This document shows positions 1 through 37,535 of a stretch of DNA of 37,535 nucleotides, one piece after another; position 1 is the stretch's first letter; every line of letters begins with the position of its first letter. The position numbers and the translations under genes were made by a program. The notes beneath the pieces were generated by a model that had not been told where the DNA came from, searched no databases, and saw only the letters and a program-made list of their open reading frames with translations. The DNA comes from Silicimonas sp. (lineage in GTDB: Bacteria > Pseudomonadota > Alphaproteobacteria > Rhodobacterales > Rhodobacteraceae): contig JAJDOD010000070.1 of the NCBI GenBank assembly GCA_022340315.1, positions 1-37,535 of the forward strand, given 5' to 3'.

Positions 1-1
1 G

Positions 2-451
2 ATCGAGGCGGCGGACATCGAAAACTTCCTGTTTGAACTGGGCGGCGAGGTTCTTGCCCGGGGCCAGCACCCGGACGGGCGCGAGTGGCGCGTCGCCGTC
101 GATACACCTGGCACTCTTTCTGGCGCGCCACCTGCCATTCGACTGCCTTCCACCGCTGCGGTCGCGACATCGGGGCTTTGGACCCAGGGCTATCAACTGG
201 CGGGCAGGCATTATGGCCACATCATCGATTCAGCTACCGCTGAACCGGTCTCGGACGCGCTTCGTTCGGTGACGGTGGTGAGCCAGGACGCGATGTCGGC
301 AGATGGCTGGGCGACGGCCCTGTTTGCCGCTGGGGCAAAAGACGGCCCGGCACTTGCCGGATCGCTCGGCCTTTCCGCGCTTTTCCTGATCGAGGAGGGC
401 AGGGCACTCCGGTCCGTCGAAACAGGCCGCATGGGGCAGTTGATGCTATGA
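2..451 (+). CDS. apbE: FAD:protein FMN transferase ApbE, 5'-truncated by window edge
   Basis: The reading frame is open from base 2 to a TGA at 449-451, so about 149 C-terminal residues are visible and the start lies left of the window. The ApbE signature is clear: a GGEVLARG strand, an ATSG segment, YGHIIDS, and the C-terminal metal and FAD-binding motif AMSADGWATALFAAG. ApbE covalently attaches FMN to Thr/Ser of target flavoproteins, including the NqrB and NqrC subunits of Na+-NQR. The nqrM gene 13 bp downstream makes Na+-NQR the likely client here, so nqr structural genes are expected just left of the window. The ORF track shows only the last 60 codons because it begins at an internal ATG. 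Confidence 0.9.
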   Translation: MEAADIENFLFELGGEVLARGQHPDGREWRVAVDTPGTLSGAPPAIRLPSTAAVATSGLWTQGYQLAGRHYGHIIDSATAEPVSDALRSVTVVSQDAMSADGWATALFAAGAKDGPALAGSLGLSALFLIEEGRALRSVETGRMGQLML

Positions 452-464
452 AGGAACCATTGTC

Positions 465-644
465 GTGACCGAATTCATCTTCGCCATTGCGATCTTCACC
501 CTTGCAGCCGGAGGCCTCGGCCTCGGCCTGATGTTCGGGCGCGGGCCTGCCCGAACGAGCTGTGGGGCGACGGATCGCCTGGCTCGGGGCCGTTGCGTCG
601 ATTGTCCGCTTCGCCGTCGCGCGGTGGGAAGCGAGGGATCATGA
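465..644 (+). CDS. nqrM: Na+-NQR maturation protein NqrM (DUF539 type)
   Basis: A 59-residue ORF too short for the ORF track, starting at GTG 465 and ending at TGA 642-644. It has one N-terminal membrane helix (FIFAIAIFTLAAGGLGLGLMF), then GRGPARTSC, and a small cysteine cluster RGRCVDC. That is the plan of NqrM: a short membrane anchor followed by conserved cysteines, thought to supply iron to the NqrD/NqrE site. The stop overlaps the ATG of the next gene by 4 bp (ATGA), and apbE ends 13 bp upstream, so the three genes are probably co-transcribed. Family assignment rests on layout, cysteines and context. The conserved-residue match cannot be aligned here. Confidence 0.72.
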   Translation: MTEFIFAIAIFTLAAGGLGLGLMFGRGPARTSCGATDRLARGRCVDCPLRRRAVGSEGS

Positions 645-1033
645 CCGCGTATCTTGTCCGCGAGATTGTCCGCAAGGACACGCCGGTTCTGACCCCGGAG
701 ACTCCGATTCGGCGCGCGGCCGCTGTTCTTGTCGATGCAAGATCGGCTGCCGCCCCCGTGGTCAGCGACGACGGCGAGTTGATCGGCATCCTGTCGCAGA
801 AGGACTGTTTCATCACTGCGCTCCACGCCAGCTATCATCACGAATGGAAAGGCAAGGTCGCCGACATGATGACCCGCAGCGTTGTCACCGTCGATTTCGA
901 GGACGAAGTCATCCGAAGCGCCGAGATGTTCATTCAGCACCCGCACCGTGTCTTTCCGGCTCTGCAATCGGGGCACGTGGAGGGGCTGCTTTACCGCTCG
1001 GATGTCCTAGCGTTTCTGATGCGGCACGGTTAG
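641..1033 (+). CDS. CBS-domain protein
   Basis: A 130-residue protein starting at ATG 641, preceded by GAGGG and overlapping the nqrM stop. The longer ORF in the track (from 593) only adds residues read across nqrM. It consists of two CBS motifs: residues about 5-60 (VREIVRKDTPVLTPETPI ... DDGELIGILSQKD) and about 70-128 (VADMMTRSVVTVDFEDEV ... VEGLLYRSDVLAFL). CBS pairs bind adenine nucleotides and usually regulate an attached or partner protein. No catalytic domain is attached. Its place at the end of an apbE-nqrM operon suggests a nucleotide-responsive accessory of Na+-NQR, which is inference. It converges on galT with 26 bp between the stops. Confidence 0.82.
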   Translation: MTAYLVREIVRKDTPVLTPETPIRRAAAVLVDARSAAAPVVSDDGELIGILSQKDCFITALHASYHHEWKGKVADMMTRSVVTVDFEDEVIRSAEMFIQHPHRVFPALQSGHVEGLLYRSDVLAFLMRHG

Positions 1034-1059
1034 CAGGGACCAGGCGCCGCCTCGGTCAT

Positions 1060-2097
1060 CTAGCCCGGCTCCGAGTGCGTCAGCGTGTCGGATTGCTCCC
1101 GCAGCCGATATGCCGCCTGTTCCGCCGAGAGATCCCTTTGCGGCTCGGCCAGCATCTCGTATCCGACCAGAAACTTCCTCACCGTCGCCGATCTCAGGAG
1201 CGGGGGATAGAAATGCGCATGAAGCTGCCAATGCGCAACGTCGGCTTGATGCGGAGGCGCTCCGTGCCATCCCATTGAATACGGAAACTCCGTCCCGAAC
1301 AGGTTGTCGTAGCGCGCACAAAGGCTCTTGAGGATGCCGGCAAGCGAGGCGCGCTCGGTCGCATCGAGATCGGTCAGCCGCGGCCGGTGCCGCAATGGCA
1401 TCACGAGCGTTTCAAATGGCCAGACGGCCCAAAACGGGACCACTGCGACCCAGTCCTTGTTTTGGGCGACCACGCGCGCCTCGCGATCGAGCTCTTCTTG
1501 CGCGTAGGTAACGAGCAGGTTCGATCCACTCTCACCGAGATAGTCCCTCTGCGAACGATCCTCGCGCTCGACCTCGCTCGGGACGAAATCCGACGCCCAG
1601 ATCTGCCCATGAGGATGCGGGTTGGAACACCCCATCATGGCGCCCTTGTTCTCGAAAATGGCGACCCAGGCGTAGTCGCGCGCCAACTCTTCGTATTGCT
1701 CGATCCAGACGTCGATGACGCTGCGGACAGCCGTTTCCGGCAATGCCGGGAGCGTCAGATCGTGGCGCTCGGAGAAACATATGACCCGCGAAGTGCCGCG
1801 CGCGGTCTGCGCCTGGAAAAGTGGCGAGTCCGCAACTGCATCTGCGGGCGTGTCCTTCAAAAGCGCGGGGAAGTCGTTCTCGAACACAAAGGGCCCCGTA
1901 TAGTCCGGGTTGGCAGAGCCGTTTGCGCGCCTGTTGCCCGCGCAGAGATAGCAGTTCGGATCGTGCCGAGGGCGATCGTTCGGCAAGGGGTCTTCGGATT
2001 GCCCCTGCCACGGGCGCCGGTTCCGGTGCGGAGACACCAGAACCCATTCACGCCTCAGAGGGTTGTAGCGCCGATGCGGGTGTTCCTCGAAGTTCAT
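1060..2097 (-). CDS. galT: Galactose-1-phosphate uridylyltransferase
   Basis: A 345-residue protein, the normal length for class I GalT. It exchanges UMP between UDP-glucose and a hexose 1-phosphate through a uridylyl-histidine intermediate. The zinc pair is visible as CYLC (C49, C52) and the catalytic loop as [14 protein letters not shown] (about residues 157-170), with the H-P-H nucleophile motif and Gln165. Later motifs [11 protein letters not shown] and LHAHFYPP are also present. It is the last gene of the operon that starts with the deoR gene, 47 bp after the IMPase gene. No galK or galE occurs in the cluster, so its hexose 1-phosphate may come from the phosphodiesterase step rather than from a kinase. 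A related sugar-1-phosphate is possible as substrate. Confidence 0.93.
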
Positions 2098-2144
2098 TCT
2101 GTTTGTCTTTCCCGTCTCGACCCGGCCGCGTGCCCGTAATCGTC

Positions 2145-2978
2145 TCAGGGCAAAGCCGCCGCCAAATTCGCGATATCCCGGCCCATCGCCTCGGACCGGG
2201 CTGCGACGATCCTGCCGTCCGAATGGGTTGGGGAATTGGGGTGTTTGCCGTCAACCGCAGCCCGTCCGCCGCCTTCTTCGAGAAGCAGCAGGCCGACCGC
2301 ATGGTCCCAGGGCTTCAGTGTGAAGGAGCGGAGGAAATCGACATACCCGGAAGCGAGAAGGCGGTATTCGTGGCATGAACACCGTATATCCCGAATATGG
2401 AACACGGCATCGAACCCTTCCCGGACGATTTTTCGTGTCTCTGTTTCGTAGTCATCGAGCGTCACGAACCCCCGGGCCTCGCCCAGTGCGCGGGTCACTG
2501 CGCGCAGTCGGATCTGCGATTGGGCTCCGTTACGGCTGCGAAACCAGGCGCCACCTCCGAAAATTGCGAACATCCAATCGTCCAAAACGGGATCGTGCAA
2601 CAGCCCGAACACCGTTTGCCCCTCGTGCTCCACCGCGAGGATGGATCCGAAAACGGCCAGGCCGGCGACGAAATTTCCAGTGCCGTCAATAGGTTCTACA
2701 ATTACACAGGTTTGACGGGTACCGATGGAGTCAAGAAGGCGGGGGTCGTCGGCGACGGCCTCTTCGCCAATCACGGCGGCGCCCGGAAGCACCTGCTCGA
2801 CGCCTTTTCGTATTGCCTCCTCTGCCGTACGGTCTGCGACGGTGACAACGTCCATCGGGCCTGATTTCGTCGCTATGTCATCGGCTGCGAGATTGCGGAA
2901 CCGCGGCATGATCACCTCGGCCCCGGCGCGCCGCACCACGTTGGTCAACTCTTCGATTTCCTGCCCCGTCGGGATCAC
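2145..2978 (-). CDS. Inositol monophosphatase-family phosphatase with altered metal motif
   Basis: A 277-residue IMPase-fold protein. Metal motifs are GEE (71-73), EPIDGTGNF (95-103) and PWDHAVG (about 223-229). In most of the family the second motif is DP(I/L)DGT, with the first Asp coordinating metal. Here it is Glu95, read directly from the codons, while Asp98 and Asp225 are kept. Family members dephosphorylate inositol phosphates, sugar phosphates, histidinol phosphate or PAP. The start overlaps the stop of the phosphodiesterase gene by 4 bp, so the two are translationally coupled and probably act in sequence. It differs clearly from the second IMPase in this window (SuhB at 24217). Substrate unknown. 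Confidence 0.85.
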
Positions 2979-3763
2979 CTGGCCAACCCGCGCACGCGCT
3001 GGGGCGTCACGAGGTGGCGGCCTCCGGGTCCGAAGTCGTGCAAGTAGTAGAAATCCTGGAGCATTGTCGGGCGGATCGGGTGATCTCCGAAGGGCAGAGC
3101 GGAATCATACGGCGCAACCATGCTCCCGGCCACATAGCAGTCGATATTGTGCTCCGACGCGAAAAAGGGCCGGTGGACATGGCCCGACAGGATCTTGATG
3201 GTCATGCCTGAGCCGCGAAGGATATCCATCAAACGCTCGTGCCCTTTCAGCCGGCAGAAGCCATCGAATTTGTCGAGGCCCAGAAGAAGTGGGGGGTGGT
3301 GCATTACGATCAGAAGCGAACCTTCGCCGCCATCGCGGGCGACTTCTTCGGCAACCAGCGCCAGGCCTTCCTCGTCGAGCTCGCCTTCGACCGCACCCTC
3401 GATGCATGTGTCCAGGCCGAGGCAGCGCATGCCGCCGAACTCCTTGACCCGGTTAGTGATGTTCCAGTCGGCAAAAACCTCGGAAGACGCCGTATAGGCG
3501 CGCATCCCCGCTGGCCCGTCGTGATTGCCGGGAACGATGACGACCGGCAGGCCGATTTCGCTGAACATCCGCTCGAAGTCGGCAAATGCCGCCGCGTCGG
3601 CGCGTTCGGTCAAGTCGCCCGAAACAATGACCAGATCGACTGCCTCGGAGATGCCGGCCAGATCGCGGGCGACCGCTTCTGCGACCTCGGCAGCGGGCCG
3701 TCCTCCACCGGGTGCGATTTCGCGCATTCCAAGATGCAGGTCTGACACATGGGCCAGCCTCAT
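2975..3763 (-). CDS. Calcineurin-like metallophosphoesterase (GpdQ/CpdA-type phosphodiesterase)
   Basis: A 262-residue binuclear metallophosphoesterase. All five motif blocks are present: D8-L-H10, GD at 49-50, GNHD at 79-82, MHH near 154-156 and GHVH at 194-197. The layout matches class III cyclic nucleotide phosphodiesterases and glycerophosphodiesterases of the GpdQ type. No signal peptide is seen, so it should act in the cytoplasm on imported substrate. It sits directly after the two permease genes and overlaps the IMPase gene by 4 bp. By context, a phosphodiester brought in by the Ugp-type importer is the likely substrate, but cAMP or another diester cannot be excluded. Confidence 0.87.
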   Translation of the reverse strand: MRLAHVSDLHLGMREIAPGGGRPAAEVAEAVARDLAGISEAVDLVIVSGDLTERADAAAFADFERMFSEIGLPVVIVPGNHDGPAGMRAYTASSEVFADWNITNRVKEFGGMRCLGLDTCIEGAVEGELDEEGLALVAEEVARDGGEGSLLIVMHHPPLLLGLDKFDGFCRLKGHERLMDILRGSGMTIKILSGHVHRPFFASEHNIDCYVAGSMVAPYDSALPFGDHPIRPTMLQDFYYLHDFGPGGRHLVTPQRVRGLAR

Positions 3764-3806
3764 AGCAGGCTCCCGGACAAGTGGCGCCTTGTGACCGACC
3801 CTCGCA

Positions 3807-4619
3807 TTACTTGATCCCCGCTCGCATGAAGTTGGCGACGAACTGCCGCTGGAAGATGAGGAAAGCGATTATCAGCGGTGCCGTCGTCATCAGCGTCGCC
3901 GCGTTGACCAGCGACCATTCGATCCCGCTTTCCACGGTTGCGAAGACGCTGAGACCGACGGTCACAGGCCGCACTTCGGGCGAGTTCGTGACGATCAGCG
4001 GCCACAGGAAGTTGTTCCAGTGAAAGCTGATCGAAACCAGTCCATAGGCCAGGTACACCGGCCGCGCGAGCGGCACGTAGACGGTCCAAAGAATGCGCCA
4101 GGCGCCGGCGCCCTCCATCTGTGCCGCCTCGTCCAACGACTTTGGCACGGTCAGGAATGTCTGCCGCAGCAGGAAGATCCCGAACGCCGAAGTCAGATAG
4201 GGCAGGGCGATGCCGATGATCGTGTCGGTCAAACCGATTGTCGACAGCGTCAGATAGTTCTCGACGATGAGGATCTCGGGGGAAATCAGCAACTGCACCA
4301 TGACGAGGCTGAACAGAAACCCGGCCCAGCGGAACCGGTAGCGAACGAATGCATAGGCAACCAGCGTGCAAAGGATCAGGTTCGCAACCAGCACGGTGAC
4401 GATCAGAATGACGGTATTCAGGAAATAGAGCGCGAAAGGCGCGGCCTGCCACGCCTCTGTAAAGTTTGAGAGCGTCAAGGGTGCGTTCCAAACGAAGTTG
4501 GCCGAATATTTTTCCGGGTGGAACGCGGTCCAGACCGAATACAGGAACGGCAATCCCCAAACCGCCGCCAACACGAAAGCTACCGTCGCAAATGCGATCC
4601 TGTTCAGACCATCGCTCAT
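3807..4619 (-). CDS. ABC transporter permease, MalG/UgpE type
   Basis: A 270-residue inner-membrane protein with six predicted hydrophobic segments. The first is at about residues 8-28 (IAFATVAFVLAAVWGLPFLYSVW), after which the protein runs YSANFVWNAPLTLSNFTEAW. The EAA loop that docks the ATPase is visible as SLDEAAQMEGAGAWRILWTVYVPLARP. It is the second permease of a carbohydrate/glycerol-3-phosphate-type importer. Its ATG overlaps the TGA of the first permease by 4 bp, and the metallophosphoesterase gene starts 43 bp downstream. UgpE is the closest role by context. The symbol is withheld because substrate specificity is not shown. Confidence 0.9.
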   Translation of the reverse strand: MSDGLNRIAFATVAFVLAAVWGLPFLYSVWTAFHPEKYSANFVWNAPLTLSNFTEAWQAAPFALYFLNTVILIVTVLVANLILCTLVAYAFVRYRFRWAGFLFSLVMVQLLISPEILIVENYLTLSTIGLTDTIIGIALPYLTSAFGIFLLRQTFLTVPKSLDEAAQMEGAGAWRILWTVYVPLARPVYLAYGLVSISFHWNNFLWPLIVTNSPEVRPVTVGLSVFATVESGIEWSLVNAATLMTTAPLIIAFLIFQRQFVANFMRAGIK

Positions 4620-5491
4620 TGATAGTGCGCCTTTCTGTTAAGGACCCAGAACTGAATGGCCGCCATGAAACCGAGGATGACCACCATCAGCACCGTGAGG
4701 GTTGCGCCATAGGCGAAGTCGCGGAACCCGAAGGTCACCTCGTAGATGTAGTAAAGCAGAAGCGAGCTTGAATTGTTCGGCCCGCCGCGCGTCATGACCA
4801 CGATATGATCGACCAGGCGGAAGGCGTTGATAAGCGCGTTGACCGCAACGAAGATCGTCGTCGGTCGGAGAAGCGGCATCACCACATCGAAGAAGATGCG
4901 CACCGAACCGGCACCTTCCAGCCGGGCCGCATCCTTCAGGTTCGTCGGAATCGACTGGAGTGCGGCAAGATAGAAGATCATGAAAAGGCCCGCCTCTTTC
5001 CAGACCGCCACGACCATCATGGAAACGAGCGAGGTATCCGTGCTGCCGAGAAAGTTTATGGATGGCAGGCCGAAAGCATTGAGGATCTGCGAGGCCAGGC
5101 CGATTCCGGGGGCGTAGAAGAAAAGCCAGATATTGGCGACAGCCACCATCGGCAGCATCGTCGGCAGGAAAAACGACAGGCGCATCAATCCGGTTGCGGG
5201 CAGCCTCGAGTTGACCAGAAGCGCCATGCCGATCGCCAGCGCAATGGCCAGGGGGACCGTTCCGATGGCGTAGATGAAGCTGTTGCTCAAAACCTGCATC
5301 AGCTTGTCGTCTTCGAGAAGCGCCTCGTAGTTTCGCGCACCGACGAAACGTGACGGCCGTATCGAGCTTCCGTTGTTCCAGAAGGAATTCAGTAGCGCCT
5401 TGAACGCCGGGTAGTGCGTGAATGCCACCAGGAGCGAGCAGGGCACGAAAAGCAGGATGAACCCCATTCCGTATGACAACCGCATATTCAT
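4616..5491 (-). CDS. ABC transporter permease, MalF/UgpA type
   Basis: A 291-residue inner-membrane protein with six hydrophobic segments. The first is FILLFVPCSLLVAFTHYPAF, followed by the periplasmic YEALLEDDKLMQVLSNSFIYAIGTVPLAIALAI region. The EAA loop reads NLKDAARLEGAGSVRIFFDVVMPLLRP. It pairs with the downstream permease to form the transmembrane channel. It follows the binding-protein gene after a 78-bp spacer that holds a strong hairpin (5528-5552), so it is probably expressed at a lower level than the binding protein. No strong Shine-Dalgarno sequence is visible before ATG 5491. A second Met two codons later is an alternative start. Confidence 0.9.
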   Translation of the reverse strand: MNMRLSYGMGFILLFVPCSLLVAFTHYPAFKALLNSFWNNGSSIRPSRFVGARNYEALLEDDKLMQVLSNSFIYAIGTVPLAIALAIGMALLVNSRLPATGLMRLSFFLPTMLPMVAVANIWLFFYAPGIGLASQILNAFGLPSINFLGSTDTSLVSMMVVAVWKEAGLFMIFYLAALQSIPTNLKDAARLEGAGSVRIFFDVVMPLLRPTTIFVAVNALINAFRLVDHIVVMTRGGPNNSSSLLLYYIYEVTFGFRDFAYGATLTVLMVVILGFMAAIQFWVLNRKAHYQ

Positions 5492-5527
5492 ATGTCAGAT
5501 CACTCGCATCCGCTGGCTTGATTGCCC

Positions 5528-5552
5528 GCGCGCCACGAGAGGCGTGGCGCGC
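5528..5552 (-). promoter_or_regulatory. Intercistronic hairpin after the binding-protein gene
   Basis: Perfect 10-bp inverted repeat GCGCGCCACG / CGTGGCGCGC with a 5-nt loop, beginning 17 nt after the stop of the solute-binding-protein gene. There is no T-tract behind it on the minus strand, so it is not a typical intrinsic terminator. Hairpins at this place in binding-protein operons commonly protect the upstream message from 3' exonucleases or partly end transcription, giving excess binding protein over permease. The repeat is seen directly. The role is inferred. Confidence 0.75.
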
Positions 5553-5569
5553 AGGTGACGCATCGTGCC

Positions 5570-6856
5570 TCAGCGATACTCGCCGAGAACCTCGTCCGCC
5601 TTTTCCTGGGCCTCCGCCAGGGCGGTCGCTGCATCGGTCCCGCCCGTGATGACACCCTCGATCGCATCGACAAGATACTGGGTTACACGCGCACGCTGGA
5701 ACGTCGCGAACTCGCGATAGGCATGCGGCATCTGTTCAAGCGCCACGAGTGCCTGCGGCAGACGCTCCGAATAGGCCTGCATCTCCGGCGTTTCCCAGGC
5801 AGCCTGGCTGGGAGCGATATAGCCGGTGGCCATGCTCCAGATCGCCTGGTTCTCGGGTGTCGTCATGAAGCGAACGAAATCCAGCGCCGCATCGCGTTCT
5901 TCGTCGGTGATGTCCTTGAAGATGTAGAAGTTGCCTCCGCCGACAGGCGCTCCGGGTCCGTCCCCGCCGGGAAGGAAGCCAACGCCCCAGTCGAACTCGG
6001 CATTCTCGTTGATGAAGGCGAGGTTCCCCGTGGACGTCCAGATCGAGGCCGCCTGACCTTCAAGGAAGGCTTTTGGCGTATCGCCCCAGGTGATGCCGCC
6101 CGGTGCCATGACCTCTTCATCGGCCAGACGTTGCAGGAATTCGAGCGATGCCTTGGCGGCTTCAGTGTTGAAACGCGCCTCGGTTCCGGTGTCGGTGGAA
6201 AGTCCGTCACCCTTCGACTTCACGAGACCGCCGAACAACCAGGCACCGGCAAGGCCCAGGTTCGGAATGCGTGTGCCCCATTGCGTCACGTTGCCATTGC
6301 TGTCCTTGACGGTCAGCTTCTTGCCCATCTCAACCATTTCGTCCCAGGTCGCGGGCGTAACCTCTGGGTCAAGCCCGGCGGCGCGAAACGCATCCTTGTT
6401 GTAATAGAAAACAGGGGTCGAGCGCTGGAAGGGGATCGAATATACCTTCCCGTCAAACATCGTGTCGACCATGAAACCATCGTAGAAGCTGTCGATCCAC
6501 GCCTTGTCCGCGTCCGAGGTCGCGATGTCCGAGATCGGCAGGATCACGTCCTCTTCGATTAGCGTGAAGATGTCGATGGCCAGCAGCACCGCCACCTGAG
6601 GAGGGTCGCCCGCCTGCGCCGCCGTCAGAGCCTTGGTTGTGGTTTCCTCGTAGTTGCCGGCATAGACCGCCTTCACCGAATGCTGCGGGTTCTGTGCGGC
6701 CCAGGCATTGGTCAGTTGCTCGATCGTGGCCACGGCAGGCGCGTTGACGCCAACCGGAAAATAGAACTCAAGATCGGCGGCTTGGGCCATTGAAGCGGAG
6801 CATGCTATTGCCGCACTCATGACCAGCGGCAGGGCGGTTCTCATTCTTGCATTCAT
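5570..6856 (-). CDS. UgpB-like extracellular solute-binding protein
   Basis: A 428-residue periplasmic binding protein. The signal peptide is clear: positively charged MNARMR, a hydrophobic core, and a likely cleavage after AQA (about residue 26), giving a mature start near ADLEFYFP. The segment IPFQRSTPVFYYNKDAFRAAGLDPE resembles the glycerol-3-phosphate binding protein UgpB, as I recall its sequence. Length also fits the family 1 extracellular solute-binding proteins. The start is supported by a strong GGAGGAAAAGAC-ATG ribosome binding site. Together with the ATPase and two permeases it completes one importer. UgpB likeness points to a glycerophosphodiester or sugar phosphodiester rather than a plain sugar, as inference. 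Confidence 0.9.
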   Translation of the reverse strand: MNARMRTALPLVMSAAIACSASMAQAADLEFYFPVGVNAPAVATIEQLTNAWAAQNPQHSVKAVYAGNYEETTTKALTAAQAGDPPQVAVLLAIDIFTLIEEDVILPISDIATSDADKAWIDSFYDGFMVDTMFDGKVYSIPFQRSTPVFYYNKDAFRAAGLDPEVTPATWDEMVEMGKKLTVKDSNGNVTQWGTRIPNLGLAGAWLFGGLVKSKGDGLSTDTGTEARFNTEAAKASLEFLQRLADEEVMAPGGITWGDTPKAFLEGQAASIWTSTGNLAFINENAEFDWGVGFLPGGDGPGAPVGGGNFYIFKDITDEERDAALDFVRFMTTPENQAIWSMATGYIAPSQAAWETPEMQAYSERLPQALVALEQMPHAYREFATFQRARVTQYLVDAIEGVITGGTDAATALAEAQEKADEVLGEYR

Positions 6857-6906
6857 GTCTTTTCCTCCATGTTGCCGCCGAAGTCGGCGGTATTTCGTGT
6901 GTCGGT

Positions 6907-7971
6907 CTAAAGGGCGAAATCCATTGAAGCCCCATCCGACTTGTCAAAGAGATGTGTGGCCGCGTCAGGCCAGTTGGCAGTGACCTCGGACCCTTCCTCC
7001 GGCACGCCGTCCCCCGAATGCGCGACCACAAATCGGGTCCCCGACGGCGTGATGAGATGCACGAGGAAGACCTTGCCTTCGTATTCGAGACTTTCCACGC
7101 GCGCATTGACCGAAAACCCGGCGTCTCCCGCATCCAGCCCCAGGCTTTCCGGCCGAACACCGAACAGCACGTCGGACTTTCCGGCACCATTTGCGGGCGC
7201 CAGCGTTGCCGGTGCCTGAACATCCTGCGCCTGCAACAGGTTCATGGGCGGCGTACCGATGAACCCCGCGGCAAAGGTATTGGCGGGCCTGTCGTACAGT
7301 TCCTTCGGCGTACCCACCTGGCTGACTTCACCGGCATTCATCAGAACGACCTTGTCGGACATCGACAAAGCTTCGCTTTGGTCATGGGTGACGTAGACCA
7401 CTGTAATGCCGAGCTTTTTGTTCAGGGAGCGGATTTCGCTTCGGATCTCGACACGCAGTTTCGCATCAAGGTTCGAGAGCGGCTCATCCATCAGGACAAG
7501 CGGACGGTCGGAAACCAGAACACGGGCCAGCGCAACCCGCTGCTGCTGGCCGCCGGAAAGCTGCGCCGGCTTCCGGTCCAGCAGCTTGCCGAGTGCCATC
7601 AGTTCCGCCACCCGAGCCATGGCCTTTTCCTTCTCGGCCTTCGGAACCTTTCTGACCTTGAGGCCGTACGAGATGTTCTCGGCGATCGTCATGTGCGGAA
7701 ACAGCGCGTAGTTCTGGAACACCATCCCGATGTTCCGCTCGGCTGCCGGGGTCCGGGCAACGTCCTTGCCGCCGATCAGAATCTGTCCGCCGCTCACCTC
7801 GTCGAGACCGGACACCAGCCGCAGTATTGTGCTTTTGCCGCAGCCCGAAGGTCCGAGCAGCGTCAGGAACCCGCCCGGTTCGATCGAGAAGTTGACGTCC
7901 CTCAGGACCTCCACGGCGCCCCAGCTCTTGGCGAGGCTCGCGACCTCGAGCGATACACCCGCGGCGCTCAT
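6907..7971 (-). CDS. ABC transporter ATPase, UgpC/MalK type
   Basis: A 354-residue ATPase. It shows Walker A GPSGCGKST (near residue 38-46), Q-loop FQNYALFPH, signature LSGGQQQR, Walker B VLMDEP and the switch histidine in VTHDQSEA. The C-terminal third is the OB-like regulatory domain typical of MalK/UgpC (VLFGVRPESLGL ... VARVESLEYEGKVFLVHL-type segments). Its ATG overlaps the regulator stop by 4 bp. It energises the importer encoded downstream. The C-terminal domain could bind a regulatory partner, as in MalK and UgpC, but nothing in the sequence proves that. Confidence 0.94.
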   Translation of the reverse strand: MSAAGVSLEVASLAKSWGAVEVLRDVNFSIEPGGFLTLLGPSGCGKSTILRLVSGLDEVSGGQILIGGKDVARTPAAERNIGMVFQNYALFPHMTIAENISYGLKVRKVPKAEKEKAMARVAELMALGKLLDRKPAQLSGGQQQRVALARVLVSDRPLVLMDEPLSNLDAKLRVEIRSEIRSLNKKLGITVVYVTHDQSEALSMSDKVVLMNAGEVSQVGTPKELYDRPANTFAAGFIGTPPMNLLQAQDVQAPATLAPANGAGKSDVLFGVRPESLGLDAGDAGFSVNARVESLEYEGKVFLVHLITPSGTRFVVAHSGDGVPEEGSEVTANWPDAATHLFDKSDGASMDFAL

Positions 7972-8744
7972 GCCAGCACCACGGAGATATCGGCGTTCTC
8001 CAGTTGCGTGCGGCTGGCGTGGTCAATCCCCTTGTCGGTGACCAGACAATCTATGCTGTCGAAGGAGGCCGTCCGGATAAAGCCTGCCGCTTGCAGCTTC
8101 TCGTGGTGGGCAACGACGAAGTTCCGGCGCGACGCAGCAACGACCTCTGCTTGAATCTGACTATAGCCCTCGTCTCCGATCGAGATTGATTTCCGGGTAA
8201 GGTCGATCGAGGAGCAGCAGAGAAACGATATGTCGAAAGACAATGTCCGGATTGACGAGATGGCAAGGTGACCGCCGAACGAGTCGTTCACACCGATATA
8301 GGCGCCGCCGATCAGATAAAAGTTCGATATTCCCTGGTCGCGCAACCGCGATGCAATCCTCAGGCAGGTCGTGACGTAGCGGCATCCAGGCTTGAGATGG
8401 GCGTATTCGGCAACTGCAAGGGCGGTGGTGCCGGCATCGAGGAACACGGTCTCGTCGTTACCCAGAAGTTCGATCGCTGCCCGCCCAATTCTACGTTTCT
8501 CTTCCGAGTGGATCAGAATCCGCTCTTCATTTGGAAGATCCACGAAGGCACTTGCGTTGTTCAGTACGCCCCCGTGGGTGCGCGTCACCACGCCGGTCTC
8601 GCCAAGTTCCCGCAAGTCTCGGCGAATGGTCGCTTCCGACACGCCCAATTCCCTGGAGAGATCTCCGACCGCAACGGAGCCACGCCCTTCAACCAGATCC
8701 ACGATCTTGCGGCGGCGCGCTGCGCCAAGTCGAACGCTGTCCAT
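7968..8744 (-). CDS. DeoR-family transcriptional regulator
   Basis: A 258-residue regulator and first gene of the operon. The N-terminal winged helix-turn-helix is visible at residues about 10-60 (RRRKIVDLVEGRGSVAVGDLSRELGVSEATIRRDLREL, then TRTHGG). The C-terminal part is the sugar-phosphate sensor domain with IGRAAIELL, DAGTTALAVAEY and VTTCLRIASRL segments. DeoR-family proteins usually bind a phosphorylated sugar that releases them from DNA, which fits a pathway producing sugar phosphates. A GTG at 8745-8747 directly precedes the chosen ATG, so either may start translation. Neither has a good Shine-Dalgarno sequence. Palindromic and repeated motifs upstream suggest autoregulation. Confidence 0.92.
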   Translation of the reverse strand: MDSVRLGAARRRKIVDLVEGRGSVAVGDLSRELGVSEATIRRDLRELGETGVVTRTHGGVLNNASAFVDLPNEERILIHSEEKRRIGRAAIELLGNDETVFLDAGTTALAVAEYAHLKPGCRYVTTCLRIASRLRDQGISNFYLIGGAYIGVNDSFGGHLAISSIRTLSFDISFLCCSSIDLTRKSISIGDEGYSQIQAEVVAASRRNFVVAHHEKLQAAGFIRTASFDSIDCLVTDKGIDHASRTQLENADISVVLA

Positions 8745-8745
8745 C

Positions 8746-8836
8746 ACTGCGCAATACTGATCGCTAGTGAGCGCATTTCGAATACATCCCTCCCCAAATG
8801 AGCAAAATCAGTCGTAACTGCGCAATTTCGCGCAGT
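8746..8836 (-). promoter_or_regulatory. Candidate DeoR-type operator region
   Basis: A perfect inverted repeat ACTGCGC-6-GCGCAGT lies at 8817-8836, about 70 bp upstream of the regulator start. The half-site ACTGCGCAAT recurs in the same orientation at 8746-8755, abutting the start codon. GCGCATTTCG (8771-8780) and GCGCAATTTCG (8820-8830) share a TTTCG core like that reported for several DeoR-family operators. Three related sites across 90 bp suit cooperative autoregulation of the operon. The repeats are visible. Binding is inferred. Confidence 0.55.
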
Positions 8837-9003
8837 CAACCATGAAGATGCTCCGGGGAGTGAAGAGTGCGTGCCGATACCGGCTGCGGTCTTGGCGCGG
8901 ACGATCTCGATGGTGGAGTCCCTGGCCGGAAACACCCTCGCGTGAGACAAACATTCGCCGGATTTGGCCGGTATGATGCTCCGTGACCTGACCATTGGAA
9001 ATC

Positions 9004-9429
9004 ATGAAACTTGCAGTTGCATTGGCGTTCTTGGGAGTCTTCTTGCCTGCAACCAGCAGGGTGAACGAGATTGTCCTGAAATCAGGGGCGCGCGGAGCAC
9101 TAGCGGTAGCGGTCATTCAAGCACCAGATCGGTTCGGCGGACCAACCGCCGGAAACGTGATCGGTCTGACGTTCACGGTCACTTCTGAGCGCAGCGCGAA
9201 GCCGGAGGTAGACGCTGCTTCGCTGTGTTACCTGTACGGACAATCCACTTACAGCCGTATGCAATCCGACCGCGCATTCCTTGAAGCGATCAACAATCTC
9301 ATTGACCTGAGCGCTCCCCTGGTCGGTGTCCGCGTGTCAATCTTCCACAGCAAGGCTGAATCAGTCTCTGTCGGAACGCATTTGCACTTCGATATGAGAG
9401 GAGTTGCGAAGTGTAGACCGAGTTTGTGA
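9004..9429 (+). CDS. Hypothetical secreted protein, weak support
   Basis: A 141-residue ORF from ATG 9004 (the track starts at TTG 8995). The first 20 residues (MKLAVALAFLGVFLPATSRV) look like a short signal peptide, and the rest matches no family I recognise. Codon use contains many A/T third positions (GCA, TTG, GGA, AGA, TCA), unlike its GC3-rich neighbours, which suggests foreign origin or a non-coding reading. No convincing Shine-Dalgarno sequence is present. It lies in the gene-poor stretch on the 3' side of tRNA-Glu. It could be a real transferred gene, a remnant, or chance. Confidence 0.35.
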   Translation: MKLAVALAFLGVFLPATSRVNEIVLKSGARGALAVAVIQAPDRFGGPTAGNVIGLTFTVTSERSAKPEVDAASLCYLYGQSTYSRMQSDRAFLEAINNLIDLSAPLVGVRVSIFHSKAESVSVGTHLHFDMRGVAKCRPSL

Positions 9430-9622
9430 CTGGCGTCAGATTTAGTCCACCAAGTTCGAGGATTACTTCCAATGCCGGGTCAATGCGGCCCGGCGTCAAT
9501 TTCCTTCAATGAGCTGTCGTTGACTGTTGAACTCCGCAGGGCAGGCTTGTCCGCACAGCGGTCATTCAATGGTTGCGGCGTGAACGTCCGCTTCGTCACT
9601 CCTGGCAGACGATGCCCTTGGA
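9430..9622. other. Non-coding stretch, nothing recognised
   Basis: Between the two weak ORFs on the 3' side of tRNA-Glu I see no supported gene, repeat or terminator. The sequence is less GC-rich than the flanking conserved genes. Confidence 0.4.
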
Positions 9623-9814
9623 CTAACCCCTCAACGCCGCGTATACCGCCAAGTCCGGCAGCGCCAGCACCTTCGCGGCCTCTCTCAACATCCCCGCCCC
9701 TGACGGCAGCTTGGCGATCTCTTCACGGTCGGTCCACGTCTCGCGCGCCCATACAGCGCGGTCGTCAGGAAGCAGGCTTTCAAGGTTAGCTTTGCGCCCT
9801 CGGCGGTCGGGCAT
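9623..9814 (-). CDS. Short hypothetical ORF or gene remnant beside tRNA-Glu
   Basis: A 63-residue ORF (MPDRRGRKANLESLLPDDRAVW ... KVLALPDLAVYAALRG). It is polar at the start and has a plausible helical C-terminus. I do not recognise a family. The frame stays open upstream of the ATG for at least a dozen codons, so it may be the tail of a longer broken gene. Its codon bias is closer to the host than that of the ORF at 9004. It lies 74 bp from the 3' end of tRNA-Glu, the side on which elements integrating at this tRNA would insert, so it could be an island remnant. Confidence 0.3.
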   Translation of the reverse strand: MPDRRGRKANLESLLPDDRAVWARETWTDREEIAKLPSGAGMLREAAKVLALPDLAVYAALRG

Positions 9815-9887
9815 TTCGGTATGGCGGGTAGTTTGGCAAGGAAGTATTCCTTTTAAGTACCTTAAATCAATTACTTGTCAGGAATTC

Positions 9888-9962
9888 TGGCAGCCCGTAG
9901 GGGAATCGAACCCCTCTTTCCAGGTTGAAAACCTGGCGTCCTAACCGATAGACGAACGGGCC
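9888..9962 (-). tRNA. tRNA-Glu (anticodon UUC)
   Basis: A 75-nt cloverleaf on the minus strand with CCA encoded. The acceptor arms GGCCCGT / ACGGGCT pair with a G-U at position 1-72. The anticodon stem is CCAGG/CCTGG around TT-TTC-AA, giving anticodon UUC. The T-arm is GGGG-TTCGATT-CCCC and the D-loop carries CGGTTAGGA. Discriminator base is G. It lies 64 bp downstream of recJ on the same strand but has its own promoter-like sequence. Confidence 0.97.
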
Positions 9963-9976
9963 GCGCTGTGGAGGGC

Positions 9977-10005
9977 TACTTAGGGAAACTCGAAGGTGAG
10001 AGCAA
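9977..10005 (-). promoter_or_regulatory. Candidate sigma-70 promoter of tRNA-Glu
   Basis: On the minus strand TTGCTC (10000-10005) and TAAGTA (9977-9982) are separated by exactly 17 bp, and the -10 ends 14 bp before the tRNA 5' end. Spacing and position suit a -35/-10 pair for the tRNA. Read by eye only. Confidence 0.5.
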
Positions 10006-10026
10006 GCGGATTTTTTCGGGAGAGAC

Positions 10027-11775
10027 CTAGGCCGCGGCGGCATCCTCGAGTCTCAGTTCCACCCGCTGGCGCCCGCCCCAATGGCTGATCTCAAGACGGC
10101 CGGCCAGGTGAAACCTCGCGCCCTTCGCAGTTGCCAGGGCCTGCCCCATGGCTGTGTCCCAGGCATCGAAGGCGATGCCGTCGAGGCGGGCGCCGAGACC
10201 GTCGCCGAAGCTGATCTTCAGATGACCTGTCCCGACCTGCCGGGCGTGCAGGATGCGGACATCGGGAAAGGCAAAGCGCGGGGCAGGGGCGCCCTGCCCG
10301 AAGGGGCCAGCTGCCTCTATCTGGGTGACCAGGTCGACCGTTGCGGCGCCGGGCATCAGCGCCGCGTCGATCCTCATATCGCGCGGTCCGTCGCTGCCCG
10401 CACCCTGGCGGGCAAGCAGTTCTCCCAGGCGATCCATCGCCGCCTCGATCCGGCCCGCCTCCACCGTCAGGCCGGCGGCCATCTTGTGCCCGCCGCCCTT
10501 GAGCAGCAGGCCTTCGGCCGCGAGCCTTTGAATGGCCGAGCCAAGATCGACCCCCCGCACCGAGCGGCCCGACCCCTTGCCCTCGCCGTTCTCAATCCCG
10601 ATCACCACCGAAGGCCGTCCCGTGGCCTCCTTCAAACGCGCCGCGACGATGCCCACTACGCCGGGATGCCACGCCTCGCCTGCAGCCCAGACCAGCGGGC
10701 CATCGAGACCGCGGGTTTCCGCCTGCGCCAGTGCCGCGGCACGAACCTGTGCCTCGATCTCGCGGCGCTCGCGGTTCAACTCGTCTAGCCGGTCGGCAAG
10801 TGCGCGGGCTTCGTCGACATCGGTGGTCGAAAGGCACCTTGCGCCAAGATCGGCGCGGCCAACGCGGCCACCGGCATTGACGCGCGGACCGATCACGTAG
10901 CCCAGGTGATATGCGGCAGGCGGCACGTCGAGGCCGGCGACATCCGCCAGGGCCGCAATACCGGGGCGCGCGCGGGCGCCCATCACCTTGAGCCCTTGGA
11001 TCACCAGCGCACGGTTCAGCCCGACAAGCGGTGCTACGTCAGCGACCGTCGCAAGGGCCACAAGGTCGAGAAGCTGCATCAGGTCGGGCGCGCGTCGTCC
11101 GGCTTCGCGGCATTGGCGGTTGGCCTCGACCAGGACCAGAAAGACGACGGCGGCGGCGCAGAGGTGGCCCAATTCGCCGGTTTCGTCCTGCCGGTTGGGG
11201 TTCACGATGGCCAGCGCCTCGGGCAATGTCGCCTCGCCCAAGTGGTGGTCGATGACGACGACATCCGCCCCCTTGGCCGCCGCAATGGCCTCGAAGGACA
11301 GGGTTCCGCAATCCACGCAGATGATCAGCGAATGGTTCTGCGCGAGCGTGCGCATGGCATCCGGGTTCGGGCCGTAGCCCTCGTCGATGCGGTCGGGGAC
11401 ATATAGCGTCGCCTCGCGGCCATGCTGGCGCAGCCAGTCGATCAGAAGCGCCGCCGAGGCGCCACCATCCACATCGTAGTCGGCAAAGATCGCAACGCGT
11501 TCTGCCCTGTCAACCGCTTGCAGTATGCGCGCGGCGGCGGGTTCGAGGTCTTTCAGATGCCTCGGGTCGGGCATCAGGTCGCGGATCTTCGGCGTCAGAT
11601 AGGACTGGGCCTCCTCAGGTGGCACTCCGCGCCGGGCGAGGACGCGAGCCGTTGGCTCGAACAGGTCGGCGGCTTGGGAAATGGCTTCGGCAAGCCGCAA
11701 TTCCTCGACTGCCGGACCAACCCATCGGCGGCCCGACAAGGATGCATCGACGTCGAGAAAACTTCCCGCGGTCAC
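10027..11775 (-). CDS. recJ: Single-stranded-DNA-specific exonuclease RecJ
   Basis: A 582-residue 5'-3' ssDNA exonuclease for recombination and repair. The start chosen is GTG 11775, which overlaps the glpX stop as GTGA. The longer ORF in the track reads back through glpX and is not real. DHH-family motifs are clear: ADYDVDGGASAALL (98-111), VDCGT, and VVIDHHLGE (173-181). NAGGRVGRADLGARCL follows. The DHHA1 motif KGGGHKMAAGL and a C-terminal OB-fold region complete the usual domain order. Length is typical. It is translationally coupled to glpX, an arrangement I recall from related alphaproteobacteria. Confidence 0.96.
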   Translation of the reverse strand: MTAGSFLDVDASLSGRRWVGPAVEELRLAEAISQAADLFEPTARVLARRGVPPEEAQSYLTPKIRDLMPDPRHLKDLEPAAARILQAVDRAERVAIFADYDVDGGASAALLIDWLRQHGREATLYVPDRIDEGYGPNPDAMRTLAQNHSLIICVDCGTLSFEAIAAAKGADVVVIDHHLGEATLPEALAIVNPNRQDETGELGHLCAAAVVFLVLVEANRQCREAGRRAPDLMQLLDLVALATVADVAPLVGLNRALVIQGLKVMGARARPGIAALADVAGLDVPPAAYHLGYVIGPRVNAGGRVGRADLGARCLSTTDVDEARALADRLDELNRERREIEAQVRAAALAQAETRGLDGPLVWAAGEAWHPGVVGIVAARLKEATGRPSVVIGIENGEGKGSGRSVRGVDLGSAIQRLAAEGLLLKGGGHKMAAGLTVEAGRIEAAMDRLGELLARQGAGSDGPRDMRIDAALMPGAATVDLVTQIEAAGPFGQGAPAPRFAFPDVRILHARQVGTGHLKISFGDGLGARLDGIAFDAWDTAMGQALATAKGARFHLAGRLEISHWGGRQRVELRLEDAAAA

Positions 11776-12737
11776 GTTCCGATGGGATGGCGATAATTCA
11801 TGCGCCGCACCGATCCGGTCTTCGAGCGCATCAGGATCGTTTCGGCGGTCAGGACGCCGGGTTCGCGCTTGATGCCGGGCAGGATCGAGCCATCGGTAAC
11901 GCCGGTCGCGGCAAAGATCACGTCGCCGGTCACCATGTCGTCGCGCGTATACACGCGGTCGAAGTTGGTGATCCCCGCCTTCCTTGCGCGGTCTTTCTCG
12001 TCGTCGTTGCGGAAGACGAGCTTGCCGAACATCTGCCCGCCCATGCACTTGAGCGCGGCGGCCGCAAGCACGCCTTCAGGCGCTCCACCGGTGCCCATGT
12101 ACATATCGATGCCAGTGGTCGGTTCGGCGCAGTGAATGACGCCTGCCACGTCCCCGTCCGTGATCAGCCGGATCGCGGCCCCGGTCGTGCGCAATTCCGC
12201 GATCATCTCTTCGTGGCGCGGGCGCTCCAGCACGCAGACCGTGATATCCTCGGTCGAGCACCCCTTCGCGGCGGCCAGTGCGTTGACCCGTTCGGCGGGG
12301 CTCATGTCCATCGTGACGACGCCGCGCCGGAAACCGGGGCCGATGGCGAGCTTGTCCATGTAGGTGTCGGGCGCGTGCAGCATCGAGCCGCGCGGGCCCA
12401 TCGCGATCACGGCAAGCGCGTTCGGCATGTCCTTCGCCGTCAGCGTCGTGCCCTCCAGCGGATCAAGAGCGATATCGACCTGCGGGCCTTCGCCGGTGCC
12501 GACCTCTTCGCCGATATAGAGCATCGGCGCCTCGTCGCGCTCACCTTCACCGATGACCACAACGCCTTGAATTTCAAGATGGTTCAATTGGGTTCGCATG
12601 GCGTCCACGGCGGCCTGATCGGCAGCCTTCTCATCGCCACGCCCGATCAGGCGGGCCGAGGCGAGAGCGGCGGCTTCGCTGACACGGGCAAGGCCGAGGG
12701 ACAGCATTCGGTCGTGGAACATGGGGGCATCGGCCAT
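11772..12737 (-). CDS. glpX: Class II fructose-1,6-bisphosphatase GlpX
   Basis: A 321-residue class II FBPase hydrolysing fructose 1,6-bisphosphate to fructose 6-phosphate in gluconeogenesis. Family motifs are visible: the N-terminal LARVSEAAALASARLIGRGDE, VVIGEGERDEAPMLYIGEEVG, the metal site DIALDPLEGTTLTAKDMPNALAVIA, and GGAPEGVLAAAALKCMGGQM near residue 210. This sequence family is unrelated to the class I Fbp. It is the first gene of a glpX-recJ pair. Its upstream region of about 260 bp is shared with divergent purA and holds an 11-bp tandem repeat. Confidence 0.96.
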   Translation of the reverse strand: MADAPMFHDRMLSLGLARVSEAAALASARLIGRGDEKAADQAAVDAMRTQLNHLEIQGVVVIGEGERDEAPMLYIGEEVGTGEGPQVDIALDPLEGTTLTAKDMPNALAVIAMGPRGSMLHAPDTYMDKLAIGPGFRRGVVTMDMSPAERVNALAAAKGCSTEDITVCVLERPRHEEMIAELRTTGAAIRLITDGDVAGVIHCAEPTTGIDMYMGTGGAPEGVLAAAALKCMGGQMFGKLVFRNDDEKDRARKAGITNFDRVYTRDDMVTGDVIFAATGVTDGSILPGIKREPGVLTAETILMRSKTGSVRRMNYRHPIGT

Positions 12738-12835
12738 GAGGTATGTCTCCGGTAAGGTCGTTGCCCTTGGGTAGACAAGCGGGATGGGCGGGGCAAGGTC
12801 AAAGGTCGCGGGACCGGGATTTCAGGGATTTCGCA

Positions 12836-12879
12836 ACGTCGGTATCACGTCGGTATCACGTCGGTATTGCGTCGGTGCC
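12836..12879. repeat. Four tandem 11-bp repeats between glpX and purA
   Basis: Four consecutive units of ACGTCGGTATC lie head to tail. The first two are identical, the third differs at one base and the fourth at three. The 11-bp period is about one helical turn, so a protein could contact all units on one face of the DNA. They lie 99 bp upstream of glpX and 118 bp upstream of purA. A regulatory array or a slippage tract are both possible. Confidence 0.85.
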
Positions 12880-12996
12880 TTTATCCGTGCGCGGCATCCA
12901 CCGGCACGGAGGAGTTTCACAGCCAGAGCCGGCATTTGCCCTTTCGCGTCGGCGCCGCCGGGGCTATAGACGCGCGGGTTTGAACGGAGTCATCGC

Positions 12997-14289
<1,293 letters not shown>

Positions 14290-14393
14290 GGAACGGCGGC
14301 CGTGAGACGTTGGCTGGAAGGGGTTTCTCGTCGTACTGTTGGCCAATCTGAGGTTCTGTTCCGCGACCGGTCCGGCGACCGGGGGAGAATGCA

Positions 14394-15134
14394 ATGCAGG
14401 GAAAAGTCGCGCTCGTCACGGGCAGTTCCAAGGGAATAGGGCTGGCGATTGCCCGGCGGCTGTCCGAGGCAGGCGCGACGGTGGTTCTGAACGGGCGCAG
14501 CGAAGCGCCGCTTGCCTAGTCGCTGGAGGCCTTGCGTTCAGACGGGATGGCCGTTGACGGCGAAGCTTTCGATGCTTGCAGCGAGCCGGCGGTCAAAGCC
14601 GCGATGCGGCGTATCCGCGACCGACATGGCAGGTTCGACATTCTCGTGAACAACGCCGGTGTGCTGCTGAGCAAGACGATTTTCGAGACCACGCCTGACG
14701 AGTGGGACGATATTCTTCGCAGCAACATGACATCGGCTTTCGTCTGCTCGAAGGCGGCGCTGGAAATCTTCCGGGCGCAGGGCGATGGGGGACGCATCAT
14801 CATGATAGGCTCACTCGCCGGTCAGCGCGGCGCGCCCGCGGGGGCCGTGGGTTATGGCGCGTAAAAGGCCGGGTTGGTCGGGCTGGCGCAGACGCTGGCG
14901 TTCACGGCCAGCGAGTTTGGCGTGACGGTCAACACCGTGTCGCCCGGAATGATCGAAACCGACATGCTGCGGCAGGGATTTGGCGACAAGCTGGCCGACG
15001 TGGCATCGCGCATTCCCCTGGGGCTGGGTCAGCCTCGGGATGTTGCCGAGGCGGTTGCATTCCTGGCCGGAGACGCGGGCCGCCATGTCACCGGCGCGAC
15101 GATCGACGTCAACGGGGGCCTTTACCACCGATAG
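14394..15134 (+). pseudogene. Short-chain dehydrogenase/reductase broken by two nonsense codons
   Basis: One continuous frame from ATG 14394 (RBS GGGGGAGA) to TGA 15132-15134 encodes a complete SDR of about 246 codons. It is interrupted by TAG at 14517-14519 and TAA at 14862-14864. The Rossmann motif VTGSSKGIG, NNAG, the substrate-side GSLAG and the C-terminal VNTVSPGMIET and GATIDVNGG are all intact. The TAA falls inside the catalytic Y-x-x-x-K motif, as YGA-stop-KAG, exactly where Ser is usual, so one TCA to TAA change explains it. No indel is needed anywhere. It resembles FabG or glucose/gluconate dehydrogenases. The ORF track splits it into 14532-14864 and 14874-15134. Confidence 0.88.
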
Positions 15135-15187
15135 CCCCGGGCCGCCGATTGCTTGACCTGGCAGGCGATTGATCCATAACCCCCTGC

Positions 15188-15409
15188 ATGGCCCTGTCTT
15201 ACAAAGCCCGCCGCCGCTGGTCGCTTGTCATCCTGCTGATCGGGATGCCGCTTTACATCGTGGCGGCCGTCACCGTGGTGAACTGGCTCGACCGGCCGCA
15301 TTTCCTGGTCGAGCTGCTGATCTACGTCGTGCTCGGCATCGTCTGGATCCTGCCGTTCAAGGCGGTCTTCCGGGGCGTCGGAAAAGCGGACCCGGACGGC
15401 GAGCGTTAG
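15188..15409 (+). CDS. DUF2842 small membrane protein
   Basis: A 73-residue protein with two hydrophobic helices, about residues 12-32 ([20 protein letters not shown]) and 42-60 ([22 protein letters not shown]). A conserved-looking WLDRP lies between them and a charged tail follows. Size and layout match DUF2842, a short alphaproteobacterial inner-membrane family with no known function. Its TAG stop shares bases with the TAA stop of convergent valS (TTAG at 15406-15409). Function unknown. Confidence 0.85.
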
Positions 15410-18400
15410 GCCAGGTCGGCAAGCCGCGCGAGCGCGGTTTCCAGCCGGGCGAGTTCCTCGCGCTTCGACGCGGCGAGTTCCTCGGTTTCCTGCACAACGT
15501 CCTCGCCCGCATTTTCGCGGAACTTGGGGTTTTTCAGCCGGCCTTCCAGCCCGCCGAGATCCTTTTGCAGCTTGCCGACGGACTTTTCGAGCCGCGCCTT
15601 CTCGGCCCCGGCGTCGATCAGCCCGGCGAGCGGCAGCGCGAAGGTGCCGCCTTCGACGGCGATGGTGGCCGACCCCTTCGGCGCAGCATCGGTGGCGTCA
15701 AGGCTTTCGATCCGGGCCTGGCGGAGGATCATGGCCTCGTTCGCGGCCCAGGCTTCCTCGCCCTTCGCGTCGAGCGAGAGCTTGAGGAACGGCACTTTCG
15801 CCCCGGCGGGCACGTTCATCTCGCCGCGCACCGAGCGAACCTTTTCGATCAGGTCGATAACCCAGTTCATCTGGGCGTCGGCTTCGGCATCGACCAGGTC
15901 CGCGCCATATTCCGGCCAGTCGGCGTGGACCAGCATCTTGTCGCGGGTTTTGGCGCTAAGTTCCCAGAGTTCCTCGGTAATAAAGGGCATGATGGGGTGG
16001 AGCATGATCAGGATCTGGTCGAGCGCCCAGGCCATCGTCGCGCGGGTCTCGCCCGCCGCGTCGCCGTCGAAGAGGGGTTTCGAGAACTCGATGTACCAGT
16101 CGCAGAAGGTGCCCCAGGTGAAGGCGTAGAGCGTGTTTGCGGCGTCGTTGAAGCGGAAGTCTGAGAGGGCCTTGTCGACGGCCATCCGTGTCTTGGCGAC
16201 CTCGCCCATGATCCACTTGTTGACGGTCTGGGCAGGGGCGGGCGTGCCGCCGCGTGCGACCTCGAAGACACCGTTCATCTCGGCAAAGCGCGCGGCGTTC
16301 CAGAGCTTGGTGGTGAAGTTGCGGTAGCCCTGGATGCGGCCAGTCGAGAGCTTCAGGTCACGGCCCATTGCGGCCATCGAGGTGAGAGTGAAGCGCACCG
16401 CATCCGCACCGTATTCGTCGACCAGTTCGAGCGGGTCGAGGACGTTGCCGAGGGACTTGGACATCTTCTTGCCCTTCTCGTCGCGGACCAGCGCGTGGAC
16501 GTAGACGGTGTCGAAGGGACGTTGGCCCACGACGGCGTATTGCATCATCATCATGCGGGCGACCCAGAAGAAGATGATGTCGAAGCCGGTGATGAGGACG
16601 GAGGTGGGGAAGTATTTTCTCAGTTCTGGCGTGTCCTCGGGCCAGCCGAGGGTACCGATGGGCCAGAGGCCGGAGGAGAACCAGGTGTCGAGCACGTCGG
16701 GGTCGCGCCAGAGCGGATAGACCAGCTTCGTCGGGTCCTGCGACAGGTTGTATGCCGCCAGCCCCTCCGCGAAGGCGTCGATGGCCTCGGTCCGATTGGC
16801 GACCTCGATCAGCCGGGCGTGGTTGAGCGGTGTCGGCAGCGGGGCTTCGTCGGCGTCGAATTTGGCGCGGACATCCTCGAAGTCCTCGCCGGCATGGTGG
16901 CGTTCGCCGCAGCGGACAAGGCCTTCGCCGAGGAGCCGGAACAGTTCGACTTCGTCGAGGGCGTCGTCGCCTTCGTCATCGGCGAATTGGCCGGGGTCGA
17001 GATCGAGACCGTACCAGACCGGGATCTGGTGGCCCCACCAGAGTTGGCGGGAGATGCACCAGGGTTCGATGTTCTCGAGCCAGTTGAAGTAGACCCGTCT
17101 GTGCTGCTCGGGGAGGATCTCGGTAGTGCCATTGCGGACGGCTTCCAGCGCGGGGCCGACGATCTTGGCGGTGTCGACGAACCACTGGTCGGTGAGCATG
17201 GGCTCGATGACGACCTTCGAGCGGTCCCCGAAAGGCTGCATGATCTTCTTGGCCTCGACCAGAGGCACCTCGCCGGGATCGAGGCAGACGTTGCCCTCGC
17301 TGTCCTCGGGGTTGCCGGGGACCATGACAGCAAGGCCTTCTTCGGTGATCTGGGCGACGACTTGTCTGCGGGCCTCGAAGCGGTCGAGGCCGCGGAGATC
17401 GTCCGGGACGAGGTTGATGGTGTCGGCCTCGGCTTCGGTGAGGGTCTTTTCGCCCTTGGCGACGGACATCGCGATCGCGGCGGCCTCGGCATAGGGCGCG
17501 CCGTCGTCGCGCATCGCACCCTTGGTGTCCATAAGCCGGTACATCGGGATGTTGCCGCGCTTGGCAACGGCATAGTCGTTGAAGTCATGCGCGCCGGTGA
17601 TCTTGACCGCGCCCGAGCCGAAGTCGGGGTCGGGATATTCGTCGGTGATGATCGGGATCAGGCGGCGGTGTTCCTTCGGGCCGACCGGGATCTCGCAGAG
17701 TTTGCCGACGATTGGCGCGTAACGCTCATCCGAGGGGTGGACCGCCACCGCGCCGTCGCCGAGCATGGTCTCGGGGCGGGTCGTGGCGATGGAGATGTAG
17801 TCGCGGGTTTCGCGGAAGAGCTCGTTCCCGTCCTCGTCGCGCTCGATGTATTCGTAGGTGACGCCATCGGCCAGCGGGTACTTGAAGTGCCACATGTGGC
17901 CGTCGACTTCGATGTTCTCAACTTCCAGGTCGGAGATCGCGGTCTCGAAATGCGGGTCCCAGTTCACCAGCCGCTTGCCGCGATAGATCAGGCCCTTGTC
18001 GTACATGTCGACGAAAACCTTGATCACCGCATCGTGGAAGTTGCCCTCTTCGCCCTCGGGGGCATTCGGCGCCCCGGACATGGTGAACGCGTTGCGCGAC
18101 CAGTCGCAGGAGGCACCTAGGCGTTTCAACTGCTCGATGATGGTGCCGCCGGACTGCTTCTTCCACTCCCAGACCTTCGCGGTGAAGGCCTCGCGCCCCA
18201 TTTCGCGGCGGGAGAGGTTGGCGCCGTCTTTCGCCAATTCGCGCTCGACGACCATCTGCGTGGCAATCCCGGCGTGATCCTGGCCCGGTTGCCAGAGCGT
18301 GTCGTGGCCGCGCATCCGGTGCCAGCGGGTCAGGATGTCCTGCAGCGTGTTGTTGAAGGCGTGGCCCATGTGGAGCACGCCCGTGACATTGGGCGGCGGG

Positions 18401-18519
18401 ATCATGATCGAGAACGTCTCATCCGACGAGGCGTTGGCGCCAGCCTTGAAGGCTCCGCTCTGTTCCCAGGCCGAGTAAAGGCGCGGTTCCGCCTCGCTTG
18501 CGTCGAATGTCTTTTCCAT
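15406..18519 (-). CDS. valS: Valyl-tRNA synthetase
   Basis: A 1037-residue class I synthetase charging tRNA-Val. The start chosen is ATG 18519 ([20 protein letters not shown]). The ORF track extends 47 codons upstream without family support. Visible are the HIGH motif as HMGH (50-53) after PPPNVTGVL, the CP1 editing domain with [10 protein letters not shown] and the KMSKS motif near residue 685. The anticodon-binding domain ([19 protein letters not shown]) follows. A C-terminal coiled-coil arm comes last ([23 protein letters not shown]). It is somewhat longer than the E. coli enzyme, apparently through an insertion near the [16 protein letters not shown] segment. Confidence 0.97.
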
Positions 18520-18704
18520 CTCGCTCGTCCCTTTCGCGTCCGGGGGCTGATTTAGCCTTGCAGGCAGCGGAGGGAAAGGGTGTTTGCCCGGCGCGACGGC
18601 GTATTTGCAAAGAGATGAAGGGGCGGGCGCGAAATGTCGCCGCATGAGGCTGGACACCACGGCGCGCGCCGCTAGGTTCTGCGCCGAAGGCGGAGGCGAG
18701 TTTC

Positions 18705-20993
18705 ATGGACAAGTTCGGCAAGTCCCAGCCGGTTCGGCGGCTTGAAGATCAGCGGTTTCTGACAGGCCGGGGGCGCTATATCGACGACACCGCGCCCGAT
18801 GGCGCGCTGGTGGCGGTTTTCGTGCGCAGCCAGGTGGCGCATGGACGGCTTTCGTCGGTGGACCTGTCAGAGGCGCGCGAGATGCCGGGCGTTGTCGCCG
18901 CCTTCGCTGCCGAGGATCTGGCTGCGATGGGGATCGACTATGTGATGCGGGGCGAGCTTGTGGCCAATCGCGACGGCACCCGGGGCGCTGATGTGGCACG
19001 GCCCTTGCTGGGCACCGGCAAGGTGCGCTTCGTGGGCGAAGCGGTCGCCGTGATCGTTGCCGAGACGCGTGACCAGGCGCGCGATGCTGCCGAGATGGTC
19101 TATGCCGAAACCGAGGATCTGCCTGCAAAGATAGACTATGCGCCGGGCGGCGAGACCATTCATGACGAGGCGCCTAACAACGTCGTATTCGATTGGGCGG
19201 TGGGCGACCATGACGCGGTGGCAAAGGTTTTCGAGCGCGCCGCGCATGTCGTGAAGACGCGGGTGGTCGACAGCCGCGTGATCTCGAACCCGATGGAGCC
19301 GCGCGGCTGCTGGGCCTCGTGGGAGGACGGCCGGCTGCATTTCAGCTATGGCGGGCAGGGCGTCTGGGGCACCAAGACGGCGATGGCCGCCTGCTTCGGC
19401 GTCGAGGCCGATGCTGTTCACGTGATGAACCCTGATGTCGGCGGAGGGTTCGGGACCAAGGGGTTCGACTACCCCGAGTATTTCGTGATCGCCGCGGCGG
19501 CAAAGGCGGTGGGACGTCCGGTGCGCTGGATGTCGGAACGGACCGAAGCGATGCTGACCGACAACAGCGGGCGCGACCTGGTCTCGAACACCGAACTGGC
19601 CTTCGATGAGGACATGAAGGTGATCGGTTACCGGGTCGAGACGGTGTCCAATATCGGCGCCTACAACTCGGGCTATGCGCAGTTCATCCAGACCGAGCTT
19701 TTCGCCAAGGTGGCGCAAGGTGTCTATGACATCCGGAATATCGCGCTGTCGTGCCTGGGCATCTACACCAACACCACGCAGGTGGACGCCTATCGCGGGG
19801 CGGGGCGGCCCGAGGCGATTTTCGCGCTTGAGCGGTCGATGGACAACGCCGCGCGCGAGCTTGGCGTCGATCCCTGGGAGCTTCGGCGCAAGAGCTTCAT
19901 CCGCCCCGACAGGTTCCCCTACAAGACGACGCTGGCCGACACCTATGATGTGGGCGAGTTCGACAAGGTGCTGACGCGGGCGGCGCAGGAGAGTGACGCC
20001 GACGGCTTCACGCATCGGCGGGAGGCATCCGAGGCGGATGGCAAGCTGCGCGGCTTCGGGCTTTGCTATTACATCGAATCGATCCTCGGCGATCCGGCCG
20101 AGCGGGCGCGCGTCGTCTTTGAAGAGGATGGCACGGTCAGCCTCTACGTCGGCACCCAGTCGAACGGACAAGGGCACGAGACGGTCTATGCGGTGTTCCT
20201 TTCGGACCAGACCGGCATCCCGGTCGAGACTATCCGCATCGTGCAGGGCGACAGTGACATGATCCCGTCCGGTGGGGGAACGGGCGGGTCGCGCTCGGTA
20301 ACGACTCAGTCCACCGCGACCCTGGCCACTGTCGCGACAATCACGAAGCAGTTCGCGGATTATCTCGGAGAGAAGAACGACACCGATGGCGTCGAGTTCG
20401 ACGACGACGTGTTTCGCATTCCCGGTTCGAACGAGACGCCGAGCATGATGGATGTGGCCGCGATGGCGCGGGCGGACGGGCGGACCGATCTTCTCGATGT
20501 GCGCGAGAAGACCACGCTGGACGCGATGAGTTTTCCCAACGGCTGCCACATCGCCGAGGTCGAGATCGACCCGGACACCGGTGTGGTGAAGGTGGTGCGC
20601 TACAGTGTGACGGACGATTTCGGCAACCTGATCAATCCGCTTCTGGCCGAGGGTCAGGTGCATGGCGGGGTGACACAGGGAATCGGCCAAGCCATTACGG
20701 AGAATGTGGTTTTTGACGAGGACGGCCAGCTTCTGACGGCGACATTCATGGACTACGGGATGCCGCGGGCCGACGATCTGCCGATGTTCTCATTCGTCAC
20801 CGAGCCGACGCCCTCGATCAACAACCCGATGGGCATGAAGGGCTGCGGCGAGGCAGGAACGGTGGGGGCTCTGGCCGCCGTCTCGAACGCGGTGGCCGAT
20901 GCGCTGGCGAGCCGAGGGGTGGCCACGGTGGACATGCCGTTTACCGCCGCGAAGGTATGGCACGCGCTGAATGCACCGCGCGCGGCGGAGTGA
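18705..20993 (+). CDS. Xanthine dehydrogenase/CoxL-family molybdopterin-binding subunit, form II, orphan
   Basis: A 762-residue large subunit of the molybdenum hydroxylase family. The N-terminal hammerhead domain begins VRRLEDQRFLTGRGRYIDD. The active-site loop reads AYRGAGR (about residues 363-369), the form II signature, not the AYRCSFR of true aerobic CO dehydrogenase. The molybdenum-site motif GMKGCGEAGTVG is present near residue 709, including the catalytic Glu. SNGQGHET and GGGTGGSRS cofactor segments are also intact. No medium (FAD) or small (2Fe-2S) subunit gene lies next to it, so partners must be encoded elsewhere. Substrate is unknown. CO oxidation is unlikely from the loop. Confidence 0.9.
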   Translation: MDKFGKSQPVRRLEDQRFLTGRGRYIDDTAPDGALVAVFVRSQVAHGRLSSVDLSEAREMPGVVAAFAAEDLAAMGIDYVMRGELVANRDGTRGADVARPLLGTGKVRFVGEAVAVIVAETRDQARDAAEMVYAETEDLPAKIDYAPGGETIHDEAPNNVVFDWAVGDHDAVAKVFERAAHVVKTRVVDSRVISNPMEPRGCWASWEDGRLHFSYGGQGVWGTKTAMAACFGVEADAVHVMNPDVGGGFGTKGFDYPEYFVIAAAAKAVGRPVRWMSERTEAMLTDNSGRDLVSNTELAFDEDMKVIGYRVETVSNIGAYNSGYAQFIQTELFAKVAQGVYDIRNIALSCLGIYTNTTQVDAYRGAGRPEAIFALERSMDNAARELGVDPWELRRKSFIRPDRFPYKTTLADTYDVGEFDKVLTRAAQESDADGFTHRREASEADGKLRGFGLCYYIESILGDPAERARVVFEEDGTVSLYVGTQSNGQGHETVYAVFLSDQTGIPVETIRIVQGDSDMIPSGGGTGGSRSVTTQSTATLATVATITKQFADYLGEKNDTDGVEFDDDVFRIPGSNETPSMMDVAAMARADGRTDLLDVREKTTLDAMSFPNGCHIAEVEIDPDTGVVKVVRYSVTDDFGNLINPLLAEGQVHGGVTQGIGQAITENVVFDEDGQLLTATFMDYGMPRADDLPMFSFVTEPTPSINNPMGMKGCGEAGTVGALAAVSNAVADALASRGVATVDMPFTAAKVWHALNAPRAAE

Positions 20994-21048
20994 GACGTCA
21001 CAGAATTGCCGCACGTTAATGCGAGCGGGCGTCACATTTGTGGATTCG

Positions 21049-21099
21049 TAACCCCTGCGACCCTACGTTGGGGTTATGGATAAATTGCGTGTAACCCCA
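21049..21099. repeat. Three alternating TAACCCC elements upstream of the DUF2235 gene
   Basis: TAACCCC at 21049-21055, its complement GGGGTTA at 21071-21077, and TAACCCC again at 21092-21098. Their starts are 22 and 21 bp apart, two helical turns. The inner pair extends to TGGGGTTA/TAACCCCA, an 8-bp inverted repeat whose last base is the A of the start codon. A protein bound here, or the hairpin in mRNA, would cover the translation start. Confidence 0.6.
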
Positions 21100-22160
21100 T
21101 GATGTTGAAGGAGCGCCTCCGCGACCTTCTGGGGTTTTTTCGGCGCACCGAGCGTACGGTCCATGCCCATGCCCGCGAACCCGTCGATCATGTTGTGCTG
21201 CTGGACGGCACCATGTCCTCGCTCGAGGAGGGGGAGGAAACCAACGTCGGTTTGATTTACAAACTGCTCGACGAGGCCGCGCAGAACCACCGCATCGGCA
21301 TTCTCTACGAGGCGGGGAACCAGTGGGAAGACTGGTCCAAGACGCTGGACATCATCGAGGGGCGCGGCATCAACCGTCAGATCCGGCGGGTTTATGGCTG
21401 GCTCGCTTCGCGGTATCGGCCTGGCGACCGGATTTTCCTGATCGGCTTCTCGCGCGGCGGCTATGCCGTGCGCTCGCTGGCGGGCGTTATCGGAGAAGTT
21501 GGGCTTCTCAGGCGCGAACATGCGACCGAACGGATGGTGCGCGAGGCCTATCGCCACTACCAGGACGGAACGTCTTATGAAACGGCCCAGGCCTTCAAAC
21601 GCGCCTATTGTCTCGACGACGCGCCCATCGAGATGATCGGGGTGTTCGACACGGTGAAATCTCTGGGGTTCCGGGCGCCATTCGTGGTGCGCTGGGCCGA
21701 GGTAAAGCACGCCTTCCACAATGCCGCTCTGGGCGAGCATGTGAAGCGGGGCTATCACGCGCTGGCGCTTGATGAAACGCGCGAGGCGTTTACGCCTGTG
21801 CTCTGGAGATGTCCGCCGGGGCACAAGGGAATTGTCGAGCAGGTCTGGTTTCGCGGCAGCCACGGGGACGTGGGCGGCCAGCTGACAGGCAAGGCTTCGG
21901 CGCGGCTTCTGTCCAATATCCCGCTTGTCTGGATGGTCGAGAAGCTGGATGGCTGTGACCTGCCGCTGCCGCCGGCCTGGCGTGCGCGTTTCCCGATGGA
22001 TCCGGATGCCGAGTGCGTTGGTACATGGCGTGGCTGGGGGAAGTACTTCCTTGCCCGCAAGAAGCGTGTCGTGGGCGAAGACCCGTCCGAAAGCATTCAC
22101 CCCACTGCCATCGGGCGCTCGAAACGCGCGATGGGTGCCGGCGACCCGGTGACGTCCTGA
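21099..22160 (+). CDS. DUF2235 alpha/beta-hydrolase-like protein
   Basis: A 353-residue protein of the DUF2235 family. The hallmark is GFSRGGYAVRSLAG (about residues 115-128), a nucleophile elbow with Ser in GxSxG-like form. It is preceded by the DGT segment (VVLLDGTMSSLEE) near the N-terminus and followed by GVFDTVKSLG, both typical. A late WFRGSHGDVGGQ supplies the expected Asp-His region. Family members include type VI secretion phospholipase effectors (Tle1-type), but most are uncharacterised. No VgrG, PAAR or immunity gene is nearby and no signal peptide is seen. Two Met codons (21099, 21102) overlap the repeat elements, so regulation at initiation is possible. Confidence 0.85.
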   Translation: MMLKERLRDLLGFFRRTERTVHAHAREPVDHVVLLDGTMSSLEEGEETNVGLIYKLLDEAAQNHRIGILYEAGNQWEDWSKTLDIIEGRGINRQIRRVYGWLASRYRPGDRIFLIGFSRGGYAVRSLAGVIGEVGLLRREHATERMVREAYRHYQDGTSYETAQAFKRAYCLDDAPIEMIGVFDTVKSLGFRAPFVVRWAEVKHAFHNAALGEHVKRGYHALALDETREAFTPVLWRCPPGHKGIVEQVWFRGSHGDVGGQLTGKASARLLSNIPLVWMVEKLDGCDLPLPPAWRARFPMDPDAECVGTWRGWGKYFLARKKRVVGEDPSESIHPTAIGRSKRAMGAGDPVTS

Positions 22161-22199
22161 AACATGTTCGCTGCCGGGCCCGCGGTTCGGCCGCGCTCG

Positions 22200-22219
22200 A
22201 CCTTATCCGCGGATAAGGT
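22200..22219. terminator. 20-bp perfect palindrome between convergent genes
   Basis: ACCTTATCCGCGGATAAGGT is a perfect palindrome 40 bp after the DUF2235 stop and 21 bp beyond the metF stop on the other strand. It can form an 8-bp stem with a CGCG loop from either strand. It has no T-tract, so a bidirectional terminator is only a guess. It also resembles two facing TTATCC half-sites, so a protein site is possible. Confidence 0.45.
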
Positions 22220-22240
22220 TGCTGACCGGGCCGCAAGGCC

Positions 22241-23104
22241 TCAGGCGACGTTCTCCAAGGCCGGTTCCGGCGCAAGGCCAAGCGCATGGACCACATCGCG
22301 GGTCAGCGTCGGGTCATTCAGCGTATAGAAATGCAGATGTTCGACCCCGCCTTCCAGGAGCTTGGTGCAAAGCTGGGTCGCCACCGCCGTGGCAAGAAGC
22401 TCGGTACGCCCGTCGCGCTCGGCGGTCTCGAAGGCATTCGCAAGGTGGTTCGGGATCGTCGCGCCGCACTGGGCGGCAAAGCGCTTGACGCCGGACCAGG
22501 ACTGGATCGGCAGGATGCCGGGCAGGATGGGGGCGTCGATCCCGGCGGCGGCGCAATCGTCGCGGAACCGGAAGAAGCAGTCGGCATCGAAGAAGAACTG
22601 GGTGATCGCACGTGTTGCCCCGGCGTCGATCTTGCGCTTCAGCCAGTCGACATTGGCGCGGGCATCGGTCGCCTCGGGGTGTTTCTCGGGGTAGGCGCCG
22701 ACGGTCAGTTCGAACTTTCCAGTCCCAGCCAACGCCTCGATCAGGTCGACCGACGACGCGAAGCCGTCCGCGCGAGGCGTGAAACCGGCGCTGCCTTTCG
22801 GCGGGTCGCCGCGCAGCGCCACGAGGTGCGAGACACCCGCCTCTGCATAGCGGTCGGCGATCTCAAGCGTCTCGCTGCGCGAGGCATCCACGCAGGTCAG
22901 GTGCGCCGCGACATTCAGCCCGGTGTGCTTGCCGATGGCTTCGACCGCCTCGTGGGTCAGTTTGCGGGTTGTGCCGCCGGCCCCGTAGGTGACCGAGACA
23001 AACTCGGGCTGGGTGTGTTGAAGCGCGGTCACGGTTTCCCAGAGCCGGAACGAAGCCTCGATCGAGCGTGGCGGGAAGAATTCGTAGGAAATGCTGGCGG
23101 GCAT
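22241..23104 (-). CDS. metF: Methylenetetrahydrofolate reductase
   Basis: A 287-residue FAD enzyme reducing 5,10-methylene-THF to 5-methyl-THF for methionine synthesis. Recognised segments are SYEFFPPRS near the start with the catalytic Glu, FVSVTYGAGGTTR, HLTCVDASR, LVALRGDPPKG, VGAYPEKHPEA, and ITQFFFDADCFFRFRDDC. PGILPIQSWSG follows. Length is typical of bacterial MetF. It is divergent from a LysR gene, with 95 bp between the starts containing a strong palindrome. This arrangement fits MetR-type control by homocysteine. Confidence 0.97.
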   Translation of the reverse strand: MPASISYEFFPPRSIEASFRLWETVTALQHTQPEFVSVTYGAGGTTRKLTHEAVEAIGKHTGLNVAAHLTCVDASRSETLEIADRYAEAGVSHLVALRGDPPKGSAGFTPRADGFASSVDLIEALAGTGKFELTVGAYPEKHPEATDARANVDWLKRKIDAGATRAITQFFFDADCFFRFRDDCAAAGIDAPILPGILPIQSWSGVKRFAAQCGATIPNHLANAFETAERDGRTELLATAVATQLCTKLLEGGVEHLHFYTLNDPTLTRDVVHALGLAPEPALENVA

Positions 23105-23132
23105 GGGGCTGATCCCTGATTGATTGGAGACC

Positions 23133-23160
23133 TTGTCTCACATCGCGTCATGTGAGACAA
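23133..23160. promoter_or_regulatory. Perfect palindromic operator between metF and metR
   Basis: The inverted repeat TTGTCTCACAT-6-ATGTGAGACAA has 11-bp perfect arms and lies 29 bp upstream of metF and 39 bp upstream of the LysR gene. Position, symmetry and the embedded T-N11-A-like spacing suit a LysR-family site controlling both genes. It does not contain the enterobacterial MetR consensus TGAA-N5-TTCA. Recognition by the adjacent regulator is inferred. Confidence 0.75.
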
Positions 23161-23199
23161 ATTCATAATTCTAAAGATTGTTATGAAGGTCGGCTCATA

Positions 23200-24129
23200 A
23201 TGCACATCGAGTTCCGTCACCTCCGGACCATCCGCGCGATCCACGAGACCGGCGGTCTGGCGCGGGCGGCCGAGGTGCTGAACATCACACAATCGGCCCT
23301 GAGCCACCAGGTGAAGGGGCTTGAAGAGCAGGTGGGGGTTGAGCTTTTCGTGAGGCGGACCAAGCCCTTGAAGCTCTCTGCTGCCGGGCATCGCCTGCTC
23401 AGGCTGGCCGAGCGAATCCTGCCCGAACTGGAAGCGCTGGAGGTCGAGTTCGAGGGGCTGCGAAAGGGCAAGTCCGGCCGGCTTCACATCGCGATCGAGT
23501 GCCACGCCTGTTTCGAGTGGCTGTTCCCGGTGCTGGAGGAATTCCGCAAGGCCTGGCCGGATGTGGACGTCGATATTCGCCCGGGCCTCGCTTTCGATGC
23601 CTTGCCGGCGTTGCAGCGCGAGGAGGTCGATCTGGTGGTCTCTTCGGATCCGGAGAAACTCGATGGCGTCGATTTCACCGGCCTTTTCGACTACGAACCG
23701 GTCTTTGTCGCCTCGTCGCAGCATCCATTGGCACAAAAGGCCTATATCGAAGCCGAGGATTTTCGGGGCGAGCTTCTGATTACCTATCCGGTCGAGCGCA
23801 GCCGGCTGGACGTCTTCAGCCAGCTTCTGATCCCCGCGAAGGTCGAGCCGCGCGCGGTGCGGCAGGTGGAACTGACAGCGGTGATCCTGTTGCTTGTCGC
23901 CTCGGAACGCGGCGTCGCGGTGCTGCCGGACTGGGTTGTTCGCGAAGTGCGCTACAATTCGGACTATGTCACCCGACCGCTGACGAAAGGCGGCCTGACC
24001 CGGCGGCTATACGCGGCAACGCGCGAGGAGGACACGACGAAGCCCTATCTTGCGCATCTGCTCAAGCTCGCGCGGCGCATACCGGTCCAGTTGCAGCGCG
24101 GCGAGCTGGAATCCCCCGCCCGAGCGTGA
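23200..24129 (+). CDS. metR: LysR-family regulator, probable MetR
   Basis: A 309-residue LysR protein. The start at ATG 23200 (MHIEFRHLRTIRAIHETGG) gives the normal N-terminus. The track extends 16 codons into the operator. The helix-turn-helix is at about residues 18-38 (GLARAAEVLNITQSALSHQVKGLEEQVGVELF). The effector domain follows from about residue 90 (GRLHIAIECHACFEWLFPVLEEF). The segment IECHACFEWLFP resembles MetR as I recall it. Divergent metF supports that identity: MetR uses homocysteine as co-inducer for met genes. The symbol is a family and context call. Confidence 0.85.
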   Translation: MHIEFRHLRTIRAIHETGGLARAAEVLNITQSALSHQVKGLEEQVGVELFVRRTKPLKLSAAGHRLLRLAERILPELEALEVEFEGLRKGKSGRLHIAIECHACFEWLFPVLEEFRKAWPDVDVDIRPGLAFDALPALQREEVDLVVSSDPEKLDGVDFTGLFDYEPVFVASSQHPLAQKAYIEAEDFRGELLITYPVERSRLDVFSQLLIPAKVEPRAVRQVELTAVILLLVASERGVAVLPDWVVREVRYNSDYVTRPLTKGGLTRRLYAATREEDTTKPYLAHLLKLARRIPVQLQRGELESPARA

Positions 24130-24216
24130 CGTCGCCCGCAGCGATCCCGTTCCGTTGCGTCGCAGCCCGTCCTTTCCGGCTTGTGACCGGCGGGCAATCC
24201 GCGTAAAGCGCGCGCC

Positions 24217-25002
24217 ATGCAGGGCAGTGCCAATCTCAACGTCATGATCAAGGCCGCGCGCGCCGCGGGCCGCAGTCTCGCGAAGGATTTTCGCGAGGTC
24301 GAGAACCTCCAGGTTTCTTCCAAGGGGGCCGGCGATTTTGTCAGCCGCGCCGATATCGCGGCGGAAAGGATTGTGCGCGACATCCTGATGGAGGCGCGCC
24401 CGAACTATGGCTGGGTCGGTGAGGAAAGCGAGGCGGTCGAGGGCAAGGACCCGACGCGGCGCTGGATCGTCGATCCGCTGGACGGCACGACGAACTTCCT
24501 GCACGGGCTGCCGCATTGGTCGGTGTCGATCGCGCTGGAGCACAAGGGAGAGATCGTCGCCGGTGTGATCTTCGACCCGGCCAAGGACGAGATGTACCAG
24601 GCCGAGAAGGGGCAGGGCGCGTGGATGAACGCGTCGCGGTTGCGGGTCAGTGACCGCAAGAAGCTGATCGAATCGGTGTTCGCCACCGGCATTCCCTTCG
24701 GTGGACGCAGCGACCTGCCGCAGACGCTTCAGGACCTGGCGCGCGTGATGCCCACATGCGCGGGCGTGCGGCGGTTCGGGTCGGCGGCGCTGGATTTCGC
24801 CTATGTCGCGGCGGGCCGTTACGAGGGGTTCTGGGAGCGCAATCTCAACGCGTGGGACATCGCGGCGGGCGTGCTTCTGGTGCGCGAGGCGGGAGGTTTC
24901 GTCGAGGGGCTGGAGGCCGGAACGGACCCGGTCGAGACCGGGGCGTTCATCGCGGCGAATGCTTCCATTTTCGAAACATTCTCTAAACTGATCAGGGGGT
25001 AA
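24217..25002 (+). CDS. suhB: Inositol-1-monophosphatase SuhB type
   Basis: A 261-residue IMPase. All metal motifs are canonical: GEES near residue 68, WIVDPLDGTTNFLHGLPH near 83-100, and NAWDIAAGVLLVREAGG near 211. It is close to SuhB, which hydrolyses myo-inositol 1-phosphate and in E. coli also takes part in rRNA transcription complexes. It keeps Asp where the operon-borne IMPase at 2145 has Glu, so the two are unlikely to be redundant. A small membrane-protein gene follows after 6 bp. Confidence 0.93.
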   Translation: MQGSANLNVMIKAARAAGRSLAKDFREVENLQVSSKGAGDFVSRADIAAERIVRDILMEARPNYGWVGEESEAVEGKDPTRRWIVDPLDGTTNFLHGLPHWSVSIALEHKGEIVAGVIFDPAKDEMYQAEKGQGAWMNASRLRVSDRKKLIESVFATGIPFGGRSDLPQTLQDLARVMPTCAGVRRFGSAALDFAYVAAGRYEGFWERNLNAWDIAAGVLLVREAGGFVEGLEAGTDPVETGAFIAANASIFETFSKLIRG

Positions 25003-25008
25003 TCCGCC

Positions 25009-25185
25009 ATGTCATTGCCCCAATTGCCTGATGATGATGAGACCATGTCGATGAAAAGTCTTATTTTCTGGGGTTTCATGGTCGCGCTGGGCGTGGCCGG
25101 TCTTGCCTCAATTGCCGAACCGGGTTCCGCGATCACGTCGCTCGAGCAGGGATTGGGCGCCGAGGTCGAGACGACCCGGCTCTAG
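25009..25185 (+). CDS. Small single-span membrane protein
   Basis: A 58-residue ORF below the track cutoff, from ATG 25009 to TAG 25183-25185, with AGGGGGT as ribosome binding site 8 bp upstream. It has an acidic N-terminus (MSLPQLPDDDETMSMK), one transmembrane helix (SLIFWGFMVALGVAGLASIA, about residues 17-36) and a short acidic tail. It starts 6 bp after the suhB stop, so it is probably co-transcribed. Its stop shares CTAG with the stop of the convergent MFS gene. Codon bias matches the neighbours. Function unknown. Confidence 0.7.
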   Translation: MSLPQLPDDDETMSMKSLIFWGFMVALGVAGLASIAEPGSAITSLEQGLGAEVETTRL

Positions 25186-26411
25186 TCTCCGCGCGGGCTT
25201 TTGCGCGCGCCGCTGAGCAGCCGACCGATCAGGAAGCTTGTTCTGGGCGCGTAGACGTAGGAGGTCCGCGTCTCTGTCCGGCGGCTTCGCATCCGGATCA
25301 GGCCGAAGATGATCAAGCCGATGTGCGCGACCGAAACGAATACGAACATTGCAGACGGGCCATAGGCTTCGATGAGTGCCGAGACGGCCCAGGGTGAAGC
25401 GATGGCGCCGATGGCGTAGAGGAACATCAGGGCGGCCGAAAGCTCGACCCGTTCATCATCGCTGGCGAAGTCGTGGGCGTGGGCGGCCGAAACCGAGTAG
25501 ATCGGGTAGGTCGCGATCCCGAAGAATGTTGCCGTAAGGAAAGCCGCCGCGGTGCCCTGTCCCGAGAAGGCGACCGTTGCCGAGCAGGCGAGCACCGCCA
25601 GTACAGACAGCCCGATCAGCACCACGCGCCGGTCATAGCGGTCGGCGAACCATCCTGCGGGAACCTGGGCGATGACACCGCCAAGGACGAAGGCGGCGAG
25701 GAAGAGCGCGATGTCGTCGATCGAAAGCCCGATCTCGATGCCATAGACCGGCCCGACCATGCGGAAAGCCGCCGAGGTCAGACCGGAAGAGACGACCCCG
25801 GCGGCCGCGAGCGGTGAGCGCTGCCAGGCAAGCGAAGGGCGTAGACGGGGCGCGTCCGGCATGGCCGGTTGCTCGACGCGGGTGAGGACGAGGGGCACAA
25901 GCGCCGCGCAGCAGAGGATCGCCAGGATGTTGTAGGAGACGTAGTGCGCCGGTTCGAGAACCGAGATCATGAGCTGGGCCACGAGCGCGCCGCCGATGTC
26001 GATCACGCGGTACATCCCCATTGTCCGCCCTCGGATTTCGTTGGTGACCTTTGCCTGCAGCCAGCTCTCGACCACGGTATAGCTGCCTGCGATGCAGAGG
26101 CCCGTCATCACGCGCATGACCATCCAGGCAGTGGCATCGACGATCAGCATGTGGCTCAGGATGCCGATCGTGCCGACGGCCGTGAAGGCCGCAAAGGCAC
26201 GTGAATGCCCGACGCTGCCCATCAGGCGGGGCGCCCACCAACAGCCCAGGAAGAAGCCAAAGAAGTGGCTGGAGCCGAGAAGCCCGATCTGCGAGGTCGA
26301 GAACTCAAGCTGAACGCCTGAGACGGCATCAAGCGGGGCCAGCCCGCCGGAACCGAGTTGAAGAAGCAGCACCGAGAAGAGGAGCGCGGTGAAGGAAATC
26401 AGGAGGCGCAT
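25182..26411 (-). CDS. MFS transporter (YcaD-like)
   Basis: A 409-residue major facilitator with about twelve hydrophobic segments, starting MRLLISFTALLFSVLLLQLGSGGLAPLDAV. The loop after helix 2 carries the FFGCWWAPRLMGSVGHSRAF region expected of the motif A position, and the mid-protein repeat is PAGWFADRYDRRVVLIG. TGLCIAGSYTVVESWLQAKV resembles the YcaD/UMF-type group as I recall it. Substrate unknown. It does not appear to be in an operon. The 109 bp on its 5' side separate it from the stop of the response regulator gene on the same strand. Confidence 0.9.
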   Translation of the reverse strand: MRLLISFTALLFSVLLLQLGSGGLAPLDAVSGVQLEFSTSQIGLLGSSHFFGFFLGCWWAPRLMGSVGHSRAFAAFTAVGTIGILSHMLIVDATAWMVMRVMTGLCIAGSYTVVESWLQAKVTNEIRGRTMGMYRVIDIGGALVAQLMISVLEPAHYVSYNILAILCCAALVPLVLTRVEQPAMPDAPRLRPSLAWQRSPLAAAGVVSSGLTSAAFRMVGPVYGIEIGLSIDDIALFLAAFVLGGVIAQVPAGWFADRYDRRVVLIGLSVLAVLACSATVAFSGQGTAAAFLTATFFGIATYPIYSVSAAHAHDFASDDERVELSAALMFLYAIGAIASPWAVSALIEAYGPSAMFVFVSVAHIGLIIFGLIRMRSRRTETRTSYVYAPRTSFLIGRLLSGARKSPRGD

Positions 26412-26520
26412 GAGGACCGATCAGAGGTATCAGGTCCCTGTTAGCGAATGGTCTCCGGCTCGGAAAGCCTGTCTGCGACGCGGCAGGGACGGTTTTGGAC
26501 CGCCCCTGGAAAATGCGGGT

Positions 26521-27234
26521 TCATTGCTGGCGAAGTTGCAGCGGCGCCGCCGCTTCCGGCGCCAGGCCTGGGGCGCTTTCTTCGAACTGTGGCAGTGTAT
26601 CCCAAAGCTGGGTGATGCTGGTCTCGAGTTCGGAGAGTTGGCTGGCGTGATCCTCGGGAATGTTGTGCGCGCGCAGCTTGCGCACCCTGCGGAGCGTGCC
26701 GGCGAGGATTGTACGCATCTCGACCGAGCAGGCATTTGCATATCGGCGCACCGCCCGTTCGAGCTTTTCGCGATGCTCACGCTCGGCGGCCAGCGCCATG
26801 CCGGTAAAATGACGTTCCATCGCCGTGGCGACGCTTTTTTGCAGCGCCTCGATCGTCAGGCCGGACTTTGTGAGGTAGTCGAGACAGCCGCGCCGCATCG
26901 CCTCGACCGCGATGTCAAGGCGGCCTTCCCCGGCGATCATGATCGAGACCGCGGACTGATGAGGGTCGGCGGCGACGATATCGACGGCATCCAGCCCGTC
27001 CTCACCCGCGAGCAGGTAGTCGATGAAGATGATGTCGAACTGCTTTTCCGGAAGCACCGCCCGAAGCTCGTCAAGCGTGGCCGCTTCGGTGCCGTCGATA
27101 TTCAGCCCGGCATCTTCGCAAAGACGCAACATGCGTTTGCGGTCAACTTCGCTGTCGTCGAGGACGAGGACCTGCATCGGGCGTTTCTGGTCGCCGACGA
27201 GCGGGGTGTCGATGTCTTGTGCTGGCTTGAGCAT
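26521..27234 (-). CDS. Response regulator with non-DNA-binding C-terminal extension
   Basis: A 237-residue protein from ATG 27234 (RBS ACGGAG). The track ORF runs 80 codons further into the intergenic region without support. The receiver domain spans about 20-135: acidic pair D26-D27, phospho-acceptor D72 (IIFIDYLL) and K123 (YLTKSG). The switch Thr/Ser at the end of strand 4 seems to be Ala (SIMIAGEG). From about residue 140 the protein is a charged helical region (EREHREKLERAVRR ... HASQLSELETSITQLWDTL) with no helix-turn-helix or GGDEF. It may signal through protein contact. A histidine kinase gene is divergent 154 bp away, so they probably form a pair. Confidence 0.85.
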   Translation of the reverse strand: MLKPAQDIDTPLVGDQKRPMQVLVLDDSEVDRKRMLRLCEDAGLNIDGTEAATLDELRAVLPEKQFDIIFIDYLLAGEDGLDAVDIVAADPHQSAVSIMIAGEGRLDIAVEAMRRGCLDYLTKSGLTIEALQKSVATAMERHFTGMALAAEREHREKLERAVRRYANACSVEMRTILAGTLRRVRKLRAHNIPEDHASQLSELETSITQLWDTLPQFEESAPGLAPEAAAPLQLRQQ

Positions 27235-27253
27235 TAACGGGCTCCGTTCACGG

Positions 27254-27310
27254 TTATCGAAACTGGTGCCGAAATTTATAGCAGCGGACCTTTTATCGAA
27301 GATTAACGGG
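27254..27310. repeat. Direct repeats in the divergent RR/HK promoter region
   Basis: TTATCGAA occurs at 27254-27261 and 27293-27300, 39 bp apart. ATTAACGGG occurs at 27233-27241 and 27302-27310. The second copies are adjacent (TTATCGAAGATTAACGGG). These could be sites for a shared regulator of the divergent kinase and response regulator genes. No promoter pair is convincing by eye. Confidence 0.4.
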
Positions 27311-27388
27311 GGCCGGTCAGGGCGCGCGCAGCACAGGTTCACGATTGATAAACGGCTTGCCCGTAGACAGTCTCCGGGGCAGTCAGGG

Positions 27389-28126
27389 ATGTGTTTCCAG
27401 ATGTTGAACTCGAAGCTTGGATTCGATCCGTCCATTCCGGTGGCGGATCGCACCTCGGAAACCGATGACATCATTTACCGGATCTCTCATGATCTGCGCG
27501 CTTCGGTCCGCGCGCTTCAGGAACTTCCAAGCTGGATCGTCGAGGACCTGGAGAAATCCGCGACCGTGTTGCCCGCGCCGACGACACGGCATCTCGAACT
27601 GATCGGCAGCCACGCAAGCCGGCTCGACCTTATGCTGACGGGGCTTCTGGAGTACTCGCGCGTCGGGCGGCTGCAGCCTATCGCGCCGATCAAGCCGGCC
27701 GAAGTGCTGGCGGATGTCATCGACGACCTCGGGCTGGACGAGGATATCGTTCTGAAGGTCGAGATGGACCGGGGCAGCGTGCAGATGGGCGATGCCGACC
27801 TGGCGCGGGTGTTCTCGATCCTGATCGTCAACGCGGTGCGGTTTCATCCCGCGCACCGACCACGAATCGAGATCTCGGGCGGGCCGCAGAACGAACGCGA
27901 ATGGGTAATCGAGGTTTGCGACAACGGCCCCGGCATTCCCGCGGAAAGGCGCGACTTCGTGCAGCAGCCGATGACCAAGCTGGTGTCGCGCGATGTCGAT
28001 CCGGGCGCGGGCATGGGCCTCGCGGTGCTGCGCAAGATCGCCGATACCTATGGCGGCGGGCTTGAGATCGGCGTGCCGAAATCCGGCAAGGGAACGTCGG
28101 TGCGGGTGACGCTGGCGGTCAACTAG
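27389..28126 (+). CDS. Soluble sensor histidine kinase without sensory domain
   Basis: A 245-residue HisKA-HATPase kinase. The H-box is YRISHDLRASVRALQELPSW (His about 34). The N-box region reads FSILIVNAVRFHP, the G1 box CDNGPGIP and the G2 box GAGMGLAVLRKIADTYGGG. The whole protein is the catalytic core: only about 25 residues precede the H-box and no membrane helix or PAS domain is visible. Signals must come from a partner. The start could be ATG 27389 or ATG 27401, since AGGGA lies between them. The track ORF from 27023 reads across the divergent gene. It probably pairs with the response regulator at 26521. Confidence 0.87.
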   Translation: MCFQMLNSKLGFDPSIPVADRTSETDDIIYRISHDLRASVRALQELPSWIVEDLEKSATVLPAPTTRHLELIGSHASRLDLMLTGLLEYSRVGRLQPIAPIKPAEVLADVIDDLGLDEDIVLKVEMDRGSVQMGDADLARVFSILIVNAVRFHPAHRPRIEISGGPQNEREWVIEVCDNGPGIPAERRDFVQQPMTKLVSRDVDPGAGMGLAVLRKIADTYGGGLEIGVPKSGKGTSVRVTLAVN

Positions 28127-28135
28127 GCGCTGCGC

Positions 28136-29824
28136 TCAGGCGATCCATTCGCTGACCGGGGCCGCGGCGTCCTGCAGGGGCTGGCTGATCACGTCGACGA
28201 GGGTCGGGCCGTCGGTGGCGACGGCTTTCTTCAGCACCGCCTCCAGTTCGTCGGGGTCCTCGACGCGCCAGGACGGCAGACCGAAGGCGCTGGCGACGGC
28301 GGCATGGTCGGTGCGGTTGAAGTCGACCGAAAAATAGCGCTCGTCGAACTTGGTCTTCTGACCGGCCTTGATCCATCCGTAGACAGCGTTGGAGAAGACC
28401 ACGAAGGTGATCGGCAGACGCTTGCGGACGGCGGTTTCCAACTCGCCGCAGGTGAAGCCGAAGCTGCCATCGCCCATCAGCGCCACGACCTTGTGGCCGG
28501 GTCGGCCGATGGCCGCGCCCATCGCGGCGGACATCGCGTAGCCGAGCGCGCCGTGGGCGCGGTTCGAGAAGAGCCAGCGGCCGGAGCGGCGCAACTCGTA
28601 CCAGGCGGAGATGTAGGGGCAGGGGGTGCCGGGATCGCCGACCACGATGGCATCGTCGTCGAGCACGCGCCGCAGCGTGGCGATTGTGCGCTCGGGCCGG
28701 ATCGGGCGCTCCGCCGATGCGGCAAGGGCGTGGAACGGTTCCCATTTCTTCGCCTTGGCAGGCGCGACCCGCGCCGCGCCTCCGAAACCGGTTGCGGGCC
28801 GGTCGGCGAGCGCGGCGTTCAGGGCCTCGATGGCAAGGCGGGCGTCCGAGACGAGGCCGACCTCGGTCGGGTAGGAGGCGCCGATTACGCCGGGATCGCT
28901 GTCGATATGCAGGATGCGCGTGCCTTTCGCGGGATGGCGCCAGAGCTCGGTGGTCACCGACCCGGCACGGCAGCCGATGAAGAGCACGAGGTCGGCGGCG
29001 GAAACGACCTCGCGGGTGGCGGGCACGCCGCCGTTCGAGCCGACGACGCCGAGGCAGTTGGGATGGGTCTCGGGGAGAGAGCCCTGGCCCGAGATCGTTG
29101 TTGCGACTGCGATATCAAGAGTTTCCGTGAAGGACTTGAAGGCGTCCTCTCCGCCCGCGAGCACGATGCCGCCGCCGCAGATCACGAGCGGGTTCCTGGC
29201 CGAGAGCAGGGCGTCCAGCAACGCCTCGACCGCCACCGGGTCGGGACCGGAAGGATAGGCGGGAAAGCGGCTGTGCGCGGGGTCGTGCCAGAGCGCATCG
29301 GCGTCGGCCTCGCCGCGCTGAACGTCGATGGGAAAGCCGAGATGCGCAGCACCCGGTCGGCCGGTGGTCATGGTGCGGAAGGCGGCGCGGACGGCATCGG
29401 GCACCTGGTCGGCGTGCTGGATGACCTGTGTCGACTTGGTGAGCGGGCGCATCAGGCCTTCCTGGTCAAGCTCGGTCAGCGGGTAGTGGCCGCTGGCACG
29501 GGTGCCCACGTCCGATGTGATGGCGAGGACAGGCACGGAGCTTTCGGAGGCTTCGATGAGGCCGGGCAGGATGTAGGTCGCGCCACCGCCGGAAGGGCCT
29601 TCGCAGATGCCGGGCTTGCCGGTGACGCGGGCATAGCCGTCGGCCATGTAGGCAGCCGAGCGTTCGTCACGGGTCAGGATGTGTTCGATCCCGTGGTCGA
29701 GCCGATAGAGTGCGTCGTAGAACGGCAGCGTGGTATCGCCGCAGAGGCCAAAGATGTGGCGAACCTCGTAAGCGTCGAGCATGCGCACCATCGCCTCGGC
29801 ACCGGACAGTGTGTTCTTGGTCAT
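28136..29824 (-). CDS. Thiamine diphosphate-binding enzyme, acetolactate synthase-like
   Basis: A 562-residue ThDP enzyme from ATG 29824, with GAGGGAG seven bases upstream. The track adds 17 unsupported codons. The N-terminal Pyr domain has the catalytic Glu in TRDERSAAYMADGYARVTG (near residue 54). A central Rossmann domain contains NPLVICGGGI. The C-terminal PP domain has the metal and diphosphate motif MGDGSFGFTCGELETAV with downstream FSNAVYGWIK. Candidate reactions in this superfamily include acetolactate synthase, sulfoacetaldehyde acetyltransferase, oxalyl-CoA decarboxylase and glyoxylate carboligase. The sequence does not let me choose. No small IlvH-type subunit is nearby, which argues against a biosynthetic acetolactate synthase. 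Confidence 0.88.
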   Translation of the reverse strand: MTKNTLSGAEAMVRMLDAYEVRHIFGLCGDTTLPFYDALYRLDHGIEHILTRDERSAAYMADGYARVTGKPGICEGPSGGGATYILPGLIEASESSVPVLAITSDVGTRASGHYPLTELDQEGLMRPLTKSTQVIQHADQVPDAVRAAFRTMTTGRPGAAHLGFPIDVQRGEADADALWHDPAHSRFPAYPSGPDPVAVEALLDALLSARNPLVICGGGIVLAGGEDAFKSFTETLDIAVATTISGQGSLPETHPNCLGVVGSNGGVPATREVVSAADLVLFIGCRAGSVTTELWRHPAKGTRILHIDSDPGVIGASYPTEVGLVSDARLAIEALNAALADRPATGFGGAARVAPAKAKKWEPFHALAASAERPIRPERTIATLRRVLDDDAIVVGDPGTPCPYISAWYELRRSGRWLFSNRAHGALGYAMSAAMGAAIGRPGHKVVALMGDGSFGFTCGELETAVRKRLPITFVVFSNAVYGWIKAGQKTKFDERYFSVDFNRTDHAAVASAFGLPSWRVEDPDELEAVLKKAVATDGPTLVDVISQPLQDAAAPVSEWIA

Positions 29825-29865
29825 GGACGGTCTCCCTCGCTCCGGCATCTGAGCGATGTTTGGGA

Positions 29866-29940
29866 CCGGGCGCAAGCGGGGGCGCTGCCCCCCGTCGCGC
29901 TCCGCGCGCCGTCCCCCGGGATATTTTCACCAGAAAGAAG
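29866..29940 (-). repeat. Rhodobacteraceae intergenic hairpin element, copy A
   Basis: Between cobS and the ThDP-enzyme gene. On the plus strand it holds the hairpin GGGGGC-GCT-GCCCCC (29878-29892), a second GC-rich arm pair (CGCGCTCCGCGCG), then CCCCCGGGATATTTTCACC. It shares the order hairpin, CCCCGG, TATTTTC with copy B at 35382. Both copies lie downstream of a minus-strand cob gene, suggesting a terminator or mRNA-end element. I recall this sequence type as frequent in roseobacter genomes. Confidence 0.65.
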
Positions 29941-29967
29941 CGGAAACCTTAGGCGAATTGTCGGCGT

Positions 29968-30696
29968 TCAGGTCGCAAGCGCGGCGGCGGTGAGCCAGCC
30001 GGCGCATTCGGCGAGTTTCTGGGTGGCGCCGAGGACGTCGCCGGTCTGGCCGCCGATCTGGGCGCGGGCGAGGAGCATGACTGCGACAGTCGCGAGGAGC
30101 GTCGGGAGCACGATCGCAAGGGTGCCGGTGGCGAGCGTCACGAGGAGCGCGATGCCGAAGGCGGCGGCGAAGCGCGCATCGAGCGGCATGGTCGCGGATC
30201 GGCCGAGGCCGTCCTCGCGTGCCGGGGGAAGAAGCGACATGGGCAGGAGCATGGTTGCCCGGCTTGCCGCACCGATGGCGAGGAAGAGGCCGGTTGTGCC
30301 GCCTTCGGCCATGCCGGATGCCGTCAGGCCCAGGATCAGGATGAGCGCGAGCACACCGTAGCTTCCGATGCGGCTGTCGCGCATGATCTCGAGCTTGCGC
30401 GAGATTGTGGCACCGCCGCCGAAGCCGTCGGCCAGGTCGGCGAGGCCGTCCTCGTGCAGTGCGCCCGTTGTGAGGGCTGCGGTTGCGAGTGCCAGGAGCG
30501 CCGCAGCGAAGGACGGCAGGCCGAGCCAGAGGGCGAAGTTGAAGGCGGCAGCCATCAGCGCGCCGATCACCAGACCAACGAGGGGGAAGGCCCAGGCGGC
30601 GCTGGCGATGGGGGGGGCAGTGCCCTCGATCCGGCCAGAGGGCAGGCGGGTCAGGATCATCCATGCGACCTGCGCCTCTTTCACCCGGTCGTTCAC
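29968..30696 (-). CDS. cobS: Adenosylcobinamide-GDP ribazoletransferase (cobalamin synthase)
   Basis: A 242-residue membrane enzyme (CobV in aerobic-pathway naming) that joins adenosylcobinamide-GDP to alpha-ribazole(-phosphate). The start is GTG 30696, overlapping the cobT stop as GTGA. The longer track ORF reads back through cobT. Family features are FLTRLP-like MILTRLPSGR at the N-terminus, the conserved metal motif HEDGLADLADGFGGG and the following KLEIMRDSRIGSYGVLAL. Several membrane helices follow. It is the last gene of cobU-cobT-cobS on this strand. Confidence 0.95.
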   Translation of the reverse strand: MNDRVKEAQVAWMILTRLPSGRIEGTAPPIASAAWAFPLVGLVIGALMAAAFNFALWLGLPSFAAALLALATAALTTGALHEDGLADLADGFGGGATISRKLEIMRDSRIGSYGVLALILILGLTASGMAEGGTTGLFLAIGAASRATMLLPMSLLPPAREDGLGRSATMPLDARFAAAFGIALLVTLATGTLAIVLPTLLATVAVMLLARAQIGGQTGDVLGATQKLAECAGWLTAAALAT

Positions 30697-31703
30697 CCGC
30701 CCGCGACCCCGGCTTCGGCAAAGGTCGCCATGCCGTTGTGGCAGGCAAGTGCGCCGCGGACGATGCCGAGCGCGAGCGCGGCGCCGGTGCCTTCGCCGAG
30801 GCGCATGGCGAAGTCGAGCACGGGCGGCTTGTGCATCGCCAGTGTCAGGCGGGCATGACCCGGCTCGGCGCTGGCGTGGCCGACGAGGCAATGATCGAGA
30901 AGCGTCGGGTCTTCCGCGTAGAGGGGAGCGACGGCGGCTGTGCAGATGTATCCATCGAGCAGGACGGGAACGCGCGCGAGGCGGGCGGCGAGCACCGCGC
31001 CGCAGATCGCCGCCTGTTCGCGGCCGCCGAGATTGGCGAGCGTCATCAGCGGATCGGCGGTTCCGTGTCTGGCGATGCCGTCTGCAATGACCTTTGCTTT
31101 CAGGGCCATGCCGGCCTCGTCCGAGCCGGTTCCCGCGCCGACCCAATCCGAGGGCGCGCCGCCGAAGGCCGCGCAGGCGAGCGCGGCGGCGATGGTGGAA
31201 TTGCCGATACCCATTTCTCCCAGGAGAAGGATGTCGGCGTTTTCGTCAACCGCTTCGGCACCCGTCCGGATGGCCGCCAGGGTCTCGGCCTCGGTCATGG
31301 CGGGGGCCTGGGTGAAGTCTTGCGTAGGCCGGTCGAGATCGAGCGGGATCACGGTGAGGTCAGCGCCATTGGCCCGGCAGAGCTGGTTGATGGCGGCGCC
31401 CCCTGCCTCGAAGTTGGCGACCATCTGGGCGGTGACGGCTTGCGGGAAGGGGTTGACGCCCCGCGCGCAGATGCCGTGGTTGCCGGCGAAGACCAGCGCC
31501 TGCGCGCGGTCGATCTTCGGGCGCTCGGTGCGTTGCCAGCCGGCCATGAAGAGGGCGATTTCCTCGAGCTTTCCAAGCGATCCGGGTGGTTTTGTAAGCT
31601 GGTCCTGGCGTGCGCGCGCGGCCTCGATGCTGGCATCGTCGGGCTTTGGCAGGCTGCCTGCCAGTGTCCTGATGTCGGCGAGCGCGGTCAGGTCAGGCGT
31701 CAT
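30693..31703 (-). CDS. cobT: Nicotinate-nucleotide--dimethylbenzimidazole phosphoribosyltransferase
   Basis: A 336-residue enzyme (CobU in aerobic-pathway naming) making alpha-ribazole 5'-phosphate from nicotinate mononucleotide and dimethylbenzimidazole. Recognised blocks are TKPPGSLGKLEEIALFMAGWQ, VFAGNHGICARGVNPFP, GEMGIGNSTIAAAL, and the C-terminal active-site region LGEGTGAALALGIVRGALACHNGMATFAEAGV with its Glu. Length is near that of the Salmonella enzyme. Its start overlaps cobU by 11 bp and its stop overlaps cobS by 4 bp, so the three are translationally coupled. Confidence 0.96.
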   Translation of the reverse strand: MTPDLTALADIRTLAGSLPKPDDASIEAARARQDQLTKPPGSLGKLEEIALFMAGWQRTERPKIDRAQALVFAGNHGICARGVNPFPQAVTAQMVANFEAGGAAINQLCRANGADLTVIPLDLDRPTQDFTQAPAMTEAETLAAIRTGAEAVDENADILLLGEMGIGNSTIAAALACAAFGGAPSDWVGAGTGSDEAGMALKAKVIADGIARHGTADPLMTLANLGGREQAAICGAVLAARLARVPVLLDGYICTAAVAPLYAEDPTLLDHCLVGHASAEPGHARLTLAMHKPPVLDFAMRLGEGTGAALALGIVRGALACHNGMATFAEAGVAGG

Positions 31704-32211
31704 TCGGTTTCACTTTCATCGGGTAGCCGGAGACGGCGAGATAGACTTCGTCGACGGCCGCGGCAACCCGTTGATTTACTGCGCCCTGTGCGTCGCGGAA
31801 GGTGCGCGCAAGGGCGTTTTCGGGGACGATGCCGAGGCCGACCTCGTTGGTTACGAGGATGACGGGGCTGATTTGGTCGGGAAGGGCGTGGGCGAGGGCG
31901 TCGGTCGCCTCGGCCCAGTCGCGGTGGTCGTGCATGAGGTTCGAAAGCCAGAGGGTGAGACAGTCGATCAGCCTCGGTCCCTTGCCATCGGTCTCGGCGA
32001 GTGCGCCGAGCAGGTCGAGCGGTTCCTGAACGGTTGTCCATTCCGCCCCGCGGCGCGCCTGGTGGGCGGCGATGCGGGCGGCCATCTCGCCATCGAACGG
32101 TTGGCCCGTGGCGATGTATATCGGCGCGTCACCGAGCGCCTTGGCCCGGTCCTCGGCGATCCGACTCTTGCCGGAGCGGGCGCCACCTGTGATGAGTATC
32201 GACTTTCTCAT
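31693..32211 (-). CDS. cobU: Bifunctional adenosylcobinamide kinase/guanylyltransferase
   Basis: A 172-residue enzyme (CobP in aerobic-pathway naming) that phosphorylates adenosylcobinamide and then transfers GMP to it. The start at ATG 32211 (MRKSILITGG) places the P-loop GGARSGKS at 9-16. The track adds 19 codons. The guanylylated His lies in RIAAHQARRGAEWTT, and the segment LIDCLTLWLSNLM and VTNEVGLGIVPENALARTFRD are family hallmarks. It opens the cobU-cobT-cobS operon. The 50 bp to the divergent phosphatase gene must hold both promoters. Confidence 0.95.
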   Translation of the reverse strand: MRKSILITGGARSGKSRIAEDRAKALGDAPIYIATGQPFDGEMAARIAAHQARRGAEWTTVQEPLDLLGALAETDGKGPRLIDCLTLWLSNLMHDHRDWAEATDALAHALPDQISPVILVTNEVGLGIVPENALARTFRDAQGAVNQRVAAAVDEVYLAVSGYPMKVKPNDA

Positions 32212-32261
32212 GGGGCCATGACAAATCAGAGAACCGATTGAATGGGAAGTGGGCGAGGCGG

Positions 32262-32822
32262 GTGGCAAGCGGAGCCGAACTGATCCTGATCCGTCATGGA
32301 GCTACCGTGGCGCCGGGGCGGCTGAACGGACGGACGGACGTGGCGCTGGCCACGCGGCCGGGGCCGGTTGCGCTGGTCCCGGACGGTCTCTGGGTCAGCC
32401 CCGCCACTCGGGCGAGGGAGACGGCGGCGGGGCTGTTTCCCGGTCTGGCGATGCGCGAGGATGCGCGGCTCTGGGAGCAGGATTTCGGGGATTGGGACGG
32501 GCGCGACTATTCCGATCTGCCTGATCTGGGCGAGATGTCGCGCGAGGCGCTGGCCGATCATGCCGGCGGCGGCGGCGAGAGTTTCCGGGCGATGGTAACG
32601 CGGGTTCGGCCTGCGCTTGAGGAGGCGGCGGAGATCGCTTGGGCGGGCAAGTCGCGGATGGTGATCGTTGCCCATGCGGGGACGGTGCGGGCGGCGCTGG
32701 CGCTGGCCCTGGAAGACACGGCCTCCGCCCTGGCTTTCGAGGTCGGGCACCTGGCGGCGACGCGGCTGCGGTGCCACGCGTCGGGGTTCGCGGTGGCGGC
32801 GGTCAACGAGCCTTTGTCATGA
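32262..32822 (+). CDS. Histidine phosphatase, CobC-like (alpha-ribazole phosphatase candidate)
   Basis: A 186-residue phosphoglycerate-mutase-fold phosphatase. The RHG motif ILIRHGAT is close to the N-terminus and the second catalytic His is in IVAHAGTVRAAL. Arg/Glu pocket residues lie in SPATRARETA and WEQDFGDWDG. The GTG at 32262 is preferred because GAGGCGG lies just before it. TTG 32238 is the alternative, adding 8 residues. The stop overlaps the cobD ATG (ATGA), and the cob context suggests removal of the phosphate from alpha-ribazole 5'-phosphate or from cobalamin 5'-phosphate. That specificity is inferred. Confidence 0.83.
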   Translation: MASGAELILIRHGATVAPGRLNGRTDVALATRPGPVALVPDGLWVSPATRARETAAGLFPGLAMREDARLWEQDFGDWDGRDYSDLPDLGEMSREALADHAGGGGESFRAMVTRVRPALEEAAEIAWAGKSRMVIVAHAGTVRAALALALEDTASALAFEVGHLAATRLRCHASGFAVAAVNEPLS

Positions 32823-33757
32823 GCTTTGCCGGGGCCATGCTGGTGGCGCTGGCGCTGGATGTGGCGGTGGGGTGGCCGGATGCGCTCTATCGGCGCATCG
32901 GACATCCGGTGAGTTGGATCGGGCGGGCGATCTCGGCCGGAGAAAAGGCTCTGAACAAGGGAAATTCGCGGGCGCGGAGGGGTGCTGGGGCGATCCTGGT
33001 CGTTCTCGTGCTGAGTGTCTGTGCCGCGATTGCGTGGCGCTTGTCCTCACTTTTGCAGGGGGGCTGGGCGGGTGTGCTGCTGACCGGCATCCTGGCCTGG
33101 GCTTTCGTCGCGGCGCGGTCGCTTCACGAGCATGTGTCGAACGTCGCGGACCCTTTGGAGGCAGGCGAAACGGAAGCCGCGCGGAGAGCGGTTTCGCATA
33201 TCGTCGGCCGAAACCCCGAGACGATGGACGCACCCGCAATCGGGCGTGCCGCGTTGGAGAGCCTGGCGGAGAATGCGTCGGACGGGGTGGTGGCGCCGCT
33301 GTTCTGGGGAGCGATCTTCGGGTTGCCGGGGATCGTCGTTTACAAGGCGCTGAACACGCTCGATTCGATGATCGGGCATCGGAACGCGCGGTATCGGGAT
33401 TTCGGCTGGGCGGCGGCACGGCTGGATGACCTGGCGAACCTGCTCCCGGCGCGATTGACCGGCGTCCTGATCGCGCTTGCCGCGACAGGTGTGCGGCGGA
33501 CGGCCTTACGCACGATGCAGCGCGATGCGCGCAAGCATCGGTCGCCCAATGCAGGCTGGCCGGAGGCGGCGATGGCGGGGGCGCTGGGGGTGCGGATGTC
33601 TGGGCCGCGGGTCTATGACGGCGTGCCGAGCGACGATCCCTGGCTGAACCCGGTGGCGAACGATCCGACGGGCGCGGATGTGCGGCGGGGGCTGCGGCTC
33701 TACCGGCGGGCGGTGGGGCTTTTCGCGCTGCTTTTGTTCTTTGTTTCAGCGATTTGA
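32819..33757 (+). CDS. cobD: Adenosylcobinamide-phosphate synthase CobD/CbiB
   Basis: A 312-residue membrane protein that attaches aminopropanol (phosphate) to adenosylcobyric acid. The start is ATG 32819. The 60 extra codons in the track belong to the upstream phosphatase in another frame. Typical segments are ALALDVAVGWPDALYRRIGHPVSWIGRAI, VSHIVGRNPETMDAPAIGRAALESLAENASDGVVAPLFWGAIFGLPG, YKALNTLDSMIGH and RYRDFGWAAARLDDLANLLPARLT. Length is normal. It is coupled to the phosphatase gene by a 4-bp overlap. Confidence 0.96.
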   Translation: MSFAGAMLVALALDVAVGWPDALYRRIGHPVSWIGRAISAGEKALNKGNSRARRGAGAILVVLVLSVCAAIAWRLSSLLQGGWAGVLLTGILAWAFVAARSLHEHVSNVADPLEAGETEAARRAVSHIVGRNPETMDAPAIGRAALESLAENASDGVVAPLFWGAIFGLPGIVVYKALNTLDSMIGHRNARYRDFGWAAARLDDLANLLPARLTGVLIALAATGVRRTALRTMQRDARKHRSPNAGWPEAAMAGALGVRMSGPRVYDGVPSDDPWLNPVANDPTGADVRRGLRLYRRAVGLFALLLFFVSAI

Positions 33758-33775
33758 GGCGCGTTGCAGCGCGCC
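33758..33775 (+). terminator. Weak hairpin after cobD
   Basis: GGCGCG-TTGCAG-CGCGCC begins directly at the cobD stop. Stem of 6 bp, no T-tract. It may help end the cobC-like/cobD transcript, with convergent cobQ ending at 33908. Low confidence. Confidence 0.35.
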
Positions 33776-33907
33776 CGAATCGCCACAAAATTTCGACCCG
33801 TGATGCCACCGTCCGCCCACCCCTAGATTTAGTGCCGGCGTCTTAACACACGGTGAACGTGGAACTTTGTTTCAATGGATCGTGATCGCCGCACCGGTCA
33901 GTCCGCC

Positions 33908-35353
<1,446 letters not shown>

Positions 35354-35381
35354 GGCAGGGTTTCGCCGCCTGTGGCGCCGA

Positions 35382-35430
35382 TCCGCCGGGGCTCTGCCCC
35401 GGACCCCGGAGTATTTTCGGGCCGATGATG
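35382..35430 (-). repeat. Rhodobacteraceae intergenic hairpin element, copy B
   Basis: Lies between cobO and cobQ. It has the hairpin GGGGC-TCT-GCCCC (35388-35400) followed by GGACCCCGGAGTATTTTC. It matches copy A at 29866 in order and in the CCCCGG-TATTTTC tail, but is shorter. It may end or process the cobO transcript before cobQ. Confidence 0.6.
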
Positions 35431-35441
35431 ACCGGAGCGTG

Positions 35442-36050
35442 TCAGAATTCAATTCCCGCTTGCGCCTTGATGCCATCCTTGAAGGGGTGCTTCAGGAGCG
35501 TCATCTCGGTAACGAGGTCGGCGGCCTCGATGAGTTCGGGTTTCGCGTTGCGGCCCGTTAGCACCACGTGGGTCATGGGCGGTTTTTCTTCGAGGAGGAA
35601 GGCCACCACGTCGTCGATGTCGAGATAGTCGTAGCGCAGCGCGATGTTGATCTCGTCGAGAAGGACGAAACGGTAGCCGGGGTTGCGGATGAAGGCTTTT
35701 GCCTTTTCCCAGCCCGCCTGCGCGGCCGCGATGTCGCGCGCCTTGTCCTGGGTTTCCCAGGTGAAACCTTCGCCGGAAGTGACCCATTGGACTTCTTCGG
35801 GGAAGCGCTGGGTGAAGAAGTCGCGTTCGCCGGTCGACCAGGTTCCCTTGATGAACTGGACAACCGCGGCCGGCATTCCGTGCGCGATGCAGCGGGTGAG
35901 CATGCCGAAGGCCGACGAGCTTTTGCCCTTGCCTGGGCCGGTGTGGACGACGATCAGGCCCTTCTCCTCGGTCTTCGTCGCCATGAGCTTGTCGCGCGCG
36001 GCCTTGATCTTCTTCATCTTGGCGGCGTGGCGGTCGTTTTCGTTGGTCAT
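35442..36050 (-). CDS. cobO: Corrinoid adenosyltransferase CobO
   Basis: A 202-residue CobA/CobO-type adenosyltransferase that adds the 5'-deoxyadenosyl group to Co(I) corrinoid. The start at ATG 36050 ([21 protein letters not shown]) has GAGGGG upstream. The track adds 8 codons. The modified P-loop is [14 protein letters not shown] (36-49). [34 protein letters not shown] and [22 protein letters not shown] are family blocks. It is the first gene of cobO-cobQ, divergent from the riboswitch-led DUF1636-cobW genes, so it needs its own promoter within 36051-36105. Confidence 0.96.
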
Positions 36051-36103
36051 GGCGTCGCCCCTCATTCTTGACACGCCCCGGCGATTGGCAGACTGTCGCC
36101 GGG

Positions 36104-36285
36104 TGCTGGTGCCTGTGTACTCAGGTGAAAAGGGAATGCAAATCGGTGTGCCTGCACACCGGATATCGCAGCCGCCCCCGCGACCGTAGCCGGAGAGGGG
36201 ATCCGAAGGAAGTCACTGGGGCATCATGTCCCGGGAAGGCCGGATCGCCCGCGAACATCCGCAAGCCGGGAGACCTGCCAGCCGT
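36104..36285 (+). promoter_or_regulatory. Cobalamin (AdoCbl) riboswitch
   Basis: The conserved core elements occur in order: GGTGCTGGTGCCTG, AGGTGAAAAGGGAATGC, GCCGCCCCCGCGACCGTAGC, GGAGAG, TCACTGGG, GGGAAGGCCGG, and CGCAAGCCGGGAGACCTGCC (the B12 box end). Orientation is plus, so it governs the DUF1636 gene and cobW downstream, not cobO. About 95 nt separate its end from the GTG start of DUF1636, enough for an expression platform. Repression by adenosylcobalamin is established for this RNA class. Confidence 0.96.
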
Positions 36286-36379
36286 TTGAAACGTCACCGG
36301 ACGGGGGGTTCCGGGAGCGGGTTTCGGGCCCTTGCCCTCACTCGTTCCTGCCTTCGCCGAAGAAAAAGGACAGGACCAA

Positions 36380-36754
36380 GTGAGCGCCGAGCCGCCCGTC
36401 GAACTTCTCGTCTGCACGACCTGCAAGCGCGAGGGCATGGACCCCGAGGCCATGCGGCCGGGCGCGGTGCTGCATGGTGCGCTGGCCGCGCTGGATCTGC
36501 CCGAGAACGTAGTGCTGAAGCCGGTCGAATGTCTCTCGAACTGCGATCACGGGTGTTCGGTGGTGCTGCGCGGCGGCGCGCGTCGCTGGACATATGTGTA
36601 TGGCAACCTTTCCGAGGACGCCGTCGATACCGTGCTTGACGGTGCCACCCGCTATGCCGCGACTGCCGATGGGCTGGTGCCGTGGCGCGAGCGGCCCGAA
36701 CATTTCCGCAAGAATTGCATTGCCCGCATTCCGCCCCAGGAGGCTACATCATGA
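36380..36754 (+). CDS. DUF1636 metal-binding protein, riboswitch-controlled
   Basis: A 124-residue protein resembling a thioredoxin-like 2Fe-2S fold. Cysteines are at C12 and C15 (LLVCTTCKREG) and in the later cluster VECLSNCDHGCSVVLRG, which gives four candidate ligands. The start is GTG 36380 with AGGACC upstream. The track adds 16 codons from riboswitch sequence. DUF1636 genes are often next to cobalamin genes such as cobW and cobN. The stop overlaps the cobW ATG (ATGA). A metal-delivery or redox role in cobalt chelation is likely but unproven. Confidence 0.87.
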   Translation: MSAEPPVELLVCTTCKREGMDPEAMRPGAVLHGALAALDLPENVVLKPVECLSNCDHGCSVVLRGGARRWTYVYGNLSEDAVDTVLDGATRYAATADGLVPWRERPEHFRKNCIARIPPQEATS

Positions 36755-37535
36755 CCACGCTCGCCAAGATCCCCGTCACTGTCGTCACCGGCTTTCTCGG
36801 TTCGGGCAAGACGACGTTGATCCGTCACCTGATCGAGACCACCGAGGGGCGGCGGCTGGCGGTGATCGTCAACGAGTTCGGCGATGTCGGCGTGGATGGC
36901 GAGATCCTGAAGAGCTGCGCGATCCCGGACTGTCCGGCGGAGAACATCGTCGAGCTGTCGAACGGGTGCATCTGCTGCACGGTGGCGGACGATTTCATTC
37001 CGACGATCGAGGCATTGATGCAGCTCGATCCGCTGCCCGATCATATCCTGATCGAGACGAGTGGCCTGGCCTTGCCGAAGCCGCTTCTGAAGGCCTTTGA
37101 TTGGCCAGCGATTCGGAGCCGGGTCACGGTGGATGGTGTGATCGCGCTGGCGGATGCCGAGGCGGTGGCGGCCGGTCGCTTCGCGCCGGACGTGGCAGCG
37201 GTCGATGCGCAGCGGGCGGCGGACGAAAGCCTTGATCACGAGACGCCGCTTTCGGAGGTGTTCGAGGACCAGATCGCCTGTGCCGATGTGATCCTGCTGA
37301 CCAAGCCGGATCTCGCGGGGGCCGATGGTGTTTCAAGGGCGCGCGAGGTTATCGGGGCCGTGGCGCAGCGTTCCTTGCCGATGATCGAGGTGGCAAATGG
37401 TGCGGTGGTCGCCCGGGTGATCCTCGGCCTGGGTGCCGCAGCCGAGGATGATCTGGACGCCCGGCCCTCGCATCATGATGGGGTGCCGGAGCATGATCAC
37501 GAGGATTTCGACACGGTGGTGATAGACCTCCCCGA
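36751..37535 (+). CDS. cobW: Cobalamin biosynthesis GTPase CobW, 3'-truncated by window edge
   Basis: Open from ATG 36751 to the window end, 261 codons, absent from the ORF track because no stop is reached. It has RBS AGGAGG eight bases upstream. The G-domain shows GFLGSGKTT (14-22), VNEFGDVGVDG, the metal motif GCICC (72-76), ETSGLALP and LLTKPDL (normally NKxD). A His/Asp-rich stretch (SHHDGVPEHDHEDFD) near the end may bind metal. CobW is a COG0523 metallochaperone thought to deliver cobalt to the CobNST chelatase. cobN is expected just right of the window. Confidence 0.95.
   Translation, partial: MTTLAKIPVTVVTGFLGSGKTTLIRHLIETTEGRRLAVIVNEFGDVGVDGEILKSCAIPDCPAENIVELSNGCICCTVADDFIPTIEALMQLDPLPDHILIETSGLALPKPLLKAFDWPAIRSRVTVDGVIALADAEAVAAGRFAPDVAAVDAQRAADESLDHETPLSEVFEDQIACADVILLTKPDLAGADGVSRAREVIGAVAQRSLPMIEVANGAVVARVILGLGAAAEDDLDARPSHHDGVPEHDHEDFDTVVIDLP

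Follow-up and report, generated by a model that had tools for sequence, protein, structure and literature searches.

Operon layout and gene products

The window, the whole 37,535-nucleotide stretch of DNA analysed here, carries on its minus strand an operon of eight intact genes at positions 1060–8747, arranged in the order deoR-ugpC-ugpB-ugpA-ugpE-PDE-IMPase-galT. Three gene pairs, deoR/ugpC, ugpA/ugpE and PDE/IMPase, overlap by 4 bp, and an earlier note on this DNA was right in describing eight same-strand genes with several such overlaps. The span of 1060–8744 given there holds for an ATG start of deoR; the GTG start, one codon upstream, extends it to 8747. This first gene (7968–8747) encodes a DeoR/GlpR-family regulator (PF00455 and PF08220), whose top NCBIfam match is GlpR_Halo at 174 bits, under the cut-off of 300. 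The importer genes that follow encode a UgpC-like ATPase (6907–7971; PF00005 and PF08402; 379 bits for NF008653, cut-off 432), a UgpB-like binding protein (5570–6856; 158 bits against a UgpB cut-off of 411), a UgpA-like permease (4616–5491; PF00528; 121 bits for NF007852, cut-off 335) and a UgpE-like permease (3807–4619; 119 bits against a UgpE cut-off of 297). As all of these subunits score under the curated UgpA/B/C/E cut-offs, the importer is correctly termed Ugp-type but not Ugp.

Three enzyme genes complete the operon: a calcineurin-like phosphodiesterase (PDE) of the GpdQ/Rv0805 type that is predicted to be cytoplasmic (2975–3763; PF00149), a phosphatase of the inositol-monophosphatase family (IMPase; 2145–2978; PF00459), and galT, encoding hexose-1-phosphate uridylyltransferase, as the last gene (1060–2097). 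GalT lies above both equivalog cut-offs, with 557 bits (NF008724, cut-off 448) and 521 bits, matches 1HXQ at E=1e-143, and retains the active-site motif HPHGQ. Profile matches and alignments thus agree with the five functional assignments of the earlier note, namely a DeoR regulator, a Ugp-type importer, a GpdQ-like PDE, an IMPase and GalT.

Active sites and the binding-protein pocket

Alignment of the PDE with 2DXL and 2HY1 shows the motifs SDLH, GD, GNHD, MHHPP and GHVH to be intact, so that the protein carries the binuclear metal motif (D-x-H, GD, GNH[DE], H, GH-x-H) of GpdQ/Rv0805-type enzymes. Its best NCBIfam scores, 71 bits for SpdA and 60 bits for CpdA, are both far under cut-off, and because the family is promiscuous the substrate is not readable from the sequence. 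In the window IMPase, Glu takes the place of the first metal-binding Asp in the DPIDGT motif (giving VEPIDGT), and the GEE and WD motifs are kept; 15 aligned IMPases of operon relatives read DP[IV]DGT. With this changed metal ligand, the window IMPase may be weakened.

In UgpB, the phosphate of the ligand is held by Y64, S143, S266 and Y342, and a glycerol hydroxyl by Glu88 (PMC12718374). Comparison with these residues, which the earlier note had suggested, gave a divided result. Alignment to 9LFF, 4AQ4 and 6R1B showed that all four phosphate ligands are kept in the window protein (Y69, S146, S275 and Y346) and are invariant in all aligned orthologs (L053–L073), but the glycerol-binding Glu88 is lost, being A93 in the window and Ala or Ser in every ortholog in two alignments. 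Retention of the phosphate ligands together with loss of this Glu suggests that the binding protein probably serves an importer of something other than glycerol-3-phosphate, and the Glu88 loss and the Ugp score cut-offs together led us to reject the plain reading of the system as the Ugp glycerol-3-phosphate importer. The regions of Arg393 and of the Trp188/Trp191 clamp are gapped and ambiguous in both alignments; apparent Trp191-to-Arg and Arg393-to-Thr changes were dropped, as the second alignment places the Trp residues differently.

Conservation of the gene set

The operon was traced in 397 genomes of the window's family, in which the operon transporter, defined by a UgpB identity of at least 74%, is present in nine. 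The earlier note had its model depend on the joint retention of the transporter and three enzymes. The importer-PDE-IMPase linkage stands up to this test: the PDE is adjacent in 9/9, and an IMPase gene is kept in 8/9, one of them as a fragment at a contig end; galT is kept in 5/9. A ugpE alignment recovered 21 orthologous loci from the genome_contigs set (UgpE identity 74–97%), with the PDE linked in 20; a scan of the same set with the PDE as single query gave no matches, and a plasmid search found no copy of the PDE. Gene order is held down to a PDE identity of about 40%, far beyond chance, and these conserved loci rule out that the operon is a chance assembly unique to the window genome.

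Around this core, gene content varies. The divergent clade II loci have no galT, nor do some close relatives (L056, L062 and L066); galT is accordingly an accessory gene of the operon and, given these absences, possibly an add-on. The IMPase gene has been lost in the window's closest relative, and in the Kangsaoukella operon the PDE is followed by galT with the IMPase absent. Eight relatives carry an inserted gene for a Na/Pi symporter with PhoU, related to the phosphate exporter YjbB, which promotes Pi export (PMC11389368). One locus (L046) has a glycerol kinase gene past galT on the opposite strand.

galT, galactokinase and adjacent phosphodiesterases

Within the family galT is rare (16/397 genomes), but it is found in five of the eight genomes with a close form of the PDE, always within the operon (Fisher p=3e-6) and at a 3' position shared by five genera. 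No galK was detected with profiles PF10509 and TIGR00131 in the window genome or in four near-complete relatives with an operon galT. This absence is weaker evidence for the window genome, whose assembly is 86% complete; completeness is at least 99% in the other six galK-less galT genomes. Among the 11 galT genomes outside the operon set, nine have a galK adjoining galT, and in the remaining two galT is directly adjoined by a gene for a 2H phosphodiesterase (PF08975), itself beside another ABC importer, whose binding protein has no solved-structure relative at 1e-5. PF08975 was found in 2 of 19 genomes tested, these same two. The seven galT genomes entirely without galK thus all have a PDE beside galT, five in the operon and two of the 2H type.

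All 16 galT genomes therefore split cleanly into those with galK and those with a PDE (p=9e-5, uncorrected for phylogeny), although the genomes are related and Fisher p-values overstate their independence. The possibility that galT without galK is usual in the family was rejected, as all nine galT genomes lacking an adjacent PDE have galK; an outgroup genome (G421) has galE-galT-galK. On the simplest reading of this split, hexose-1-phosphate, normally the product of galactokinase, is set free by the PDE. The absence of galK lends independent support to the hexose-1-phosphate-to-GalT step that the earlier note had put forward by inference. Canonical galE above cut-off was found neither in the window genome nor in genome G335, only weaker SDRs. 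In the galT tree three pairs have support, but the radiation from which they arise is not resolved, and the operon galT may have been acquired once or more often.

A proposed phosphodiester route to GalT and its alternatives

From the gene set, its conservation, the motifs and the absence of galK, all read from sequence, we infer that the operon would serve the import and intracellular cleavage of a hexose-1-phosphate phosphodiester. Most likely this compound would link galactose-1-phosphate to a small alcohol, for instance glycerol, and glycerophospho-galactose is no more than one of the candidates. The phosphate-containing substrate would be bound by the UgpB-like protein, imported by UgpACE and cleaved in the cytoplasm by the metallo-phosphodiesterase to an alcohol and hexose-1-phosphate, which GalT would convert with UDP-glucose to UDP-galactose and glucose-1-phosphate. 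GalT would thus be fed directly, and therefore galactokinase would be unneeded. In most relatives the IMPase-family phosphatase could offer a parallel route from the monophosphate to the alcohol and Pi, and the Na/Pi symporter may export surplus Pi. We lean towards this explanation as a whole, with a little more belief than doubt. The model of the earlier note survives in outline through the importer-PDE-IMPase linkage and the galK absence, qualified by the altered metal ligand of the window IMPase and the accessory status of galT. The wider proposal strikes us as evenly balanced: that such a pathway is recurrent and was assembled independently, with an imported phosphodiester being cut by a metallo or 2H PDE to give galactose-1-phosphate to GalT, so that galactokinase is replaced as the way into the Leloir pathway.

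The importer-PDE-IMPase core might instead handle general glycerophosphodiesters (glycerophospho-inositol, -glycerol or -choline), with galT as an accessory that has nothing to do with the imported substrate and provides the cell surface with UDP-galactose. The clade II and several clade I loci that lack galT would fit such a role, as would an IMPase acting on inositol-1-phosphate, the closest structural homologs of the binding protein, which bind G3P/G1P or GPC, and the glycerol kinase gene beyond galT in L046. Yet the constant 3' position of galT across five genera, the mutual exclusion of operon galT and galK over 16 genomes, the unrelated PDE that also adjoins galT in two more genomes, and the loss of the glycerol-binding Glu in all orthologs make this reading rather unlikely, if a serious contender.

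We think it unlikely that the importer takes up a cyclic sugar phosphate, e.g. the galactose-1,2-cyclic phosphate formed when UDP-galactose breaks down, whose ring the PDE would open to galactose-1-phosphate. We know of no pool of hexose cyclic phosphate that occurs naturally outside cells, and the binding proteins of the UgpB branch of CUT1 are documented with ligands that are acyclic phosphomonoesters and diesters. What speaks for it is that both galT-adjacent PDE types fall in groups with enzymes acting on cyclic phosphodiesters: SpdA, the best NCBIfam match of the operon PDE, is a 2',3'-cNMP phosphodiesterase, and among the ligands or substrates of 2H enzymes are cyclic nucleotides (cf. 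PMC5283653). Slightly more improbable still is that the operon is an ordinary one for the uptake of a sugar or sugar phosphate, with a PDE that acts on signalling cyclic nucleotides and a GalT that handles imported galactose. The CpdA and SpdA scores, both sub-threshold, and the DeoR-type regulator would suit it; however, imported galactose has no way to GalT without galK, the binding protein has invariant phosphate ligands, and the IMPase and Na/Pi symporter recur in the operon.

Taken as phosphodiester import, this conserved marine-bacterial gene set appears to take up a phosphate-linked sugar, cut the conjugate inside the cell and bypass galactose kinase. If so, sugar phosphodiesters, possibly derived from glycolipids, phosphate-bridged glycans or polymers of the teichoic type, would be carbon and phosphorus sources for marine and soil alphaproteobacteria, and galactose would reach central metabolism already phosphorylated. 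A substrate class would also be gained for a well-conserved transporter that automatic annotation labels 'glycerol-3-phosphate', and a role suggested for the DUF1868 (2H) family. The exclusion of galK and PDE amounts to a simple rule at the genome level, open to checking by others.

Comparison with known systems

No published biochemistry on any operon protein was found in the literature, nor was a description of the gene set in the non-subscription papers searched. The nearest parallel, already drawn in the earlier note and matched at the level of architecture, is the acc operon of Agrobacterium, which joins a sugar-phosphodiester ABC importer, the cytoplasmic PDE AccF, the phosphatase AccG and the repressor AccR, which senses the PDE product; galT is not reported among the acc genes (PMC4526662). 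With Ugp (UgpBAEC), which imports glycerol-3-phosphate and glycerophosphodiesters, the window system shares the CUT1 architecture and the conserved phosphate ligands; it differs in its sub-cut-off subunits, in Ala or Ser at the Glu88 position, and in the replacement of UgpQ by a metallo-PDE, plus an IMPase and GalT. As for acc, its importer is of the Opp-like kind, and AccF is not known to belong to the calcineurin-type PDEs. Of the Leloir pathway the window has galT, whose product matches at 557 bits and keeps its active site, but galK was not found in the window genome and galT instead shares an operon with a PDE. Finally, three plasmid operons, of Thioclava, Alloyangia and Rhizobium etli, for which no description was found in the literature, have the order ROK-SBP-permeases-ugpC-DUF1868-IMPase. 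They resemble the window operon in combining a CUT1 importer and a PDE with the same IMPase subfamily (46–52% identical to the window IMPase), and differ in their 2H-type PDE, ROK regulator, binding protein of 21–25% identity and absence of galT.

Operon organization and conservation

The eight operon genes lie on the minus strand at 1060-8747, with 4-bp overlaps at three junctions, and are transcribed in the order deoR, ugpC, ugpB, ugpA, ugpE, a calcineurin-like phosphodiesterase (PDE) gene, an inositol-monophosphatase-family phosphatase (IMPase) gene and galT, which matches the one-strand layout described in the earlier note. A convergent CBS-domain-like gene (593-1033) lies beyond the galT end. 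Upstream, after ~1.1 kb, comes a tRNA-Glu gene (9888-9962), a possible insertion point, followed by recJ and glpX. The genome, 86% complete in 210 contigs, carries a paralogous PDE-ugpE-A-B-C set on another contig (C123; locus L009, 47-5427), with a divergent HAD-IIA phosphatase gene close by.

UgpB orthologs with at least 74% identity were found in 9 of 397 family genomes, with a clean gap down to 54%, and the PDE gene adjoins the transporter in all nine. Close PDE orthologs occur in eight of the 397 genomes (at least 184 bits; next best 104), the ninth UgpB-ortholog genome, G194, carrying a PDE of the divergent clade II form. The IMPase gene is present in eight of the nine, counting a fragment at a contig end in G014, and galT in five. 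A permease-alignment scan of named genomes recovered 21 orthologous loci (at least 74%), including those of Kangsaoukella, Jannaschia, Thetidibacter, Tropicimonas, Maliponia, Aliiruegeria, Boseongicola and one Rhizobiales genome; PDE occurs in 20 and IMPase in 18, partial genes counted. One locus (L073) has neither enzyme, and IMPase is absent from two more (L053, L058). The pattern that would speak against the model in the earlier note, a transporter persisting without the enzymes, is therefore not what these genomes display. In an Albidovulum MAG (L045/L055), ~1.7 kb of extra sequence, including an ORF with an HNH-like stretch, separates ugpB from ugpA, and IMPase is a mere fragment (56% identity); this is a decaying operon copy.

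The loci fall into two clades. In clade I (the window, L053-L059, L062, L065 and L066), the PDE is of the close form, any IMPase present belongs to a single subfamily, and some loci have galT. In clade II (L060, L061, L063, L064 and L067-L072), the PDE has diverged, the IMPase is a distinct one (about 26-30% identity to clade I), and no locus has galT. Downstream of the clade II operon, L061 (12623-19943) and L072 (12550-17821) share, on ORF reading, genes for an RpiR-like regulator, a metallo-beta-lactamase-fold protein, a shikimate-dehydrogenase-like protein and an FGGY kinase. In several loci of both clades, a gene for a PhoU-domain Na/Pi symporter follows IMPase (L046, L057, L059, L060, L062, L065, L066 and L067). 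Since the characterised Na/Pi co-transporter YjbB promotes Pi export (PMC11389368), the operon symporter would fit removal of Pi freed in the cytoplasm. The window operon lacks this gene; a homolog (58%) lies on contig C122 of the same genome.

galT beside galactokinase or a phosphodiesterase: a proposed substitution

The galT gene is rare, occurring in 16 of 397 family genomes; a class-wide sample of 385 genomes yielded only 3 with it. Nine of the 16 carry galactokinase (PF10509) beside galT. In five others, the window genome (G000), G335, G055, G282 and G323, galT closes the PDE operon, and searches with PF10509 and TIGR00131, both with positive controls, found no galactokinase. The remaining two, G274 and G349, also lack galK; there a different ABC importer is followed by galT and a DUF1868 (PF08975) 2H-phosphodiesterase gene (L096:5212-7030; L097:1985-9573), next to which G349 has a Na/Pi symporter. 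PF08975 was detected in 2 of 19 genomes tested, solely these two, and its product may open a sugar phosphodiester. With all 16 genomes thus sorted, every sampled galT is accompanied either by galactokinase or by a phosphodiesterase, the latter position being taken by PDEs of two unrelated families. A sister species in the window's genus (G186) has galT-galK without the PDE operon. Among galT genomes the galK/PDE split gives a Fisher p of 9e-5, and galT is enriched in PDE-operon genomes (p=3e-6), both values being computed over related genomes with kinship ignored. The economical reading of these gene contents is that the PDE supplies the hexose-1-phosphate made elsewhere by galK. The coupling of phosphodiesterase to GalT, proposed earlier in outline, thereby gains support from comparative genomics through the absence of galK. 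Of the five genomes with galT in the operon, two gave no canonical galE above the cut-off.

Binding protein and enzymes

In Phaeobacter UgpB, the phosphate of G1P/G3P is held by Tyr64, Ser143, Ser266 and Tyr342 and the glycerol hydroxyls are contacted by Glu88, Gly303 and Arg393; relatives that bind GPC or dinucleotides keep the four phosphate ligands too, and those that bind glucose do not (PMC12718374). Alignment places the phosphate tetrad in the window UgpB and all orthologs, whereas two alignments agree on Ala or Ser at the Glu88 position throughout; the Trp clamp and Arg393 regions align unreliably. In the comparison with UgpB that the earlier note suggested, the likeness extends to the phosphate site and not to Glu88, so the protein probably binds a phosphate ester, though not in the G3P manner. 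The L009 binding protein also keeps the tetrad.

Aligned with GpdQ and Rv0805, the operon PDE has their binuclear-metal motifs intact, and GalT retains HPHGQ in a near full-length alignment with the E. coli enzyme. The window IMPase (2145-2978) reads VEPIDGT, with Glu for the first metal-binding Asp of DPIDGT, a position occupied by Asp in all 15 aligned relatives. Kangsaoukella, the closest relative, has no IMPase in its operon, and both lineages have galT and are missing the operon Na/Pi gene. IMPases acting on galactose-1-phosphate are known. One interpretation is that GalT and IMPase serve as alternative outlets for a single hexose-1-phosphate, with the phosphatase route now on its way out in this lineage.

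The IMPase subfamily also occurs in a separate module, ROK-SBP-permease-permease-ugpC-DUF1868-IMPase, on plasmids of Thioclava, Alloyangia pacifica and Rhizobium etli (L100, L101, L102), whose IMPases share 46-52% identity with the window enzyme versus 24-30% with a clade II IMPase. The Thioclava operon has an extra GDPD gene and the Alloyangia operon an extra PhoX phosphatase gene. That a single IMPase subfamily accompanies PDEs of two unrelated families, as well as two importers only distantly alike, supports a predicted phosphodiester-salvage role for it.

Predicted substrate and relation to known systems

The presence of GalT points to galactose-1-phosphate as the sugar moiety. Glycerol as its partner is weakly suggested by the GlpR-like regulator and, in one genome (L046), by two genes adjoining the operon, glpK and one with a putative role in glycerol transport. 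Glycerophospho-galactose, the example given in the earlier note, is one candidate among several; galactosyl phosphodiesters of other kinds and a cyclic phosphate are possible alternatives.

The operon is a real, conserved and, as predicted from its genes, catabolic unit. Compared at the level of architecture, it resembles the agrocinopine (acc) opine operon; its new feature, predicted from comparative genomics, is a phosphodiesterase coupled to GalT without galactokinase.

Follow-up and report, generated by a model that had tools for sequence, protein, structure and literature searches.

The galT gene analysed here is the last gene of an eight-gene operon which, judging from comparison with known systems, probably serves the catabolism of a galactosyl phosphodiester in the manner of the agrocinopine operon. 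GalT would take the galactose 1-phosphate (Gal-1-P) that is released, and no galactokinase would be needed for a sugar that already carries its phosphate on entry. The operon lies in the window, by which is meant the whole 37,535-nucleotide stretch of Silicimonas sp. DNA that was analysed. In the proposed pathway, an intact phosphodiester, linear or cyclic, would be carried into the cytoplasm by the UgpB-like binding protein and its ABC importer and then be hydrolysed by the GpdQ/Rv0805-type phosphodiesterase, with α-D-galactose 1-phosphate as at least part of the product. GalT would exchange Gal-1-P with UDP-glucose, giving glucose 1-phosphate for glycolysis and UDP-galactose, the latter being recycled by a GalE encoded elsewhere, where one is present. 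The IMPase-family phosphatase would dephosphorylate the other half of the diester or surplus Gal-1-P, the Na/Pi transporter of related operons might dispose of the inorganic phosphate, and the DeoR regulator would sense a sugar phosphate made by the pathway. The proposal draws on gene content, conservation, the absence of galK, intact active sites, the phosphate ligands of the binding protein and the repeated assembly of GalT with unrelated phosphodiesterases; the substrate, the side of cleavage, the direction of Pi transport and the regulation are the parts that we infer.

The eight genes form a same-strand block from 8747 to 1060 (Table 1), which looks like one operon because the intergenic gaps are −4 to 78 bp throughout. 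The first-pass annotation had described galT as lying behind a phosphodiesterase and a phosphatase, with neither galK nor galE in its operon, and a reading of the eight genes agreed on both counts. A scan for promoters and terminators gave a signal no better than that of shuffled sequences. On the far side of galT, a small two-CBS-domain protein (593-1033, plus strand) converges on it at a distance of 26 bp, and a truncated ApbE occupies the window edge (2-451).

Table 1. Genes of the galT operon in the window, from first to last
Product	Position	Strand	Size	Basis or remark
DeoR-family regulator with DeoRC sensor domain (usually sugar-phosphate responsive)	7968..8747	-		PF00455, PF08220; first gene of the operon
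UgpC/MalK-like ABC ATPase	6907..7971	-		profile matches
UgpB-like solute-binding protein	5570..6856	-		best PDB match UgpB; residue mapping over 20 homologues
ABC permease, UgpA/MalF-like	4616..5491	-		PF00528; NCBIfam best match UgpA
ABC permease, UgpE/MalG-like	3807..4619	-		PF00528; NCBIfam best match UgpE
Calcineurin-type phosphodiesterase of GpdQ/Rv0805 (class III PDE) type	2975..3763	-	262 aa	PF00149
IMPase-family (Inositol_P) sugar/polyol-phosphate phosphatase	2145..2978	-	277 aa	PF00459, 124 bits
galT, UDP-glucose--hexose-1-phosphate uridylyltransferase	1060..2097	-	345 aa	last gene of the operon

The last gene encodes a full-length GalT, with uridylyl transfer to Gal-1-P as its predicted activity. 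It scores 520.9 bits against TIGR00209 (cut-off 102.1) and 557.5 bits against NF008724 (cut-off 448), and is 60% identical to the E. coli enzyme. Its active-site motifs were earlier noted as intact, and they are: at the positions compared, the metal ligands, the HPH nucleophile and the hexose site have the E. coli identities, these being the roles that we take the E. coli residues to have.

The window's genome (G000; 3.33 Mb in 210 contigs, 86% complete) carries a single GalT. The PF10509 profile found no galK in it, an absence that weighs little at 86% completeness, and nothing in the same incomplete assembly exceeded the TIGR01179 cut-off for galE, the best galE-like match being a dTDP-glucose 4,6-dehydratase. 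GalT could then be an ordinary Leloir enzyme in a chance neighbourhood, its galactokinase being a non-orthologous kinase encoded elsewhere or one lost in an assembly gap, and both the incompleteness of the genome and the limitation of the search to PF10509 kinases would allow for this. Such an explanation is nevertheless very improbable. The same search detected galK directly beside GalT in three relatives, and thus works in the family, whereas it found none in the seven other genomes that bear the operon (98-100% complete), nor in two further genomes, G301 and G376, described below. Moreover, none of these operons showed a kinase gene, and GalT recurs at the end of the operon in five of the eight genomes that have it (four of the seven other genera). 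A separate galK/galE cluster lacking its own galT, named in the first-pass annotation as the mark of an ordinary Leloir GalT, was not found in G000, nor was any galK found in the seven relatives. All ten galK-less genomes carry dgoK, the DeLey-Doudoroff gene, which points to a non-Leloir route for free galactose.

In the family sample of 397 genomes, 17 GalT genes were found in 16 genomes; ten of them touch galK and seven do not. Each of the seven shares its operon with genes for an ABC importer and a phosphodiesterase and belongs to a genome without galK. Five belong to the window-type operon and two (G301, G376) to an unrelated one, here called type B, which has a different ABC importer family and a PF08975 2H-phosphodiesterase, with a Na/Pi cotransporter in G376. 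These seven cases lend comparative support to the earlier suggestion that diester hydrolysis, and not a kinase, may supply the hexose 1-phosphate. A plasmid of Parasedimentitalea marina combines a type B importer with a GDPD phosphodiesterase, an IMPase and GalT, so that GalT was found with three unrelated phosphodiesterase superfamilies (calcineurin type, 2H (PF08975) and GDPD), and its link with phosphodiesterases therefore arose repeatedly. In the GalT tree, the proteins of G301 and G376 form a separate supported clade, and a single clade of the window-operon type is neither supported nor rejected (p-AU 0.21). A class-wide search of 385 genomes added only one new GalT, adjoining galE and galK.

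Whereas galK was not found in any of the operon-bearing genomes, five of the seven operon-bearing relatives have a true, unlinked galE, and these genomes thus do not all lack the later part of the Leloir pathway. Nothing over the galE cut-off was found in G362, G018 or G000, and the best galE-like match of G362 is 85% identical to the dehydratase of the window's genome. This lack of galE in G000 and G362 is what one would expect if GalT were a salvage enzyme, charging diester-derived Gal-1-P to UDP-galactose for surface polysaccharide instead of burning it. Salvage is improbable all the same: an operon GalT and a true galE coexist in G083, G309 and G350, and the layout is otherwise catabolic, with a DeoR regulator and an ABC importer. 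With no recognisable galE in G000 and G362, the fate of UDP-galactose there is left unexplained by the catabolic proposal, which counts against it.

For the phosphodiesterase, the PDB neighbours by sequence are Rv0805 and GpdQ, and the same two are the best fold matches of its AlphaFold model (pLDDT 92.9). Its metal-binding motif residues D8, H10, D50, N80, H155, H195 and H197 are invariant in 20 homologues. GpdQ/Rv0805-type enzymes are promiscuous, and the cut need not leave the phosphate on C1 of galactose. The phosphatase stays under every NCBIfam equivalog cut-off, with E72, E73, D98, G99, T100 and D225 invariant in 18 homologues. The best solved relative of the binding protein is UgpB. 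In Phaeobacter UgpB, phosphate is bound by Tyr64, Ser143, Ser266 and Tyr342, ligands that are common to binders of GPC and of a dinucleotide and not to glucose binders, while a Glu and an Arg hold the glycerol hydroxyls (PMC12718374). When 20 homologues were aligned with E. coli UgpB, the Trp clamp not being confidently alignable, the two Tyr and two Ser proved to be kept in 20/20 (Y69, S146, S275 and Y346 in the window). The glycerol contacts are replaced in 20/20, Glu by Ala or Ser and Arg by Thr, at about 26% identity, where the Arg column could shift. Phosphate ligands that are kept beside glycerol contacts that are gone suggest a ligand in which phosphate is joined to something other than glycerol.

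The phosphodiesterase occurs at high score in 8 of the 397 genomes, the window's and those of seven other genera, each time in the same operon, and in the fetched neighbourhoods the DeoR regulator, ATPase, binding protein and permeases keep an unchanged order. The permeases are 80-97% identical and the phosphodiesterases 40-63%; along window positions 2975-5491 and their relatives, divergence is very uneven, identity between genera reaching 97% for the permeases and about 63% for the phosphodiesterase. The overlap of window-type operon and GalT has a hypergeometric p of 2.8e-6 with phylogeny ignored, a value that measures linkage rather than independent co-occurrence, as GalT sits inside the operon. 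A scan of genome contigs gave no matches with the phosphodiesterase protein as query; with the binding protein it gave further genera, among them Jannaschia faecimaris, whose copy has GalT, as well as a more divergent group that lacks GalT and whose phosphodiesterase is about 30% identical. No GalT adjoins at least three copies of the operon (L032/L050, L033/L061 and L066), although their binding protein is 64-78% identical; together with the divergent group, these copies indicate that GalT is optional in the operon, a point against the galactosyl proposal. A Na/Pi cotransporter with a PhoU domain, absent from the window's copy, stands between phosphatase and GalT in L031, L034, L035 and L049, and a Na/Pi cotransporter comes directly or later after the phosphatase gene in L032/L050, L057 and L066. 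In L030 (G018), a 1.7-kb insertion (5212-6917) with a 532-aa ORF separates the binding protein from a permease and the phosphatase is present only as a fragment (9511-9687), so that this copy looks degraded.

An operon in which GalT is optional, and whose core is widespread without it, might have been built for another polyol phosphodiester, such as glycerophosphoinositol or inositol 1,2-cyclic phosphate, with phosphodiesterase and IMPase leading to inositol and GalT added on for minor galactosyl analogues. An IMPase-family gene does follow the phosphodiesterase in most full copies, operons with a 2H phosphodiesterase and an IMPase but no GalT occur, and iolE (inosose dehydratase) is over the cut-off in five of the eight window-type genomes. 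With only five of eight, however, inositol is the weaker fit as substrate, iolE being below the cut-off in G362, G083 and G388. The operon of G362 (same contig as Kangsaoukella pontilimi L046) has GalT but lacks the phosphatase, GalT has joined operons with three unrelated phosphodiesterases, and in an inositol pathway there is nothing for GalT to act on. A polyol substrate is thus unlikely, though less so than the two alternatives above, and a galactosyl phosphodiester is preferred.

The closest experimental precedent is the acc operon of Agrobacterium (accR-accABCDE-accF-accG), in which agrocinopine A is imported whole and cut to a sugar phosphate by the phosphodiesterase AccF, with AccG as a putative phosphatase (PMC4526662). 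The two share a repressor or regulator, ABC import of the intact sugar phosphodiester (proposed for the window), a cytoplasmic phosphodiesterase and a phosphatase. They differ in that AccF yields a sugar 2-phosphate and sucrose, that no GalT is described for acc and that the window phosphodiesterase is of calcineurin type. The window operon would work like acc; on this comparison of gene functions, and with a phosphodiesterase of calcineurin type, it is not filed as a member of it. With ugpBAECQ of E. coli, which takes up glycerol-3-phosphate and glycerophosphodiesters, it shares the UgpB/A/E/C-type importer, a phosphodiesterase within the operon and the phosphate ligands, but its phosphodiesterase is calcineurin-type instead of the GDPD-type UgpQ, the hydroxyl-contacting Glu and Arg are replaced, and a phosphatase, GalT and a DeoR regulator are added. 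From the Leloir operon galETKM it has GalT itself, and lacks galK, galE and mutarotase.

Plasmids offer further parallels. Ti and other Agrobacterium plasmids encode a protein 46% identical to the type B binding protein of G376, and three of the operons concerned (L111-L113) read ROK-ABC-GDPD-IMPase-Na/Pi followed by gtfA (sucrose phosphorylase; in two of the three) and/or an aldose 1-epimerase, with traR nearby. Slots for an importer, a phosphodiesterase, an IMPase and a sugar-specific enzyme are common to these and the window operon, and the Na/Pi slot to the window's relatives, whereas the importer is of another family (related to that of G301 and G376) and sucrose phosphorylase or aldose epimerase replaces GalT. 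L111-L113 look like a second agrocinopine-type opine locus with a different importer family. On plasmids of Thioclava, Alloyangia and Rhizobium etli (L083, L084, L085), an operon of ROK, binding protein, permeases, UgpC, DUF1868 (2H phosphodiesterase) and IMPase is followed by GDPD in one case and by PhoX in another, which suggests a role of DUF1868 in organophosphate catabolism. Operons for sugar phosphodiesters thus seem to form a modular class, the terminal enzyme of each being matched to the sugar set free, and for GalT the match would be Gal-1-P. In enterobacteria, export of Pi is promoted by the Na/Pi co-transporter YjbB (PMC11389368), as would suit a pathway releasing surplus phosphate. 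Plasmid searches with the window phosphodiesterase gave distant matches only, and those with the binding protein (best 52%) led, at the two loci read, to transporters without phosphodiesterase or GalT.

A broader and more tentative idea, to which we give somewhat less than even chances, is that widespread, undescribed sugar phosphodiesters serve as marine nutrients and feed the Leloir pathway below galactokinase, through modular operons in which interchangeable phosphodiesterases (metallo, 2H, GDPD) hand Gal-1-P to GalT. 2H enzymes act on cyclic phosphates, and given their presence in GalT operons, hexose 1,2-cyclic phosphates are one candidate substrate, which is speculation. We know of no galactose 1-phosphodiester established as a marine nutrient, and this counts against the galactosyl proposal; open-access papers yielded nothing useful on galactose 1-phosphodiesters or inositol phosphodiester importers. 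The proposed function of the operon would amount to a way into galactose metabolism that needs no kinase and would point to sugar phosphodiesters as an overlooked marine source of carbon and phosphorus, following a logic documented up to now for agrocinopine, a plant-tumour opine. It also offers a concrete, testable use for those GalT genes that an annotation pipeline would put down to an incomplete Leloir pathway.

Two distant genomes (L054 and L065) carry after the operon, at 14.8-20 kb, genes for an RpiR-like regulator, a metallo-beta-lactamase-fold protein, a cupin sugar isomerase-like protein and an FGGY-like kinase, all identified by eye. Elsewhere in the window, positions 21099-22160 (plus strand) encode a protein with a T6SS Tle1-like phospholipase catalytic domain (PF09994, 213 bits).
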